From Lutibacter sp. (GTDB lineage: Bacteria > Bacteroidota > Bacteroidia > Flavobacteriales > Flavobacteriaceae), in the NCBI GenBank assembly GCA_002733665.1, contig NVWM01000004.1:1-64000 (forward strand): a stretch of 64,000 nucleotides of DNA, in the 5' to 3' direction. The notes below the pieces were generated by a model that was given only the letters and a program-made list of their open reading frames with translations, was not told the DNA's origin and did not search any database. A program made the translations under genes and the position numbers. Positions 1 through 64,000 of this stretch are shown piece by piece (position 1 is the stretch's first letter; each line of letters begins with the position of its first letter).

Positions 1-12
1 CTATAAATCAAA

Positions 13-44
13 AAACCTGAACAATAGTACTATTGTTCAGGTTT
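13..44 (-). terminator. Intrinsic terminator after the EEP-family gene
   Basis: A perfect 32-bp palindrome lies 37 bases after the stop codon of the minus-strand gene at 82-1062. Read on the minus strand the stem is followed by a run of six T. Both are what an intrinsic terminator needs. The plus strand also has a T-rich stretch after the stem, so it may work both ways. Confidence 0.85.
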
Positions 45-81
45 AAATTATTATTTTTAATCCTTTAATAATCTGTATCGA

Positions 82-1062
82 TTATTTAGGACGAGACATT
101 TTCTTCAAATACACATATACTGGAAAATGGTCGCTAAAACCCCCTTGATACCAAGGACCAATATATGTTCTAAAGGGTTTCCCTTTGTTTTTCCCTTTAA
201 AAACCTTCATAAAATCTCGATCAAAAACCTCTGCATATTTAAATGAGTGTTGGTCTTCTTTGGCTTTCTTAAAGTTTTTGGAAAAAATAATTTGGTCAAA
301 CAAATACCAATCATCCTTATATTTTAATGTTCCTTTTCCTTTGGAAACTATACTTTGCATAGGGTTGTAAAAGTCATCTTTAATTAAATTTTGAATACTA
401 TTATTGTTTGGGTTGTCGTTAAAATCTCCCATAACCACAATTTTCGCATTTTCATCTTCAAAGCGTATCTTATCTATGATTTCTCTATTCAATTCTGATG
501 CTTTTACGCGCTTATAATCTGACTCCTCAGTTCCTTGTCTACGTGAAGGCCAATGATTGACTAGTATATACATCAATTCTCCATTAAAGTTTCCTTTTAC
601 AAGCAAAACATCACGAGTAAAGTCTTGCTCTCCATCTTCATTTTCTATATAAAGTGAGAATCGTTCGGAATGTAATAACTCAAATAATTGCTTGTTGTAC
701 AACAATCCAACATCAATTCCTCTGTCATCCATAGAATCATAATGTACATAGTCATAATGAAATTTTTGTAGGTTTTTAGAACGAACTAGATCTTCTAAAA
801 CTTTTTTATTTTCAACTTCAGCAACACCAACAAGTACTGGAGGAACAAACGATTTCTCTGTTCCTAACTGTTTGATAACGTGACTCAACTTATTAATTTT
901 CTTAAAATATCTTTTTTTACTCCATTTCAATTTTCCTCCAGAAGTAAAATCATCATCAAACGTTTTTGGATCGTCAACAGTATCAAATAGATTTTCGAGG
1001 TTATAAAATGCAATTGTAAAAGCATTTTTACTTTTTTCTTTTGATTTAAAATATGAAAACAT
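82..1062 (-). CDS. Endonuclease/exonuclease/phosphatase family protein
   Basis: A 326-residue protein of the DNase I-like metallophosphoesterase fold. Visible motifs are FYNLENLFD near residues 19-27, the acidic GVAEVEN near 80 (metal-binding Glu), NHWPSRR near 170 (catalytic His), MGDFND near 211 and SDHFPVY near 311. This set fits the EEP superfamily, whose members cut nucleic acids or phosphoesters using Mg2+. No signal peptide is seen, so it is probably cytoplasmic. The substrate cannot be told from sequence. It starts at an ATG and stands alone, with a strong terminator downstream. It is distinct from the xth gene at 37723-38484, which shares the fold. Confidence 0.85.
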   Translation of the reverse strand: MFSYFKSKEKSKNAFTIAFYNLENLFDTVDDPKTFDDDFTSGGKLKWSKKRYFKKINKLSHVIKQLGTEKSFVPPVLVGVAEVENKKVLEDLVRSKNLQKFHYDYVHYDSMDDRGIDVGLLYNKQLFELLHSERFSLYIENEDGEQDFTRDVLLVKGNFNGELMYILVNHWPSRRQGTEESDYKRVKASELNREIIDKIRFEDENAKIVVMGDFNDNPNNNSIQNLIKDDFYNPMQSIVSKGKGTLKYKDDWYLFDQIIFSKNFKKAKEDQHSFKYAEVFDRDFMKVFKGKNKGKPFRTYIGPWYQGGFSDHFPVYVYLKKMSRPK

Positions 1063-1136
1063 AGAGATTATTTAAGAATCGAAAATACAAAATATATAAT
1101 AATCAGAATTTAAATTAATACGATTGTTAAATCGTT

Positions 1137-1240
1137 ACGTCATTGCAAACATTTCAACTTCGCTCAATCCAAGTTCCATAAAGTAATCTGTTTATAAAAA
1201 TAAGATTGCCACAGTCGTAAACTCCCTCGCAATGACACGT
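1137..1240. repeat. REP-like element with GTCATTGC/GCAATGAC ends
   Basis: The element starts with ACGTCATTGC and ends with GCAATGACACGT, an inverted pair. The right arm also carries GATTGCCACAGTCG followed by CTCCCTCGCAATGAC. I recall this type of arm from interspersed palindromes in Bacteroidota genomes. The left arm has diverged (CTTCGCTCAATCC in the middle). It ends in the same TGAC foot as the other palindromic families in this window. Confidence 0.6.
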
Positions 1241-1368
1241 TAATAAATCATCATGAAATTTGAGTGTCTTTTTAACCTAAACCTACGAGGTTTTAAAAAA
1301 CTCATAGGTTTTCACTAACAACATATTTTCTGTGGAGCTTATCACTTTGAACCTTTTCACTTTGAATC

Positions 1369-1398
1369 TTTGTCTCTTCACTCTTTTCCTTACCTTTG
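1369..1398 (+). promoter_or_regulatory. hflX promoter (-33 TTTG, -7 TACCTTTG)
   Basis: TTTG at 1369-1372, 18 bases, then TACCTTTG at 1391-1398. This fits the Bacteroidota sigma-ABfr consensus TTTG-N17-23-TAnnTTTG. The ATG at 1403 lies only four bases after the -7 box, so the transcript should be leaderless or nearly so. Confidence 0.7.
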
Positions 1399-1402
1399 TA
1401 AC

Positions 1403-2623
1403 ATGATTGATGAGAAAAAAGCAATATCAGAAAAAGCAGTTTTAATCGCTGTTATTTCACAGCAACAAAACGAAGAAAAAACCGAAGAATATTTAGATGA
1501 ACTAGAGTTCTTAACCACAACTGCTGGAGGAGTTTCTGTAAAACGATTTACTCAAAAGTTAGAAAAGCCACATCCAAAAACGTTTATTGGAACAGGAAAA
1601 CTAGAAGATGTACAACGTTATATTGAAAGTAATAACATCGGTACGGCAATTTTTGATGACGAACTTTCTCCTGCACAAATACGAAATATTGAAAAGGTGT
1701 TAGATTGTAAAATCTTAGACCGAACAAATTTAATTCTTGATATTTTCGCTCAGAGAGCACAGACAAGTTCTGCAAAAACACAAGTAGAATTAGCACAATG
1801 CCAATATTTATTACCACGTTTAACAAGACTTTGGACACACCTTGACAAGCAAAAAGGAGGTATTGGAATGCGTGGACCTGGTGAAACAGAGATAGAAACA
1901 GATAGACGTATTATACGTGATAAAATTACCGTTCTTAAAAAGAAATTACTAACCATTGATAAACAAATGGCTGTGCAACGTAAAAACCGTGGAAAAATGG
2001 TTCGTGTTGCTTTGGTTGGTTACACAAATGTAGGGAAGTCTACTTTGATGAATGTGGTGAGTAAAAGTGATGTTTTTGCCGAAAACAAACTCTTTGCAAC
2101 GCTAGACACAACTGTACGAAAAGTGGTTATTAAAAACATCCCTTTTTTATTGACTGATACAGTTGGTTTCATCAGAAAACTGCCAACACAATTGGTAGAA
2201 TCATTTAAATCTACACTTGATGAAGTTCGTGAAGCAGACTTATTGTTACATGTAGTTGATATATCACACACTAATTTTGAAGATCATATTGCATCAGTAA
2301 ATAAGATTCTAGAAGAAATAGATAGCCTAAACAAGCCTTATATTCTCGTTTTTAATAAGATTGATGCATACACTCACAAAACGATAGATGATGATGATAT
2401 AGCGACTGAAAAGACTAAAGAACACTTTTCTCTTGACGATTGGAAAAACACTTGGATGAATGAACTTGGTGAAAATTGTTTGTTTATATCAGCATTGGAA
2501 AAAGAAAATATGGAAGCCTTTCGTGAAAAGGTGTTTGAAGAGGTTAAAAAGATACATATTCGCCGTTTTCCATATAACGACTATTTGTATTATGAATACG
2601 ACAAAGATGGAAAAGAGTTGTAA
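1403..2623 (+). CDS. hflX: GTPase HflX
   Basis: A 406-residue HflX-family GTPase, known to bind the ribosome and help split or rescue stalled ribosomes. The N-terminal HflX domain is followed by a basic coiled region with the conserved GPGETEIE motif, then a G domain with G1 GYTNVGKST near residue 207, G3 DTVGF near 252 and G4 NKID near 319. The frame stays open upstream to a TTG at 1370, but that codon lies inside the -33 box. The ATG at 1403 sits right after a good -7 box, so I chose 1403. The gene is monocistronic and converges with the CNNM gene. Confidence 0.93.
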   Translation: MIDEKKAISEKAVLIAVISQQQNEEKTEEYLDELEFLTTTAGGVSVKRFTQKLEKPHPKTFIGTGKLEDVQRYIESNNIGTAIFDDELSPAQIRNIEKVLDCKILDRTNLILDIFAQRAQTSSAKTQVELAQCQYLLPRLTRLWTHLDKQKGGIGMRGPGETEIETDRRIIRDKITVLKKKLLTIDKQMAVQRKNRGKMVRVALVGYTNVGKSTLMNVVSKSDVFAENKLFATLDTTVRKVVIKNIPFLLTDTVGFIRKLPTQLVESFKSTLDEVREADLLLHVVDISHTNFEDHIASVNKILEEIDSLNKPYILVFNKIDAYTHKTIDDDDIATEKTKEHFSLDDWKNTWMNELGENCLFISALEKENMEAFREKVFEEVKKIHIRRFPYNDYLYYEYDKDGKEL

Positions 2624-2643
2624 AAATAATGAACTGTTAGAGA

Positions 2644-3735
2644 TTATTCATTCTCTGTAGTGTCGTCTAATAAACCTAGATTTTTAGCGCGTTTTTCCCA
2701 TTTTTTTCGTGCAAAACTTTGTAAATCAGCAATGTTATCGCTTTCATCCATAATTTCGAAACCTAATAAAGTTTCAATAACATCTTCTTGAGTTACCAAT
2801 CCACTTACAGAACCGTATTCATCAACTACCAATGCTAAATGTTCTCGTTTTTCAATTAGCGTTTCAAACAGAGTAGGAATAGACATATCACGGCTTGTTA
2901 CGGTTATTTCGCGTTTTATACTTTTTAATGTTTTATTCCCTTTATTTTCAACTAATGCAAGTAATAAATCATCTTTTAATATATATCCAGTAATATTATC
3001 TGAATTATTGGAATACAAGGGAATTCGAGAAAATCTAAAATTTTTATTACGTTCATAATACGCTTTGACTGTTTCAGTTTCATCAGCAATTACTAACACT
3101 GTACGAGGCGTCATAATATGTTTCGCTTTTACTTCTTTAAAGTTTAATAAATTACGAATAATAAGGCTCTCATTTTCTTGAAAAACACCTTCTTCTGTTG
3201 CAATTTCTGCCATTGTCGTAAAATCTTCACGGCTTAATATACTTTCTCCATGTGCTCCTTTACCTCCTATTAATTTAGTAGTAAGTTGTAAAAGCCATAA
3301 AATACCTGACCATTTCAACGGAAAAATAAGAATATTTAAGGCTTTTGCTGTGAAATTTGCTAAACTTTTCCAATAAGTTGCTCCAATTGTCTTGGGTATT
3401 ATTTCAGAAACTACTAAAATCAACAGCGTCATGATTGCAGAGACAATTCCGACCATATTTATACCTAAAACTTCAAATTTATACGGTAATTGTTCTGCTT
3501 GTACACCAACTAAAATTGCACCAACAGTATGTGCAATGGTATTCAGCGTTAATATTGCAATAAGAGGCTTGTCAACATCTTTTTTTAGTTCTTCTAACTC
3601 TGTTGCAAATGCTTTGCCTTCTTTCTTTTTCACATTGATAAATGTTGGAGATACACTTAACAATACCGCCTCTAGAATAGAACATAAGAATGAAAAAAAG
3701 ATTGAAACTGTAGCGTAAAGAATTAAGATTCCCAT
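2644..3735 (-). CDS. CNNM (DUF21) and CBS-pair membrane protein
   Basis: A 363-residue inner-membrane protein of the hemolysin C/CorC/CNNM type. The N-terminal DUF21 domain (about residues 1-170) has four hydrophobic segments and the polar EIIPKTIGA signature. A CBS-domain pair follows (about 190-330), with the typical VVDEYGSVSGLVTQEDVIE stretch. Relatives are linked to Mg2+ or Co2+ transport. The usual C-terminal CorC_HlyC domain is absent, so it resembles the shorter CNNM form. It is not obviously GldE, which carries the longer C-terminus. It starts at an ATG and is separated from atpG by a terminator. Confidence 0.85.
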   Translation of the reverse strand: MGILILYATVSIFFSFLCSILEAVLLSVSPTFINVKKKEGKAFATELEELKKDVDKPLIAILTLNTIAHTVGAILVGVQAEQLPYKFEVLGINMVGIVSAIMTLLILVVSEIIPKTIGATYWKSLANFTAKALNILIFPLKWSGILWLLQLTTKLIGGKGAHGESILSREDFTTMAEIATEEGVFQENESLIIRNLLNFKEVKAKHIMTPRTVLVIADETETVKAYYERNKNFRFSRIPLYSNNSDNITGYILKDDLLLALVENKGNKTLKSIKREITVTSRDMSIPTLFETLIEKREHLALVVDEYGSVSGLVTQEDVIETLLGFEIMDESDNIADLQSFARKKWEKRAKNLGLLDDTTENE

Positions 3736-3772
3736 TATTTATTTAAATTTAAGTAAAAGTACATAAAATAAA

Positions 3773-3798
3773 AAACCTCAAGAAAATTCTTGAGGTTT
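3773..3798 (-). terminator. Intrinsic terminator of the ATP synthase operon
   Basis: A stem of 11-12 bp (AAACCTCAAGAA with its complement) and a very short loop, followed on the minus strand by TTTTTTATTTT. It lies between the stop of atpG and the start of the CNNM gene, so it should end the atp transcript. Confidence 0.85.
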
Positions 3799-3839
3799 AT
3801 CATTTTTATATTATTGAAATTAGTTCCGTTTCTCTTCGC

Positions 3840-4700
3840 TTAATTCTTCAACGCTTCCGCTCCACCAACAATCTCAAGGATTTCGTTAGTAATTGCAGCT
3901 TGACGTGCTTTGTTGTAAGTTAATAACAAATCGTTACGTAAATCATTTGCGTTGTCTGTAGCCTTATGCATTGCAGTCATACGAGCACCATGTTCAGAAG
4001 CGTAAGAATCTCTTACTGCTTTGTACATTTGTGTTTTTAATGACTTAGGAATCAGTTGTAAAACGATCTCTGCTTTTGAAGGCTCATAAATATAATCTAT
4101 ATTTGTATTTGCTCCACCCTCTATCTTTTCAATTGGTAAAAATTGTTCAATCTGTACTATTTGAGTTGCTGCATTTTTAAATTGATTGTAAATAACTTCA
4201 ATTTTATCATATGTTCCAGCAAGATATAAATCCATTACTCTTTGAGCAATTTCCGCAACATTATCGAATGTTAAATTATCAAAAATGGTTGTGTTTCTTT
4301 CAATAACATTGAAATTTTTACCTAAAATATCTGCTCCTTTTTTTCCGATTGATAAAATTTCAACTTCTTTTCCAGCATAATTAGTAGCAATATGGTTTGT
4401 TGCTCCTTTAATTATTGATGAGTTAAAACCTCCACACAAACCTCTGTTTGAAGTAATTGCAACAATCAATACTTTTGAAACTTCACGCTCTTCAGCATAA
4501 GCTCCTCCAGCATTAACATCAACACTTGCGCTTAAACTTTGTAAAAGTTCTGTCAACTTTTCAGCATAAGGACGCATTTGAGTAATTGCATCTTGCGCCT
4601 TCTTTAACTTTGCAGCAGACACCATTTTCATAGCACTTGTAATCTGCATCGTTGAGCCGATAGATGTAATTCTGTTACGTATTTCTTTTAAATTTGCCAT
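3840..4700 (-). CDS. atpG: ATP synthase F1 subunit gamma
   Basis: A 286-residue central-stalk subunit that turns inside the alpha3beta3 ring. The N-terminus MANLKEIRNRI and the C-terminal helix with ARQAAITNEILEIVGGAEAL are the two coiled ends of gamma and match the family well. Length is normal. It is the last gene of the operon. Downstream, the partner genes atpD and atpC (beta, epsilon) are not found, and a terminator follows. The start is the ATG at 4700. The 89-base spacer to atpA is larger than other spacers in the operon and contains short repeated CAGT-rich words. Confidence 0.97.
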   Translation of the reverse strand: MANLKEIRNRITSIGSTMQITSAMKMVSAAKLKKAQDAITQMRPYAEKLTELLQSLSASVDVNAGGAYAEEREVSKVLIVAITSNRGLCGGFNSSIIKGATNHIATNYAGKEVEILSIGKKGADILGKNFNVIERNTTIFDNLTFDNVAEIAQRVMDLYLAGTYDKIEVIYNQFKNAATQIVQIEQFLPIEKIEGGANTNIDYIYEPSKAEIVLQLIPKSLKTQMYKAVRDSYASEHGARMTAMHKATDNANDLRNDLLLTYNKARQAAITNEILEIVGGAEALKN

Positions 4701-4789
4701 TCTTTTAAGTTTACAGTAAAACAGTATTCAGTATTCAGTCAGTTTTTCACTGCTAACTGTGGACTGAGAACTGAAGACTAATTTCCTAT
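4701..4789. repeat. CAGT-rich spacer between atpA and atpG
   Basis: The spacer holds repeated words on the theme CAGTATTCAGT, TCAGTCAGT, ACTGTGGACTGAGAACTGAAGACT. The word AGTATTCAGT recurs in reverse orientation at about 37698-37707. It has no coding character. It may be a decayed intergenic repeat or a processing site in the operon mRNA. Confidence 0.4.
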
Positions 4790-6367
4790 TTAACTATACT
4801 GTGCTGAAATTTCTTTAGCTGCATCAGTTAACACATCAGTAACATCGTCAGTTAATTTTCCCGCTTTTAGTGTATCTAACGTATCTCTATGTTTTAGATT
4901 TAAATACTCTAAATAGTTTACTTCAAATTCTTTTACTTTATTCACAGGAACATCTTTCAACAAATTTTTAGATCCTGCATAAATAATTGCTGCTTGATTT
5001 TCAACTGTTAAAGGGCTTGCTTGTGCTTGTTTCAAGATTTCAACATTACGTTGTCCTTTCGAAATTACATTCATAGTTGCTGCATCTAAATCAGAACCAA
5101 ACTTAGCAAACGCTTCTAATTCACGATACTGTGCTTGATCTAATTTTAATGTTCCAGATACTTTTTTCATTGATTTAATCTGTGCATTTCCACCAACACG
5201 AGATACAGAAATACCTACGTTAATTGCTGGACGAACACCTGAATTAAATAAATCTCCATCTAAGAAAATTTGTCCATCTGTAATTGAAATTACGTTAGTT
5301 GGAATATATGCTGATACATCTCCTGCTTGCGTTTCAATAATTGGCAATGCTGTTAATGATCCTCCTCCTTTTATTTTTCCTTTTAATGAATCAGGAACGT
5401 CATTCATTTCAGATGCAATCTTGTCATCGTTAATTATCTTTGCAGAACGCTCTAATAAACGAGAGTGAAGATAAAATACATCTCCTGGATATGCCTCACG
5501 TCCTGGAGGTCTTCTTAATAGTAATGATACTTCACGGTATGCAACTGCTTGTTTTGATAAATCATCAAAAACAATTAAAGCTGGACGACCAGTATCTCTA
5601 AAATATTCTCCAATTGCTGCTCCAGCCATTGGTGCATATACTTGCATTGGTGCTGGATCAGATGCGTTAGCTGCAACAATTGTTGTGTATGCTAATGCTC
5701 CTTTTTCTTCAAATAATGCTACAATTCCTGCAACAGTAGATGCTTTTTGACCGATGGCAACATATATACAATATACTGGCTCACCTGCATCATAAAATTC
5801 TTTTTGGTTGATAATCGTATCAATTGCAACAGTAGATTTTCCTGTTTGACGGTCACCAATAATCAACTCACGTTGTCCTCTACCAACTGGAATCATTGCA
5901 TCAATTGCTTTAATTCCTGTTTGCATTGGTTCAGTAACTGGCTCACGGTATATAACTCCTGGAGCTTTACGTTCTAATGGCATTTCAAAAGTTTCTCCTT
6001 GAATTGGTCCTTTACCATCAATTGGTTGACCAAGTGTATTTACAACACGTCCAACAATTCCTTCACCAACATTTAATGAAGCAATACGCTCAGTACGTTT
6101 TACTATAGATCCTTCTTTAACATCTAAGTAAGGTCCTAATAATACAACTCCTACATTGTCTTCTTCAAGATTCAAAACGATTCCTTCTAATCCATTTTCA
6201 AATTGAACTAACTCTCCGTATTGAACATTTGCAAGACCGTAAACACGTGCGATACCATCACCGATTTCTAATACTGTTCCTACTTCATCAAGAGATGCGC
6301 TTCCGTCAAATCCTGATAATTGTTGCTTTAAAATTGCTGATACTTCAGCTGGTTTAATTGATGCCAT
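4790..6367 (-). CDS. atpA: ATP synthase F1 subunit alpha
   Basis: A 525-residue non-catalytic nucleotide-binding subunit. The beta-barrel N-terminus carries [17 protein letters not shown]; the P-loop GDRQTGKST is near residue 170. Conserved [15 protein letters not shown] lies in the nucleotide-binding domain and a helical C-terminal domain follows. Length is slightly above the 500-515 typical elsewhere and usual for Bacteroidota. It lies 34 bases after atpH in the same operon. The start ATG at 6367 gives the standard N-terminus with the [13 protein letters not shown] delta-binding helix. Confidence 0.98.
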
Positions 6368-6401
6368 TTTATTTATTTTTTAAAACTGCTATTCTTACTT
6401 A

Positions 6402-6938
6402 TTATGCGCTAAACTGTCTTTTGATGACATTTAACTTGTTTGAAATACTTGCGTCGTATTGAATATCTCCAACACGTAAAATAAACCCACCTAAAATGTC
6501 TGGATTTATAATATTTTCAAGTATTGCTTCTTTTCCTGTTAATTCTTTTACTTTTACTAAAACTGCTGCTTTTAAATCAGCGGTTAAAGGGATTGCTGTG
6601 GTTACTATAGCGACTTGCTTCCCTTTCATTGCATCATATAAAACAATATACTGTGATGCTACTGAACCAAATTCTGCAATTCTTTTATTGGTAACCAAAA
6701 TATTTATCAATCCTTTAGATGTAGCATTTAGTTTGCCATCAAAAATGGCTAATAATGCGCTTTTCTTTACATCAGATTTTATAATCGAACTATTTAAAAC
6801 AGTTTGCAACTCATCACTTTCAGTAATAGTTGCTTCAATTAATTGCATGTTGCTATACGTTTCGTCAGAAGAGTTTTGCTCTTGAGATAATTCTAAAATT
6901 GCTTTTGCGTATCGTATTGCTGCTCTATTATTACTCAT
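6402..6938 (-). CDS. atpH: ATP synthase F1 subunit delta
   Basis: A 178-residue OSCP/delta subunit that joins the top of F1 to the peripheral stalk. The N-terminal helical domain starts RAAIRYAKAILELSQEQ, and the C-terminal region carries the family signature DILGGFILRVGDIQYDASISNKLNVIK. Length is typical. It follows atpF after 10 bases and precedes atpA, the standard order. Confidence 0.95.
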   Translation of the reverse strand: MSNNRAAIRYAKAILELSQEQNSSDETYSNMQLIEATITESDELQTVLNSSIIKSDVKKSALLAIFDGKLNATSKGLINILVTNKRIAEFGSVASQYIVLYDAMKGKQVAIVTTAIPLTADLKAAVLVKVKELTGKEAILENIINPDILGGFILRVGDIQYDASISNKLNVIKRQFSA

Positions 6939-6948
6939 TGCTATTTTT

Positions 6949-7443
6949 TTAGCTGATTGTAACTTCGTTTAATAACTGCTCGATTAATTGCGATTGAGCG
7001 CTGTCATTTGCCAATTCTTTTCTCACAACTTTTTCTGCAATTCCAACTGATAATTCTGCAACTTGAGTTTTAATTTCTGCTATTGCTGCTTGTTTTTCAG
7101 ATTGTATTGCTGCTTGTGCTTGAGACATGATTTTAGTCGCTTCAGATTTTGCTTCCTCTTTAGCTTCATTAATCATTGCTTCTTTTATTTCACGAGCTTC
7201 TTTCATCATTGCTTCACGTTCTGCACGAGCTTCTTTTAAAATACGCTCATTATCTGCAGTTAAATTTTGCATTTCTTTACGTGCTTGATCTGCTGATGCT
7301 AATGCATTCTTGATTCCCTCTTCACGTTCACTTACTGCACCAAGAATTGGTTTCCATGCCATTTTCTTTAATAAGAAAAGTAAAATAAGAAACGTTACTG
7401 TAGTCCAAAAAATAAGTCCAATTGCAGGAGTAATTAATTCCAT
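6949..7443 (-). CDS. atpF: ATP synthase F0 subunit b
   Basis: A 164-residue peripheral-stalk subunit. One N-terminal membrane helix (about residues 5-27, then KKMAWKPIL) is followed by a long charged, alanine-rich coiled coil to the C-terminus. This is the normal b layout. It starts at the ATG 7443, 78 bases after atpE. That spacer is the longest in the F0 part and contains a hairpin with a U-run (7492-7512), which may lower transcription from here on. Confidence 0.95.
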   Translation of the reverse strand: MELITPAIGLIFWTTVTFLILLFLLKKMAWKPILGAVSEREEGIKNALASADQARKEMQNLTADNERILKEARAEREAMMKEAREIKEAMINEAKEEAKSEATKIMSQAQAAIQSEKQAAIAEIKTQVAELSVGIAEKVVRKELANDSAQSQLIEQLLNEVTIS

Positions 7444-7491
7444 CTTAATATTGTTTTATTATATAATTAATTTTTTTAATCATAAAAAGTA

Positions 7492-7512
7492 GGTGCAACC
7501 AACCGTTGCACC
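7492..7512 (-). terminator. Hairpin with U-run between atpE and atpF (possible attenuator)
   Basis: GGTGCAAC (7492-7499) pairs with GTTGCACC (7505-7512) across a 5-base loop. The stem can be extended by flanking AGTA/TACT pairs with one bulge. On the minus strand it is followed at once by TTTTT. This is intrinsic-terminator form inside an operon. It may end part of the transcripts after atpE or protect the atpB-atpE mRNA. Confidence 0.6.
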
Positions 7513-7521
7513 TTACTCTTT

Positions 7522-7731
<210 letters not shown>

Positions 7732-7748
7732 TTATTTTAAATTAATTA

Positions 7749-8870
7749 TTAGTGTTCTTCTTCTATCGCTGCACCTATATATAAAGATGTCAGCATTGTA
7801 AAAATATATGCTTGTATAGCAGTTACCAATATTTCGATAACGCTAATAAACAGTGTAAAGGCTACAGATACTGGTGCAACCCAAACGGACTTAAGCACAA
7901 ATATTAAACCTACTAAACTCAAAACTATAATGTGTCCTGCTGTAATGTTGGCAAACAAACGAATCATTAGTGAAACTGGTTTTACAAACATTCCAATTAC
8001 TTCAATTGGAGCAAGAAACAATTTCATTCCTACAGGAACGTCTGGCATCCAAAAGATGTGTTTCCAGTAATTTTTATTTCCACTCAACGTCACAACAATA
8101 AATACAATTACGGCTAAAGTAAATGTAAATGCTATATTACCACTTACATTCGCGGCAAATGGAAAGAATGGAATCAATCCAAAAATATTATTTAACCAAA
8201 CAAAGAAAAATATGGTTAATAATAATGGTATGTATTTTCTATAATGTTTTTCTCCAATATTTGGTATTGCTATCTCATCTCTAATAAAAATCACTAAAGG
8301 CTCTAAGAATTTTGCAATTCCTTTTGGCTCACCTGTTCCGTGTTTTTTATAAGAACGTCCGGCTGCACTAAACAATAACAATAAAATTGCAACTGATAAA
8401 AATAGTACAAAAACGTTTTTGGTGATAGAAAAATCTAATGGTTTTACATTTGTTGGGTGATGCTCTGCATCCATAGACAAAGTTCCATCAGCATTTGCTT
8501 GGTATATTTTTTCGTGAAATTTTACGAATTTTAATCCATTTTTCTCAACAACGTATGTTCCGTCATCATTATGGTGAAACTCACTTGACATAAAAGATGT
8601 CAAACCGTTTTCTGTCCATAGTATAATTGGTAAAGGAACTGTAAGTGCTTTAGGAAAATGGTCTTCGTTTTTTCCATAAACATGAAATTCATGAGCATCA
8701 CTAATATGATGCATAATCATACTTGTAATATCAAATTCTTCTTCGGTAGATTTGTGTGTTTCTTCTACTTCAAGTGAAGTGTTATGCTCTTGACTATACG
8801 CTATTCCATTAGATGGAATAAATAAAGTAAAACTTAAAACTAATATTTTAATAAAAGGCATTAATTTCAT
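7749..8870 (-). CDS. atpB: ATP synthase F0 subunit a
   Basis: About 373 residues; the stator channel subunit. A signal-like N-terminus (MKLMPFIKILVLSFTLF) is followed by a long His- and acid-rich region of about 120 residues predicted outside the membrane. Five to six membrane helices follow. The essential Arg is near residue 304 in SLMIRLFAN, in the helix facing the c ring. The long extension is common in Bacteroidota a subunits. The frame extends two codons upstream to a TTG at 8876. I prefer the ATG at 8870; an ATG at 8861 is also possible. It is the first gene after the operon promoter at 8910-8940. Confidence 0.93.
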   Translation of the reverse strand: MKLMPFIKILVLSFTLFIPSNGIAYSQEHNTSLEVEETHKSTEEEFDITSMIMHHISDAHEFHVYGKNEDHFPKALTVPLPIILWTENGLTSFMSSEFHHNDDGTYVVEKNGLKFVKFHEKIYQANADGTLSMDAEHHPTNVKPLDFSITKNVFVLFLSVAILLLLFSAAGRSYKKHGTGEPKGIAKFLEPLVIFIRDEIAIPNIGEKHYRKYIPLLLTIFFFVWLNNIFGLIPFFPFAANVSGNIAFTFTLAVIVFIVVTLSGNKNYWKHIFWMPDVPVGMKLFLAPIEVIGMFVKPVSLMIRLFANITAGHIIVLSLVGLIFVLKSVWVAPVSVAFTLFISVIEILVTAIQAYIFTMLTSLYIGAAIEEEH

Positions 8871-8909
8871 TCCCAATCTCTTTGATTTTTATTCTCTTAA
8901 AATATTTTG

Positions 8910-8940
8910 CAAATGTACATACATTTGTTTAATAAACAAA
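8910..8940 (-). promoter_or_regulatory. Promoter of the atpB-E-F-H-A-G operon
   Basis: On the minus strand TTTG (8940-8937), 19 bases, then TACATTTG (8917-8910). This is a full match to the Bacteroidota -33/-7 consensus. The predicted transcript would begin about 30 bases before the atpB ATG at 8870. It places the structural ATP synthase genes in a unit separate from the genes before them. Confidence 0.75.
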
Positions 8941-8953
8941 CGCTTTTTTATGT

Positions 8954-9358
8954 TCATTTCAATCTCTTAAATAATTTAATTATTAGGTAAATTTCAAAGA
9001 AAAGAAATAAGAAGTATGGAATGAAAAAATTGAATACTGTATAGTCTAAATTTGGTGTTTCTTTAAAAAACAATGGTAAGAAAAATAATACTGCAATTGC
9101 TGATTTCATAAGGCTTCCAACAGCAAACGTCGTGAAAATAGTGTCTGGTTTTTCAATTGCAGCTTTGATGATAAAATAAAACAATCCAACTAAAGAAAGA
9201 AATAGAAATAAATAAATAGTATAAATTGGATGATACAACTCTACATCCTTAAAAAAGAAGTGTTGAAAATATTTATGTAAACAATAGAGAATTATTGTAA
9301 AAATTAATGAGTTTTTTAAAATTTTTGACAATTGATAATTCAAAGAGTTTTTACTCAT
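8954..9358 (-). CDS. Small four-helix membrane protein in the AtpI position
   Basis: A 134-residue hydrophobic protein with four predicted membrane segments (about residues 15-30, 45-65, 75-97, 107-130). No catalytic motif is seen. It overlaps the AtpZ-like gene by 8 bases and ends just before the atpB promoter. In other bacteria this place is taken by AtpI (ATP synthase protein I), a four-helix protein helping c-ring assembly. That role is inferred from position, size and topology only; the sequence match is weak. Confidence 0.6.
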   Translation of the reverse strand: MSKNSLNYQLSKILKNSLIFTIILYCLHKYFQHFFFKDVELYHPIYTIYLFLFLSLVGLFYFIIKAAIEKPDTIFTTFAVGSLMKSAIAVLFFLPLFFKETPNLDYTVFNFFIPYFLFLFFEIYLIIKLFKRLK

Positions 9359-9578
9359 CGTTTCCTAATTTTATTGCTTGTTTTATTATCGAATACAAAG
9401 AAGCTCCTATAAATGTAAGTGAAAAAATTAATGTATAAATGCTGTTTTCGTTTGGGAATTTTTCATCAAAATATTGTCCTATTAACACTCCAGCAATAAT
9501 AGTAGTTGCCATTTGAAATGCCATTCCAGAAAATCTAGCAAATTTATTAAGCGGTTTTTTCGGCTTTTGCTCTTTCAT
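9351..9578 (-). CDS. AtpZ/AtpI-family protein
   Basis: A 75-residue protein with a basic N-terminus (KEQKPKKPLNKFAR) and two membrane helices. It has the family pattern GVLIGQYFDEKF between the helices. AtpZ/AtpI proteins are encoded just before F-type ATP synthase operons. They have been linked to c-ring assembly and to Mg2+ or Ca2+ uptake. The gene overlaps the bactofilin by 32 bases and the next gene by 8 bases, so the three are translated from one message. Confidence 0.75.
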   Translation of the reverse strand: MKEQKPKKPLNKFARFSGMAFQMATTIIAGVLIGQYFDEKFPNENSIYTLIFSLTFIGASLYSIIKQAIKLGNDE

Positions 9579-9948
9579 TAGTCTTTAATTCTTTTACGCC
9601 TGTTTTCATTGTGCAAGTTGCATTAAATGTTGCGTTTGGTTCTACTGAAAGTTTCTTAATAAAGACTTCTCCTTCAATATTTGCAGATGCTTTTAAAGAT
9701 AGTAGTTCACTAACTACTAATTTTCCAGAAAAACGACCTTCAATATCGGCATTTGAACATTCTATAGTTCCTTTTACTGTGCCTTGACCTCCAATAACGA
9801 CTCTTCCTGTTGTTTTGATTGTTCCTTCTACAGTTCCATCAACTCTAAAATCTCCTTCTGAAATTATATCTCCTGCAATTGAAGTATTTTTTGCAATAAT
9901 ATTTCGTTCTAAAACTTGATTTGGGTTATTTTTTTTCTCTGAAAACAT
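9547..9948 (-). CDS. Bactofilin (polymer-forming cytoskeletal protein)
   Basis: A 133-residue bactofilin. The core from about residue 20 to 110 is a run of short beta-helix turns with regular glycines (GDIISEGDFRVDGTVEGTI and later rungs such as GGQGTVKGTI). Flanking ends are polar and probably disordered. Bactofilins self-assemble into filaments under the membrane and help cell shape or placement of envelope machines. It lies 26 bases after the SprE-like gene and overlaps the AtpZ-like gene by 32 bases, a rather long overlap. Confidence 0.88.
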   Translation of the reverse strand: MFSEKKNNPNQVLERNIIAKNTSIAGDIISEGDFRVDGTVEGTIKTTGRVVIGGQGTVKGTIECSNADIEGRFSGKLVVSELLSLKASANIEGEVFIKKLSVEPNATFNATCTMKTGVKELKTNERAKAEKTA

Positions 9949-9974
9949 AATATTAAAGGACTTTATGGTTAAAT

Positions 9975-12158
9975 TTATTGTACGCTTATTGTTTCTATAA
10001 CTTGTGCTGCTTTTTTACCTTCTTCTGTATTTGAATAATTTAATTTTACAAATTCTAATGCTGTTTTAAACGCGTCAATTCCTTCTTTTTTACCAATAGC
10101 ATAGGCTCTTAATAATTCAAACTTAGGTAGAATTGGTAAATCTTCATATTTAATAATCGCTTTATCAGTTTTAGAAATTACTTCGTCATACTTTTTGTCT
10201 TCAAACTCATAATACACCTTTTTGTATGTGTTTTCCGGAGAATTTTCATCACTCGCCTCAGTAATTATTGATTGCGGATTTAAAATAAGTCTTGTATACT
10301 TTGAGTCAGCATAATTGGTCGTTATATCATTTTTATAATGTTGCGCATTTGAAGAATCCATCTCTAAATATGCCTTGTATAAATGGTATTTGGCTGGAAG
10401 AATTAGTTTTTGATCAGGAGAAAAAGTAAGGAGTTTTTCTAATTTAATTGTCGCTAATTCATATACTTTAAACTGCTCTTTATAAATCAGTCCTAAATTA
10501 TAATACGCATCATTCCTAACTGATTTTATACTGTCTATAACCTTTTCTTCTGTTGGTATTCTATCTAAATAAGATGTAATGTCATACTTTTTTGAATCTT
10601 CAATTACATCAGTTACAACTTCGTCGATATCTTCTTCTTCATCGGTTCTAAAAACAGATTTATCTGACAAGCGCCAATTATCTTCGAGAGGTCTATTTCC
10701 CCAAACACGTTGGAATTCTTGTGCTCCAAAACCTACAACTTGTGTGTTATAAAAATACCATTTACTAGATCCAGATGCTTGATTTCTAGTGTCGTCAAAA
10801 GACCCAAAACCTGCATTTAAAAGTTCTTGATTTGCTTTTTCTTCTGCTTCCTTAAGTGCATCAATATGTGATTGGAAAAACGCTGTTTGCTCGTCCTTAC
10901 TCATTGCAACAATATTTAAAATACTGTCTGTTTTTTGAGAAGTTTCTTCAAACGAAATAACTTCTTGTAGGTTCTCTCGCTTTCTTTTCAACCTTCGTAA
11001 TCGTTTTGTGTTTTTATTTGCTACAGGAATCGAAAGTACGCTATCATAATATGATCCAGCGTCTACAAATCTTGCCTTATCAAAATATATATTTCCTAGT
11101 TCTTCATAAGAAAGTCCTTGCTGAAATTGTTTGGCGCTTTTTGTATGAACAGATTTTTTAAAATGTTCTTCTGCGATGTCAGTTCTTCCTAGTTTTTTAT
11201 GCACCAATCCTGTTTGATAATGCAATTCATCTAAATAAGGGCGATTATCTCTATCCTTGATTAACTTATCTAAGGTTTCAATAAGTGCTTTTGTATCTGT
11301 ACTATCTGAAATGTTTTTTGCTTTTTCTATTTGTGAGTGAATTCTGTATTTATACGGAATTTTCTTCATTTCTATTACTTGCTGAAATGCTATTTGAGAG
11401 GAATCTATATCATTTCGCTCACGATATACTTGCCCTAAAATAAAAAGGTTTCGTGCTCTTTGCTTTTTGTCTTCATCAGTAATTGTTGCTTTTTTCAGGT
11501 GATGCACAACCAAATCTGTACTATCCATTTCTGTATAAACCATTGCAATTGCAGTGTGTGCTTTTTCAAGAATATCATCTTCAAGAAGATCTTCTTTTTT
11601 TAGCATAAACTGTAATAGTTGAAGTGCTTGCACTTCATTATTTAATCTCAGCTGAGATTTTGCCTTCCATATTCTTGTTTCGTGAATTAAATCTGCTGAT
11701 GGATATTTTTTAATTACATAATTGAAGGCTTCGAGTGCTGGAACAAATCGTTGTGAATAATAACGAGCCTTTCCTAATAATAAATATGCATCATCAATTT
11801 GTTTATTGCGTTCTTTTCCTGCAATATTCATGGAATGTTTTTGAACTGCTTTTACTGCTTTTTCTTCAGCTTTTTCAAAAGATTCATTAGAACTATCGCC
11901 TTTTACATCAATTCCAGGAATTGCTAATTCTTCAACCTTCAAAGGTTCTATAGGAAGTCGTTTCCAATAATCATCTTTATATTTTGAATTGAGTTCTTCA
12001 AGCCCTTTTTGAAGCGCAATATCACCATTGTAAAGCACATTAAATTTTGTGTTTACTGAATGCCAACCTCTATTTAGAGCTGCGTCTTTTTTTGTAGAGC
12101 AACTGATAGCAAACAGCACTACAAACAAAAGAATATATCTATTTAGTGTCTTTTTCAA
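9975..12158 (-). CDS. sprE: Gliding motility / T9SS-associated TPR lipoprotein, SprE/PorW-like
   Basis: A 727-residue lipoprotein. The signal peptide ends in the lipobox FAISC with Cys20. Many TPR-type helical repeats follow over most of the length, with acidic stretches near 490-520. SprE in Flavobacterium johnsoniae and PorW in Porphyromonas gingivalis are TPR lipoproteins needed for type IX secretion. The N-terminal RGWHSVNTKFNVLYNG block and the neighbouring bactofilin fit that family as I recall it. The start codon is TTG (12158-12156). A stop lies in frame just upstream, and no ATG would keep the signal peptide. Confidence 0.78.
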   Translation of the reverse strand: MKKTLNRYILLFVVLFAISCSTKKDAALNRGWHSVNTKFNVLYNGDIALQKGLEELNSKYKDDYWKRLPIEPLKVEELAIPGIDVKGDSSNESFEKAEEKAVKAVQKHSMNIAGKERNKQIDDAYLLLGKARYYSQRFVPALEAFNYVIKKYPSADLIHETRIWKAKSQLRLNNEVQALQLLQFMLKKEDLLEDDILEKAHTAIAMVYTEMDSTDLVVHHLKKATITDEDKKQRARNLFILGQVYRERNDIDSSQIAFQQVIEMKKIPYKYRIHSQIEKAKNISDSTDTKALIETLDKLIKDRDNRPYLDELHYQTGLVHKKLGRTDIAEEHFKKSVHTKSAKQFQQGLSYEELGNIYFDKARFVDAGSYYDSVLSIPVANKNTKRLRRLKRKRENLQEVISFEETSQKTDSILNIVAMSKDEQTAFFQSHIDALKEAEEKANQELLNAGFGSFDDTRNQASGSSKWYFYNTQVVGFGAQEFQRVWGNRPLEDNWRLSDKSVFRTDEEEDIDEVVTDVIEDSKKYDITSYLDRIPTEEKVIDSIKSVRNDAYYNLGLIYKEQFKVYELATIKLEKLLTFSPDQKLILPAKYHLYKAYLEMDSSNAQHYKNDITTNYADSKYTRLILNPQSIITEASDENSPENTYKKVYYEFEDKKYDEVISKTDKAIIKYEDLPILPKFELLRAYAIGKKEGIDAFKTALEFVKLNYSNTEEGKKAAQVIETISVQ

Positions 12159-12295
12159 ACTTGAATATAATTTGTATTAGTTTTTAACTAAATTCCCTTG
12201 TATATATTGTCAAAGGGCTGTAAAAATACAAATTAATTAAGACTATGCTGGTTTCTTGATTGTTTTTAAGTCAAAATTCTTCTTTAAAAATCAAT

Positions 12296-12362
12296 GTCAT
12301 TCCTGCGAAGGCAGGAATCCATAATAAAGTAAGTTTTAGATTTCTACCTTCGCAGGAATGAG
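12296..12362. repeat. 67-bp palindromic element, family A copy 1
   Basis: Arms of 24 bases (12296-12319 and 12339-12362) around a 19-base loop. The left arm is identical to the other two family A copies and starts GTCATTCCTGCG. The right arm has three changes. Each arm is itself a hairpin (TTCCTGC, four-base loop, GCAGGAA). It lies between the SprE-like gene and the ABC ATPase gene. Confidence 0.85.
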
Positions 12363-12377
12363 AAAATCAGAAATTTA

Positions 12378-13073
12378 TTACAATGCAAAGTGCGCTTCCA
12401 ATTCTTTTAGTGTTGCTTCAGAAGTTTTCAAATCTTTGACAACATTTCCTTTGTCAAGTACTACAATACGCTCACAAACTTCAGTTACATGACCTAAGTC
12501 GTGACTTGAAATTAGCACAGTTACTTCTTTGTTATCAACCAGTTCTCTTAACATCTTTTTTAACCTAATTTGTGTTGTAGGATCCAAATTTGCAAAAGGC
12601 TCATCTAAAATTATTACTTCAGGATTTCCAATCAACGCAGCAACAATTCCTGCTTTTTTCTGATTCCCTTTTGATAAATCTCGTAAATATTTCTTTTTAC
12701 CGATGATTTCATCATTAAAGATTTCCTCAAATTGACTTACAAACGCATCAATATCTGCTTTATTTTGACCTCTTAATTCACCAACAAAATAGAAATATTC
12801 TTCAGGAGTTAAATAACCTATTAAAAAACTTTCATCAATAAATGAACCTGTAAAAGATTTCCAATCTTCACTCGTATCAACTTGAATGTTGTTTGATGTA
12901 ATAGTTCCTGTTGTTGGCTGGATTAAATCTAATAGTAAGTTGAAAAAAGTTGTTTTTCCTGCGCCGTTATTTCCAACCAATCCAAAGCTTTGTCCTTTAG
13001 GAATTTCTAAATTATTGATGTTTAAAACCGTTGTTCCTGCGTATGTTTTGGTAAGTTCTGTAGTTTGTATCAT
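12378..13073 (-). CDS. ABC transporter ATP-binding protein
   Basis: A 231-residue ATPase. Walker A GNNGAGKTTFF lies near residues 34-44, signature LSKGNQKK near 140, Walker B VIILDEPFANLD near 157 and the switch His in ISSHDLGHV near 189. It is the last gene of a PadR-controlled operon, 12 bases after a large membrane protein that is probably its permease partner. The signature is LSKGN in place of LSGGQ, which is common in exporters paired with ABC-2-like permeases. The substrate is unknown. Confidence 0.9.
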   Translation of the reverse strand: MIQTTELTKTYAGTTVLNINNLEIPKGQSFGLVGNNGAGKTTFFNLLLDLIQPTTGTITSNNIQVDTSEDWKSFTGSFIDESFLIGYLTPEEYFYFVGELRGQNKADIDAFVSQFEEIFNDEIIGKKKYLRDLSKGNQKKAGIVAALIGNPEVIILDEPFANLDPTTQIRLKKMLRELVDNKEVTVLISSHDLGHVTEVCERIVVLDKGNVVKDLKTSEATLKELEAHFAL

Positions 13074-13085
13074 TGTTCGTTTGTA

Positions 13086-14564
13086 TTAGTTTTCTTGATC
13101 AAAAGCCTCGATCATTTTATGTTTTACTGATAAATATCTTCTTGAAATAAAGTTCATTATTTTTTGATGGAATACGATTCCAATTAATCCTAGACCCATA
13201 AGAGCTGTAATTGCCACTTCAAAACCTACAAGCCAATTTATAAGTCCAAAAATAGCCATAGGAATCAACAATAATGGAAATCCAATCAACCATTGTACTG
13301 CTCCTGTTCCTTGATAATTAAAGGCTGCCTTTTGATCTAAGTTAATTTTTTTTCTATTGAATGACCCTCCATACATAATGACGTGAGAATTCACTCCAAT
13401 ATTATAAATTGCAGCAGCAAAATGTGCTAATAAAATCTTCCATCCGAAGTACACATAAGGAATTCCTAGAATAAAGAGAATAATTACACTAATCACCATT
13501 AACGTGAATTTAGATTTTAAATAACGTTCATATTTAAAGTTTTGACTCATCAACATTTTATAATAACCACTATCCCAAGCCGGAATAAACTGACCGAAAT
13601 TAATAAGAAAAAATCCTGTTGAAAAAATCCCTATGAACGCATACATGAATTCCATCTCTAGGAACTGCTGTTGTGGATAGAAAAACAGACCGTATAACAA
13701 ACCTATAGCCATCAATGGCAAAGTAGATTTTGAGCGTTTATTTCTCATTATTAATTTCAAATCTAACTGCATAAATGGCGCAATATCTCCAAATCTGTTT
13801 GTCCAAGATAAATCTGTTGTTTTGGCTTCTTTAATTTTTGTTTGTACAGAACTATCTACATATAAATTACTTTTTAAGATGCTAAAATTGTATAAGTACA
13901 GCCCAACTAAAATGAGGATCGGAATTATTATTAATATCGGATTTGAAGTGATGCTCATAATTCCATCAGAAATAAATGATGAAAACGATATTATTTCGAA
14001 ATGGTTTAAAGCAAATAAACTTCCTGCAATAGCGAGTATTGGTAAAAAAGACAGTGCTGTTTTGGCAGACAGCGCTTCAATAATAAAATTTAAATAATTG
14101 TTAATCAGCACAATAACAGTTACTGTAAGTAGCCATATTAACACTATAGGAGTTTCATATCCTTCTTTTAAAAGCACTATACTAAAAGGAATAATAGCAA
14201 ATAATGGTAAAAAATTAAAAAATGATACTGCCGATTTACGCAATACATAATGTACAATTTGACTTCTTTTGATTGGTAAAGTTAATAATGGTTTTACCGT
14301 CATTATTGGTAATTTTTGAAGGAAGAATCGCATCATTAAATCTCCTAATATCCAATAAAATAAAAGTCCTGTAACGATTAATAAAGGGTCTGCTTCTGGA
14401 TACATTTTTTTGATTCCATAGTAAATTCCGACTCCAATAATTAAGAACATTACAATAAAATAGAGTGCGAAAAATCCCATTAATATTTTTAATGCGATGC
14501 TTTTTTGCCAAGTAGCAGAACGAAAAAACTGTTTCCATTCAAGGTTTAAAAAGTGTTTAATCAT
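13086..14564 (-). CDS. Multi-spanning membrane protein, DUF5687-like permease
   Basis: A 492-residue protein with about 11-12 hydrophobic segments and short basic loops. The N-terminus FLNLEWKQFFRSATWQKSIALK resembles the amphipathic start of DUF5687 proteins of Bacteroidota, which occur next to ABC ATPases. I take it as the membrane half of an ABC exporter with the gene at 12378-13073. The ATPase starts 12 bases after it. No substrate can be proposed. Confidence 0.7.
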   Translation of the reverse strand: MIKHFLNLEWKQFFRSATWQKSIALKILMGFFALYFIVMFLIIGVGIYYGIKKMYPEADPLLIVTGLLFYWILGDLMMRFFLQKLPIMTVKPLLTLPIKRSQIVHYVLRKSAVSFFNFLPLFAIIPFSIVLLKEGYETPIVLIWLLTVTVIVLINNYLNFIIEALSAKTALSFLPILAIAGSLFALNHFEIISFSSFISDGIMSITSNPILIIIPILILVGLYLYNFSILKSNLYVDSSVQTKIKEAKTTDLSWTNRFGDIAPFMQLDLKLIMRNKRSKSTLPLMAIGLLYGLFFYPQQQFLEMEFMYAFIGIFSTGFFLINFGQFIPAWDSGYYKMLMSQNFKYERYLKSKFTLMVISVIILFILGIPYVYFGWKILLAHFAAAIYNIGVNSHVIMYGGSFNRKKINLDQKAAFNYQGTGAVQWLIGFPLLLIPMAIFGLINWLVGFEVAITALMGLGLIGIVFHQKIMNFISRRYLSVKHKMIEAFDQEN

Positions 14565-14602
14565 GTTGGTTGTTGTTGATTTCTTTTAATTAGTAGGTAA
14601 AG

Positions 14603-15298
14603 TTATCGATTTGTTACAAAATTATATTCTGGATGTTGATTTTCTAAGATGTTTTCAATTTTTGAGGGTAGTATAAATGCAGTGATATAAACTATTAAAA
14701 TAACTGTTGTGTATAAAAATGTTGCGACAAGTAACATTGTAGTTGATTCTAAGTTTCTTGTTTGAAGTATAGATATTTGAAAAAATACATTTAAAAAAAG
14801 CAATAGATTTCCTAACCTATAAATACTGTCTTCGAGCAGCCATTTTTTATTTGTCTCAGAAAATCGCTTTCTTTTTTGTCTTTGAAGGAATATCAAGCGA
14901 ATAATTATAGTTATCAAAATAATTGCTGAAATAATTGCAAATGTTGCTTTCTGAGGAAATGCCTTAAAGAGTTGGTATAAAACAATGGTTAAAGTAATTG
15001 TAAATATAATTTGTGGCAGTTTGAAAAACTGTTTAAAAACTTGCCAAACGAGTTTCCAGTATTTTTTTTCTAACGCTTTTGTACGCTCATCTACAATATC
15101 CATAAAACCACAAACTCCAAATTTCTTAAACGATTTATCTCTTGCTTGTTCAAAGGTTAGATTCGGTTTATTTTCCCAAATATGCTCTATATCATTGGCA
15201 AGGTGATCTACCAATTCTGTTTGCACATCATAATGCTCAACATAATGTTGACGCGTAAATTTGTAAAGTTCTTGTATTTGTTGAGTGTTTAGTTTCAA
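14603..15298 (-). CDS. Membrane protein with N-terminal helical domain (paralogue 1)
   Basis: A 231-residue protein with a charged N-terminal domain of about 90 residues (QHYVEHYDVQTELVDHLAND), then four to five hydrophobic segments. The pattern DVxxELVDHxAxxxE is shared with the product of the gene just upstream, so the two are diverged paralogues. The start is a TTG that overlaps the previous stop codon by four bases (TTGA), which suggests translational coupling. The domain layout resembles the membrane proteins found beside PadR regulators elsewhere. The function is unknown; it may sense or modulate the ABC exporter. Confidence 0.65.
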   Translation of the reverse strand: MKLNTQQIQELYKFTRQHYVEHYDVQTELVDHLANDIEHIWENKPNLTFEQARDKSFKKFGVCGFMDIVDERTKALEKKYWKLVWQVFKQFFKLPQIIFTITLTIVLYQLFKAFPQKATFAIISAIILITIIIRLIFLQRQKRKRFSETNKKWLLEDSIYRLGNLLLFLNVFFQISILQTRNLESTTMLLVATFLYTTVILIVYITAFILPSKIENILENQHPEYNFVTNR

Positions 15299-15957
15299 AT
15301 TGATTTTAACTGTTTAAATATTTTCGAATACTCTTCATAAGTTCTTTTATAAACCATATAACCACAAAATGAGAAAAACATGTTTAATGGAACTATCATT
15401 AAGAAAGTAGTTGTTTGTATATTTACTGTGGCATCAAACATTCCTCTTGGCTTCAAAACTTGAAAGAATATATTTAAAATAAAAAAAGAAAAAGCGACGT
15501 AAAAATGAGCGCGCTCTAAATGAATTGACTTTTCTTTTAAAAAATGGTTTTTTAAAGCAAGGATTATATAAACAACCACTGGAAATATAAAGAGTACTGT
15601 ACTTGTTATTTTAAATGATTTATATGACAAATGTTTAAACAAAAAAAAGTAAAGAAGTATCAAAATTCCAAATATGGCAATTTTTTTAATGTCTTTAAAG
15701 AAGTTTATCATTTCTTTAAAATACAATTTTCTATATTTCTTGTTGATTATTTTTTGCTTCTCATCAACTAATTTTTCTAAAGTTACTCTTGTTCCAAACT
15801 CTTTAATTAAATAAGTTCTATTTAATATTAAGTCTTTGCTTTTTTCTAACTTCGAGGCAATGTGATCGACTAATTCTATACGAACATCCCAAAACTTAAT
15901 GCCTTGCCCTTTTAAATAATTGTCTATAAATTGTATTTGTTCTTTTGATAAATTCAT
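15295..15957 (-). CDS. Membrane protein with N-terminal helical domain (paralogue 2)
   Basis: A 220-residue protein with the same plan as its neighbour: a soluble N-terminal domain (IKFWDVRIELVDHIASKLE), then four predicted membrane helices. Its ATG overlaps the padR stop by one base (TAATG), and its own stop overlaps the next start by four bases. The five-gene set is therefore one tight operon. I do not recognise a named family. Confidence 0.65.
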   Translation of the reverse strand: MNLSKEQIQFIDNYLKGQGIKFWDVRIELVDHIASKLEKSKDLILNRTYLIKEFGTRVTLEKLVDEKQKIINKKYRKLYFKEMINFFKDIKKIAIFGILILLYFFLFKHLSYKSFKITSTVLFIFPVVVYIILALKNHFLKEKSIHLERAHFYVAFSFFILNIFFQVLKPRGMFDATVNIQTTTFLMIVPLNMFFSFCGYMVYKRTYEEYSKIFKQLKSI

Positions 15958-16295
15958 TATTCCAAACTCAATTTAGGGTTTACAATATGTTGCATTGTCT
16001 TTAAAAACTCTTTCATCTCAGCCAATCTATTGGCAGTTTCTTTGGTTCCTTGCTCCGTAAGTTTATAATATTTACGCATTCTATTTCCAATACTTACAAC
16101 CTCAACTTCAAGTGTGCCTTCTGCTTCCAATTTATGTAATGCTGGATATAATGCTCCTTCAGTGATGTTCAATTCTCCATTCGTTATTTCCTTCGTACGC
16201 TGTGTAATTTCATAACCATACATTTTATCATTCTCTTCTAGTAATTTCAAAATGATCGTTTGCAACGAGCCTTTATATAATTTTTGATTTTCCAT
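15957..16295 (-). CDS. PadR-family transcriptional regulator
   Basis: A 112-residue winged-helix regulator. The conserved PadR region GSLQTIILKLLEENDKMYGYEI is followed by LNITEGALYPALHKLEAEG, the recognition helix and wing start, and GNRMRKYYKLTEQG. The C-terminal helix is short, as in the PadR-s2 subgroup. Such regulators often repress their own operon and a linked exporter, lifting repression on binding a small molecule. It is first in an operon with an ABC exporter. A perfect palindrome overlaps its -7 box, fitting self-repression. Confidence 0.88.
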   Translation of the reverse strand: MENQKLYKGSLQTIILKLLEENDKMYGYEITQRTKEITNGELNITEGALYPALHKLEAEGTLEVEVVSIGNRMRKYYKLTEQGTKETANRLAEMKEFLKTMQHIVNPKLSLE

Positions 16296-16299
16296 AGTA

Positions 16300-16312
16300 C
16301 AAATGTATACAT
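16300..16312 (-). promoter_or_regulatory. padR operon -7 box overlapping a palindromic operator
   Basis: On the minus strand the -7 box TACATTTG covers 16307-16300, four bases before the padR ATG at 16295. A perfect 10-bp palindrome ATGTATACAT (16303-16312) overlaps it. PadR proteins often bind ATGT/ACAT inverted repeats. A second ATGCAT palindrome lies about 10 bases further upstream. A repressor bound here would block the promoter. Confidence 0.55.
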
Positions 16313-16385
16313 AATTTTCTTATGCATATAACTATTAGGTATAACTTTATGATTTTTCTAACAGCTACTTCAACAAATTGTTTCT

Positions 16386-16393
16386 TACTTTTG
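16386..16393 (+). promoter_or_regulatory. -7 box TACTTTTG of the reductase gene
   Basis: TACTTTTG fits TAnnTTTG and lies 19 bases before the ATG at 16413. No clear TTG is present at the -33 distance. Confidence 0.45.
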
Positions 16394-16412
16394 TAGTATA
16401 AATAAATATTTA

Positions 16413-17453
16413 ATGGCACAATTCCATAGACTTACAATAAAAACAATAAAAAGAGAAACCGATAATGCTGTTTCTATTGCATTTGATGTTCCTGAGAAAT
16501 TAGCTTCAGAATTCAAATTTATTGCTGGACAATATATAACTATAAAAAAAGAATTAGACGGAAAAGAATTGCGTAGAGCATATTCTCTCTGTTCTGACCC
16601 TGAAAGTGGAGAGTTAAAAGTTGCAGTAAAATCTGTTGAAGGTGGTACATTTTCGGTATACGCGACTACACAATTAAGAGAAGGAGATAAATTAGAGGTT
16701 TCTAATCCTGAAGGTCGTTTTATTTTAAAACCTCAACCTTCAAAAAACTACATTGCAATTGCCGCAGGAAGTGGAATTACACCAGTAATGTCAATGCTAA
16801 AAGCATCATTGCATGATGATTCTACATTTACTTTAATTTACGGAAACAAATCTGTAAAGGACACCATTTTTAAAGAACGATTAGATGTTTTAAAAAAAAT
16901 GTATGCAACAAGATTAAATGTTCATTATATATATAGTCAAGAGCAAGATAAAGATGCGTTGTTTGGTCGTTGTGATGAAGGAAATATCAATTACTTCCTA
17001 AAAAATGAATATAAAAACACCTCTTTTGATGAAGCCTTTTTATGTGGTCCTGAGAGTATGATTAAAACGGCAACTGATGTTTTAATTAATAATAATATTG
17101 ACAAAGAAAATATTCATTACGAATTATTTTCTGTTCCTGTTGAACCAAATGAAAATAATGAAATTCCTGAAGGTAACTCTGAAATCACAATTGTACTTGA
17201 TGATGAAGAGACTACTTTTATAATGCCTCAAAAGAAAAACATTTTAGAGGTTGCTTTAAATAAAGATTTAGATGCTCCATATTCTTGTCAAGGAGGCGTA
17301 TGTAGCAGCTGTCTTTGTCGTATTACAGAAGGTGCAGCAACGATGATGAAAAACGAAATTTTAACTGATGATGAAATTGAAGAAGGATTAATTTTGGCAT
17401 GCCAAGCACATCCAACAACCGCAAAAATTACTATTGATTTTGATGATGTTTAA
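16413..17453 (+). CDS. Ferredoxin-NAD(P)H reductase-like flavoprotein with C-terminal 2Fe-2S domain
   Basis: A 346-residue electron-transfer protein. The FAD domain is at about residues 1-100 (LRRAYSLCSDP), the NAD(P) domain at about 105-235 (AAGSGITPVMSML, CGPESMI) and a plant-type 2Fe-2S domain at about 255-346. The cluster ligands are in SCQGGVCSSCLC plus a distant Cys in LACQAHP. The order matches the PaaE/HmpX-type reductases, including the phenylacetyl-CoA oxygenase reductase. No oxygenase genes are nearby, so the partner is unknown. The stop codon touches a palindromic element, and a LysE-type exporter gene follows. Confidence 0.85.
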   Translation: MAQFHRLTIKTIKRETDNAVSIAFDVPEKLASEFKFIAGQYITIKKELDGKELRRAYSLCSDPESGELKVAVKSVEGGTFSVYATTQLREGDKLEVSNPEGRFILKPQPSKNYIAIAAGSGITPVMSMLKASLHDDSTFTLIYGNKSVKDTIFKERLDVLKKMYATRLNVHYIYSQEQDKDALFGRCDEGNINYFLKNEYKNTSFDEAFLCGPESMIKTATDVLINNNIDKENIHYELFSVPVEPNENNEIPEGNSEITIVLDDEETTFIMPQKKNILEVALNKDLDAPYSCQGGVCSSCLCRITEGAATMMKNEILTDDEIEEGLILACQAHPTTAKITIDFDDV

Positions 17454-17520
17454 CTTCGACTACGATCAGTTACCGCTTGATTAATAAAAAATATAATTGG
17501 TGGCTGAGCGGAGTCGAAGT
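17453..17520. repeat. 68-bp palindromic element with TCGACT arms
   Basis: Two 22-base arms (17453-17474 and 17499-17520) pair at 18 of 22 positions around a 24-base centre. The arms carry CTTCGACT and AGTCGAAG and the outer bases TGAC/GTCA lie beyond the right arm. The left arm starts on the last base of the reductase stop codon. The size is almost the same as that of the family A elements. Confidence 0.75.
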
Positions 17521-17540
17521 CACAATTAATAAAATAAAAA

Positions 17541-18212
17541 ATGATAGAAGATATTCTCAAAGCAATTCCTATTGGTTTCGGACTCGCATTTATGATTGGT
17601 CCTGTCTTTTTTATGCTTATTCAAACAAGTATTTTAAAAGGTGCAAGAGCTGCAATATTATTTGATCTTGGAGTAGTTTTAGCAGATATTGTCTTTATTT
17701 TATTTGCTTATTATGGAAGTCATCAAATACTGTTAAAAATTAAAGATGACCCTAACCTTTTCTTTATTGGCGGCGGAATTCTTTTTGTTTATGGATTGGG
17801 AACTTTTCTTCAAAAAAAAGCAACAAAAACTACCACAAAAGACCTTGATGAAATTCCTGAAAAAAATAATTATTTCGGATTGTTTATAAAAGGGTTTTTC
17901 TTGAATTTTATCAATGTTGGAGTGCTTACTTTTTGGTTGTTACTTATTGTTGGGATTGGTCCTTCACTAGAGATGGATGAATCTCGAATTTTTTGGTTTT
18001 TTACAACTATTCTTATTTCTTATTTCATTACTGATATTGGTAAAATAGTCCTTGCAAAACAACTAAGAAAAAAATTAACACCAATCGTAATCCTTAAAAT
18101 AAAACGAGGAATGGGGATCGTATTAATGATATTCGGATTAGCGCTTGTTTCAAAAGGGTTTATTCCTCAAGAAAAAATAAACGCCAATACATTTATTAAA
18201 AAAATGGAGTAA
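17541..18212 (+). CDS. LysE-family exporter
   Basis: A 223-residue inner-membrane protein with six hydrophobic segments. The N-terminus AIPIGFGLAFMIGPVFFMLIQ matches the LysE/RhtB pattern GxxxGPxxxxxxxxs. Members export amino acids or related small molecules. The substrate is not predictable. It follows the reductase with a palindromic element between them and starts at an ATG. Confidence 0.85.
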   Translation: MIEDILKAIPIGFGLAFMIGPVFFMLIQTSILKGARAAILFDLGVVLADIVFILFAYYGSHQILLKIKDDPNLFFIGGGILFVYGLGTFLQKKATKTTTKDLDEIPEKNNYFGLFIKGFFLNFINVGVLTFWLLLIVGIGPSLEMDESRIFWFFTTILISYFITDIGKIVLAKQLRKKLTPIVILKIKRGMGIVLMIFGLALVSKGFIPQEKINANTFIKKME

Positions 18213-18284
18213 TATAAAGTTATTTAAAAAAAAATTAAACTTTTTATGTATATTGTGATATAAAACCTATACTACCCCTCAGTT

Positions 18285-20678
18285 ATGACTTATCATACCC
18301 CAACTTCAACAAAAATTTTATTTTTATTTCTATCTCTATTTTTTTTTAAAATATATTCACAATCAGAAACTGTTTTAATAGATTTTGGAGTAACGGAAAG
18401 TACAATTCCCTGGAACAACCTAAACAATAATACTTCAGGAACCATTTCGAATTTAATAAACTCAAATAGTATAAATACTGGTATAAGTATTCAAATAACA
18501 GATGGTTTTACGGGTATTAATTCATCAGGGACTCAAACTCCAGACTCAGGTTTAAATATTCCAATTACCGCTAGTCAAGATAGTTTTTATGGAACATCTG
18601 TAGATTCTGGAATCATAGTATTCTCCAATTTAATTACAAATAAAGGTTATAATTTTTCAATATTTGCATCTAGAGTTGGTGTTTCTGATAATAGGGAAAC
18701 ACAATATCTTATTGAAGGAATTGCTAATGAAATCATAAATTTAAACGCAGCGTCAAACACCAACAACTCGGTAGAATCATCATTAATATACCCAAAATCA
18801 GACGGCACTATAACTATTACAATATCTACTGGTGTAAACAATACTAACAGTAATGGTTTTTATTATTTAAACAGTCTTAAACTCACGTATGACACAGATA
18901 TCATTTTAAACACTGACAATGCTTTATTAATTGATTTTGGGTCTAGTACAAACCAAAGTGTATCTCCTTGGAATAACTTAACTAATGCTACTAATGGAAA
19001 TGTAGTAGATCTTGTAAACCATAGTGGAGCAAATTCAGGAATTAGTTTAAATGTTATAGATCCTTTTAACTTTGTAAATGAAAATGGTACAAATTATCCA
19101 GGTTTAAGTATTAATATTCCTGGAACTGCAAGTATGGATAGTTTTTTTGGAAATACAGTAGAGTTTAATGGTAAAACAGAGCCTACAGGTGCTATTCAGT
19201 TTTCAAATTTTATTCCAAATGAAGATGTAACCATTACTATTTATGCATCAAGGTTAGATTTCACAACAGATGATAATAAAGAAACTCAATATGTTATAGA
19301 AGGATTAACTACCGAAACTCTCTTTTTAGATGCCGCTAATAATACAAATCAATTAGTAACAGCATCATTAAAAGCGAAAGCTGATGGTACATTAACTATT
19401 ATCGCATCACCTGGAAGTAACAATACAAATGCTAATGGTTTCTTCTATATAGGAGCTCTTAAAGTTGAATATGATCCACAACCTAGTTTATTATTGTCTT
19501 ATCCTAATGGTGATGAGTTTTGGCAAGTTGGTAAATCACCTTATATTACTTGGGAGGGATCAAGTTTGACTTCAAATATTGACTTGGAATATTCAACAAA
19601 CAACGGAACTTCATGGACAAATATTGCTACAGTATCTAACTTGACCAACTCATATCAATGGACTATTCCAAATGATGTTTCTTCACAATGCTTAGTTAGA
19701 GCAACCTCAGGCACTGTAAATGATATTAGTGATACTGTTTTTGAAATTTCGTCCGATTCTTCAACTTGTAATATTGTGATATTAGGATCTTCAACAGCAG
19801 AAGGGACTGGCGCTTCTTCTATTGAAAATTCGTGGGCTTATAAATATTCTTATACCCTTTTTCAAAAAAACACTAAGTTAAACGTTATTAATTTGGCTGC
19901 AGGAGGCTACACCACATATAAAATACTACCCACTTCTTCATCTACAACAATTCCTTCAGGACAAGCTATTGATATAGAAAGAAATATTACTAAGGCTTTA
20001 TCATTTAATCCTGTTTCAATTATTGTTAATATGCCTTCAAACGATACTGCAAATGGTTATTCCGAAGCCGTTCAACTTGCTAATTTTGCAGAATTGAATA
20101 CTGAAGCTTTGAATAACTCAACACCTATTTGGATAACAACAACACAACCTAGAAATTTTAGTGATCCTGCAGATATACAAAAACAAATAAATGTTAAAGA
20201 TGGAATAATTAGTACTTATAATAATAATGCTATCGATTTCTGGGCAAACATTGCGGATACAAATGGAACTATATTGTCTAGTGTTAGTTTTGGAGATGGA
20301 GTTCACCTTAATAATTTAGGTCATGATATTTTATATAATAAAGTCTTAAACAAAAATATTGATGACTTAGTATGTTTAGGCAATGTTCTAAGTAATACAG
20401 TTTTTGAGGAATATCCAATAATTAAGTATTACCCAAACCCTATAGAAGATTCTTTTTTTGTAGATTTTAATTCTTCAGAATCAGGGGCATTAACTGTAAA
20501 TTTATACAATTCATTAGGTCAGAAAATAAATAATAATAATTACCGTTTTATTACAGGAAATAATAAAATAAAAATAAAAATAAATCCAAATTTAAAATCA
20601 CAAATACTCCATTGTAACCTCTCTTTTGAAACATCTAGTAATGTAATTACAAAAAGTTTCAATTTAATTATTAAATAA
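18285..20678 (+). CDS. Secreted SGNH-type hydrolase with duplicated N-terminal domain and T9SS sorting signal
   Basis: A 797-residue exported protein. It has a signal peptide (about 1-26), two copies of a domain of about 170 residues (about 30-205 and 212-396), and a region starting LSYPNGDEFWQVG like a short Ig-type module (about 400-490). An SGNH hydrolase domain follows, with block I ILGSSTAEG near 500 and block V DGVHLNNLGHD near 671. The C-terminal 80 residues, from YYPNPIEDSFFVDF, are a type A T9SS signal. The hydrolase part fits esterases that act on polysaccharide decorations. The N-terminal repeats may bind glycan. The substrate is unknown. Confidence 0.75.
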   Translation: MTYHTPTSTKILFLFLSLFFFKIYSQSETVLIDFGVTESTIPWNNLNNNTSGTISNLINSNSINTGISIQITDGFTGINSSGTQTPDSGLNIPITASQDSFYGTSVDSGIIVFSNLITNKGYNFSIFASRVGVSDNRETQYLIEGIANEIINLNAASNTNNSVESSLIYPKSDGTITITISTGVNNTNSNGFYYLNSLKLTYDTDIILNTDNALLIDFGSSTNQSVSPWNNLTNATNGNVVDLVNHSGANSGISLNVIDPFNFVNENGTNYPGLSINIPGTASMDSFFGNTVEFNGKTEPTGAIQFSNFIPNEDVTITIYASRLDFTTDDNKETQYVIEGLTTETLFLDAANNTNQLVTASLKAKADGTLTIIASPGSNNTNANGFFYIGALKVEYDPQPSLLLSYPNGDEFWQVGKSPYITWEGSSLTSNIDLEYSTNNGTSWTNIATVSNLTNSYQWTIPNDVSSQCLVRATSGTVNDISDTVFEISSDSSTCNIVILGSSTAEGTGASSIENSWAYKYSYTLFQKNTKLNVINLAAGGYTTYKILPTSSSTTIPSGQAIDIERNITKALSFNPVSIIVNMPSNDTANGYSEAVQLANFAELNTEALNNSTPIWITTTQPRNFSDPADIQKQINVKDGIISTYNNNAIDFWANIADTNGTILSSVSFGDGVHLNNLGHDILYNKVLNKNIDDLVCLGNVLSNTVFEEYPIIKYYPNPIEDSFFVDFNSSESGALTVNLYNSLGQKINNNNYRFITGNNKIKIKINPNLKSQILHCNLSFETSSNVITKSFNLIIK

Positions 20679-20698
20679 AAAAGTGTTAACATATTTGA

Positions 20699-20730
20699 AT
20701 AGAAGAGTAGTTTTAGAATTACTCTTCTAT
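20699..20730. terminator. Weak hairpin between convergent genes
   Basis: ATAGAAGAGTA and TACTCTTCTAT pair across about 10 bases. The hairpin covers the last codons of the M1 peptidase gene. There is no strong T-run on the plus strand, so a terminator role is uncertain. Confidence 0.35.
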
Positions 20731-22536
20731 CTCAACAACATTATTTTTTCTATCAACATCTGCCATTAATTTAGACGAATCTATTTCTACAGATTTTATT
20801 TCTTTTGATGCTTTAAAAGTGTAATTAGTATGTGTCCAAGCCCAATTTCCTAAAACCTTTGCTGTTGTTGGTTTCTGACCAAGCATCATACGTAAAGGAA
20901 TGTAATACTCTTCTGAAGTTCCGTCTTTATAAGTAACCGAAACATCTATTGGCATTGGCATTCTACCTATTCTTTCAAGTGTAATTGACTTGTTTGATAT
21001 CACCTTAATACCATAATCAATCGTGTTTGTGGTTTGTGTCCATTCATTTAAATACCAATCTAATTGCATTCCAGAAATTTTTTCTGCGGTACGCGTAATA
21101 TCATTTGGTGTTGGATGTTTAAATTTAAAATCTTGATAATATTTTTTTACTGTTTTATCTAAATTTTCTTGTCCCATTATATAGCCCAACTGCGTTAAAA
21201 ATAAACAGCCTTTTTGATATGCGTTTGAACTCCAAGTTCTGTCTCTATGATATCTATCTGCGTGAGTTGCTAGTGATTCTTGTCTGTCTGAATTGACAAC
21301 ACCAAAATAACTTCTATAGGCTCCTGAGTGAGGGTTTTCTTTTTTAGTTTCTAAAACCAAATCATTAAATGCTTTAGCATCGATATAAGATGTGAAGCCT
21401 TCATCCATCCAAGAGTGTTTTGTTTCGTTGGTTGCTATCACAAATTGAAACCAAGAATGTGCCAATTCATGTTGCATTACTCCAATTAAACTTGGCAAAC
21501 TTCTTTTTGCTGTAATCAATGTAGACATACCATATTCCATTCCTCCATCTCCTGCTTGAATAACTGAGTATTGTTTGTATGGATAATCTCCAACCAAATC
21601 ATTAAAATACTCCATCGTTTTTACGGTCATATTCTCCATCAATTTCCAATTATCTATATTCCTGATGTCTTTTTTATATAAAAAATGTAAATCAACATCG
21701 TTTGGTCCTTTTAAAATATCGTGAGCATAATTATCATCGGCAGCCCAAGTATAATCGTGTACATTAGGAGCTTTAAAATGCCACTTTAGTTTTTCTCCTT
21801 TAGGGAGTTTTAACGGTTTTGTTTTATCCTCATATCCATGACCTATTTCTTGTGGGTTCTGTAAATATCCTGTTCCTCCAATAGTATATTCTTTGTCGAT
21901 GTGAATCGTCACGTCAAAATCTCCCCAAACACCATGAAATTCTTGATTTATATAAGGGTTCGCTTGCCATCCTGACACATCATACTCTACCATTTTTGGG
22001 TACCATTGCGCCATAGAAAGTGCAATTCCTTCTTTATTATTTCTTCCCGAACGTCTTGTTTGAACTGGTACTTGACCTAAAAACTCCATGTCAAAAGTTA
22101 CAGACTCATTTGGTTGAATTGGTTTATTAAGCGTAACTTTAAGTATCGTTCCAATTACTTCATATTCAACAGTCTTTTTATTCTGTCTCAAAGAATTAAC
22201 TTTAATAAAACCTTGTTCTTCAGGTTTTAAATTAGCAATATTCAAAACACTTTTAACAAATCTTCTATCAGGATCTGGTATTGTTAAGTAGTGATTGTAC
22301 ATTTCAGAATCTGGTTGAAAAGCATTGGGATATAAATGATAAAAAACCATATTCAATTCATCAGGAGAGTTGTTTGTATACACTAACTTTTGCTTGCCTT
22401 GGTATTGATAATTTTCAACATTCATATCAATATCCATTGTGTAATCAACATGTTGCTGCCAATAAGTAACGTTTGATTGTGCGTTAACCCATAAAACTAA
22501 AGTTAGTAGTACTCCTGATAATGTGTATTTATTCAT
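20719..22536 (-). CDS. M1-family metallopeptidase
   Basis: A 605-residue exported zinc peptidase. An N-terminal signal peptide (about 1-19) is followed by the beta-sandwich N domain and a thermolysin-like domain. GGMEYGMSTLI, the exopeptidase GxMEN-like motif, appears near residue 330. The zinc site MQHELAHSW lies near 355, with its Glu ligand 19 residues on in DEGFTSY. In canonical M1 the motif is GAMEN; here it is GGMEYG, so the specificity may differ. It is followed closely by an MBL-fold gene. Confidence 0.9.
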   Translation of the reverse strand: MNKYTLSGVLLTLVLWVNAQSNVTYWQQHVDYTMDIDMNVENYQYQGKQKLVYTNNSPDELNMVFYHLYPNAFQPDSEMYNHYLTIPDPDRRFVKSVLNIANLKPEEQGFIKVNSLRQNKKTVEYEVIGTILKVTLNKPIQPNESVTFDMEFLGQVPVQTRRSGRNNKEGIALSMAQWYPKMVEYDVSGWQANPYINQEFHGVWGDFDVTIHIDKEYTIGGTGYLQNPQEIGHGYEDKTKPLKLPKGEKLKWHFKAPNVHDYTWAADDNYAHDILKGPNDVDLHFLYKKDIRNIDNWKLMENMTVKTMEYFNDLVGDYPYKQYSVIQAGDGGMEYGMSTLITAKRSLPSLIGVMQHELAHSWFQFVIATNETKHSWMDEGFTSYIDAKAFNDLVLETKKENPHSGAYRSYFGVVNSDRQESLATHADRYHRDRTWSSNAYQKGCLFLTQLGYIMGQENLDKTVKKYYQDFKFKHPTPNDITRTAEKISGMQLDWYLNEWTQTTNTIDYGIKVISNKSITLERIGRMPMPIDVSVTYKDGTSEEYYIPLRMMLGQKPTTAKVLGNWAWTHTNYTFKASKEIKSVEIDSSKLMADVDRKNNVVEIEE

Positions 22537-22544
22537 ATTCTTTA

Positions 22545-23405
22545 TTAATTAAAAATTTCATTAAATTTAAAGGTGTCTTTAAGTCGGACACCTTTTTCTG
22601 TGTGTTTTACTGTACATAATTCTGAATACGAATCATGTTCTAAAAAAAGATAAAATTCTTCATCTGCTGCTTTGTTTAAAAAGATTTCTTTTTCATCTAA
22701 AGTTAATAATGGACGCGTATCATAACCTATCACATAAGGTAAAGGAATATGTCCAGTTGTTGGCAACAAATCTGCCATGAAAACAATTGTTTTTCCCTGA
22801 TATTTTATATGTGGAATCATTTGCTTATCTGTATGACCATTGGCAAATAAAATGTCAAACCCTAAAGCAGAATTTTCTAAAAAATTATTCTTAGGAAGAT
22901 CAACAAAATTTAATTGTCCGCTTTCTTCCATCGGATTTATATTTTCTTTCAAAAACGATGCTTTTTCACGAGCATTTGGTACTGTTGCCCATTTCCAATG
23001 GTCTTGATTGCTCCAAAACTTTGCGTTTTTAAATGCAGGTTCATAAAAGGTTTTGTCTTTATTCCATTGAATAGAGCCTCCACAATGATCAAAATGTAAA
23101 TGTGTCAAAAAAACATCGGTAATATCATCACGATGAAAACCATATTTGGCAAGTGATGTGTCTAAAGAAAATTCTCCAAATAAATAATAGTAACTAAAAA
23201 ACTTGTCTGATTGTTTATTCCCAACACCTGTATCTATCAAAATCAAGCGTTCATCATCTTCAATCAGTAGGCAGCGCATACTCAAATCAATTAAGTTTTT
23301 GCTATCTGCAGGATTAGTTCGTTGCCACAAAACCTTTGGGACAACGCCAAACATTGCACCTCCATCGAGTTTAAAGTTTCCTGTTTCTATTGGATAAATT
23401 TTCAT
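22545..23405 (-). CDS. MBL-fold metallo-hydrolase
   Basis: A 286-residue metallo-beta-lactamase-fold protein. The metal motif THLHFDHCGG is near residue 100, other ligands being in NGHTDKQMIPH near 190 and FMADLLPT near 218. It has no signal peptide. The layout resembles lactonase-like or glyoxalase II-like hydrolases, with no closer assignment possible. It is 8 bases upstream of the M1 peptidase gene on the same strand, so the two may share a transcript. Confidence 0.87.
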   Translation of the reverse strand: MKIYPIETGNFKLDGGAMFGVVPKVLWQRTNPADSKNLIDLSMRCLLIEDDERLILIDTGVGNKQSDKFFSYYYLFGEFSLDTSLAKYGFHRDDITDVFLTHLHFDHCGGSIQWNKDKTFYEPAFKNAKFWSNQDHWKWATVPNAREKASFLKENINPMEESGQLNFVDLPKNNFLENSALGFDILFANGHTDKQMIPHIKYQGKTIVFMADLLPTTGHIPLPYVIGYDTRPLLTLDEKEIFLNKAADEEFYLFLEHDSYSELCTVKHTEKGVRLKDTFKFNEIFN

Positions 23406-23466
23406 GTGATTGAATTTCTACAAATATGCTAAATTTCTAATAATTTATATGTTAAAGAAAATAAAA

Positions 23467-23494
23467 AAACCGTTTCGAAAATTCGAAACGGTTT
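23467..23494 (-). terminator. Terminator of tRNA-Cys
   Basis: An AAACCGTTTCGAA stem with its complement around two bases forms a near-perfect 28-bp palindrome. On the minus strand it is followed by TTTTTTTAT and starts two bases after the tRNA 3' end. Confidence 0.85.
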
Positions 23495-23496
23495 TG

Positions 23497-23567
23497 AGGC
23501 GTCGAGCGGATTCGAACCGCTGTAGGAGCTTTTGCAGAGCCCAGCCTAGCCACTCGGCCACAACGCC
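23497..23567 (-). tRNA. tRNA-Cys (anticodon GCA)
   Basis: On the minus strand the sequence folds as a cloverleaf. The acceptor stem is GGCGTTG with CGACGCC, the anticodon loop CTGCAAA is closed by a GGGCT/AGCTC stem, and the T arm is GCGGTTCGAATCCGC. The anticodon GCA and the discriminator base U (typical of tRNA-Cys) agree. CCA is not encoded. Confidence 0.95.
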
Positions 23568-23615
23568 AAATTGTGACTGCAAATTTAATTATTTTTAGTT
23601 TGCATACAAGGTTTT

Positions 23616-23978
23616 TTATTGTTTTCGTTGCTTTCTAAGATTTACAGTTACTTTTTCTACATTTCCTCCAATTGGAGGGTTTATTTTAGAAACTGATACA
23701 TCAGCAATTTTTACCATTTTTATTTCATCTAAAATCCTGTCTAAAATCCTGCCTGCAACATGCTCTAATAACTTGGAACGAATTGCCATTTCTTCTTTTA
23801 CAATTTTATTTAAATGCACATAATCGACTGTATCTGCTAACTCATCAGTCTTAGTAGATTTTGATAAATTTGCTTTTACTTTTACATCAACTCTATAATC
23901 AGAACCTATTTTCCCTTCTTCAATTAAGCATCCGTGATATGCGTATACTCTTATATTTTGTACTTTTATTATTCCCAT
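23616..23978 (-). CDS. folB: Dihydroneopterin aldolase
   Basis: A 120-residue FolB protein converting dihydroneopterin to hydroxymethyl-dihydropterin in folate synthesis. The conserved start IRVYAYHGCLIEEGKIG and the central DTVDYVHL and LLEHVAGRI motifs are present, as is the C-terminal KINPPIGGNVEKVTV. The length is typical. The gene reads towards tRNA-Cys. The start is the ATG at 23978. Confidence 0.93.
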   Translation of the reverse strand: MGIIKVQNIRVYAYHGCLIEEGKIGSDYRVDVKVKANLSKSTKTDELADTVDYVHLNKIVKEEMAIRSKLLEHVAGRILDRILDEIKMVKIADVSVSKINPPIGGNVEKVTVNLRKQRKQ

Positions 23979-24034
23979 TTAAAAAACTTTAGACAAAAAT
24001 AAGGTTTAATTTTTTAGTAAAATCATAAACGAAT

Positions 24035-24101
24035 GTCATTCCTGCGAAGGCAGGAATCTAAACCAAATAAGAGTATGGATTCCTGCCTTCGCAGGAATGA
24101 C
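24035..24101. repeat. 67-bp palindromic element, family A copy 2
   Basis: Perfect 24-base inverted arms (24035-24058 and 24078-24101) with a 19-base loop. The arms are identical to those of the copy at 39206-39272; the loop is different. It lies between the divergently transcribed folB and GOGAT-like genes. Confidence 0.92.
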
Positions 24102-24164
24102 AAAAGGTTATAAAACTCTCAAAATCTATTAATTTTTTAAGATATTTGTAAAAAATTATACTCA

Positions 24165-25712
24165 ATGAAAGTCCGCGAAAAATTCTTATTAATCTCTTTA
24201 CTTACCGTCATCGTAATAGCCGTATTTACTCAATTTTGGACTCCTATTCTATGGAGTTTTGTTGTAATACTGCCATTAATTTTGTTGGGCATATATGATA
24301 TTACTCAAAAAAAACATACGATTCTTCGGAACTTTCCAGTTTTAGGTCATTTTAGGTATATTCTAGAAAGTGTTCGTCCTGAAATAATGCAATATTTTGT
24401 TGAAACCGATACTCAAGGAAGACCCTTTAATAGAATTTTTAGAAGTTTGGTATATTCTCGTTCTAAAAAAGAAATCTCAACCGCACCATTTGGTACACAA
24501 ATGAATGTATATCGTTCTGGATATGAATGGATGGATCATTCGATGTATGCAGGTCACTCCAAAAAAACTGGAGAGTTTCCTCGTGTACTAATAGGAAATA
24601 AAGATTGTAAACAACCTTATTCTATGAGTTTGTTAAACATCTCTGCAATGAGTTTTGGTTCGTTGAGTGAAAATGCTGTTTTGGCAATGAATAAAGGTGC
24701 TAAAATGGGAAATTTCGCTCACAATACTGGTGAAGGAGGTTTAAGCCCTCACCATCTAAATCCAGAAGGAGATTTAGTTTGGCAAATAGGAACAGGTTAT
24801 TTTGGTTGTAGAGATAAAGACGGTAATTTTTCTGATGAAGGGTTTAAAGAAGGTGCTCAAAAACATCAAGTGAAAATGATTGAAATCAAACTCTCTCAAG
24901 GGGCAAAACCTGGACATGGAGGAATTCTTCCGGCAAAGAAAAACACGCCCGAAATTGCTAAAATTCGTCATATAGAGCCTTATAACGATGTCCATTCTCC
25001 ACCAACTCATTCGTCTTTTTCTAATCCAACTGAATTTATGCATTTCATAAAAAAATGTAAAGATTTATCAGGAGGGAAACCTGTTGGTTTTAAATTGTGT
25101 GTTGGTAAAAAACAAGAGTTTATAGATTTGTGTAAAGCAATGATTTCTACAGGAATTATTCCAGATTTTATTGCTGTTGATGGTGGAGAAGGTGGAACTG
25201 GAGCAGCGCCTGTAGAGTTTTCAAATTCGATTGGAATGCCTCTTCGCGATGGATTGGTTTTTGTGCACGACACGTTGGTTGGTTATAATCTTAAAAAAGA
25301 TATTAAAATTATTGCTGCCGGAAAAATTGTTTCCGGTTTTCATATGGCAAGGGTAATTGCACTTGGTGCAGATGTTTGTAATAGTGCACGCGCAATGATG
25401 CTTTCTGTTGGTTGTATTCAAGCATTACTTTGTAATACAAACACATGTCCTGTTGGTATTGCAACACAAAACAAATCATTAATGAGAGGATTAAATGTTA
25501 GCGATAAAGCAGAGCGAGTTAAAAATTATCAACATGAAACAGTGCAGAGTTTTATAGAATTATTAGCTGCGGCTGGATTAGAAAATCCTGAAGATATTGA
25601 AAGAGAGCATATTAATAAACGTGTTGGAATTAACAAAGTAATGCGTTTTAGTGATTTATATCCAAAAGTTGAAGTTGGTTGTCTGCTGAACAAAGAGACT
25701 GTCCTTGAATAA
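24165..25712 (+). CDS. FMN-binding glutamate synthase-family protein
   Basis: A 515-residue protein with two N-terminal membrane helices (about 5-45), then a GOGAT central/FMN domain. Visible features are SFGSLSENAVLAMNKGA, NTGEGGLSPHH, the flavin-site AVDGGEGGTGAAP and the Cys cluster region CNTNTCPVGIATQ. It lacks the amidotransferase and C-terminal GXGXG domains of full GltB. Stand-alone proteins of this kind are common, and their true reaction is not settled. A GNAT gene follows after 31 bases. Confidence 0.85.
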   Translation: MKVREKFLLISLLTVIVIAVFTQFWTPILWSFVVILPLILLGIYDITQKKHTILRNFPVLGHFRYILESVRPEIMQYFVETDTQGRPFNRIFRSLVYSRSKKEISTAPFGTQMNVYRSGYEWMDHSMYAGHSKKTGEFPRVLIGNKDCKQPYSMSLLNISAMSFGSLSENAVLAMNKGAKMGNFAHNTGEGGLSPHHLNPEGDLVWQIGTGYFGCRDKDGNFSDEGFKEGAQKHQVKMIEIKLSQGAKPGHGGILPAKKNTPEIAKIRHIEPYNDVHSPPTHSSFSNPTEFMHFIKKCKDLSGGKPVGFKLCVGKKQEFIDLCKAMISTGIIPDFIAVDGGEGGTGAAPVEFSNSIGMPLRDGLVFVHDTLVGYNLKKDIKIIAAGKIVSGFHMARVIALGADVCNSARAMMLSVGCIQALLCNTNTCPVGIATQNKSLMRGLNVSDKAERVKNYQHETVQSFIELLAAAGLENPEDIEREHINKRVGINKVMRFSDLYPKVEVGCLLNKETVLE

Positions 25713-25743
25713 TATCAAGAATTTTCCTTATTTATTCCCTAAA

Positions 25744-26247
25744 ATGAAAATTGTAAATAGTACTATTGACGATATTGATACAATATTTGACTTATATGAT
25801 GAGGCTTCAAAATATCAAGTAGAAGTTTTTATGCAACAATGGGTAGGCTTTGAAAGAGTTCTTATAGAAACAGAAATTGAAGAAAATCGTCAATGGAAAA
25901 TTTTAATTAACAATGAAATTGCTTGTGTTTTTGCTGTTACCTATAATGATGAAATTATCTGGAAAGAAAAGGATCAGCAACCTTCAATTTATATTCATAG
26001 AATATCAGTAAATAATAAATTTAGAGGTCGTGGTTTTGTAAATATCATTGTGAGTTGGGCAACAGTATATTGCAAAACTCATCAAAAAAAATTCATTAGG
26101 ATGGATACTTTGGGTCACAACCAAAAATTGATCGACTATTATATAAAGTGTGGGTTTAAACACACTGAAACCATCAAAATTGATGCTTTACAAGGAATGC
26201 CTGCGCATTATAAAGGAAGTTTGGCGTTATTTGAAATAGCAATTTAA
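25744..26247 (+). CDS. GNAT-family N-acetyltransferase
   Basis: A 167-residue acetyltransferase. The acetyl-CoA site is IHRISVNNKFRGRGFVNIIVSWA, with the RGRG loop, and the C-terminal part has a GHNQKLIDYYIKCGF stretch. The frame extends upstream to a TTG at 25705, overlapping the previous gene. The ATG at 25744 gives the standard start and I use it. The substrate is unknown. It converges with the response regulator gene. Confidence 0.82.
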   Translation: MKIVNSTIDDIDTIFDLYDEASKYQVEVFMQQWVGFERVLIETEIEENRQWKILINNEIACVFAVTYNDEIIWKEKDQQPSIYIHRISVNNKFRGRGFVNIIVSWATVYCKTHQKKFIRMDTLGHNQKLIDYYIKCGFKHTETIKIDALQGMPAHYKGSLALFEIAI

Positions 26248-26249
26248 AA

Positions 26250-26990
26250 CTAAGTAAACATCTCTAAAAATGCTTTTTTATTCGTTTTAGAAATAGGTAC
26301 GCGTTGTTCATTTTCTAAAACAAGATAACCCTCATTTTCAAAATGTCTTACTTTTTCAAGGTTAACAGTATGAGATTTATGGCATTTAAAAAAATTTGTA
26401 CTTAATAAGTTTTCAAATTTACCTAAGTTATAAGAACTAATAATTGTTGTATTATTTATAAGATGTATTTTAGTGTAGCCTTCATATCCTTCTAAGTGCA
26501 TCACTTCATCTTGTGGTATAAAAGACATCCCTTTTGTGGTTGGCACAATAATTTTGTTATTACTAGCTATTGTACTGGTCAGCAGCTCTACTAACTTGTG
26601 ATTATTATCACTCTTCTTTTGGGTTTTAATTACTGTTAATGCTTTATCTACAGCTACTATTAAATCTTTATTATCTATTGGTTTTAAAACGTAGTCTATT
26701 GCGTTTTCTTTAAAGGCTTCAATGGCATATTCGCTAAATGCTGTAACAAAAATGACTTGAAAATGAATCTGTTTTAATTGTGATAATAGTTCAAAACCGT
26801 TGATTCTTGGCATTTGAATATCGAGAAATAAAATACTTGGTTGCTTTTTCTTTATTTCTTTAATTGCCTCTTCTGGTTTTTGATAGCAGCCTAAGATCTC
26901 TATTTTTGGAAATAGGTTTTCTACCTTTTTTCGTAACCCTTTTAAGTTAGAAATTTCATCATCTACCAATATTGCTGTAATAGTACTCAT
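26250..26990 (-). CDS. LytTR-family response regulator
   Basis: A 246-residue regulator. A receiver domain (about 1-120) has the acidic pair in ILVDDE, the phosphoacceptor Asp in ILFLDIQMP and Lys in DYVLKPID. A C-terminal LytTR DNA-binding domain (about 145-245) follows, with HLEGYEGYTKIHL and FFKCHKSHTVNL. It abuts the sensor kinase gene directly, so the pair forms a two-component system. Its targets are unknown. Confidence 0.92.
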   Translation of the reverse strand: MSTITAILVDDEISNLKGLRKKVENLFPKIEILGCYQKPEEAIKEIKKKQPSILFLDIQMPRINGFELLSQLKQIHFQVIFVTAFSEYAIEAFKENAIDYVLKPIDNKDLIVAVDKALTVIKTQKKSDNNHKLVELLTSTIASNNKIIVPTTKGMSFIPQDEVMHLEGYEGYTKIHLINNTTIISSYNLGKFENLLSTNFFKCHKSHTVNLEKVRHFENEGYLVLENEQRVPISKTNKKAFLEMFT

Positions 26991-29780
26991 CTATTTTATT
27001 TGTGTAATTATAAATGTTGATTTATTCCCTTTGTCTTCCAATGTTGGGTGTAACACTTCTGTATCGTATGAAATTTTCCAATTTCCAGATTGATTTAAAT
27101 AACGAAGTCTTTCTTCTAATACATTTGTTGACTTTACTTTTCCTAATCCTATCTTCTTTGTATTTACAAAACCAACACCATCATCTGTTATTTCGACTTT
27201 ATAAGTTTGCTGATCAATTGCTGTAAAACTAATTGTAATCAGACCGTTTTCTACTTTATTAAAAATTCCGTGGTTTACTGCATTTTCAACAACTGGTTGC
27301 AAAAGCATTGTTGGTATTGTAGCTTGTTTTATGTTTAGTTTCTCATCAATATTTATTGTATAATTTAATTTTTTATTAAATCTAAGAATTTCTATATCCA
27401 AATACCCTTTTAATAAACTTATTTCTGTTTCGATACTGATTTTTTCTTCTTTTGATAGTTCAAAAAATTGACGTATCAATTTAGAAAACTTCAGTAGATA
27501 CTTTTCTGAAGCCTCAAAATTATTATCGTTGATATAAAATTGAATCGCGGCTAAAGAATTAAATACAAAGTGAGGATTCATTTGACTTCGCAATGCTCTT
27601 AATTGTGTTTCTGACAAGAGTTTTTCTTGAGTGAATTTTTCTTCTTGTTTTTTAAGTTCTAATTTCTTAAGAAAAGAGAATATAAAAAATAGTAATGAGA
27701 GTGATCCAAAACCTACGGCAATTTTAAAAATGAGTGTTTGGTACCAAAGTGGCAATATTTGAAACTCATATGATGCTGAATTATCCCCTTTTTTCAATAA
27801 TAAAGTATACTTATTTGGTGCTAAATTATTGAAAGATAATTGACTGGAATTGGTTGTAAACCACTTTTTTTGAATGGGCAATAGCTTATATTGAAATGTT
27901 ATTTTATTATCTAAAGAAAAATCAATTTCAGAGATTTTAAAATCCATTTGACTTGGATTTTTATACTTATTATTCTTAGAAGTTGATAGATTATTATATT
28001 TATGGTTATCTACATATATACTTAATGAATTAGTTATATAATTTACTGCTATTGGTATACTAGACACCCCTTCATTGCTAGTAGAAATAATATTTTTATC
28101 GGTTACATATAATTGATGAACCAAATTAGACGGTAATCCATCAGCGGTAGTATATTTTCTTATTAATTTCCAATCATCATCTTGATTATTAAATTTTAAA
28201 ACTCCTTTATTTGTTGCTAACCATAAGAAGTTGTTTTTAATTAAACAATCTTGAACTGACAAAAACGCCGTTTGATTTATCAAAGTAACTTTGTTGTTTT
28301 CTAATAGGTAAGCTCCAAACCCTTCAGTCCCAATAATTAACTTATCTTCATTTAATATTAAAACAGAGATGACAGGCTTATCAAAATCTAAATTTTGAAC
28401 ATCAATTAGGTTATCTTCTTTCAAATACTTGAAACCTGAGGCTGTTGCTATATATACCTTATTGTTAAACTTGAATATTTTTCTTATTCCGTTTTGAATA
28501 ATTTCTTTAACTACTTTAAAACTTTTAGGATCTATCTTAAACAATCTAGATGATGCTATTCCATATAAATAATCATTATGGAAAGTTAAACCTCTTACAT
28601 TTTCAAATTCTTGATTTTCTAAAATTAATTTTTTCTTTGGTTTATCTAAAACTACTGTTTCTTGTTTGCCTAAAATATATGTTTTATCTAAATCATTAAT
28701 CTCAGTAAAATTATAAATAAAATTATTTGTTAGGTATTTAGGTGTGCTTTCTAAATTAACAGAATCTATTTTATAAACGCCCATATCAAAAACATTAACC
28801 CATAATTCATCGTTTATTTTTTTTATTCTGCTTACTTTTTTATTTTCAAATATTGATTTAACATTCCTTTTGTTTTTAGGCAAAAAATAAAATCCATTTG
28901 AAAATGTTGCAATCCAATAATTTCCTGTTTTGTCTACAAAAGTAAAATGAGAATTTAACTCTTTTGGTACAGAAAAATGATTTAATAGGTTGTACTCCTT
29001 ATCTATAAAAGTATTAAAATTCAAACCAGTTATTTGAATTTTATTATTTGCTTTATTTACTCTAACAAAGTTAGACTCTTCTTTTAATTCTACTATTTTG
29101 GTTTTTAAATTTTCATCTAAAATTCCAAAATGTTTATTCCCTAAAAAATAAAACACACTATCAAACTGGCTTCTAGACTCACTTTTAAGAAAGATATCTT
29201 CTTCTAGTTTTTTACGAAGTTTATAATTACTGTCTAAAACTAAAACTTTATCTTTAAAAAAATCTAAATAGGTTATATTCTTCTCCTTTAAAAAAGGAAA
29301 TAGTTCCATTCCATTACTTTGTCTACTAATATGTTTTGTCCATCTATTATTTTTTAAAAAATAATTAGTATGAAAATCTGAAAAGAATATTTCATTTTTA
29401 AATTGATGTATATTTACTGGATAAAGAATTTTTTTTTCTTCATTTGAAGAGAAAGTATACACACTGTCTTGTTTAATATATCCTAGTTTAGTCGCTTTAG
29501 TAAAAAACCATTTTTTATTATCTGGAGTTATTCTAATATCCCAAATATCATTAGAGGGCAATCCTTCTTTTGTGGTAAACACTTTAAATGTTGTGCCATT
29601 ATACTTGACTACACCTTTGTCTGTTAAAATCCATATAAAACCCTCTTTGTCTTGAGTGATTTTGTATATATGGTTACTTGGCAAGCCATCGTTTGTAGTA
29701 AAGTTAATGTATTGTTGAGCAAATGAAAAACTCCATATCAAAATTAATAGTAATGTGATATGGAGTTTTTTAGTGTTCAA
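26991..29780 (-). CDS. Sensor histidine kinase with beta-propeller sensor domain
   Basis: A 929-residue LytS-type kinase. A signal peptide precedes about 14 reg_prop-type repeats (such as LPSNHIYKITQDKEGFIWI), a Y_Y_Y-like domain, one membrane helix near residue 700 and a short coiled linker. The His_kinase domain has the phosphoacceptor in QMNPHFVFNSL near residue 735, and HATPase N-box VVENAVNHGI. It is the periplasmic-propeller type without a fused DNA-binding domain; the regulator is the next gene. The start is TTG, since a stop lies in frame just upstream and no ATG gives a signal peptide. Confidence 0.88.
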   Translation of the reverse strand: MNTKKLHITLLLILIWSFSFAQQYINFTTNDGLPSNHIYKITQDKEGFIWILTDKGVVKYNGTTFKVFTTKEGLPSNDIWDIRITPDNKKWFFTKATKLGYIKQDSVYTFSSNEEKKILYPVNIHQFKNEIFFSDFHTNYFLKNNRWTKHISRQSNGMELFPFLKEKNITYLDFFKDKVLVLDSNYKLRKKLEEDIFLKSESRSQFDSVFYFLGNKHFGILDENLKTKIVELKEESNFVRVNKANNKIQITGLNFNTFIDKEYNLLNHFSVPKELNSHFTFVDKTGNYWIATFSNGFYFLPKNKRNVKSIFENKKVSRIKKINDELWVNVFDMGVYKIDSVNLESTPKYLTNNFIYNFTEINDLDKTYILGKQETVVLDKPKKKLILENQEFENVRGLTFHNDYLYGIASSRLFKIDPKSFKVVKEIIQNGIRKIFKFNNKVYIATASGFKYLKEDNLIDVQNLDFDKPVISVLILNEDKLIIGTEGFGAYLLENNKVTLINQTAFLSVQDCLIKNNFLWLATNKGVLKFNNQDDDWKLIRKYTTADGLPSNLVHQLYVTDKNIISTSNEGVSSIPIAVNYITNSLSIYVDNHKYNNLSTSKNNKYKNPSQMDFKISEIDFSLDNKITFQYKLLPIQKKWFTTNSSQLSFNNLAPNKYTLLLKKGDNSASYEFQILPLWYQTLIFKIAVGFGSLSLLFFIFSFLKKLELKKQEEKFTQEKLLSETQLRALRSQMNPHFVFNSLAAIQFYINDNNFEASEKYLLKFSKLIRQFFELSKEEKISIETEISLLKGYLDIEILRFNKKLNYTINIDEKLNIKQATIPTMLLQPVVENAVNHGIFNKVENGLITISFTAIDQQTYKVEITDDGVGFVNTKKIGLGKVKSTNVLEERLRYLNQSGNWKISYDTEVLHPTLEDKGNKSTFIITQIK

Positions 29781-29825
29781 AAGCGATTTTCTTTATTAAT
29801 GTAAATATAGCGGTTTTTTTAATTA

Positions 29826-30506
29826 TTATTCATCAATAGTTCCGTCACAATCATCATCTATATTGTTCCCTGAAACTTCTGTTGCATAAGGGTGAACATC
29901 TGGATTCAAATCATCACAATCTAAATTGTTAAAAACACCGTCTGCTGCTGCCTCATTTTGAGACCCATATCCATCACCATCTTCATCTATAAATCTAATA
30001 TCATCAGCATCTGTTAAGCCATTGCAGTTATCATCCATACCGTTGCCCATTATTTCATCAGCCAAAATATTTACTGTCATATCATTGTCGTTACAGTCAA
30101 CATTATTCATTACGTATTTTTCTGGAGGGCCATCACCTAAATTTATTTCTAATATTGTAGGCGTACTTTCTCCAAAACCGTCACTATCATTATCTAAATA
30201 AAAAGTATAAGCATATAGGCCATTACAATCTTCATCTATATCGTTATCTGGAACTTCTATAGCATCTGGATTAATAGTAGCATCTGTATCGTTGCAATCA
30301 CTCGCATCTCTGACTTTTCCTTGTGGTTGGGGTTGGAGTGTAGCACTCTCTGGATTTGCCTCCCATTTTCCAAAACCATCTCCGTCAGCATCAGCATACC
30401 AAGAATAATATTGATCTCCAGATCCAGTACATCCACTTCCAATTATAAAAACAGCTCCTATCAATAAAATTGATGGTAATACGGTGTTTAAAATTCTTTT
30501 TTTCAT
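29826..30506 (-). CDS. Lipoprotein with MopE-like acidic repeats
   Basis: A 226-residue predicted lipoprotein with lipobox Cys near 26 (IIGSGC). Three repeat units follow, each with a Ca2+-type loop (DADGDGFG, DNDSDGFG, DEDGDGYG) and a DCND or DCDD element ending in DxDEDCNG-like residues. This pattern matches the putative metal-binding motif of MopE-type proteins. It probably binds Ca2+ or another metal at the cell surface. It is translated in an operon with an Lgt-like gene, overlapping by four bases, and a second lipoprotein gene. Confidence 0.8.
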   Translation of the reverse strand: MKKRILNTVLPSILLIGAVFIIGSGCTGSGDQYYSWYADADGDGFGKWEANPESATLQPQPQGKVRDASDCNDTDATINPDAIEVPDNDIDEDCNGLYAYTFYLDNDSDGFGESTPTILEINLGDGPPEKYVMNNVDCNDNDMTVNILADEIMGNGMDDNCNGLTDADDIRFIDEDGDGYGSQNEAAADGVFNNLDCDDLNPDVHPYATEVSGNNIDDDCDGTIDE

Positions 30507-31273
30507 TTCTTAAATTTATTTAAGGTTATTAATTGTTTGTTCTTTGTTTTTTGATATAAAAGCAGGCTTATAATTAGTATTAATACTGCTATAAATTGCG
30601 AGTGTGACAAAACACCATCGATAATAAAAGCGCGTTTATCACCTCTAAAAATTTCTAAAAAACCTCTAATAATAGCATATAGCATAAGATATGTTAAAAA
30701 TAATTGTCCTTTAAATTGTTGTTTCTTCTTTACTTGTAATAGAATTGTCATTATAATTAAAAGGCTTATAATTTCATATAATTGTGATGGATGTACATAA
30801 ACACTGTTAGTATCCGGAAAAACCATTCCAGTAAATAAAGTTGTTGGCTTTCCATAACAACATCCTGCAAAAAAACAACCCATTCTACCAATTACATGTA
30901 CGATAGTTGTGGTGATTGCTAAAACATCTAACATTGGTAACACAGGAATTTTGTATTTTTTTAAATACCAGATTAACATTAGTATAATGGTTACAAATGA
31001 ACCGTAAAACACAAATCCGCCAGAAAAATTATCTAGCATTAATGTTGGGTTCTTAAAATAATATATTGGCTTTTCTAAATAGAAAAATAGTTTTCCGCCA
31101 ACAAAACCTGCAATAAAAATTAAGTAGAAGAAATTGTTTGATAAATTTATAATCCCTAATTCTTTTTTTGCGCGCCATTTTGTGTAAATTGAAGCAACTA
31201 GTGTTCCTACAACAATACAAAATGCATAAGTATAAATAGTAATGTTACCAATATGGAAAAGTTCAGGATGCAT
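30503..31273 (-). CDS. Prolipoprotein diacylglyceryl transferase-like protein
   Basis: A 256-residue membrane protein with seven hydrophobic segments and the Lgt layout: an ELFHIGNITIYTYA start, GGFVFYGSF and a His-Gly-Arg-like stretch HVIGRMGCFFAGCCYG. In standard Lgt this signature is HGRxGNFxNxE; here Asn and Glu are replaced by Cys, Phe and Cys. Either it is a divergent Lgt or a paralogue with another lipid-transfer task. It sits between two lipoprotein genes, which supports a role in lipidation of its neighbours. Its stop overlaps the next start by four bases. Confidence 0.78.
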   Translation of the reverse strand: MHPELFHIGNITIYTYAFCIVVGTLVASIYTKWRAKKELGIINLSNNFFYLIFIAGFVGGKLFFYLEKPIYYFKNPTLMLDNFSGGFVFYGSFVTIILMLIWYLKKYKIPVLPMLDVLAITTTIVHVIGRMGCFFAGCCYGKPTTLFTGMVFPDTNSVYVHPSQLYEIISLLIIMTILLQVKKKQQFKGQLFLTYLMLYAIIRGFLEIFRGDKRAFIIDGVLSHSQFIAVLILIISLLLYQKTKNKQLITLNKFKK

Positions 31274-31702
31274 TTACGGTATTACAGTGTCTACAACAAC
31301 ACAATACTCCGCCTCTACATTATTTGCGGTTACATCATATCTAAACTCGTCACCAACTACTGTTCCAGCACGTTGACAAGTAACCGTTACAGGATAACTC
31401 GTACCGTTTACAATGAGGTTAATATTTTCGGTTGCGCCAACTGTTACTGCTATTGTTGTAAAAACAACAAAAGGCGTACCTCCATAAATTTCTACCTCAG
31501 GACCATTACTAGAATTAGGGAAATACTCAGTAGTTAAGTCACTTTCTGGAATAAGAGTTTGTGTGTTGTTTGAAGTATCTAAAAAGGTTAGCCCTTGATA
31601 ATTACAAGCCACATCATTTGGTGATGGGCTGCTGTCATTATCACAACTGATAGATAAAGTTATTGTTAATAAAAGAAGTAATACTGTTTTAATCGTTTTC
31701 AT
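31274..31702 (-). CDS. Small lipoprotein of unknown function
   Basis: A 142-residue protein with an N-terminal lipoprotein signal ending SISC (Cys20), then a small beta-rich region starting CNYQGLTFLDTSNN, with three further Cys. I recognise no family. Its stop abuts the ATG of the Lgt-like gene (TAAATG), and the two plus the MopE-like lipoprotein appear to be one operon. Confidence 0.7.
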   Translation of the reverse strand: MKTIKTVLLLLLTITLSISCDNDSSPSPNDVACNYQGLTFLDTSNNTQTLIPESDLTTEYFPNSSNGPEVEIYGGTPFVVFTTIAVTVGATENINLIVNGTSYPVTVTCQRAGTVVGDEFRYDVTANNVEAEYCVVVDTVIP

Positions 31703-31852
31703 ATAGAGTTTTTTAATTTACGTCCAAAGTAAACTCCTTTAAACACAAAAAGTAATAGCATCTATTATAACATGCGTCTCATTAAACAAACGCGAAGTTT
31801 CATCCGATAAACGGAATTGTAACAGTGTGTGTTATATCTCACTTTATTTCTA

Positions 31853-31860
31853 TAAATTTG
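31853..31860 (+). promoter_or_regulatory. -7 box TAAATTTG of glnS
   Basis: TAAATTTG lies 18 bases before the glnS ATG and fits TAnnTTTG. No TTG is seen at the usual -33 spacing. Confidence 0.5.
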
Positions 31861-31878
31861 CAGTTCTAATAAAGTAAC

Positions 31879-33561
31879 ATGACTGAAGAAACAAAATCAC
31901 TCAATTTTATTGAGCATATTATAGAAGAAGACTTATCAAATGGATTAGAAAACAACAAACTACGTTTTCGTTTTCCACCAGAACCAAATGGTTATTTACA
32001 CATTGGACATGCTGCTTCTATCTGTCTTAATTTTGGATTAGGAGAGCGTTATAATGCTCCAGTAAACCTTCGTTTTGACGATACAAATCCTGCAAAAGAA
32101 GAGCAAGAATATGTAGATGCTATTAAAAAAGATATTGAATGGCTTGGGTTTAAATGGGCAAATGAATTGTATTCTTCTGATTATTTTCAACAATTATACG
32201 ATTGGACAGTTGATCTTATCAAAAAAGGAAAGGCATATGTTGATGAGCAATCATCAGAAGAAATAAGAGCACAAAAAGGGACGCCAACAAGTATTGGAAC
32301 TGATAGTCCGTATAGAAATCGTTCGGTTGAAGAAAATCTTGCGTTGTTTGAAAAAATGAAAAATGGTGAGTTTGATGAAGGTGATGTCGTATTGCGCGCT
32401 AAAATAGATATGTCGCATAACAACATGCACATGCGTGACCCTATTTTATATCGTGTGCTTAAAAAAGCACATCATAGAACTGGTACAGATTGGTGTATTT
32501 TCCCAATGTATGATTGGACACATGGAGAATCAGATTATATAGAGCAAATCTCACATTCTATCTGTACGCTTGAGTTTAAAAGTCATAGAGAATTATATGA
32601 TTGGTATCTCGATCAAGTTGTAACTTCAGATAAATTACGCCCAAAACAGCGTGAATTTGCTAGGCGAAATTTGAGTTATACTATCATGAGCAAGCGTAAA
32701 TTGTTGCAGTTGGTTGAGAATGGTGTTGTAAACGGTTGGGACGATCCAAGAATGCCAACAATTTCTGGATTGAGAAGAAGAGGTTATACACCAGAATCTA
32801 TCAAAAATTTCAGTGAATTATCTGGAATTTCAAAGCGTGATAATGTTACTGATGTTTCGTTATTAGAGTTTTGTATTAAAGATCATTTGAATACTATTGC
32901 GCCTAGAGTACTAGCTGTTTTAGATCCAGTAAAAGTTGTAATTACTAATTATCCTGAAGGAAAAGAAGAATTATTAGATGCTAATTATAATGATTACGCT
33001 GAAGGTTTTGGAAGTAGAGAAGTGCCGTTTTCAAGAGAAATTTATATCGAAAAAGAAGATTTTAGAGAAGAAGCAAATAAAAAATTCTTTCGATTAAAAT
33101 TAGGGAAAGAAGTGCGTCTTAAAAACGCATATATCATAAAAGCTGAAAGTTGTGTGAAAGATGCTGAAGGAAATGTAACGGAAATTCACTGTACTTATGA
33201 TGAAAATTCACTTAGTGGAAGTGGCTCTGAAGCAAGTTTACGTAAAATAAAAGGAACGCTTCATTGGGTTTCTGTAAAACATGCTGTGGAAGCAGAGGTT
33301 AGAGTTTACGATCGTTTATTTAGCGATGAAGCTCCTGACAATCATAAAGATAAAGGGTTCATGGATTTTGTAAATCCAAATTCGTTAGATGTGATTACAG
33401 CTGCTTGTGAGCCGAGTTTAGCCTCAGCAAAAAAAGGTGACACGTTTCAGTTTCAACGTAAAGGTTATTTCTGTGTAGATGAAGATACTACTGAAGGAAA
33501 ACTAGTTTTTAATAGAACTGTTCCTTTAAGAGATTCTTGGGCTAAAATGGAGACAAAATAA
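31879..33561 (+). CDS. glnS: Glutaminyl-tRNA synthetase
   Basis: A 560-residue class I synthetase. It has HIGH motif PNGYLHIGHA near residue 40 and the KMSKS-equivalent IMSKRKL near 270. Features of GlnRS over GluRS include FDDTNPAKEEQEYVDAIKKD and the TGTDWCIFPMYDWTHGESD region. The C-terminal anticodon-binding beta-barrels are complete. A TTG-start gene follows 7 bases after its stop, so the next gene is probably co-transcribed. Confidence 0.95.
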   Translation: MTEETKSLNFIEHIIEEDLSNGLENNKLRFRFPPEPNGYLHIGHAASICLNFGLGERYNAPVNLRFDDTNPAKEEQEYVDAIKKDIEWLGFKWANELYSSDYFQQLYDWTVDLIKKGKAYVDEQSSEEIRAQKGTPTSIGTDSPYRNRSVEENLALFEKMKNGEFDEGDVVLRAKIDMSHNNMHMRDPILYRVLKKAHHRTGTDWCIFPMYDWTHGESDYIEQISHSICTLEFKSHRELYDWYLDQVVTSDKLRPKQREFARRNLSYTIMSKRKLLQLVENGVVNGWDDPRMPTISGLRRRGYTPESIKNFSELSGISKRDNVTDVSLLEFCIKDHLNTIAPRVLAVLDPVKVVITNYPEGKEELLDANYNDYAEGFGSREVPFSREIYIEKEDFREEANKKFFRLKLGKEVRLKNAYIIKAESCVKDAEGNVTEIHCTYDENSLSGSGSEASLRKIKGTLHWVSVKHAVEAEVRVYDRLFSDEAPDNHKDKGFMDFVNPNSLDVITAACEPSLASAKKGDTFQFQRKGYFCVDEDTTEGKLVFNRTVPLRDSWAKMETK

Positions 33562-33568
33562 GCCAAAT

Positions 33569-35092
33569 TTGAACTTTTTTAAAAAATACAAGCAACAAAT
33601 CTATTTTCATTTAATACTGAATCTGATTGTTGCTTTTTGTATTACTCTATCTTCATATTATCATATTCCGTTGAGTGGTTTTAAAGATTATTTAATCTAT
33701 TTTATTCACTTTTTATTATTACAATTTTCCTTTTTTGGAATACTCTATTTTTTGAGTATCAATAAATATATTTTCTATGTTGGCTTTTCAATACTGTTTA
33801 TATCGCTCTCTTTTTTAGGTTTTTATAAATATTCTTTAGACTTGAGCGTTACAAAATCTATGATAGAAGCAATCTCAGAAACAAGTCTTTTGGTAAGTGT
33901 AGATTTGATTTCAATTCCTTTTATTGCTTACGTGTTGTTTGTTGGGCTAGTACTCTATTTCGTCATTAAAAAATATAAAAAAATTAAGGTTAATCAGTTA
34001 AAATCACCTTTAATTATCCTTGCTATACTAGGAATTGCAACTTATTTTATAATTGAATCTTATAGGCATAATACTTTTAAATCGCGTCTTCCTTATGTTG
34101 CATTTAATAGTGTTATTGAATTTTTTGAAGAGGATCATATCCAACTTTTACCTATCAATAATAATGTAAAGGCAATCGTAAATGACATTAATTTTATATT
34201 TATTCTTGGTGAATCTGTGCGTGCAGATCATATACAATTAAACGGTTATAATAGAGAAACTAGTCCTAAATTATCTAAAAGAAAGAATGTTATTAGTTAT
34301 TCTGATTTATATACACCTTTAACACATACTGTTGCAAGTGTCAAGCAATTACTGACCAATCAAAGTGTAAATGATGTTGTAAAATCAAACGAAGTTTATT
34401 CTCTTTTTTCTATTCTAAATGCTACAGATTATAAAACTTCGTGGATTGGTAATAGCACAATCGTTAAGAGTTACGCTCCAATTATCAGAAGTAATAAAAA
34501 TGTAGAATTGATAGATAAATTCAGGTCTATTATGAGTTTTAATAAGGCGCTTGATGAAGAAATGCTACAACCGTTTGATTCGGTATTAAAAACTACTAAA
34601 AACCAATTTATAACGCTCCATATGACTGGAAGTCATTGGTGGTACGAAAATCGATATTCTGATGAATTTAGAAAATTTACTCCAGTAACAGACAGTAAAC
34701 ATATCCCATCATTAGAGGCTGAGCAAATAATTAATTCGTATGATAATACGTTGGTTTATTTGGATAATTTTATTGATACTGTTATCTCATCCGTAGAAAA
34801 AACACATACAAAATCAATTGTAATGTATGTTTCAGATCATGGAGAAATACTTGGTGAAGGCGGAAAGTGGTTACATGCTCAGGAAAGTGAGGTTAGTAAA
34901 AATCCAGCAATGATTGTTTGGTATTCTGACGAGTTATTTTCTGCATATCCAAAATCGGTTAGTGCTTTAATAAAAAACAAAGAAAAAAGAGTTTCTGCAG
35001 ATTTTTTCTATCACAGTATTTTGGATTTAATTCAAGTTCAAAATTTTGATTATGATAAAGAAAAAAGCATTTTCAAAGAAGAAAATTATTAA
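33569..35092 (+). CDS. Phosphoethanolamine transferase-like protein (EptA family)
   Basis: A 507-residue membrane enzyme. Five N-terminal membrane helices (about 10-185) lead to a sulfatase-fold domain. FILGESVRADHIQLNGYNRETSP near residue 210 supplies the metal Glu; about 39 residues on, THT is the likely nucleophile Thr, and SDHGE near 420 gives metal ligands. Proteins of this type add phosphoethanolamine to lipid A. The Cys pairs seen in EptA are not conserved at the same places. The start is TTG, 7 bases after the glnS stop; no ATG exists before the second helix. Confidence 0.8.
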   Translation: MNFFKKYKQQIYFHLILNLIVAFCITLSSYYHIPLSGFKDYLIYFIHFLLLQFSFFGILYFLSINKYIFYVGFSILFISLSFLGFYKYSLDLSVTKSMIEAISETSLLVSVDLISIPFIAYVLFVGLVLYFVIKKYKKIKVNQLKSPLIILAILGIATYFIIESYRHNTFKSRLPYVAFNSVIEFFEEDHIQLLPINNNVKAIVNDINFIFILGESVRADHIQLNGYNRETSPKLSKRKNVISYSDLYTPLTHTVASVKQLLTNQSVNDVVKSNEVYSLFSILNATDYKTSWIGNSTIVKSYAPIIRSNKNVELIDKFRSIMSFNKALDEEMLQPFDSVLKTTKNQFITLHMTGSHWWYENRYSDEFRKFTPVTDSKHIPSLEAEQIINSYDNTLVYLDNFIDTVISSVEKTHTKSIVMYVSDHGEILGEGGKWLHAQESEVSKNPAMIVWYSDELFSAYPKSVSALIKNKEKRVSADFFYHSILDLIQVQNFDYDKEKSIFKEENY

Positions 35093-36069
35093 TTTTTTAT
35101 CTTCACCGTTTTTAAAATGGCTTCTAACTCAAACATAAAATCGCGTTTGTTTGTAGTTGGTGCATAGGTAAATCCTTCTACAACAACCAAACGATTATTT
35201 ACTTTATCAACAACTGTATAATTCAAAAAAGGGCCTGCCATAAAATCCCCTTTTACTTCCCATTTTCCACGAGTTTCAAAAGTTTTTTTGCCATTCAATT
35301 CCACTAAAAAAGTATGAGGAGAATATGCTTGTTCAGTAATTAAATAAGTATCTTCAAACTGTCCTGGAATGTATTTTTTACCAATCGTATCTCTAACTGA
35401 AACAATATTTTTACCTTCTGTATCTTCTGTAGAGGTAATAGGTAATTCATACACTATAAGGTTCATGGTTTGACCTTGTTTTATATATTTTCGCATCCAT
35501 AAAAAATCTCCAGTATCATCAACCAATTTATAATTTATAGGGATTTCTAAACTTACTCCTAAATTTTCTAATGTTTTTAATGTTGAAGTGTCAAATTGTT
35601 TTCTTCTTAATTTTCGTTGTAATGCTTTTATCTCCGCATTCTTAAAGACGCGTGTTATCTCTAATTTCTTCTGTTGTATTAAACTTATCAAACTCTCTTT
35701 GTTGTTTGCTACCAATGTAATCATTGTTTGTGGAGAAGCGTATCTGTTTGTTTTTACATTAAATCCCGTCTCTTTTCCTATTGCAACAATAAGAATGTTT
35801 CTATGTAATTTAAATAAATTTTTAAATGCGTTTACTGGTATTTGAGTGACCCTAAATTGGGGTTCTCTTTGTGGTAGTCCTAATACTTCTTCTCCAGTAA
35901 CTTTTCGCAATTCATCTCCTTCAATTCCTTGCCACAAATCATTATCCATAACAACCAAAACTTGATTCATACTACTAGCATTTGAACTGGGTAATGTTAT
36001 TTTTCTTTCTGTGGATGTACATGAAATCAATAATAAAAATGGTATAACAAGTGATAGTAGTTTTTTCAT
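35089..36069 (-). CDS. DUF4837-family lipoprotein
   Basis: A 326-residue lipoprotein with lipobox LLISC (Cys17) and the DUF4837 block: SMNQVLVVMDNDLWQG near residue 33, then DLWQGIEGDELRK. Function is unknown. It ends four bases into the end of the EptA-like gene, on the opposite strand, and lies 4 bases after an MltD-like gene. The two are probably co-transcribed, which hints at cell-envelope work. Confidence 0.8.
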   Translation of the reverse strand: MKKLLSLVIPFLLLISCTSTERKITLPSSNASSMNQVLVVMDNDLWQGIEGDELRKVTGEEVLGLPQREPQFRVTQIPVNAFKNLFKLHRNILIVAIGKETGFNVKTNRYASPQTMITLVANNKESLISLIQQKKLEITRVFKNAEIKALQRKLRRKQFDTSTLKTLENLGVSLEIPINYKLVDDTGDFLWMRKYIKQGQTMNLIVYELPITSTEDTEGKNIVSVRDTIGKKYIPGQFEDTYLITEQAYSPHTFLVELNGKKTFETRGKWEVKGDFMAGPFLNYTVVDKVNNRLVVVEGFTYAPTTNKRDFMFELEAILKTVKIKN

Positions 36070-36073
36070 AGCT

Positions 36074-37681
36074 TTAACTTTTAAATATTTTTAGTTTCAT
36101 TCCTGGTTTCAGGTATTTAACACTCCAAATATCATTCCAATCTTTTAAGTTTTGAATAGAAACATTTGAAAATTTCTTGGAAATGGTCCAAAGTGAATCG
36201 CCACTTTTTACAGTGTAAGTTGTATATTCTCCTTTTGGTAATGGTTTTTTAGTCTGTTTTGAAGTCTTAGTTGATGCAGTACTTGAAGTAGATTTTCTTG
36301 GATAAACTGTTAATCGTTGCCCTATTTTTAATCGATTACTTCTAAGTCCATTCCATCGTTTAAGAGAACTAACACTCACTCCAAATTTATTTGCAATTTT
36401 ACCAAGGTAGTCACCACTTCTAACTTTATAGCGAACTCTATCATTCGATTCTACATATTGTGGTAGTTGCTTCTCTCTTTTAGCTTCTTCAATATCAACA
36501 AAAGCGTATAATTCTTTTTCATTACTGATATATTGTCCAACATTATAAAGTGGCAATCGAATATAATAATTCTTGTTTTTTCTATACGGAATAATGTCCA
36601 ACTTATACTGTGGATTCAAAAATTGAAGCATTTCAATGTCTACATCTAAAAACTTTTGAATCTGTTCAAAAGTCAATTGTTTTTTTATGTGAATTGTATC
36701 TGTTTCAAACTTATTGATATATGCTTTTTTTGCTACAATTCCATGATCATCAGCATGTTTCATAATATATAAAGTAGCATAAAAAGCTGGTAAATATCCA
36801 GCAGTTTCTCTTGGTAAAAACTGACGAATATTCCAATAATTACGTTTTCCTCCTGCGCGTCTTATTGCTTTATTCACATTTCCAGGACCTGAATTATAGG
36901 CTGCTAATGCTAAATCCCAATCGCCAAAAATTCGATACAAGGCTGTTAAGTATTTACACGCTGCCTCTGTTGCTTTTAAAGGGTCTTGACGTTCATCGAC
37001 ATACGAACTCACATTTAAGTCAAACTGTTTCCCTGTTTGATACATAAACTGCCACAATCCTGTTGCACCAACTCTAGATTTTGCTCTTGGTTTTAAAGCT
37101 GATTCTACAATTGCCAAATATTTTATCTCTAACGGAATATCATATTTATCTAACTGCTCTTCAAACATCGGAAAATAAAACTGTGCCCTTGACATCAACG
37201 TTCCGTAGGCTCTTTTACGCCTTTTTAGGTATGTTTTAATAAGGTTTTCTAAACTCTTATTGTATTCGACATTAAAAGGCGTTTCGTTGTCTAAAACTCG
37301 TAAGCGTTCTTTTAATAATTCTGTAGGTAATTCTTCTAATTGTACATCAACCAATTTGGTGTCATCAATCACATATTGAATCGTGTCGTATAATGGAGAG
37401 TTGTATAATTCTTGCAGCCATAGACTATCTATTAAGGTTGCTTCAGCAATATCTTTTACTGAATTTTTATCAGAAATAGTAGTTTCTTTTTCTGATGAAA
37501 TTGCAGGCTCATTTAATTTATTTGTATCGTTTTGAATAGCATCTTTTAGTTCAGTAATTTTAGTGTTTAGAGAGTCTTTAATTTGGCTTCTCTCAGGTTT
37601 TGCAAGAAAAATTGTGTCTTGTGCAAAAGTGCTTATTGAAAAACAAAAGGCTATAAATAATATGTAATTCTTTATCTTCAT
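36074..37681 (-). CDS. Membrane-bound lytic murein transglycosylase with LysM repeats (MltD-like)
   Basis: A 535-residue exported enzyme. The signal peptide (about 1-20) precedes a variable region and an SLT domain (about 170-310) with catalytic Glu in AIVESALKPRAKS and the ALAAYNSGPGNVNKA block. Two LysM domains follow (about 400-450 and 490-535), starting KVRSGDYLGKIANKFGV and TVKSGDSLWTISKKF. It should cleave peptidoglycan glycan strands. It is the first gene before the DUF4837 gene. Confidence 0.9.
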   Translation of the reverse strand: MKIKNYILFIAFCFSISTFAQDTIFLAKPERSQIKDSLNTKITELKDAIQNDTNKLNEPAISSEKETTISDKNSVKDIAEATLIDSLWLQELYNSPLYDTIQYVIDDTKLVDVQLEELPTELLKERLRVLDNETPFNVEYNKSLENLIKTYLKRRKRAYGTLMSRAQFYFPMFEEQLDKYDIPLEIKYLAIVESALKPRAKSRVGATGLWQFMYQTGKQFDLNVSSYVDERQDPLKATEAACKYLTALYRIFGDWDLALAAYNSGPGNVNKAIRRAGGKRNYWNIRQFLPRETAGYLPAFYATLYIMKHADDHGIVAKKAYINKFETDTIHIKKQLTFEQIQKFLDVDIEMLQFLNPQYKLDIIPYRKNKNYYIRLPLYNVGQYISNEKELYAFVDIEEAKREKQLPQYVESNDRVRYKVRSGDYLGKIANKFGVSVSSLKRWNGLRSNRLKIGQRLTVYPRKSTSSTASTKTSKQTKKPLPKGEYTTYTVKSGDSLWTISKKFSNVSIQNLKDWNDIWSVKYLKPGMKLKIFKS

Positions 37682-37722
37682 ATAAAATTTGACTGTATTT
37701 ACTGAATACTACTAACTGATTA

Positions 37723-38484
37723 CTATATTTCTATTTCTACTCCAACAGGACAATGGTCTGAATGCCTTGCATTTGGCAATATAAAAGCACGTTTTAATTT
37801 ATCTTTTAATGGCGCACTTGCCATACAATAATCTAATCGCCATCCTTTATTGTTATTTCGAGCATTTGCTCTGTAACTCCACCAACTATAATGATCTGGT
37901 TCTTTGTTAAAATGACGAAAAGTATCAATAAAACCACTATCAATAAAGTCTCCAATCCATGCGCGTTCTTCAGGTAAAAACCCTGAAACACCTTTCATTT
38001 TTGGGTTGTGAATATCTATCGCTTCATGACAAATATTATAGTCTCCACAGATAACTAAATTTGGAATTTCTTTTCTTAAATTAGTAATGTATTCTTGAAA
38101 TTCATCCATATAATTGAACTTAAAATCAAGTCGCATATCATTCGTTCCAGAAGGTAAATACAAACTCATTATAGAAATATCATCAAAATCTACACGAAGA
38201 TTACGACCTTCAAAATCCATTGTTTCAATTCCTGTACCATATTCAACATGATTTGGTTTATTTTTACATAAAACAGCGACACTAGAATACCCTTTTTTTT
38301 GTGCCGAAAACCAATAATGGTATTTATATCCTGCATCTTCAAACAGTGTTAAGTCTAACTGTTCTTTATGTGCTTTTGTTTCTTGAATACACAATACATC
38401 AGGATTTGCGGCAATCAGCCATTCAATAAATCCTTTTTTGAGTGCAGCACGAATTCCATTTACATTATATGATAGTATTTTCAT
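37723..38484 (-). CDS. xth: Exodeoxyribonuclease III
   Basis: A 253-residue AP endonuclease/exonuclease. It has N-terminal MKILSYNVNGIRAAL, CIQETKAHKEQ (metal Glu), GDYNICHEAIDIHNP and the terminal HSDHCPVGVEI motif. The frame continues upstream to a TTG at 38523, but the family start MKILSYN is at 38484, so I use that. It acts in base-excision repair. It is a separate unit next to scoB. Confidence 0.93.
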   Translation of the reverse strand: MKILSYNVNGIRAALKKGFIEWLIAANPDVLCIQETKAHKEQLDLTLFEDAGYKYHYWFSAQKKGYSSVAVLCKNKPNHVEYGTGIETMDFEGRNLRVDFDDISIMSLYLPSGTNDMRLDFKFNYMDEFQEYITNLRKEIPNLVICGDYNICHEAIDIHNPKMKGVSGFLPEERAWIGDFIDSGFIDTFRHFNKEPDHYSWWSYRANARNNNKGWRLDYCMASAPLKDKLKRAFILPNARHSDHCPVGVEIEI

Positions 38485-38535
38485 TTGATTACTTTTAGTT
38501 CTCTGCTCCGCTTCAATGAGCAAAAATTAAAGACC

Positions 38536-39192
38536 TTATAGGTCCATTTCTGGAATCTCACCATCAATAATTAAATTTCCTTCCGTAGCGTTTTTAATTT
38601 CTTCTACTGTAACTCCTGGAGCACGTTCTAATAATTTAAAACCATCTTCAACAACATCCAAAACAGCAAGATTTGTAACAACCTTTTTAACACATCCAAC
38701 ACCTGTTAATGGCAATGAACATTTTTTTAATAGTTTTGATTCTCCACGTTTATTAGTGTGCATCATCGCAACGATAATATTGTCTGCCGATGCTACTAAA
38801 TCCATCGCTCCTCCCATTCCTTTGACCATTCTCCCTGGAATTTTCCAGTTTGAAATATCTCCATTTTGAGCAACTTCCATTGCACCAAGAACAGTTAGTT
38901 GAACATGTTGCCCTCGAATCATTGCAAAACTCATTGCAGAATCAAATAAAGATCCTCCTTGCAAAATAGTCACTGTTTGTTTTCCTGCGTTTATCAAATC
39001 TGCATCTTCAGTTCCTTCTATTGGGAAAGGTCCCATTCCGAGTAATCCATTTTCTGATTGAAATTCTATATCTATTCCTTTAGGAATATAATTTGCTACT
39101 AAAGTTGGAATGCCAATTCCAAGATTTACATACCAATTGTGTTGTAACTCCTGAGCGATTCGTTGTGCTATTTGTGTTTTGTTTAGTGCCAT
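38536..39192 (-). CDS. scoB: 3-oxoacid CoA-transferase subunit B
   Basis: About 218 residues; the beta subunit of succinyl-CoA:3-ketoacid CoA transferase. MALNKTQIAQRIAQEL and GIGIPTLVANYIP are followed by the catalytic Glu in QSENGLLGMGPF near residue 50. The ATG at 39192 gives a standard N-terminus. An in-frame ATG at 39210 is inside a palindromic element, so I do not use it. It acts with ScoA to activate acetoacetate from fatty or amino acid breakdown. A family A element sits between scoA and scoB. Confidence 0.92.
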   Translation of the reverse strand: MALNKTQIAQRIAQELQHNWYVNLGIGIPTLVANYIPKGIDIEFQSENGLLGMGPFPIEGTEDADLINAGKQTVTILQGGSLFDSAMSFAMIRGQHVQLTVLGAMEVAQNGDISNWKIPGRMVKGMGGAMDLVASADNIIVAMMHTNKRGESKLLKKCSLPLTGVGCVKKVVTNLAVLDVVEDGFKLLERAPGVTVEEIKNATEGNLIIDGEIPEMDL

Positions 39193-39205
39193 TTTTGTTG
39201 TTTTT

Positions 39206-39272
39206 GTCATTCCTGCGAAGGCAGGAATCTATACTTGGTTTGGATTTGGATTCCTGCCTTCGCAGGAATGAC
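39206..39272. repeat. 67-bp palindromic element, family A copy 3, inside the scoA-scoB operon
   Basis: Perfect 24-base inverted arms (39206-39229 and 39249-39272) with a 19-base loop. The element fills most of the 91-base gap between the scoA stop and the scoB ATG. One edge is 13 bases before the scoB ATG. Arms are identical to those of copy 2 (24035-24101). Confidence 0.92.
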
Positions 39273-39283
39273 ATAATCTTTAA

Positions 39284-39985
39284 TTACACCTTTGGTGTAA
39301 CCGTTCGTTGCTCAATTCTCTTTTCATAATCCTTTCCTTGAAAAATTCGCTGTACAAAAATTCCAGGAGTATGAATTTGATTTGGATCTAATTCTCCAAC
39401 CTCAACTAATTCTTCAACTTCAGCAACAGTAATTTTTCCTGCCATTGCCATCATCGGATTAAAATTTCTTGCAGTTCCTTTAAAAATAAGGTTTCCTGCA
39501 GTATCTCCTTTCCATGCTTTTACAAAAGCAAATTCTGGATTAAAAGCATGTTCAAGAACATACATCTTACCATTAAATTCTCGTGTTTCTTTACCTTCAG
39601 CAACTTCAGTTCCATAACCTGCAGGCGTAAAAAACGCAGGAATACCTGCTCCTGTTGCTCTACAACGTTCTGCTAATGTTCCTTGCGGAATTAAATCAAC
39701 TTCGAGTTCTCCTGACAACATTTGGCGTTCAAACTCATCATTTTCGCCAACATAAGATGAAATCATTTTTTTAATTTGACGCTTTTGAAGTAGTTGGCCT
39801 AAACCAAAATTATCTACTCCTGCATTGTTAGAAATACACGTTAAGTCAGTAACTTCTAATTTCACCAATTGCGCAATACTATTCTCTGGAATACCACACA
39901 ATCCAAATCCGCCAAGCATAAATTCCATTCCAGATTCAACACCTTGAAGTGCTTCTTCTACATTTTTTACAACTTTATTTATCAT
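39284..39985 (-). CDS. scoA: 3-oxoacid CoA-transferase subunit A
   Basis: A 233-residue alpha subunit. The glycine-rich [13 protein letters not shown] near residue 24 and the [24 protein letters not shown] block near 108 are typical. It is upstream of scoB on the same strand. The 91-base gap between them is unusual for this tight gene pair and is taken up by a 67-bp palindrome. Confidence 0.93.
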
Positions 39986-40023
39986 TTTAAACTTGTTTAC
40001 TTATTAAAACTGTCGCTTTGTGA

Positions 40024-42318
40024 CTAAAATTCTGGTTCCTCATCATCAAAGGGATTCTCATCCTCCTCTGAAGAAATTTTAGAACAATTTAATTCAATAT
40101 CTAAATTCTTCGGTTTTTCAAATTCATCCCGACTAACATTTAAGGAAGCGTCGGCATAACATTTTTGATAAAATAACGCCCAAATTGGCAATGCCATTGC
40201 TGCTCCTTGACCTTTAGATATTCCAGCAAAATGTGTTGCTCTATCTTCTCCTCCAACCCAAACTCCTGTTGCAAGGTTTGGCACAACTCCCATAAACCAA
40301 CCGTCAGATTGATTTTGTGTTGTTCCTGTTTTTCCTGCAATTGCATTTTTAAATTCATACGGATATCCTGTTACAACATTATCTGGATATTTTCCCCATT
40401 TACTACGTAAACGCTGTCCTGAACCTGACTTTGTTACTCCTTCTAATAAATTTAAAACTACATACGCAGATTCTTCGCTTAAAACCTCTTCGGTTTCAGG
40501 AATAAATTGTTCTAAAATAGTTCCGTTTTTATCTTCTATTCTCAACACCATCATTTGATCTACACGTAAGCCTTTGTTTGCAAATGTTGAATACGCTCCT
40601 ACCATTTCAAACAAACTTAAATCTACCGAACCTAAAGCAATCGCAGGAACTTCAGGAATTTCGCTTTCTATTCCTGCTGAGTGTGCTAAGCGTGCAACCG
40701 TTTTGGGATGTACCATATCAATCAATCGTGCAGTAATTACATTTACAGATCCCGCTAATGCTTCTTTTAAATTAAGCATTCCGCCATACTTTTCAGTAGC
40801 ATTTTTTGGAGTCCAATCTTCTGGCATTCCGTATTTTTCTTTAGAAATTGTATAAGGTGTATTTGGAAAACTATCACAAGGAGATAATTTTAATTGATTG
40901 ATTGCTGTTGCATATACAAATGGTTTAAATGTAGAGCCAACTTGTCGTTTTTGTTGTTTTACCGCATCAAACTGAAAGTGCTTGTAATTTATTCCTCCAA
41001 CCCATGCTTTTACGTGTCCTGATTGTGGTTCTATAGACATTAATCCTGCGCGTAAAAAGTGCTTGTAATAGCGTATAGAATCATTTGGAGTCATAATGGT
41101 ATCGATATCTCCTTTCCAAGAAAACACACTCATATCCGTTTTTATATCAAATGATGCTCTGATTTGTTTTTCAGATTTCGCGCTCTTTTTCATTCTTTTC
41201 CAACGATTAGAACGTTTCATCGCTTGATCCATTGTTGTTTTCACCAATTTCTTATCTAAATCATAAAAAGGTGCCGTCTTGTTTCTTTTTTGTTCATTAA
41301 AAAACGAACGTTGTAGATTGGACATATGTTCTTGCATCGCCTCTTCTGCATATTTTTGCATACGAGAATCTAAGGTTACGAAAATCTTTAATCCGTCTCT
41401 ATGTAAATTGTATTCTCCTCCTCCCGGTTTTGGGTTGTTTTTTATCCATTTTTTCATGTAATCTCGCAAATATTCACGGAAATATGTTGCGTAACCATCG
41501 CTATGGCCTTCTGGAGAAAAGTTTAATGTAATTGGCAATTTTTGTAAAGAATCTTTTACTTGACTTGTAATAAATCCATTTTTTTCCATTTGACCAAATA
41601 CAAGGTTCCTTCTGCGAAAAGATTTCTCTTTAGAAATTTCTCTTTTTGGATTGTACTGTCTTGGATTTTTTAACATTGCTACTAAAACAGCAGATTCTTC
41701 AATCTTTAAATCCTGTGGTTCTTTTCCGAAATAAATACGTGAAGCTGAACGAATACCAATTGCATTATATAAAAACCCTTGCTTGTTTAAATACATTGCT
41801 ATAATTTCTCGCTTTGTATATTGACGCTCTAAACGAACAGCAATAACATATTCTTTTACTTTTTGCTTTAACCTTTGAATTAAGTTTTTTGAACCTTCAC
41901 CATGAAATAGTAATTTAGAAAGTTGTTGAGTTACCGTACTTCCACCGCCGCCTTTTCCCATTGTAAGAATTGCTCTTGCCGTACTCTTATAATCAATACC
42001 TGAATGGCTGTAAAATCGTTCATCTTCAGTTGCAATTAACGCTTCAACAAGATTTTGTGGAATCTCTTTATAATTTACAGGTGTTCTATTTTGAATGGCG
42101 TACTTCCCTAATGTTTTACCATCAATAGAGATAACTTCAGTTGCTAAATTACTTTCTGGGTTTTCTAAATCTTCAAATGTTGGCATAGTCCCCAACGCTC
42201 CCCAAGAAGCAAGTAAAAAAGGTAAAATCATCATGATTACACCTCCAATAACAAGTCTCCAAAACCACTTTAAATAATTATTATTGCTAGTCTGTTCTAT
42301 TGTTTTTTTCTTTGTCAT
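40024..42318 (-). CDS. Class A penicillin-binding protein (PBP1A-like)
   Basis: A 764-residue bifunctional peptidoglycan synthase. One N-terminal membrane helix (about 15-38) precedes the glycosyltransferase domain, with catalytic Glu in ALIATEDERFYSHSGID near 92 and GGGGSTVTQQLSK near 122. The transpeptidase domain has SxxK in GSTFKPFVYAT near 466, a serine motif in SGSGQ near 628 and KTGTT near 660. The layout matches PBP1A. It lies 11 bases after gldH on the same strand, in an envelope-biogenesis neighbourhood. Confidence 0.93.
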   Translation of the reverse strand: MTKKKTIEQTSNNNYLKWFWRLVIGGVIMMILPFLLASWGALGTMPTFEDLENPESNLATEVISIDGKTLGKYAIQNRTPVNYKEIPQNLVEALIATEDERFYSHSGIDYKSTARAILTMGKGGGGSTVTQQLSKLLFHGEGSKNLIQRLKQKVKEYVIAVRLERQYTKREIIAMYLNKQGFLYNAIGIRSASRIYFGKEPQDLKIEESAVLVAMLKNPRQYNPKREISKEKSFRRRNLVFGQMEKNGFITSQVKDSLQKLPITLNFSPEGHSDGYATYFREYLRDYMKKWIKNNPKPGGGEYNLHRDGLKIFVTLDSRMQKYAEEAMQEHMSNLQRSFFNEQKRNKTAPFYDLDKKLVKTTMDQAMKRSNRWKRMKKSAKSEKQIRASFDIKTDMSVFSWKGDIDTIMTPNDSIRYYKHFLRAGLMSIEPQSGHVKAWVGGINYKHFQFDAVKQQKRQVGSTFKPFVYATAINQLKLSPCDSFPNTPYTISKEKYGMPEDWTPKNATEKYGGMLNLKEALAGSVNVITARLIDMVHPKTVARLAHSAGIESEIPEVPAIALGSVDLSLFEMVGAYSTFANKGLRVDQMMVLRIEDKNGTILEQFIPETEEVLSEESAYVVLNLLEGVTKSGSGQRLRSKWGKYPDNVVTGYPYEFKNAIAGKTGTTQNQSDGWFMGVVPNLATGVWVGGEDRATHFAGISKGQGAAMALPIWALFYQKCYADASLNVSRDEFEKPKNLDIELNCSKISSEEDENPFDDEEPEF

Positions 42319-42329
42319 TTCCTGTTCTA

Positions 42330-42815
42330 TTATTCCGTAGCCAACTCTACTCTAAATCCAACGTTTGTAACTCCTTTCAATGAATCTAGACCTTGAATAT
42401 TCCCATTTTTACGCATTGCTTGTTCCACTTCTACAAGGTAATTTCCTTTTTGTGTGAATTGTACATTTTCTTTATAAAAAAGTTTGTTTTCCTTTATATC
42501 TGTATAACCTGTTCCTAAAAAATTCCCTGCTTTATCAGTCATTTCATACTCTAGTGTGTCAATAACTTGAAAACCGTCAGGAAAATCAATTTTTGCAATC
42601 AAAAACAAATTGCTAAATTCATACTCTTTGTCATTTCTGACCTTCAAAAATAAATTGTTTTTTGAAATAGTATCTTCTATCATCACTTCAAATTTCACAA
42701 CATTATTTCTCAACCAAATATTATCTTCCACAGACTGATAATCATCATAAATACGATTAGAATCACAAGAAATCAATCCTAAAAATAGCACGAATAGGAT
42801 AAAGTTATTTCGCAT
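42330..42815 (-). CDS. gldH: Gliding motility lipoprotein GldH
   Basis: A 161-residue lipoprotein. The N-terminus MRNNFILFVLFLGLISC has a lipobox with Cys17 and is followed by DSNRIYDDYQSV and NIWLRNNVVKFEV, typical of GldH. GldH is needed for gliding and T9SS stability in Flavobacterium johnsoniae. The frame stays open to 43052, but that extra part is an antisense-frame echo of the low-complexity tail of the preceding gene. The ATG at 42815 overlaps the ricT stop by 11 bases. Confidence 0.88.
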   Translation of the reverse strand: MRNNFILFVLFLGLISCDSNRIYDDYQSVEDNIWLRNNVVKFEVMIEDTISKNNLFLKVRNDKEYEFSNLFLIAKIDFPDGFQVIDTLEYEMTDKAGNFLGTGYTDIKENKLFYKENVQFTQKGNYLVEVEQAMRKNGNIQGLDSLKGVTNVGFRVELATE

Positions 42816-44145
42816 TATTTTGATTTTTTGGTGGATTTGGTTTCTTTGCTTGTGGTTTTCTCTTTTGACCTCCTTGTATATTTGGCTTCTTGGTTTGTTG
42901 TCCTTGAGTGTTGGGTTTTTTAGAACCTTGCGCGTTGGGTTTTCTTGGTCCTTTTTTGTTTTGTGGTTTCTTGTTTTGGTTATTTCTATTCTGTTGATTT
43001 GCTGATTTTCTGTTATTGTTTCTTCTCTTTTTCTTCCTTTTTGGTTGATCAAATCGTGTTAAACTATCTTGACCTACAACATTTTCAAAATCTATTTTTG
43101 GTTTAGAAAGCTCTTCAAACTCAAATTCTTCAAGCGATGTAATCGCTACACCGCCTTTATTTGTTTCTATAATTTCTTTTAACTGCTCTAAATCTAATTT
43201 ATACCATTTAAAAGAATCGTCTTTGTATGTGTACCAAAATTGTTCTTTAAAAATATCCATTTTAACAAAAACAGCATCTCCTTTTTTGGTTTTCAGTACT
43301 ATTTCTTTTTTTGGAAATGTTTTTAAAACATCCAAATAAGTATCTAATTCAAAATTTAAACAGCACTTTAATTTTCCACATTGTCCTGCTAATTTTTGAG
43401 GATTTAAAGATAATTGTTGGTATCGTGCTGCTGCAGTATTTACTTTTCTAAAATCTGTCAACCAAGTAGAGCAACACAATTCTCGACCACAAGAACCAAT
43501 TCCTCCAAGTCTAGCTGCTTCTTGTCGTAAGCCAACTTGCTTCATCTCAACTCGTACTCTAAAAGCACCTGCTAAATCTCTAATAAGTTGTCTGAAATCT
43601 ACTCTTTCTTCGGCAGTATAATAAAATGTTGCTTTGTTTCCGTCGCCTTGATATTCCACATCAGAAAGTTTCATTTTAAGTCCAAGTCGTCCTAAAATTT
43701 CACGTCCTCTTTTTTGTGTTTCAACTTCACGTTCTCTTACTTTTTCCCAAATTTCAATATCTCTTTGGGATGCTTTTCTGTAAATTTTCTTAACATCTTC
43801 ACTGTCTTGAGCAACTCCTTTTTTCTTCATTTGGATGCGCACCAATTCTCCTGTAAGTGTAACTGTTCCTACATCGTGTCCTCCAGAAGAGCCTTCAACA
43901 GTTACAACTTCTCCCATGCATAATTGCATGCCTTCATTTGTGTAAAAATGTTTTCGCCCGTTTTTAAAACGAACCTCAACAATATTAAATGGTTCTTGTC
44001 CGTTTGGAAGCGTCATATTAGAAAGCCAATCGAAAACGGATAATTTACTTCCGCTTCCGCAAGTACCTCCTGTACCACAATTTCCATTGCTTTTACATCC
44101 TTTTGGAACGCCGTTTTTATCTGTAGAGCACGAAGTGCAGCCCAT
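42805..44145 (-). CDS. ricT: PSP1/RicT family protein with low-complexity basic tail
   Basis: A 446-residue homologue of Bacillus RicT (YaaT). The N-terminus is Cys-rich (GCTSCSTDKNGVPKGCKSNGNC). The PSP1 domain (about 180-270) has GSCGRELCCSTWL and LAGQCGKLKCCLNFE, with paired Cys that can hold an Fe-S cluster. The last about 75 residues are a K/N/Q/P-rich disordered tail with repeats of the type KKPNxQG. In Bacillus, Ric proteins affect RNase Y specificity; the role here is unknown. It is upstream of gldH in one operon. Confidence 0.85.
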   Translation of the reverse strand: MGCTSCSTDKNGVPKGCKSNGNCGTGGTCGSGSKLSVFDWLSNMTLPNGQEPFNIVEVRFKNGRKHFYTNEGMQLCMGEVVTVEGSSGGHDVGTVTLTGELVRIQMKKKGVAQDSEDVKKIYRKASQRDIEIWEKVREREVETQKRGREILGRLGLKMKLSDVEYQGDGNKATFYYTAEERVDFRQLIRDLAGAFRVRVEMKQVGLRQEAARLGGIGSCGRELCCSTWLTDFRKVNTAAARYQQLSLNPQKLAGQCGKLKCCLNFELDTYLDVLKTFPKKEIVLKTKKGDAVFVKMDIFKEQFWYTYKDDSFKWYKLDLEQLKEIIETNKGGVAITSLEEFEFEELSKPKIDFENVVGQDSLTRFDQPKRKKKRRNNNRKSANQQNRNNQNKKPQNKKGPRKPNAQGSKKPNTQGQQTKKPNIQGGQKRKPQAKKPNPPKNQNNAK

Positions 44146-44364
44146 AATTATATATTTTGAAATGTCTAATTTATTAATCTAAAAGACATTGTAAGGTTTA
44201 TAAATCGTTTGTCACTAATTCGTAAAGATATGGAATATTGAGAACTAAATAAAAAAAGATTTTATAACCAAAAAATTGCTTGAAGTATTTATATAACGGT
44301 TGGTTTTTCAAAATCGTATGAGTGTTAGAAAAAAAGACGTGTAAGATTGGGTGAAAAATTTAGA

Positions 44365-44436
44365 TTCCTGCATTACTCAACTTTACATATTTTTAATATT
44401 TGTATTCGTGAATCTTCGATTTCGTAGGAATGACAA
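44365..44436. repeat. Degenerate family A palindrome
   Basis: A left piece GATTCCTGC (44365-44373) and a right arm ending TCGTAGGAATGACA (to 44436) match family A arms with many changes. It is 72 bases long overall. It lies in the 299-base gap between ricT and trhO, where I see no gene and no other feature apart from an A/T-rich stretch. Confidence 0.5.
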
Positions 44437-44444
44437 GCATAAAC

Positions 44445-45476
44445 TTACTTCTTAAATTTCAACACTTCTGAACGTCCTTTTTTGAAAATTTTATTACTGT
44501 TATGAGTGCCTTTTCTTAATGCTTTTTGTTCTTCAAATGGCAATTTATTTACTTCCTTACATGTATCCGAACAACATGTATCCATTTTTTCTTGACAAGA
44601 TTTACATTGAATAAATAGTAAATGACACGCTTCATTATCGCAGTTTACGTGCTCATCGCAAGGCTCTCCACATTGGTGACATTGAGAAACAACGTCATCA
44701 GAAATACGTTCTGATCTTCGATGGTCAAAAACAAAGTTTTTTCCTATAAATTTGTTTTCAATTCCTTCAGCATTCACTTGTCTCACATAGTTTATAATTC
44801 CTCCTTCGAGTTGAAAAACGTTTTTGAACCCTTTATGTTTATAATAAGCACTTGCCTTTTCACAACGAATTCCTCCTGTACAATACATTAATAAATTCTT
44901 GTCTTCTTTGTTGTCTTTTAAATCTTCTTCAATAATATCTAATGAATCTCTAAAAGTATCAACATCTGGAGTTACAGCACCATCAAAATGTCCAATTTCA
45001 CTTTCATAATGATTTCGCATATCAACACATACAGTATTCGGATTTGCGAGCATTTCATTAAATTCTTTTGCTTTTAAATGCACTCCAATATCTGTAACAT
45101 TAAAAGTATTATCGTTCAAACCATCAGCAACAATTTTATTTCTTACCTTAACTTTTAATTTAAGGAATGATTTATTGTCTTGCTCAACAGCAACATTTAA
45201 TCGCACATTTTCTAAAAAAGGAATACTATCTAAATGTGTTTTGAAATCGTTAAATTTTTCTGCTGGAACTGAGAGTTGCGCGTTTATACCTTCGTACGAA
45301 ACATAAATACGTCCTAAAACATCTAATTTATCCCAATTGATAAATAAATGATCTCTAAAAACTTGTGGATTTTTAATGTGATAGTATTGATAAAAGGAAA
45401 TCGTTAATCTTTCTTTTCCGGCTTTATCAATTAATTCAGCGCGTTGTATAGCGCTTAACTTATTGTACAGTTGCAT
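44445..45476 (-). CDS. trhO: tRNA uridine(34) hydroxylase TrhO (YceA-type rhodanese)
   Basis: A 343-residue rhodanese-related protein. The N-terminal acylphosphatase-like domain (SFYQYYHIKNPQVFRDHL) is followed by a rhodanese domain with DMRNHYESEIGHFDGA near 150 and the catalytic Cys in MYCTGGIRCEKAS near 200. A C-terminal Cys-rich region has CHQCGEPCDEHVNC and CSDTCKE, which probably binds zinc. TrhO hydroxylates uridine 34 of tRNA in a prephenate-independent route. The family match is close. Confidence 0.92.
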   Translation of the reverse strand: MQLYNKLSAIQRAELIDKAGKERLTISFYQYYHIKNPQVFRDHLFINWDKLDVLGRIYVSYEGINAQLSVPAEKFNDFKTHLDSIPFLENVRLNVAVEQDNKSFLKLKVKVRNKIVADGLNDNTFNVTDIGVHLKAKEFNEMLANPNTVCVDMRNHYESEIGHFDGAVTPDVDTFRDSLDIIEEDLKDNKEDKNLLMYCTGGIRCEKASAYYKHKGFKNVFQLEGGIINYVRQVNAEGIENKFIGKNFVFDHRRSERISDDVVSQCHQCGEPCDEHVNCDNEACHLLFIQCKSCQEKMDTCCSDTCKEVNKLPFEEQKALRKGTHNSNKIFKKGRSEVLKFKK

Positions 45477-45501
45477 GCTATACTAATTTTAGTTAAACAA
45501 T

Positions 45502-45526
45502 GATTCCCGCTTTCGCGAGAAAGACA
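45502..45526. repeat. Family B half-palindrome (copy 1)
   Basis: GATTCCCGCTTTCGCGAGAA followed by AGACA, a single-arm hairpin of the type also seen at 46773 and 50589. No matching second arm is present nearby. Confidence 0.6.
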
Positions 45527-45691
45527 TTTTATAGAAATCCTTGATAAAAAAAAATCAAGGAAATATATTTATTTTTTTGACAAAATTACATCTTTTAACA
45601 GAAAACACTTCTTATTTATCAATTATTATCGCGATTATGTCGTTGTTTTTTTATAATCTTTGCACAAGTAAACATTTATCGTCAAAAAATA

Positions 45692-46681
45692 ATGAAAGTA
45701 GCAGTAATTGGAGCAACAGGAATGGTAGGAAACGTACTATTGCAAACGCTTGAAGAAAGAAATTTTGAAATAACTGAATTAATTCCAGTCGCATCAGAAA
45801 GGTCTGTAGGGAAAACAATTTTTTTTAAAGGAAAAGAATATACGATAGTAAGCATGCAAGATGCCGTAAATTCAAAACCAGCTATTGCATTATTTTCTGC
45901 TGGTGGAGACACTTCATTAGAATGGGCGCCAAAATTTGCTGAAGTTGGAACTACAGTAATTGACAATTCTTCTGCTTTCAGAATGGATGAAGATAAAAAA
46001 TTAGTAGTGCCAGAAATAAATGCTTCTGAACTGACTAAAGAAGATAAAATTATTGCAAATCCAAATTGTTCTACGATTCAAATGGTAATGGCTTTAGCAC
46101 CTCTTCATAAAAAATACAACATGAAACGTGTTGTTATTTCTACGTATCAATCTGTTTCAGGAACAGGCGTAAAAGCAGTTCAGCAAATGGAAAATGAGAT
46201 GAATGATGTTGAAGGAGATATGGCATATCATTATCCTATTCACAGAAATGCTATTCCACATTGTGACGATTTTCTTGAAAACGGATATACAAAAGAAGAA
46301 ATGAAATTGGTTCGTGAACCACAAAAAATATTAAATGATAGAACTGTTGCATATACCGCTACTGCTGTAAGGATTCCAACTGCTGGAGGACATAGTGAAG
46401 CTGTAAATGTGGAGTTTGAAAATGATTTTGAAGTTAGTGATATTCGTACGTTATTAGACGCAACGAATGGTGTAACTGTTCAAGATAATATTGAAACTAA
46501 TACGTATCCTATGCCTTTATATGCTCATGGAAAAGACGATGTGTTTGTTGGAAGAATCCGAAGAGATTTATCTCAACCCAAAACATTAAATATGTGGATT
46601 GTTTCTGATAATTTAAGAAAAGGTGCTGCAACAAATGCGGTTCAAATTGCAGAGTATTTGGTTGAAAATGGTTTAGTATAA
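45692..46681 (+). CDS. asd: Aspartate-semialdehyde dehydrogenase
   Basis: A 329-residue enzyme of the aspartate pathway (lysine, methionine, threonine, diaminopimelate). NADP site GATGMVGNVLL is near residue 7; the active Cys is in ANPNCSTIQMV near 128. The catalytic His/Arg region GHSEAVNVEF and RIPTAGG are near 225-235. The length is typical. Upstream is TATAATCTTTG, a near-match to the -7 box. Confidence 0.95.
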   Translation: MKVAVIGATGMVGNVLLQTLEERNFEITELIPVASERSVGKTIFFKGKEYTIVSMQDAVNSKPAIALFSAGGDTSLEWAPKFAEVGTTVIDNSSAFRMDEDKKLVVPEINASELTKEDKIIANPNCSTIQMVMALAPLHKKYNMKRVVISTYQSVSGTGVKAVQQMENEMNDVEGDMAYHYPIHRNAIPHCDDFLENGYTKEEMKLVREPQKILNDRTVAYTATAVRIPTAGGHSEAVNVEFENDFEVSDIRTLLDATNGVTVQDNIETNTYPMPLYAHGKDDVFVGRIRRDLSQPKTLNMWIVSDNLRKGAATNAVQIAEYLVENGLV

Positions 46682-46683
46682 GA

Positions 46684-46707
46684 CCTTTCGACTGCGCTCA
46701 AGGTGAC
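46684..46707. repeat. REP-like hairpin with TTTCGACTGCGCTCAA core
   Basis: A short hairpin (CCTT and AAGG ends around TCGACTGCGCTC) followed by TGACA, right after the asd stop. It has the same TCGACT-CGCTC core and TGACA foot as the elements at 17453, 54745 and 58078. Confidence 0.6.
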
Positions 46708-46772
46708 ACTTTAGATCGCTTCGCTTTTTAGATATTAGAAAAAAGACTTTTAAAACTACTATTTTATATTTG

Positions 46773-46797
46773 GATTCCCGCTTTCGCGAGAATGACA
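46773..46797. repeat. Family B half-palindrome (copy 2)
   Basis: GATTCCCGCTTTCGCGAGAA followed by TGACA, a 25-base hairpin-forming arm identical to that at 50589-50613. It lies between the convergent asd and ygiQ-like genes. Confidence 0.7.
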
Positions 46798-46812
46798 ATT
46801 TAGATTGTAAAA

Positions 46813-48759
46813 TTACCTTTTCTTACGTCTATTTTTATATTTATTTGATCTTCTTGGCGGTTTCTTTTCAGTTATAGTCTCATCAAAAGTATCTCTTGCT
46901 GGTTTTCCTTTGCTTTTTCGCCAAGAATTATTTTCTGGTAACAATACTTTTAACAAATCTTGCCTTCCAACTTTATTAAGCGTATTTCGAATCCAATCTT
47001 TATTCTCTTTTTTATACCAAAAGAAAAAACGATGTTGATCTTCTCTTTCCTTTTTTGTCTTCGGAGTTTTTGTTGGTTTTAAAGTATATGGATGATAACC
47101 ACTATAATAAATTACTGTAGCAACAGTCATTGGTGTAGGTGTAAACCCTTGTACTTGCTCTAACTGAAAGCCCATATCTTTGGTCTCTGCAGCTAAGTTT
47201 GCCATATCTTCAACTTCACTTGCTGGATGACTAGAAATAAAATAGGGAATCAATTGAAGATTCAACTTCTCTTTGATATTTATCTTATCAAAACGTTCTT
47301 TAAACTTATGAAAATATTTAAATGATGGTTTACGCATTAATTTTAAAACAGGATCAGACGTGTGTTCTGGAGCGACTTTTAAACGTCCAGAAACATGTTT
47401 AGTCATTACTTCTTTTGTATAGTCATCTAACTCTTTTGGATCTGCATTTTTATTAAACTCTGGAACCAACATATCATGTCGGATTCCGCTTCCAATAAAA
47501 GATTTTTTAATTTTTGGATGATTATCTACTGCTTGATATAACTTTGTTAAAGGCTTATGAGAAGTATCTAAATTACTACATATTACAGGATTGATACAAG
47601 AAGGAGCAACACACTTATCACAGATAGCTTGTACCTTTCCTTTCATCTTATACATATTGGCAGAAGGGCCTCCAATATCAGATAAATAACCTTTAAAATC
47701 TGGCATATTAGCAACAGTATCTACTTCTTTTAAGATAGATTCTTGACTACGACTTGCAATAAATTTTCCTTGATGTGCAGAAATCGTACAGAAACTACAT
47801 CCTCCAAAACACCCTCTATGAATATTGATGGAAAACTTAATCATTTCATACGCAGGAATAGGTCCTCTTTTGTTGTACTTCGGATGAGGCATCCTTGTGT
47901 AAGGCAACTCAAAAGACGCATCAATTTCATCTTCAGTCATTGTTGGGAATGGTGGATTTATGACCAGTTTATTATCACCAATATCTTGAAGAATTCTTCG
48001 TGCTTTTAATTTATTTGATTCTTGCTCTATTACTTTAAAATTTGATGCAAATGTCTTTTTATCCTTCAAACAAGCTTCATGAGAGTTGATAGTTACATCA
48101 TCCCATTCATTAATTACTGGAATTTTTTCGTTTTTATCTATTAAAACTGCTGTTTGCTTGATATTAGTCAAACTAGAAAAAGGCACTCCTTTTTGTAGTA
48201 GTTCAACAATTTCTCGCAATGGCTGTTCTCCCATTCCATAGACCAGCATATCGGCTTTTGAAGTTTCTAAAATTGATGGTAATAATTTATCTGACCAATA
48301 ATCATAATGCGTAACTCTACGCAATGAAGCCTCAATTCCTCCAATCAAAACAGGAACATCAGGAAATTTTTCTTTTAATATTTTAGAATAAACAGACGTT
48401 GCATAATCTGGTCGAAAACCTTTATCACCATTTGGTGTATATGCATCTTTATCACGACGTCTTTTACTAGCTGTATAATTACTCACCATTGGATCCATAC
48501 ATCCTCCTGTCGCGGCAAAAAATAAACGAGGTTTTCCCATTTTGGTAAAATCCTGTAAATCATCATTCACACTTGGTTGCGGAATAATCGCAACTCTCAA
48601 TCCGTAACTTTCAAGAATACGGCCAATAACTGCAGGTCCAAATGATGGATGATCTACATACGCATCTCCGCTAAATAGAATCACATCCAATTCTTCCCAC
48701 TTTCTGAGTTTTACCTCTTTGTTAGTCGTTGGCAGCCAGTCTGATAATTTATTCATCAT
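46813..48759 (-). CDS. YgiQ-family radical SAM protein
   Basis: A 648-residue radical SAM protein. An N-terminal UPF0313 domain (residues about 5-290, with FSGDAYVDHPSFG) precedes the SAM domain, whose CX3CX2C cluster motif is in RGCFGGCSFCTISAHQG near 320. A basic tail (residues about 610-648) is rich in K and R. YgiQ function is not established. It starts with ATG at 48759 (a second ATG follows at once). The -7 box TATCTTTG ends five bases before it. Confidence 0.9.
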   Translation of the reverse strand: MMNKLSDWLPTTNKEVKLRKWEELDVILFSGDAYVDHPSFGPAVIGRILESYGLRVAIIPQPSVNDDLQDFTKMGKPRLFFAATGGCMDPMVSNYTASKRRRDKDAYTPNGDKGFRPDYATSVYSKILKEKFPDVPVLIGGIEASLRRVTHYDYWSDKLLPSILETSKADMLVYGMGEQPLREIVELLQKGVPFSSLTNIKQTAVLIDKNEKIPVINEWDDVTINSHEACLKDKKTFASNFKVIEQESNKLKARRILQDIGDNKLVINPPFPTMTEDEIDASFELPYTRMPHPKYNKRGPIPAYEMIKFSINIHRGCFGGCSFCTISAHQGKFIASRSQESILKEVDTVANMPDFKGYLSDIGGPSANMYKMKGKVQAICDKCVAPSCINPVICSNLDTSHKPLTKLYQAVDNHPKIKKSFIGSGIRHDMLVPEFNKNADPKELDDYTKEVMTKHVSGRLKVAPEHTSDPVLKLMRKPSFKYFHKFKERFDKINIKEKLNLQLIPYFISSHPASEVEDMANLAAETKDMGFQLEQVQGFTPTPMTVATVIYYSGYHPYTLKPTKTPKTKKEREDQHRFFFWYKKENKDWIRNTLNKVGRQDLLKVLLPENNSWRKSKGKPARDTFDETITEKKPPRRSNKYKNRRKKR

Positions 48760-48763
48760 GGCG

Positions 48764-48771
48764 CAAAGATA
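48764..48771 (-). promoter_or_regulatory. -7 box TATCTTTG of the ygiQ-like gene
   Basis: TATCTTTG ends five bases before the ATG at 48759, with GCGC between. It should give a leaderless or near-leaderless mRNA. The arrangement TATCTTTGC-CATG recurs at 52521-52528. Confidence 0.55.
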
Positions 48772-48822
48772 CGGTATTTATAAGTATTGTTGGTTTTATA
48801 TCTTAAAATCAAAAACGGTAGA

Positions 48823-48908
48823 AAATAATTTAGTTTGTTTCTAAGCTTTTAAAAAATTATCTTCGCTTATCGTCTCATATAAATCATTAAAAAGATTCAT
48901 ATCATTGC
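48823..48908. repeat. 86-bp repeat R, copy 1
   Basis: The stretch aligns without gaps with 52550-52635, with about 73 of 86 matches by eye; the shared start is AATAATTTAGTTTGTTTCT. Copy 1 lies between the ygiQ-like gene and the RES gene. Both copies stand upstream of a minus-strand radical SAM gene and at the left edge of accessory genes. Confidence 0.75.
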
Positions 48909-48946
48909 GTTGTGTGAAATTACTCAGACCCTCAAAATGTAGATTA

Positions 48947-49414
48947 TTATCGTTTATATTTTTTAAGCCTTTCGTCAATTGGTAATTCAATAAACTCGAC
49001 TACTTCAACTTTTCCAAATTCTTTAAACAAGGGGTTTAGAATAATATTTGATTCGAGACCTACAATAGTAGATGGTATTCTTAAAGCAAATCTGTTTCGG
49101 TCTTTTGCTAAATCTGTAAAAATATCTGTTGTTTTAGAAGAATATGGATATTGATTCCACCTTTCTGGTAGTTTTTTTAATTCTTCTATTAAGAACTCGT
49201 CTGGAAATTGAATTTTTGCAATTAATATATTTTTAGGTAAATATGCAATGTTTTTGGAATGAACATAATACTCTAATAACGCTAATGAAATATTTTCTGA
49301 ACAATAAACAGCTCTCGTACCAACTGTATTCCATCTTCCGCCAACTTTTTCAGCACCAATTCCTGATAATGTTAAGTCTTTATATTTTACATTAGTTACT
49401 CTGTAAACAATCAT
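48947..49414 (-). CDS. RES-domain toxin
   Basis: A 155-residue RES-domain protein. The core is YRVTNVKYKDLTLSGIGAEK, then GGRWNTVGTRAVYCSENISL and LLEYYVHS, which hold the conserved Arg, Glu and Ser positions. RES toxins such as MbcT degrade NAD+ or related substrates. The partner antitoxin gene lies just upstream, overlapping by one base (TAATG), the standard antitoxin-first order. Confidence 0.88.
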   Translation of the reverse strand: MIVYRVTNVKYKDLTLSGIGAEKVGGRWNTVGTRAVYCSENISLALLEYYVHSKNIAYLPKNILIAKIQFPDEFLIEELKKLPERWNQYPYSSKTTDIFTDLAKDRNRFALRIPSTIVGLESNIILNPLFKEFGKVEVVEFIELPIDERLKKYKR

Positions 49415-49923
49415 TAGCTATAAACATTATATTGAATCCTAATGATTTCGTTTTCTACCATTTCAAAACCAATACTACTATCAAGTAACTCAAATGGAAT
49501 TTTATTCCCAAGAGTTTTTGATGGAGTCATTAACCATTTTTTAAAATCTTCTTTGGAATCAAAAACCTCATAACCTAATCCAAATAATCTAGCTAACTCA
49601 TAAATACGTTCTGACGTCTCTTTTCCATAAACAACTTTCTTCTGCATACTACTTATAGATGCAGGAAGAATATGTTCAAACTCTTTTTCAGTAGAGTCTG
49701 TGTATTGAATCAATTGTTTCCAATCTGACTTTTTTACACCTTTTCTAATACGGCTTATTAATTCCATTTTGAATCCAGGAGCATCTTTAGAATGAACAAC
49801 AACCCAAGATGGCGAAAACTTACTATGTCTTGACCTTGCTGGATTTTTTCCTTTTCTAGCAACTCTTCCTTTTACTGAACCCTGTTTTTTATTTGAATTC
49901 TCTGTTCTTGTTTTAATTTCCAT
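49414..49923 (-). CDS. Xre/MbcA/ParS-type antitoxin
   Basis: A 169-residue antitoxin. A basic N-terminal stretch with many K and R (about 1-40) precedes a helical part (ILPASISSMQKKVVYGKETSERI) and the MbcA/ParS/Xre C-terminal domain, with WLMTPSKTLGNKIPFELLD and FEMVENEIIRIQYNVYS. It should neutralise the RES toxin and repress the operon. The basic N-terminal extension is longer than I would expect for the family. Confidence 0.85.
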   Translation of the reverse strand: MEIKTRTENSNKKQGSVKGRVARKGKNPARSRHSKFSPSWVVVHSKDAPGFKMELISRIRKGVKKSDWKQLIQYTDSTEKEFEHILPASISSMQKKVVYGKETSERIYELARLFGLGYEVFDSKEDFKKWLMTPSKTLGNKIPFELLDSSIGFEMVENEIIRIQYNVYS

Positions 49924-49924
49924 T

Positions 49925-49962
49925 ATTGTATTTTTACGCCTTAACTGTTGTAAATATACAAT
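49925..49962 (-). promoter_or_regulatory. Possible operator of the RES/Xre operon
   Basis: The short region before the antitoxin ATG carries TTGTA at 49926-49930 and a tight inverted repeat TTGTA-AATA-TACAA at 49948-49961. Xre-type antitoxins repress their own operon at such repeats. No standard -7 box was found here. Confidence 0.4.
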
Positions 49963-50026
49963 ATAATTTAGAATTATTATAGCCTTTAACTAAAATTCAC
50001 ATAGAAAAAGTTAAAAAGGAATAAAA

Positions 50027-50056
50027 ACTACTGCCAAAACCGTGTATAATTAATTG
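50027..50056. repeat. ACTAC-type framing motif, copy 1
   Basis: ACTACTGCCAAAACCGTGTA then TAATTAATTG. It resembles the motif at 54054-54084, with small gaps. It lies on the right of the RES/Xre pair, in the otherwise empty gap between the antitoxin and the 130-residue gene. Confidence 0.5.
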
Positions 50057-50113
50057 ATATAGCAAGTGATTATTTAGAAAACCTAAAAATTCAAACCAAC
50101 GCTAACACTCCAA

Positions 50114-50506
50114 CTATTCTACATCCTTCTGAGCTTGAGTTACGTCATGAAATGTCGGTGAATTCTCAGTAATGCTTCCAGCACCTTTTCTGTTAACTTT
50201 AAAAGTAACGTCTTTTGTTGTGGTAAATAACAGCACAGATGAAAAATGCTTTCTTAGATGTGATTTCAAAACCATAAAAGCTTCTTCTAGTGTAAGCTCC
50301 TTTTCAATGTCCTCTGTTTCTCTAGACCTGTAGCGAAATTTCAGTAAAACCTTAAAACCATCTTCAGAATAGACTGGTCTAAGAAATATATTTCTCAAGT
50401 CAGGTTTCCCAATGGTTTTTGCCATGGTTAACTTGGCAAAGCGACCTTGTTGGGCACTTTCTTTTACTTGTTCCCAAAAAAGAACAAAAACGTCTTGATA
50501 CGGCAT
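50114..50506 (-). CDS. Conserved hypothetical protein, 130 residues
   Basis: An acidic-to-neutral 130-residue protein. Features are FWEQVKESAQQGRFAKLTMA, then GKPDLRNIFLRPVYSEDGFK and LLFTTTKDVTFKVNRKG. From memory, these blocks resemble the N-terminal part of a larger family of class I SAM methyltransferases with FxKL and LFTT motifs. The methyltransferase half is missing here, and no frameshift or remnant of it is seen downstream. It may thus be a truncated or stand-alone form. No function is proposed. A -7 box TACCTTTG lies upstream. Confidence 0.6.
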   Translation of the reverse strand: MPYQDVFVLFWEQVKESAQQGRFAKLTMAKTIGKPDLRNIFLRPVYSEDGFKVLLKFRYRSRETEDIEKELTLEEAFMVLKSHLRKHFSSVLLFTTTKDVTFKVNRKGAGSITENSPTFHDVTQAQKDVE

Positions 50507-50533
50507 AAACTAAAGGTTAATTATTAAGTGTTT

Positions 50534-50541
50534 CAAAGGTA
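50534..50541 (-). promoter_or_regulatory. -7 box TACCTTTG of the 130-residue gene
   Basis: On the minus strand TACCTTTG lies 27 bases before the ATG at 50506. No clear -33 TTG is present. Confidence 0.45.
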
Positions 50542-50588
50542 ATACAAATAATTCTTGAGTGCTAAAGTAAAGGAATATTTTATACTTA

Positions 50589-50613
50589 GATTCCCGCTTT
50601 CGCGAGAATGACA
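50589..50613. repeat. Family B half-palindrome (copy 3)
   Basis: Identical to 46773-46797 over 25 bases: GATTCCCGCTTTCGCGAGAA then TGACA. It lies between the B12-binding radical SAM gene and the 130-residue gene. Just after it, CCTCGATG and CATCGAG form a small second hairpin with a T-rich end. Confidence 0.7.
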
Positions 50614-50659
50614 ATTTCATTGGAAACCTCGATGAAAAACATCGAGAAATTCTTTTCGA

Positions 50660-52516
50660 TTAAGATAAAAAACTTTCTATTAAATCTTCTGAATGAGTTG
50701 TTGGCGATACTGAGAAGTCAAACCAATTTTGTAAATCCTCTTCAAAATCTGTCTTATTTAAATAACTATTCAAAGCGTCATTTAATCCCTTTGTATATTT
50801 AGGATGCTCTGCTCCTTGAGGGTCCTCGTGATATAAATCGTTTTGAGCAAATCCTTCAAAAATAGGTCCTGTTATATTAATTCCAAACTCTTGAGGGTTT
50901 TGACCAATTGGACTGTGAACTGTCGTTGTAAATTGATGCCAATATGCAGATTGAATACAGTTTTTCTCAAACAACTGTCTTACAACTTCCAATGAATCAA
51001 TGGTTTCTTGTTCGGTTTCAGTAGGAAAACCATACATCAAATACGCGTGAACCAAGATGTTTTGCTGAGAAAAGTTATTTGTAACTCTCGTAACTTGTGC
51101 AATATCTACACCTTTTTTCATCTTCGTTAATAATCTATCTGAGGCTACTTCCAAGCCTCCAGTTACCGCAATACAACCTGATTCTGCCATCAATTCACAT
51201 AACTCAAGGCTAAATGTTTTTTCGAATCGAATGTTCGTCCACCAAGTGATTTTTAGTTTTCTTTCAATCAATTTTTCAGATAACGCGCGTAACATTTTGG
51301 GTGGAGCAGCTTCATCAACAAAATGAAAACCAGTAATGCCTGTATCTTTGATTATTTTCTCAATTTTATCTACTAAATCTTCTGCTGTTGTGTTTTGGTA
51401 ATTGCCAATATAATCTAAACTCACATCACAAAAAGAACATTGTTTCCAATAGCATCCATGTGAAATGGTCATTTTATTCCAGCGCTCATCTGTCCACATT
51501 CTGTGCATTGGGTTTACTACATCTAAAAAAGATACATATTTATCAAAAGGCAATCCTTTGTAGCTTGGTGCTGGTAAATTCCTATGATGATAAATGGTGT
51601 TAGGTACTTTATTCTTATAAACAACTTGATTGTTTTCTAACACAAAAGTTCTTTCTAGTTCATTAATGTCAACGTTGTCGTCAAGATAATTCACTAGTTT
51701 TAGCAAAGGTCCTTCACCATCATCCAAAGAAATAAAATCAATGAATTCAAAAATTCTTGGGTCTTCTAGAGAGCGTAATTCTGTATTGCAATAACCTCCA
51801 CCAAATGCAATTTTAATGTTAGGAAAAAACTGTTTTATGAATTGAGAACATCTTAAAGCTGCAAACAAATTTCCAGGAAAAGGGATAGAAAAACCTATCA
51901 AATTTGGAGCGTATTTCTTGATTTTCTCCTCCAGAATATCGAACATTTTATCTTCGATAATTGTTGGTTGATAATTTAAAAATTCCTCTAATTGGTCAAA
52001 ACTACTGGCTGAAGTTGCAATCTGCTCTGCATATTTGGTAAATGCAAAAAACTCATCTACGTTTGCTTGAATAAAATCTCCTATTTCTTCAATAAATAGT
52101 GTTGCGTGATGTTTTGCTTTGTCTATGACTCCTATTTCTCCAACTTCCCATTTAATCTCTTTATTTACTTTCATCAATCGATGACCTAAAGGTAAAAAAT
52201 CAGGTTCCAAAATTTTGTTTGCGGTATCAATCGACTGCTTTTGAAGAAATGCAATAACCACATCAACTCTTGAAATGTATTGTTCTTTCATTTCTGAAAT
52301 TTCAGAGTGATGAAAACTCTCCAATTCTGCTGCTTCCTGAAAAATTGCACTTAGAAAATCCCCTGTAAAAATTGAGGTAAACAACTCAATACTCAAATCG
52401 CAATGAGAAACCGACACGTTATTTTCCTCCAAAAACCCTTTGAGATAAGACGTTGCTGGATACGCAGTATTCAACTGAGTAAAGGGTGGCGTAATTAAAA
52501 GGAGTTTGGATTGCAT
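50660..52516 (-). CDS. B12-binding-domain radical SAM protein
   Basis: A 618-residue protein. An N-terminal cobalamin-binding-like Rossmann region, starting LLITPPFTQLNTAYPATSYL, is spread over about 1-290. The SAM domain has a cluster motif in SHGCYWKQCSFCDVSLDY near residue 350, spaced CX4CX2C and not CX3CX2C. A later part has FVDEAAPPKMLRAL and a typical AdoMet beta-barrel. No lipid, tetrapyrrole or antibiotic genes are near, so the substrate is unknown. The start ATG lies four bases after a TATCTTTG box. Confidence 0.85.
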   Translation of the reverse strand: MQSKLLLITPPFTQLNTAYPATSYLKGFLEENNVSVSHCDLSIELFTSIFTGDFLSAIFQEAAELESFHHSEISEMKEQYISRVDVVIAFLQKQSIDTANKILEPDFLPLGHRLMKVNKEIKWEVGEIGVIDKAKHHATLFIEEIGDFIQANVDEFFAFTKYAEQIATSASSFDQLEEFLNYQPTIIEDKMFDILEEKIKKYAPNLIGFSIPFPGNLFAALRCSQFIKQFFPNIKIAFGGGYCNTELRSLEDPRIFEFIDFISLDDGEGPLLKLVNYLDDNVDINELERTFVLENNQVVYKNKVPNTIYHHRNLPAPSYKGLPFDKYVSFLDVVNPMHRMWTDERWNKMTISHGCYWKQCSFCDVSLDYIGNYQNTTAEDLVDKIEKIIKDTGITGFHFVDEAAPPKMLRALSEKLIERKLKITWWTNIRFEKTFSLELCELMAESGCIAVTGGLEVASDRLLTKMKKGVDIAQVTRVTNNFSQQNILVHAYLMYGFPTETEQETIDSLEVVRQLFEKNCIQSAYWHQFTTTVHSPIGQNPQEFGINITGPIFEGFAQNDLYHEDPQGAEHPKYTKGLNDALNSYLNKTDFEEDLQNWFDFSVSPTTHSEDLIESFLS

Positions 52517-52520
52517 GGTG

Positions 52521-52547
52521 CAAAGATAGGTTTCTTTCGAAATTCAA
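52521..52547 (-). promoter_or_regulatory. Promoter of the B12-binding radical SAM gene
   Basis: TTG at 52547-52545, 16 bases, TATCTTTG at 52528-52521, then GCAC and the ATG at 52516. The spacing is one base shorter than the usual range. Near-leaderless mRNA is expected. Confidence 0.55.
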
Positions 52548-52549
52548 AA

Positions 52550-52635
52550 AATAATTTAGTTTGTTTCTTAACTTATAAAAATTTACATTCGCTTATCGTT
52601 TGATATAAACAATTAAAAAAGTTCATATCATTACA
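52550..52635. repeat. 86-bp repeat R, copy 2
   Basis: Ungapped partner of 48823-48908. Its right end runs on into TTAGCTGTAATTA, which is close to the reverse complement of the motif at 54054 (ACTACAGCTAAC). The esterase gene starts 28 bases further right. Confidence 0.75.
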
Positions 52636-52662
52636 TTAGCTGTAATTAAAAAAAATTGAACT

Positions 52663-54054
52663 ATGAACAAAATTTTTGCAATTGTAATTTTATTTCTTTC
52701 AATTTCATTATTCGGACAATCTGAAACGAAGGACACGCTTAAATATGAATACAAAATTGAGAAATTGAAATCGAATTTTTTTAAGAAAGAGAGAACTGTA
52801 AAAATTTATCTTCCAACGAACTATGATAAAAAGCAAAAATATCCAGTTATTTATACATTAGATGGCTACGAACTTTTTGAGATTACAACCAACTACGAAA
52901 ACTATTTAGCAAAATATAATCTAATTCCAAATTGTATTGTAGTTGGAATTTTCCACAATAATAGAGATTATGAAACAACACCTAATTATGGACGTGACGT
53001 AAGAATTCCAGTAACTGAATTTCTTGAAGGTTCTGAAAAATTGAAAAATCATTTACTTAAAGAAGTAATACCAATGATTGATAACCAATATTCAACATCT
53101 GGTTTTAATACGCTTATTGGACATTCTAATACAGCTACTTTTGTTAATGAGATGATTTCAGAAAATGAAAACCCCTTTAATGGATTTATAGCAATAACAC
53201 CAGATTTACTAAAAGAACAAACCGAATATTTAAAAAAACACTTCTCTGAAAAAGAGTTTAATAAGACATATTATTTTGTATCATCTGGCTTAAAAGATGA
53301 TAAATACAGATTAGAAACTGGAAAAATATTAGACACAATTTTCCAGAAAACAAAAAACAATAATTTCACTGGGTTGCATAAAATTTATAATGCTGGACAT
53401 CTAGATTTAGTACCAAAATCATTAAACGATGCTCTTATGTTCATATTTTCAGATTTTAGAAACTATGATGATTTCAACATTAAAGTAATTGATAACAATT
53501 TACCAATTTCTACATACATAGAAAAGAAAACCATTTTGACCAATGAAAATTATGGCATCAACTATAATTTGACAGAAGATGATTTCTATTATCTTTTAGA
53601 TTTAGTTTTGGAAAAAAAAGACAAAAATCTTCTCGAACAACTTTTTGAAGTTGGAGAAAAAAATGTATTCTTTTCAAAAAATGAAAAATATTCATCAAAA
53701 GCTCAGTTTTATGAAGAGATGGGACTATACGAAGATGCTCTAATAAACTGGAAATTACAGATAGAAAATGGATTTTACGAAAACACGTTTTATTTTGAAA
53801 GACCTTTTAAATTATTGAATGAAAACTTAAACCGACCAAAAGAAGGAATAGAGTTTCTAGAAGAGGCAATTAGGAAATATCCGAAAGGCACATTGACATT
53901 TAACTATCTAATAGCAGAAACAACATTAAAACATAGATTAAAAAAGAGAACAGGAATTAGAGCCATAAATTATTGTCTAGACCATTTTGAAGAAAACAGA
54001 AAGTTTAGTTTAAAAGATACTAAAGAGCTGAAATCAAAACTCTTAAAAAAATAA
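52663..54054 (+). CDS. Exported alpha/beta-hydrolase esterase (IroE/Fes-like) with helical C-terminus
   Basis: A 463-residue exported protein with a signal peptide (about 1-18). The esterase D-like domain (about 30-270) has KIYLPTNYDKKQKYPVIYTLDGY, the nucleophile elbow IGHSNTATF near residue 155 and a His in NAGHLDLVP near 245. The C-terminal 150 residues are helical and TPR-like (LYEDALINWKLQIENG, EFLEEAIRKYPKGTLTFNY). Relatives hydrolyse siderophore esters or act on peptide or lipid substrates. It is framed by repeat R on the left and an ACTAC motif on its stop codon, and sits alone. Confidence 0.8.
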   Translation: MNKIFAIVILFLSISLFGQSETKDTLKYEYKIEKLKSNFFKKERTVKIYLPTNYDKKQKYPVIYTLDGYELFEITTNYENYLAKYNLIPNCIVVGIFHNNRDYETTPNYGRDVRIPVTEFLEGSEKLKNHLLKEVIPMIDNQYSTSGFNTLIGHSNTATFVNEMISENENPFNGFIAITPDLLKEQTEYLKKHFSEKEFNKTYYFVSSGLKDDKYRLETGKILDTIFQKTKNNNFTGLHKIYNAGHLDLVPKSLNDALMFIFSDFRNYDDFNIKVIDNNLPISTYIEKKTILTNENYGINYNLTEDDFYYLLDLVLEKKDKNLLEQLFEVGEKNVFFSKNEKYSSKAQFYEEMGLYEDALINWKLQIENGFYENTFYFERPFKLLNENLNRPKEGIEFLEEAIRKYPKGTLTFNYLIAETTLKHRLKKRTGIRAINYCLDHFEENRKFSLKDTKELKSKLLKK

Positions 54055-54190
54055 CTACAGCTAACACGGTATAAAAATAATAAGGGCTAAGTGCCAAACC
54101 CAAAGTTGGTGCATATTAACAAAGCCCGCCAAATTTAAAATTTGACTAAGTGCTAAAACCGAAAAGTAAGTGTATTTTAACCCCTTACTA
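54054..54190. repeat. ACTAC-type framing element, copy 2
   Basis: ACTACAGCTAACACGGTATA starts on the last base of the esterase stop codon. A stem-forming region follows: GGGCT and AGCCC ends enclose TGCCAA/TTGGTGCA pairs. A direct repeat CTAAGTGC occurs twice (near 54077 and 54147). The structure recalls folded recombination sites such as attC, but the standard attC boxes are not clear. Confidence 0.5.
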
Positions 54191-54213
54191 TTCTTATACA
54201 AACCGATAAGCGT

Positions 54214-54254
54214 AACCAAAAAACGCCTTCAAAATTTGAAGGCGTTTTTTGGTT
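54214..54254. terminator. Bidirectional terminator
   Basis: A long near-perfect palindrome (ACGCCTTCAAA stem with outer AACCAAAA/TTTTGGTT pairs). It has T-runs on both strands and lies between the convergent esterase and thioredoxin genes. Confidence 0.85.
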
Positions 54255-54270
54255 TTATAAAAAGGCAAAT

Positions 54271-54630
54271 TTATTTCTCTACTCCCAACACATCTTTAAT
54301 AATGCGTTCAAATTCATCTTTTGGAAGTGCTCCTTGTGCCATTTGAGGTTCACCGTCCATAGGGCAAAATAACATTGAAGGAATACTACGAATTGCAAAT
54401 GCAGCAGACAATTCTTGTTCTACCTCAGTGTCCACTTTGTAAATGTTGATTTTACCTTCGTATTCTTGGCTCAACACTTCTAAAAGTGGTGCAATCGTCT
54501 TACATGGTCCACACCAATCTGCATAAAAATCTATAATACAAGGAACGTTTCCTTCGTATTTCCACTCTTTATTTTTTTCGAAATTAAAAACCTTTTCTAA
54601 AAAAGTTTCTTTGGTCATTTTTTCTGTCAT
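54271..54630 (-). CDS. Thioredoxin-family protein
   Basis: A 119-residue thioredoxin. The CXXC active site is in IDFYADWCGPCKTIAPL near residue 35, and cis-Pro in RSIPSMLF near 80. The frame continues to a TTG at 54654, but ATG 54630 (or 54618) fits better and falls about 30 bases after a -7 box. It probably acts as a cytoplasmic disulfide reductase. It is monocistronic. Confidence 0.88.
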   Translation of the reverse strand: MTEKMTKETFLEKVFNFEKNKEWKYEGNVPCIIDFYADWCGPCKTIAPLLEVLSQEYEGKINIYKVDTEVEQELSAAFAIRSIPSMLFCPMDGEPQMAQGALPKDEFERIIKDVLGVEK

Positions 54631-54662
54631 ATCAATAAAATTATATCTCTGCAATTGGACGA

Positions 54663-54670
54663 CAAAAGTA
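54663..54670 (-). promoter_or_regulatory. -7 box TACTTTTG of the thioredoxin gene
   Basis: On the minus strand TACTTTTG covers 54670-54663. The transcript would begin near 54656, which excludes the TTG at 54654 as a good start. Confidence 0.5.
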
Positions 54671-54690
54671 ATAAATACTTACAAGTTAAA

Positions 54691-54787
54691 ATTGTATCGA
54701 GAATATGATTTTTAACCCTCAGCCAATTCTCGATACAATTTTTTTATCTCGACTACGCTCGATATAACAAAATCACTCGAACTGACG
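54691..54787. repeat. TCTCGACTACGCTCGA repeat, copy 1
   Basis: A hairpin (ATTGTATCGAGAAT with its complement, 54691-54704 and 54726-54739) and a T-run are followed by TATCTCGACTACGCTCGATA then TAACA (54745-54769) and AAATCACTCGAACTGACG (54770-54787). The last two blocks recur at 58078-58122. It lies between the thioredoxin and beta-lactamase-like genes. Confidence 0.75.
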
Positions 54788-54790
54788 GAT

Positions 54791-56509
54791 TTATTCTACT
54801 TTTTTACCTACCATTTCTCGTCCACCTTGAAGCAAGGTTAGGCTTTCAACTTTTCCGTTGTCATCAACTTTAAAAGTAACACTTGCAGCAACAACTTTTA
54901 AATAAAATTCTGTATTTGATTTTGGAAATAATTCCGCTTGACCTTGACCAGTTGGCAGCGCAAATAATTGTTGCCCTTTGTTGGTAACTGTAATAAAAAA
55001 GCCAGGACCTAGCTCATATTTACCATTATAAGTTTCTAAAATTTCTACAGATACGCTAACCTCTTTTACAAGGTCTTTTGTTGCAACTCCTAAGCCTTCA
55101 AGTATTTTTATTCCGCCTTCACTTGCAGGATTTAGTTCCACTGATTTTTTATAGTTTGCGATTGCGTTAACTGTATCTCCTTTCATTAATAAAGCTTCTC
55201 CTAAAGAGTCATAAGGGTTTGATGCTTTAGGGTACATTTCTACATTTAATTTAAAAATAGCAAGTGCCATTTCAATGTCCTTTTTTCCTAAATACGCATA
55301 TCCTAAATTATTCAATTCTCCATCATCAAATTCATATTTATCCGCTTTTTCAACTTTAGCATTTCTATAAAACTCAATACCTTTTTCTAGTCCATTCTTT
55401 TTAATTTCTTTCTCTAAATCAGTAGCAATCGAAATTTTTGGCATTTTAAGATTATACGTATCGTCTAACAACTTTCTTCCAATATCTCCAATTCCTTCTG
55501 TAGAGTTTGTTAAAACTACTACTCCTTTTTCTGTTCCTTTAACAAATCCAGCAAAGGCTCTATAACCTCCTGTTGCTCCACCATGTTGCACAATTGCTCC
55601 ATCGTTATCATAGTGCCAAGTCAAGCCAATTTTAAATTTTTGGTCTTCGTTTTCATAAGCCGTTTTGTGACTCAATTGCATCGCTTCGTATAATGGTGAT
55701 TTTCGTATTCCCATATTTGCTTGGATATATTTAACCATATCAACTGCTGAAGAACGAATAGCCCCTGCACCTGCTAAAGCTGGTAAATCCCAGTTCTCAA
55801 CTTCTTCGCCATTATCATGACCTTTTGCTAAGTGTTTAATCATGTTTGGCGTAAAAACGATTCTTGTATTGTCCATACCCAAAGTATTTGCAATTCTTTC
55901 TACCATAATTGCTTCATAATCTTTCTTGTATTGCAATTCCAAAATATGACCCAAAATACCTAATGCTAAATTAGAGTATTCATATTTTTCTCCTATATCT
56001 CTTGTTAATTCGTAACCAGAAATAAATTCATACGCCATTTCAATTGTATAATCAGCATACGGATTATTTGGATTTGCAGGTGCAAAATTATCTGGCATAC
56101 GTGCCAAACTAGAAGAGTGTGTTGCAACGTCTTTTATTGTAATTGATTTACCGTTTCTAGTTGGTACCTTAGTATATTCCGAAAGATATTTAGAAATAGG
56201 ATCTGATAATTTCATTCTTCCTTTTAAAACCTCATCCGCAACAATAATTCCTGTAAATGTTTTAGAAATTGAGCCTATTTCAAAAATTGAATTTTTATCA
56301 ACATTTGCTCCTGTTTTTGAATCTGCTATTCCGTAACTATAATATTCCACTTTTTCTCCATCTATTAGCGCGACCACAATTCCTGTATTAATACCTTCAT
56401 CAACTCTTGCTTTAATGTGATCTCGAACTTCAGTTGAAATTTTGCTTTCTTGTGCATTTGTTATATATCCTATTGATATAAACAACAATAATGTGATGAT
56501 TTTTTTCAT
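54791..56509 (-). CDS. Serine beta-lactamase-fold protein with TPR region
   Basis: A 572-residue exported protein. The signal peptide (about 1-19) precedes a class C-like beta-lactamase domain (about 25-350): SxxK in GSISKTFTG near 85, YxN in YEYSNLALG near 180 and HGGATGGYRAF near 310. TPR-like helices (about 390-490) and a C-terminal beta-rich part (about 490-572) of the DUF3471 type follow. It is probably an esterase or peptidase rather than an antibiotic-degrading enzyme. A direct repeat lies just upstream. Confidence 0.87.
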   Translation of the reverse strand: MKKIITLLLFISIGYITNAQESKISTEVRDHIKARVDEGINTGIVVALIDGEKVEYYSYGIADSKTGANVDKNSIFEIGSISKTFTGIIVADEVLKGRMKLSDPISKYLSEYTKVPTRNGKSITIKDVATHSSSLARMPDNFAPANPNNPYADYTIEMAYEFISGYELTRDIGEKYEYSNLALGILGHILELQYKKDYEAIMVERIANTLGMDNTRIVFTPNMIKHLAKGHDNGEEVENWDLPALAGAGAIRSSAVDMVKYIQANMGIRKSPLYEAMQLSHKTAYENEDQKFKIGLTWHYDNDGAIVQHGGATGGYRAFAGFVKGTEKGVVVLTNSTEGIGDIGRKLLDDTYNLKMPKISIATDLEKEIKKNGLEKGIEFYRNAKVEKADKYEFDDGELNNLGYAYLGKKDIEMALAIFKLNVEMYPKASNPYDSLGEALLMKGDTVNAIANYKKSVELNPASEGGIKILEGLGVATKDLVKEVSVSVEILETYNGKYELGPGFFITVTNKGQQLFALPTGQGQAELFPKSNTEFYLKVVAASVTFKVDDNGKVESLTLLQGGREMVGKKVE

Positions 56510-56532
56510 GGGTAATAGTCTTTATTTAATGG

Positions 56533-56577
56533 TTTTAGTTTTCTTGAGCATTTCAAGTTAGTGATAATTTGACGACA
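56533..56577. repeat. 45-bp direct repeat, copy 1 (left of the GOLPH3 gene)
   Basis: TTTTAGTTTTCTTGAGCATT and on to TTTGACGACA. It matches 57466-57510 at 44 of 45 positions. The similarity fades over a further 20 bases (15 of 20). It lies between the beta-lactamase-like and GOLPH3 genes. Confidence 0.9.
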
Positions 56578-56768
56578 GAAAACAAAAAATGTTACAATTA
56601 CCTTATATTGGAATTTAAAAAAGGCTAGATGTATCTGCATCTATTTATTAAATGTGACTATTAAATATTCTATGATGCAACTTAAATCAACTCGCTCTAT
56701 TTCATTAAAGTGTTTAGATTTGTTGTAACATTTCTTAATTTTAGACACTAATAAAGAAAGAATCAATT

Positions 56769-57455
56769 ATGGAATTAAACTTAGTAGACAAATTTTTATT
56801 ACTTGCCTTAGACGATGACAAAGGAACTTTTACCTCTGAGCCATTTGCTATGACTTATGGATTGGCAGGAGCAATTCTTTTAGAACTTTCGTTATTAGAA
56901 TGTATCAGTATAGCGGATAAAAAAGTTGTTTTAAAAAGTCGAAAGCGAGTTGGAGATCCATTACTTGACAAGTACCTAGAACTAATTACAAACTCCAAGA
57001 AAAACCGATATGTTATGCATTGGGTTCAAACTTTTGGAAATAGAGAACGATCAATTAAGAAAGAAATCCTGGACAAACTTATTTTGAAAGGTATCTTAAC
57101 CAAACGTGAAGAAAGGTTTTTGTGGGTGTTTAATAATGATAAATTCCCAACGGCAAACTCAAAACCTGAGAATGCATTGCGTAAAAGATTATACGAGATC
57201 TTAGAATATGGTAAAACACCTAAGGTTGATGATCTCATGTTGATTAGTTTGATAGATACTTGTAAAATGAATAGATCGGTTTACGGTAAGGAACGTGCTA
57301 AGAAATGTAAAGAGACCATAAAAACACTCATAAAAGATTCGAAAAATAATAACGCTATTAGTGCTACAATTAAAGAAGTACACGACATTATTTTGATAAT
57401 GATTGCAACAGTTATTACCACTTCAATGGTGGCAACTACGATGTCTAGTAATTAA
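56769..57455 (+). CDS. GOLPH3/VPS74 (GPP34) family protein
   Basis: A 228-residue bacterial member of the GPP34 family. The N-terminal LVDKFLLLALDDDKGTF and YGLAGAILLELSLLECISI blocks are typical, as are DPLLDKYLELI and GILTKREERFLWVF. The last 20 residues are hydrophobic and may touch the membrane. In eukaryotes GOLPH3 binds PI4P and Golgi glycosyltransferases; the bacterial role is unknown. The gene sits between two 45-bp direct repeats and reads opposite to both neighbours, which suggests it came in as one unit. Confidence 0.85.
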   Translation: MELNLVDKFLLLALDDDKGTFTSEPFAMTYGLAGAILLELSLLECISIADKKVVLKSRKRVGDPLLDKYLELITNSKKNRYVMHWVQTFGNRERSIKKEILDKLILKGILTKREERFLWVFNNDKFPTANSKPENALRKRLYEILEYGKTPKVDDLMLISLIDTCKMNRSVYGKERAKKCKETIKTLIKDSKNNNAISATIKEVHDIILIMIATVITTSMVATTMSSN

Positions 57456-57465
57456 TCAAAGATGA

Positions 57466-57510
57466 TTTTAGTTTTCTTGAGCATTTCAGGTTAGTGATAA
57501 TTTGACGACA
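57466..57510. repeat. 45-bp direct repeat, copy 2 (right of the GOLPH3 gene)
   Basis: Same orientation as 56533-56577 and one mismatch (A to G at position 24). It begins 10 bases after the GPP34 stop and ends 14 bases before the end of the GreA-like gene. Confidence 0.9.
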
Positions 57511-57524
57511 ATAATCAAGAAATA

Positions 57525-57974
57525 TTACAAGATAGATTTAATGACTATTTGTTTTTCATTAAACATAATTAACTCATTTTCCTTCTTCCCAATCAACAAT
57601 TGACCAATTGGAGATTTTGTAGAGACAGCATAATAGGTAGTTTCATCAACGATTAATTTCCCTGCGCTAATTGCAATAAAGTAGTTGATTGTATTCGTTT
57701 TTATAATACTCCCAAGTTTACAAACGCTTGAACCTTCTTGTGGGTTTATTCGTTCTAACGTTATTTTCATTTCAGATACAACTTGTAATTGTTGCCCTGC
57801 TTTTTCCATTTCTAATTGCAACATTGCTCGTCCAGTTTCATGTTTGTCACCTGCAGAACTTTTAGTTTCAGATGCCAACGCTTCTTGATTTGATTTAATG
57901 GTGTTTTCAATGGTTGTCAACTTAGTATTGACAAACTCTTTACATTGTTTATATAGTATTTCTTTAATATTCAT
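57525..57974 (-). CDS. GreA/GreB-like transcription elongation factor
   Basis: A 149-residue protein. An N-terminal coiled coil (about 1-75), with the acidic tip ETKSSAGDKHETGRAMLQLE, precedes a C-terminal FKBP-like domain with YYAVSTKSPIGQLLIGKKENE. The layout is that of GreA, which rescues backtracked RNA polymerase. Its acidic tip differs from classic GreA, so it may be a relative with another role at RNA polymerase. It is close to a direct repeat on its 3' side. Confidence 0.75.
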   Translation of the reverse strand: MNIKEILYKQCKEFVNTKLTTIENTIKSNQEALASETKSSAGDKHETGRAMLQLEMEKAGQQLQVVSEMKITLERINPQEGSSVCKLGSIIKTNTINYFIAISAGKLIVDETTYYAVSTKSPIGQLLIGKKENELIMFNEKQIVIKSIL

Positions 57975-57990
57975 TTTTTCTATTTATTAA

Positions 57991-58122
57991 CGTCACATCG
58001 AGTGAATTTATCTAGTGAAATGAAATAAATTTGTATCGAGATGCTTTCTTATGATTGTTCTCGATACAATTTTATTTTATCTCGACTACGCTCGATATGA
58101 CATAAAATCACTCGAACTGACG
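57991..58122. repeat. TCTCGACTACGCTCGA repeat, copy 2
   Basis: A fuller version of 54691-54787. It starts CGTCACATCGAGTGA (57991-58005), whose reverse complement is nearly the right end TCACTCGAACTGACG. Inside are a TTGTATCGAG/CTCGATACAA hairpin and TATCTCGACTACGCTCGATA then TGACA. It lies between the GreA-like gene and the FAD oxidoreductase. Confidence 0.8.
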
Positions 58123-58132
58123 ATAAAGGACA

Positions 58133-59236
58133 TTATACCAATTCCGCCAATTCTTTTCCTATCACACTTCCTATTGCAATTCCCATTCCGCCAAGTCGAA
58201 CTCCACAATAGACATTCTCAGAAACTTGTTTTACAATTACTTTTTTCTGATTTCCAACGCCCATAATTCCACTCCATCGATGTTCAATTTCCACTTCTTG
58301 ATTTGGTAAAATTGTTGTTTTCAAAATTTCTTCCAATTTGTTCTGAACCAATGCTGTTAATCCAAATTCACTTGTTTCTTCTGTTTCAAAATCTAGATTT
58401 CTTCCTCCGCCTAATAAAATTCTGTCATCTATATTTCTAAAATAATAATATCCTTTTTCTAAATGAAAAGTTCCTTTTATTTCATGATTTTTTATCGGTT
58501 TTGTAATCAGAACTTGCGCTCTTGCAGGTTGTAAATTTTCTTTTAAAAACTGGTTAGCAAATCCGTTAGTTGCGATTAGAACTTTATTTGATTTAAAAGA
58601 AAAACCATTACTCAACTCTATTTCTCCATTGTCTAAAATATTCGTTACCTCAACATTATTTAAAATTTTGATTCCTTCAAGATGTGCACATTTCAGTAGA
58701 GTTGCCATCATTTTTCCAGTGTCAATTTGCCCTTCATATTGATTGAAAAAATAATTCTCTTTAACATTAGCAAAATCGTATTTATTGTCACAAATAGAAA
58801 AAACATTTTGCTTAAATATTGGTTTTAAAAGTTGGTTAATTACTTCCTTCTTTTCTAAACATTCTTCAAACAAGTTATCATTATTAGAAAACAATTCATA
58901 ACCTCCATATTGTCTAAACCCAATATTTGCATCTCCTAAATTTTCTCGCAATAATTGTAATCCTTCCCAACGTTTTTGAACCAAACTGTATACTTCTTCT
59001 TCAGAATGAGTTTCTAAATCATCTACAATCTCAGAAAGACTTCCAAAACAAGCAAAACCTGCATTCTTAGTACTTGCTCCATTAGGCAATAACCCTTTTT
59101 CCAGCACTAAAATCTTGCTCTTTGGATATTTTTCTTGTAAATAAATAGCGGTATTTAATCCAACTATTCCACTTCCAATAATTGTAAAATCAACATTAGA
59201 AAACCATTCTTTTAATTCCCAATAACTAAAACTCAT
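58133..59236 (-). CDS. FAD-dependent oxidoreductase (DAO family)
   Basis: A 367-residue flavoenzyme. The FAD-binding site IIGSGIVGLNTAIYLQ is near residue 20, with KNAGFACFG near 58 and the C-terminal GVRLGGMGIAIGSVIGKELAEL closing the FAD site. It belongs to the glycine/D-amino-acid oxidase superfamily; no specific substrate is apparent. The N-terminus has 15-18 residues before the Rossmann motif. It stands alone between repeats. Confidence 0.85.
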   Translation of the reverse strand: MSFSYWELKEWFSNVDFTIIGSGIVGLNTAIYLQEKYPKSKILVLEKGLLPNGASTKNAGFACFGSLSEIVDDLETHSEEEVYSLVQKRWEGLQLLRENLGDANIGFRQYGGYELFSNNDNLFEECLEKKEVINQLLKPIFKQNVFSICDNKYDFANVKENYFFNQYEGQIDTGKMMATLLKCAHLEGIKILNNVEVTNILDNGEIELSNGFSFKSNKVLIATNGFANQFLKENLQPARAQVLITKPIKNHEIKGTFHLEKGYYYFRNIDDRILLGGGRNLDFETEETSEFGLTALVQNKLEEILKTTILPNQEVEIEHRWSGIMGVGNQKKVIVKQVSENVYCGVRLGGMGIAIGSVIGKELAELV

Positions 59237-59358
59237 CTTTTCTTATTTCCTTTTATTTAATATTTTTTAAAAGTCTTTTGCATACGTGTAAATATAGTCA
59301 TTATTTAAAATAATTCTTAATTAAAAAAAAGTTTCAAAAGTTGACATATATCATATTC

Positions 59359-59384
59359 TTGATTTATTAAAGGGCATACTTTTG
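59359..59384 (+). promoter_or_regulatory. Promoter of the OmpW-like gene
   Basis: TTG at 59359-59361, 15 bases, TACTTTTG at 59377-59384, then 32 bases to the ATG. The -33 spacing is shorter than usual, so only the -7 box is well supported. Confidence 0.5.
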
Positions 59385-59416
59385 CTTAAAATTAGTTAAA
59401 AATAAAACTATATATT

Positions 59417-60064
59417 ATGAGAAAAATTATATTAAGTGTATTGACACTATTGTTAACAGTTAGTTTAGTAAATGCACAAGAAGAAACAGAAAAAGACTAT
59501 AGCAAATGGCAAGTTAGATTGCGTGGTCTTGCAGTAATTCCTAACGAAAGTGCAACTATTGACGTAATTGGTGGAGATGTAGATATTGAAACTGCATTTA
59601 TACCTGAATTAGACTTTACATATTTCTTTACTAAAAATTGGGCGGCAGAATTAATTTTAGGAACATCAAATCATGATGTGAAGGCTATTTCTACTGCTGC
59701 AGGAGATATTGAATTAGGTGATGTTTGGTTATTGCCTCCTACATTAACATTACAGTACCATTTTTTGCATGGAGAAAGTGTACGTCCATATTTAGGAGCG
59801 GGATTGAACTATACCATTTTTTATGACGAAAATAATGGTCCTGTTGCCGATAAAGTGTCTTATGAAAATAGTTTAGGGTATGCTTTTCAGTTTGGGATCG
59901 ATTTTGATTTAGATAATAAATGGTTTATCAACTTAGATTATAAATACATTTTACTTGATACAGATGTAACAGTTGATGCTACTACTGCTTTAGGTGCAAC
60001 AGTAGGAGCTGATGTAGAAATTAATCCAGCAATTATTGGTGTTGGATTTGGTAGAAGATTTTAA
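59417..60064 (+). CDS. OmpW-family outer membrane protein
   Basis: A 215-residue outer membrane protein. The signal peptide (about 1-20, VSLVNAQ) is followed by alternating beta strands. It has the OmpW/AlkL signature around FTYFFTKNWAAELILG, WLLPPTLTLQYHF and VRPYLGAGLNYTIFY. The C-terminal Phe ends the last strand, as BamA expects. OmpW forms a small eight-stranded pore for hydrophobic compounds. A strong terminator follows. Confidence 0.88.
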   Translation: MRKIILSVLTLLLTVSLVNAQEETEKDYSKWQVRLRGLAVIPNESATIDVIGGDVDIETAFIPELDFTYFFTKNWAAELILGTSNHDVKAISTAAGDIELGDVWLLPPTLTLQYHFLHGESVRPYLGAGLNYTIFYDENNGPVADKVSYENSLGYAFQFGIDFDLDNKWFINLDYKYILLDTDVTVDATTALGATVGADVEINPAIIGVGFGRRF

Positions 60065-60080
60065 TTTTTAAAAACAACAA

Positions 60081-60124
60081 AAAGGGATTGTGATAGAATA
60101 GTGTTATTACAATCCCTTTTTTTT
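60081..60124 (+). terminator. Terminator of the OmpW-like gene
   Basis: AAAGGGATTGT pairs with ACAATCCCTTT over a 17-base loop and is followed by a run of T. Confidence 0.88.
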
Positions 60125-60145
60125 ATGAATGATATTTTTGTATTC

Positions 60146-60598
60146 TTATTCTAAGTGTTTTTCAAAACAAACACTATTTTCTGCATTTTCATATTGACCA
60201 TAATTTGGAATTGATTTATAACCATTTGTTTGATATAAACTAATAGCATTTTTCAAACCAATTCCAGTTTCTAAAATACACTTCTTAAAACCCAATTCTT
60301 TAGACCACAATTCCAATTCCTTTAATATTTCTATAGCAACACCCATCCTTCTACTTTCAGAAGAAACAAACATTCTCTTTATTTCTATAGATTCATCATC
60401 ATACTTTTTTATTGCTCCACAACCTAAAGGAATTCCACCTTTATAAACGACGACGACTTGATTTAAAACATCAATATTGTTGTATTGGTTATAAAAATCG
60501 TGATCCTCTCCGTCTGCTACTTTTAAGAAAGTATTTAAAGCATTCACAAGTTCAATAAAGTCTTTGTTCTTAAAGTCAGTTCTTACAATTGTTATCAT
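60146..60598 (-). CDS. GNAT-family N-acetyltransferase
   Basis: A 150-residue acetyltransferase with IEIKRMFVSSESRRMGVAIEIL (acetyl-CoA loop) and CILETGIGLKNAISLYQTNGY. Its ATG overlaps the dinB stop by one base (TGATG), so it is translated after dinB. A TTG one codon upstream also exists. The substrate is unknown. Confidence 0.82.
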   Translation of the reverse strand: MITIVRTDFKNKDFIELVNALNTFLKVADGEDHDFYNQYNNIDVLNQVVVVYKGGIPLGCGAIKKYDDESIEIKRMFVSSESRRMGVAIEILKELELWSKELGFKKCILETGIGLKNAISLYQTNGYKSIPNYGQYENAENSVCFEKHLE

Positions 60599-61695
60599 CA
60601 AAACTCTAATTTTAATTGTACATCTATCACCTTCTCTTTTTTCTTCGTATTTATATTCAAATTCGTTACTGAAATACCTAATAGTCGAACAGAATTTTTC
60701 ATCTTTTCTTGATATAATAACTCTTTAACAGTTTCTAACAAAATAGCTCTGTCTTTAACAAAAAACGGAAGTGTTTTACTTCTCGTTTGCTGAGTGAAAT
60801 CACTATATTTTATTTTTAACGTTACCGTTTTTCCTGCTAATTTTGACTTCTTTAATCGCTTTTCTAATTCATCAGCAATTTTCTCTAATTGCTCGAGCAT
60901 AAATATTTCGGAAGTTAAATTGGTGCGAAAAGTATGTTCTGCTGCAACTGATTTTGTAATTCTATTTGGATTTACTTTTCCGTTATGTATTCCACGAACG
61001 ATATGATAATAATGCGCTCCTGATTTCCCAAAGTTTTTTGTTAAAAATGCTTCTGATTTTTCTTTTAAATTTTTTCCATCAAAAATACCAAGGTTATACA
61101 TTTTGGTTGCCGTTACTTTACCAACACCATAAAACTTTTTAATGTCTAGTTTCTCTAAAAAATCAATTGCTTTTTCTGGTGGAATTGTTTTTTGACCATT
61201 TGGCTTATTAATATCCGAAGCAATTTTTGCGAGAAATTTATTATATGATATACCAGCCGATGCTCGTAATCCTGTAATATCAAATATTTTTTGGCGAATT
61301 TCTTCAGCAATCAAACTTGCTGAAGGATTTCCTTTTTTATTTACAGTAACATCTAAATATGCTTCGTCTAAAGAAAGTGGTTCTACCAAATCAGTATATT
61401 CAAAAAATATCGTACGAATCTGTTTAGAAACTTCTTTGTATCGGCTAAATCTTGGCGGAACAAATATTAAGTGAGGGCAATTTTTACGTGCTATTACACC
61501 ACTCATAGCAGAACGAACTCCAAATTTACGCGCCTCATAACTTGCAGCAGACACAACTCCTCGTTCTCCACCTCCACCAACAGCCAACGGTTTTCCTTGT
61601 AGTTCTGGATTGTCTAATTGTTCTACAGATGCATAAAATGCATCCATATCTACATGAATAATTTTTCTATTTGTATTGATTGAATCCACACTCAA
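60598..61695 (-). CDS. dinB: DNA polymerase IV
   Basis: A 365-residue Y-family translesion polymerase. Catalytic HVDMDAFYASVEQ is near residue 14 and SLDEAYLDVT near 103, with finger and thumb regions and a little-finger domain in the last 120 residues. No clear beta-clamp motif is seen at the C-terminus. The start is TTG 61695 or GTG 61689: a -7 box TATTTTTG covers 61700-61693, right over the TTG, so GTG may be the true, leaderless start. It is followed by a GNAT gene in the same operon. Confidence 0.92.
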   Translation of the reverse strand: MSVDSINTNRKIIHVDMDAFYASVEQLDNPELQGKPLAVGGGGERGVVSAASYEARKFGVRSAMSGVIARKNCPHLIFVPPRFSRYKEVSKQIRTIFFEYTDLVEPLSLDEAYLDVTVNKKGNPSASLIAEEIRQKIFDITGLRASAGISYNKFLAKIASDINKPNGQKTIPPEKAIDFLEKLDIKKFYGVGKVTATKMYNLGIFDGKNLKEKSEAFLTKNFGKSGAHYYHIVRGIHNGKVNPNRITKSVAAEHTFRTNLTSEIFMLEQLEKIADELEKRLKKSKLAGKTVTLKIKYSDFTQQTRSKTLPFFVKDRAILLETVKELLYQEKMKNSVRLLGISVTNLNINTKKKEKVIDVQLKLEF

Positions 61696-61708
61696 AAATA
61701 CAAAAAAA

Positions 61709-61738
61709 GACCTTGTAAGTTTTAAAACTTACAAGGTC
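61709..61738 (-). terminator. Intrinsic terminator of gdhA
   Basis: A perfect 30-bp palindrome starting GACCTTGTAAGTTTT and a run of seven T on the minus strand. It lies between the gdhA stop and the dinB start. Confidence 0.88.
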
Positions 61739-61785
61739 AATATATTTCTAATAATCTTAATTTGCTAAAAATCTAGCGATCTAAA

Positions 61786-63201
<1,416 letters not shown>

Positions 63202-63294
63202 TTAAAATTATACTATTTTTTCGTTATTTCAAACGATTTTATAGTGTGTTTTAATCTCTTGTAGAATTTCTATGTAGAATTTCATTAAAAATGG

Positions 63295-63302
63295 TAAATT
63301 TG
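63295..63302 (+). promoter_or_regulatory. -7 box TAAATTTG of pheS
   Basis: TAAATTTG lies 21 bases before the pheS ATG at 63324. No good -33 TTG is present at the usual spacing. Confidence 0.5.
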
Positions 63303-63323
63303 CAGCATAATCTATAAGAAAAG

Positions 63324-64000
63324 ATGTTAAAAAAAGTACAAAAATTAATTGCTGATGTTGAAGTGTTTAAAACAACTTCAAGAGATGAAATTGAGGCATT
63401 TAGAATAAAATACTTGGGAAGTAAAGGGTTGTTAAAAGAACTTTTTAATGAGTTTAAAACCGTTGATGCTTCGATGAAAAAAGATGTTGGACAAGCGTTA
63501 AATAATTTACGAAATACCACATCTACTAAGGTTCAAGAGTTAAATGATTCTCTTGAAAATGCACAAGAAATTAAGAATTTTTACGGTGATTTAACACGCC
63601 CTTCTGAACCTATTGAATTAGGTTCTCGTCATCCTATTTCTATCGTAAGAAATAGAATTATTGAGGTGTTTTCTAAAATCGGATTTACCGTTTCTGAAGG
63701 TCCAGAAATAGAAGATGATTGGCACAATTTCACTGCCTTAAATTTACCTGAATACCATCCTGCAAGAGATATGCAAGATACTTTCTTTATTGAAAAAGAT
63801 CCAGATTTATTATTGAGAACTCATACAAGTTCTGTGCAAGTACGCTATATGGAAAACAACGAACCTCCAATTCGTACAATTTCTCCAGGAAGAGTGTTTA
63901 GAAACGAAGATATATCATCAAGATCTCATTGTATTTTTCATCAAGTAGAAGGTTTGTATATCGATACTGATGTTTCGTTTGCCGATTTAAAACAAACGCT
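63324..64000 (+). CDS. pheS: Phenylalanyl-tRNA synthetase subunit alpha (partial, cut by window end)
   Basis: The first 225 residues of PheS. The N-terminal coiled coil (about 1-85) binds tRNA; GSRHPISIVRNRIIEVFSKIG and EIEDDWHNFTALNLPEYHPA are the start of the catalytic domain, with LLRTHTSSVQVRYM and ISPGRVFRNEDI (motif 2 region) following. The frame has no stop before base 64000. It is the only gene cut by the window edge. Confidence 0.95.
   Translation, partial: MLKKVQKLIADVEVFKTTSRDEIEAFRIKYLGSKGLLKELFNEFKTVDASMKKDVGQALNNLRNTTSTKVQELNDSLENAQEIKNFYGDLTRPSEPIELGSRHPISIVRNRIIEVFSKIGFTVSEGPEIEDDWHNFTALNLPEYHPARDMQDTFFIEKDPDLLLRTHTSSVQVRYMENNEPPIRTISPGRVFRNEDISSRSHCIFHQVEGLYIDTDVSFADLKQT

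Follow-up and report, generated by a model that had tools for sequence, protein, structure and literature searches.

A GOLPH3-family gene between two copies of its neighbour's upstream region in Lutibacter, a probable scar of gene acquisition

In a Lutibacter genome (assembly GCA_002733665.1), a lone GPP34 (GOLPH3-family) gene lies between two direct copies of the region upstream of the adjacent serine hydrolase gene, while three congeners carry the same two neighbours with one copy of that region and no GPP34. We consider it probable (roughly 70%) that GPP34 was acquired together with its promoter and inserted between a GreA-like gene and the hydrolase gene, via either a single crossover or homology-assisted illegitimate integration. 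The window analysed here is a stretch of 64,000 nucleotides (contig NVWM01000004.1, positions 1 to 64,000), and unprefixed coordinates refer to it (Table 1).

A self-BLAST of the window recovers the direct repeat pair with an E-value of 3.5e-19; the copies are 69 nt long, 90% identical and spaced 933 apart. The original prediction, made from the sequence alone, described 45-bp repeats agreeing at 44 of 45 positions and at 15 of the next 20. The 45-mers at 56533-56577 and 57466-57510 indeed differ by a single mismatch, followed by five mismatches in the next 20 positions, and the similarity extends to 69 nt. Its description of the repeats as enclosing GPP34 alone, antiparallel to both neighbours, also holds: GPP34 is the sole ORF of at least 100 aa between the copies and reads on the plus strand, with the hydrolase and GreA-like genes both on the minus strand. 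The 864 bp between the repeats consist of the GPP34 gene, 171 bp of upstream DNA and 6 bp behind it, and copy B overlaps the last 6 nt, stop codon included, of the GreA-like gene, which is without any Pfam match. The repeat is not a known RNA by Rfam, which has no match at the gathering threshold within 54000-60000. A separate pair of 65-nt repeats (54727-54787 and 58058-58122, 92% identity) brackets the whole block of hydrolase, GPP34 and GreA-like genes, its right-hand copy sitting inside a palindromic stretch.

Table 1. Features of the GPP34 locus in the window, and GPP34 fusions elsewhere in the phylum.
Feature	Position	Strand	Basis or remark
Serine hydrolase gene (beta-lactamase family, TPR, DUF3471)	54791..56509	-	ORF; Pfam PF00144, E 2.4e-54
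Repeat copy A, hydrolase upstream region	56529..56597	-	Single counterpart at the same place in G006, G008 and G010
Promoter-like motif TGTAACA-N15-CGTC in copy A	56571-56596	-	
GPP34 upstream DNA, 171 bp, 24% G+C	56598..56768	+	Own motif beginning TGTAACATTTC, 45 nt before the ATG
GPP34 (GOLPH3-family) gene, 228 aa	56769..57455	+	PF05719, E 1.9e-40; predicted fold GOLPH3/Vps74
Repeat copy B, second copy of hydrolase upstream region	57462..57530	-	Motif altered to TGTAATA
GreA-like gene, weak similarity	57525..57974	-	ORF; NCBIfam GreA, E 0.0097, far below cut-off
GPP34 fusions (three with P450, one with molybdopterin oxidoreductase)	L081, L082, L084, L095		Other phylum members

The genus sample comprised 14 genomes including this one, one per species, several of them 69-85% complete. 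The GreA-like gene is present in 12 of the 14 and was not found in G001 or G012. Beside it, G006, G008 and G010 carry an ortholog of the hydrolase (75-83% identity; one TAG is flagged inside the G008 match), and in each of these three the two neighbours are adjacent, without GPP34 and with exactly one intergenic copy of the repeat. Except for the missing GPP34, G010 has the wider arrangement of the window (DAO, GreA-like, repeat, hydrolase, thioredoxin). Eight further congeners have the GreA-like gene, but within 1,500 bases of it, or less where a contig ended sooner (as in G004), neither the hydrolase nor the repeat turned up; a thioredoxin gene closely follows the GreA-like gene in G013, G003, G005 and G002, and lies about 1 kb away in G009. 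Since the hydrolase and the repeat occur together, and neither was seen beside the GreA-like gene elsewhere in the DNA read, the repeat is the hydrolase's upstream region, and the pair therefore duplicated host DNA rather than the ends of an element. The one-copy sites are what the original prediction had expected of relatives if an insertion had been accompanied by a duplication; it had expected the opposite, GPP34-less relatives with both copies or a widespread intergenic repeat, if the idea was wrong, and neither was seen.

The repeat is indeed not widespread. A search of this genome (37 contigs, 2.7 Mb, 92.5% complete) with an 85-base query around copy A, following the original suggestion to look for the 45-bp sequence elsewhere, located it in two places only and returned no third copy at E <= 0.001, although copies as diverged as the G006 site (83% identity) may escape it, since the same type of search did not list that site. 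The two copies in this genome at that threshold rule out a dispersed intergenic element. Across 99 genomes, a search at E <= 1 with about nine candidates at most scored per genome gave some match in 97, and among the matches listed all but those of G008 and G010 were weak and mostly short.

GPP34 itself is scattered. It occurs in 1 of the 14 genus genomes and in 3 of 99 relatives, and was not found in the 13 other genus genomes, several of which are incomplete; among genus genomes at least 90% complete, this one included, it occurs in 1 of 6. Above the Pfam cut-off it is found in 6 of 397 genomes of the family (Flavobacteriaceae) and 21 of 395 of the phylum. By itself, an empty site is compatible with gain as well as loss, and such sites are known to arise when flanking repeats recombine, as the excerpts of one study of genomic microdiversity describe (PMC2884548). 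The insertion could then be ancestral, with GPP34 lost from the congeners by recombination between the repeats and one copy left in each. However, such a history requires GPP34 to have been lost precisely in three congeners and to be missing from the remaining ten as well; given also the rarity and scatter of the gene across the family, we regard this history as highly improbable and infer a gain. Loss of GPP34 by recombination between the present copies is possible, but was not observed.

The closest homologues suggest what may have been gained. Five of them (62-68% identity), in Muriicola, Winogradskyella pelagia, Hanstruepera marina, Polaribacter vadi and genome G208, adjoin unrelated genes. 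In all six close homologues, this one included, TGTAACA stands 45-52 nt ahead of the ATG. As background, of 650 ORFs of 120 aa or more in the sampled part of this genome, 8 have TGTAACA 25-75 nt before the start, and GPP34 is one of the eight. A more distant homologue (L049) has TGTAAC at -79, and two others (L022 and L029) have no TGTAACA within 90 nt of the start. No direct repeats at E <= 0.01 flank any of the eight other GPP34 loci tested, which comprised these five close homologues and three distant ones (loci L030 and L031 and those of the phylum sample were left out). Taken together, the unrelated sites, the lack of flanking repeats and the common upstream motif suggest that the travelling unit was the promoter plus the gene, and that the repeat was made here and belongs to this site. 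GPP34 relatives were absent from 72,556 plasmid and 50,697 phage records, and in a scan of viral contigs the six stretches that matched the pattern encoded none. At the G208 locus, the flanking kinase occurs in 7 of 40 other genomes of its genus, none of which has the other neighbour in the DNA read.

The original prediction went further and proposed the scar of a mobile single-gene element. The repeats would then be attachment sites with a core of about 45 bp, recombined by a site-specific recombinase acting in trans. The core does agree at 44 of 45 positions with lower similarity outside it, and copy B lies at the 3' end of a gene, where attachment sites are often found. Yet the similarity continues past the core to 69 nt, and the repeat is retained as the hydrolase's upstream region in species without GPP34. 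A further copy of the supposed site was not found in this genome at E <= 0.001, the eight other GPP34 loci tested all lack direct repeats at their flanks, and the unit, whose only ORF of at least 100 aa is GPP34, contains no recombinase ORF. With no relative in the plasmid, phage or viral scans either, this part of the prediction is unsupported, and we think such an element very unlikely here.

The minus strand of the repeat carries the motif TGTAACA-N15-CGTC in copy A, G008 and G010; the G006 form is degenerate, and in copy B the first box reads TGTAATA. This genome contains seven matches to the motif against two for a backward control, and one of the seven precedes a Band-7 gene. In Flavobacterium psychrophilum, a CGT box at -10 is attributed to ECF sigma factors, whose targets include Band-7 genes (excerpts of PMC9723704). 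We read the motif as a putative ECF-type promoter, for which the excess over the backward control is suggestive. Copy A would still act as the hydrolase promoter, and copy B would be a by-product with a changed -35-like element.

GPP34 matches PF05719 with 139.6 bits (cut-off 29.1), its residues 5-203 covering positions 1-200 of the 201 in the profile. All eight Foldseek matches of its AlphaFold2 model (mean pLDDT 79.8) at E <= 0.001 are GOLPH3 or Vps74 entries, the best being 9qpq_B with a TM-score of 0.76 by query length, and the predicted structure thus conforms to the GOLPH3/Vps74 fold. The PI4P-binding residues of the human protein are taken to be W81, R90, R171 and R174; in an alignment read by eye, neither W81 nor R90 appears conserved here, and the positions of R171 and R174 hold the basic residues R and K. 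The same residue names had no match in the excerpts of PMC7425898. In the phylum sample, 16 of 29 GPP34 matches lie in open frames of 667-740 codons; all three long-frame proteins scanned fuse GPP34 to cytochrome P450, and one further protein fuses it to a molybdopterin oxidoreductase. In two genomes (L077, 1066-2109, and L078, 1064-2103), a small gene comes directly after GPP34, and in L077, the one scanned, it is DUF1232.

The one useful source that we found on bacterial GPP34/GOLPH3, of which more may be in print, concerns a Streptomyces GOLPH3-like gene that affects the formation of wall-deficient cells (excerpts of PMC12402492). Its product, SCO4440, also belongs to PF05719 and is linked genetically to muropeptide composition as well as to wall-deficient cells (PMC12402492). 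According to the excerpts, six Streptomyces species retain SCO4440 next to a D-Ala-D-Ala carboxypeptidase gene, whereas GPP34 here is patchy and in varying company (PMC12402492). A membrane-associated role of GPP34 is plausible. The idea of a defence gene was set aside, the PADLOC match being AbiTi alone with an E-value of 0.037. The name Gpp34 is also borne by insecticidal proteins.

Copies A and B differ at 7 of 69 positions, and each differs from the three orthologous sites at 12-18 of 69-71. They are thus mutually nearest over the whole repeat, as a duplication within this lineage predicts. Against a simple duplication, their differences are unevenly spread (1 in 45, then 5 in 20), with P = 0.037 in a scan test that covered any 45-position stretch because the 45-mer had been picked for its identity. 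Over the 20 positions beyond the 45-mer, A differs less from G006 (3/20) than from B (5/20). The unevenness might reflect gene conversion, constraint or copies of mixed origin.

The hydrolase may have a history of its own. Its gene is patchy in the genus, and its protein is 83% identical to that of G008 and 79% to that of G010, whereas the GreA-like protein (60% and 68%, respectively) and an MFS protein (65% and 87%) show the opposite kinship, so an exchange may have affected the hydrolase segment as well. In that case GPP34 could have come in together with the segment or later, and the hydrolase site may be a spot of repeated exchange.

Under our preferred reading, a horizontally acquired segment of GPP34 plus promoter would have entered the intergenic region between the GreA-like and serine hydrolase genes. 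The incoming DNA would have borne a short patch of homology to this region, and a single crossover or homology-assisted illegitimate recombination would have left about 69 bp of the hydrolase's upstream region on both sides of the insert. A foreign gene bracketed by repeats of host sequence is a known product of a single crossover. In E. coli given DNA with one homologous patch and a marker, 56 of 60 rare Lac-negative recombinants had a duplication by PCR, measuring 109-950 bp in the 14 sequenced and attributed to a recircularised molecule that integrated by a single crossover, and the other four apparently arose by homology-facilitated illegitimate recombination (excerpts of PMC3240628). Illegitimate recombination assisted by homology is also discussed in parts of two other sources (PMC2884548, PMC5361080). 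The E. coli duplication is the closest observed process that we found, and may serve as an analogue: there too, directly repeated host sequence ends up on both sides of a foreign gene (PMC3240628). However, the 69 bp here fall below the range of the precedent, which counts against a single crossover, and the event is reconstructed by comparison rather than observed. The collections searched yielded no donor in which GPP34 adjoins the repeat.

We also surveyed 804 kb of the 2.7-Mb genome (38 stretches) for direct repeats of at least 40 nt and at least 80% identity lying 200-2,500 bp apart. This gave twelve pairs, the GPP34 pair included. The pairs in stretches L108 and L122 and one in L144 lie within genes or between apparent paralogues, the pair in L143 looks like a shared promoter-like stretch, and there are further pairs in L134 (two) and L144 (one). 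A GIY-YIG gene at L142 (15558-16060, contig C30) is enclosed by 40-nt direct repeats belonging to a short palindromic element, of which a third copy occurs nearby in inverted orientation. One pair in L134 (8871-8986 and 11227-11341, contig C36) is a 116-nt intergenic direct repeat of 85% identity, its copies 2.2 kb apart and enclosing several ORFs.

Two loci resemble the GPP34 locus more closely. At L114 (16497-18479, contig C35), a Y1-transposase gene that has inverted repeats at its ends lies behind an MFS gene, and beyond it the final 93 nt of the MFS gene occur a second time (82% identity). The MFS gene occurs in 6 of the 13 congeners, all six without the transposase gene and second copy within 1,500 bases. 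This case is weaker than a full empty site, because the far-side gene did not turn up in those six congeners, which leaves that junction unaligned. At L140 (11121-13524, contig C35), 169 nt of the 3' end of secA are repeated at 89% identity past a Band-7 gene and a small ORF, with a further repetition of 56 nt, so that this locus supplies two of the twelve survey pairs. The secA copy B is nearest to copy A (19/170) and then to G010 (21/166). In 11 congeners (G004 and G005 were dropped at contig ends), no repeat of the secA end appeared within at most 1,500 bases downstream, in a test that also missed the second copy in this genome. The secA locus is a possible third case. These loci might be read as one recurrent, transposase-independent process, by which the genus repeatedly adds single promoter-bearing genes beside conserved genes and duplicates about 70-170 bp of the neighbour's end or upstream region; we hold this generalisation to be doubtful, if conceivable. 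If true, it would mean that gene neighbourhoods are built one gene at a time, as with GPP34, the Y1-transposase gene and possibly the genes behind secA.

These two loci also bear on whether homology was needed at all. A foreign linear fragment could instead have been captured at a staggered break or through template switching, with fill-in duplicating about 69 bp of target DNA. Such a capture would fit the empty site, the direct orientation of the repeats, the lone gene and the closeness of A and B. To our knowledge, however, duplications of about 69 bp are not typical of bacterial end joining, being too long. The copies in the MFS case differ by 18%, hinting at homologous donor DNA in such events, and secA copy A gives the same hint, being nearer to G013 (17/166) than to its own copy B. 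We therefore judge break capture unlikely, and favour the homology-based routes over both it and an attachment-site element.

Set against known systems, the locus is a clear but fairly ordinary gene-acquisition scar, a known kind of genome variation that is here well resolved. Microdiversity loci are similar in that a short segment is present in some genomes and its site empty in others, with direct repeats at the base in 10-18% of segments (excerpts of PMC2884548). There, 66-94% of the repeats are shorter than 30 bp, as against 69 nt here, where the repeat is also a neighbour's upstream region and surrounds one complete gene with its own upstream motif (PMC2884548). The T6SS immunity-gene arrays of Vibrio cholerae are alike in gaining new genes beside a conserved anchor while displaced older sequence is kept, and homology-facilitated illegitimate recombination is the route proposed for them in the sections of PMC5361080 that we draw on. 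Those arrays are built of effector-immunity modules, unlike the single gene found here (PMC5361080).

The locus thus offers an example, complete with its empty site, of how a foreign gene would enter a chromosome without a transposase while leaving its neighbour's upstream region intact. GPP34, best known from the Golgi, occurs in scattered flavobacteria as what appears to be a promoter-plus-gene unit at varying places, and these varying sites provide small, testable contexts for its unsettled role in bacteria.
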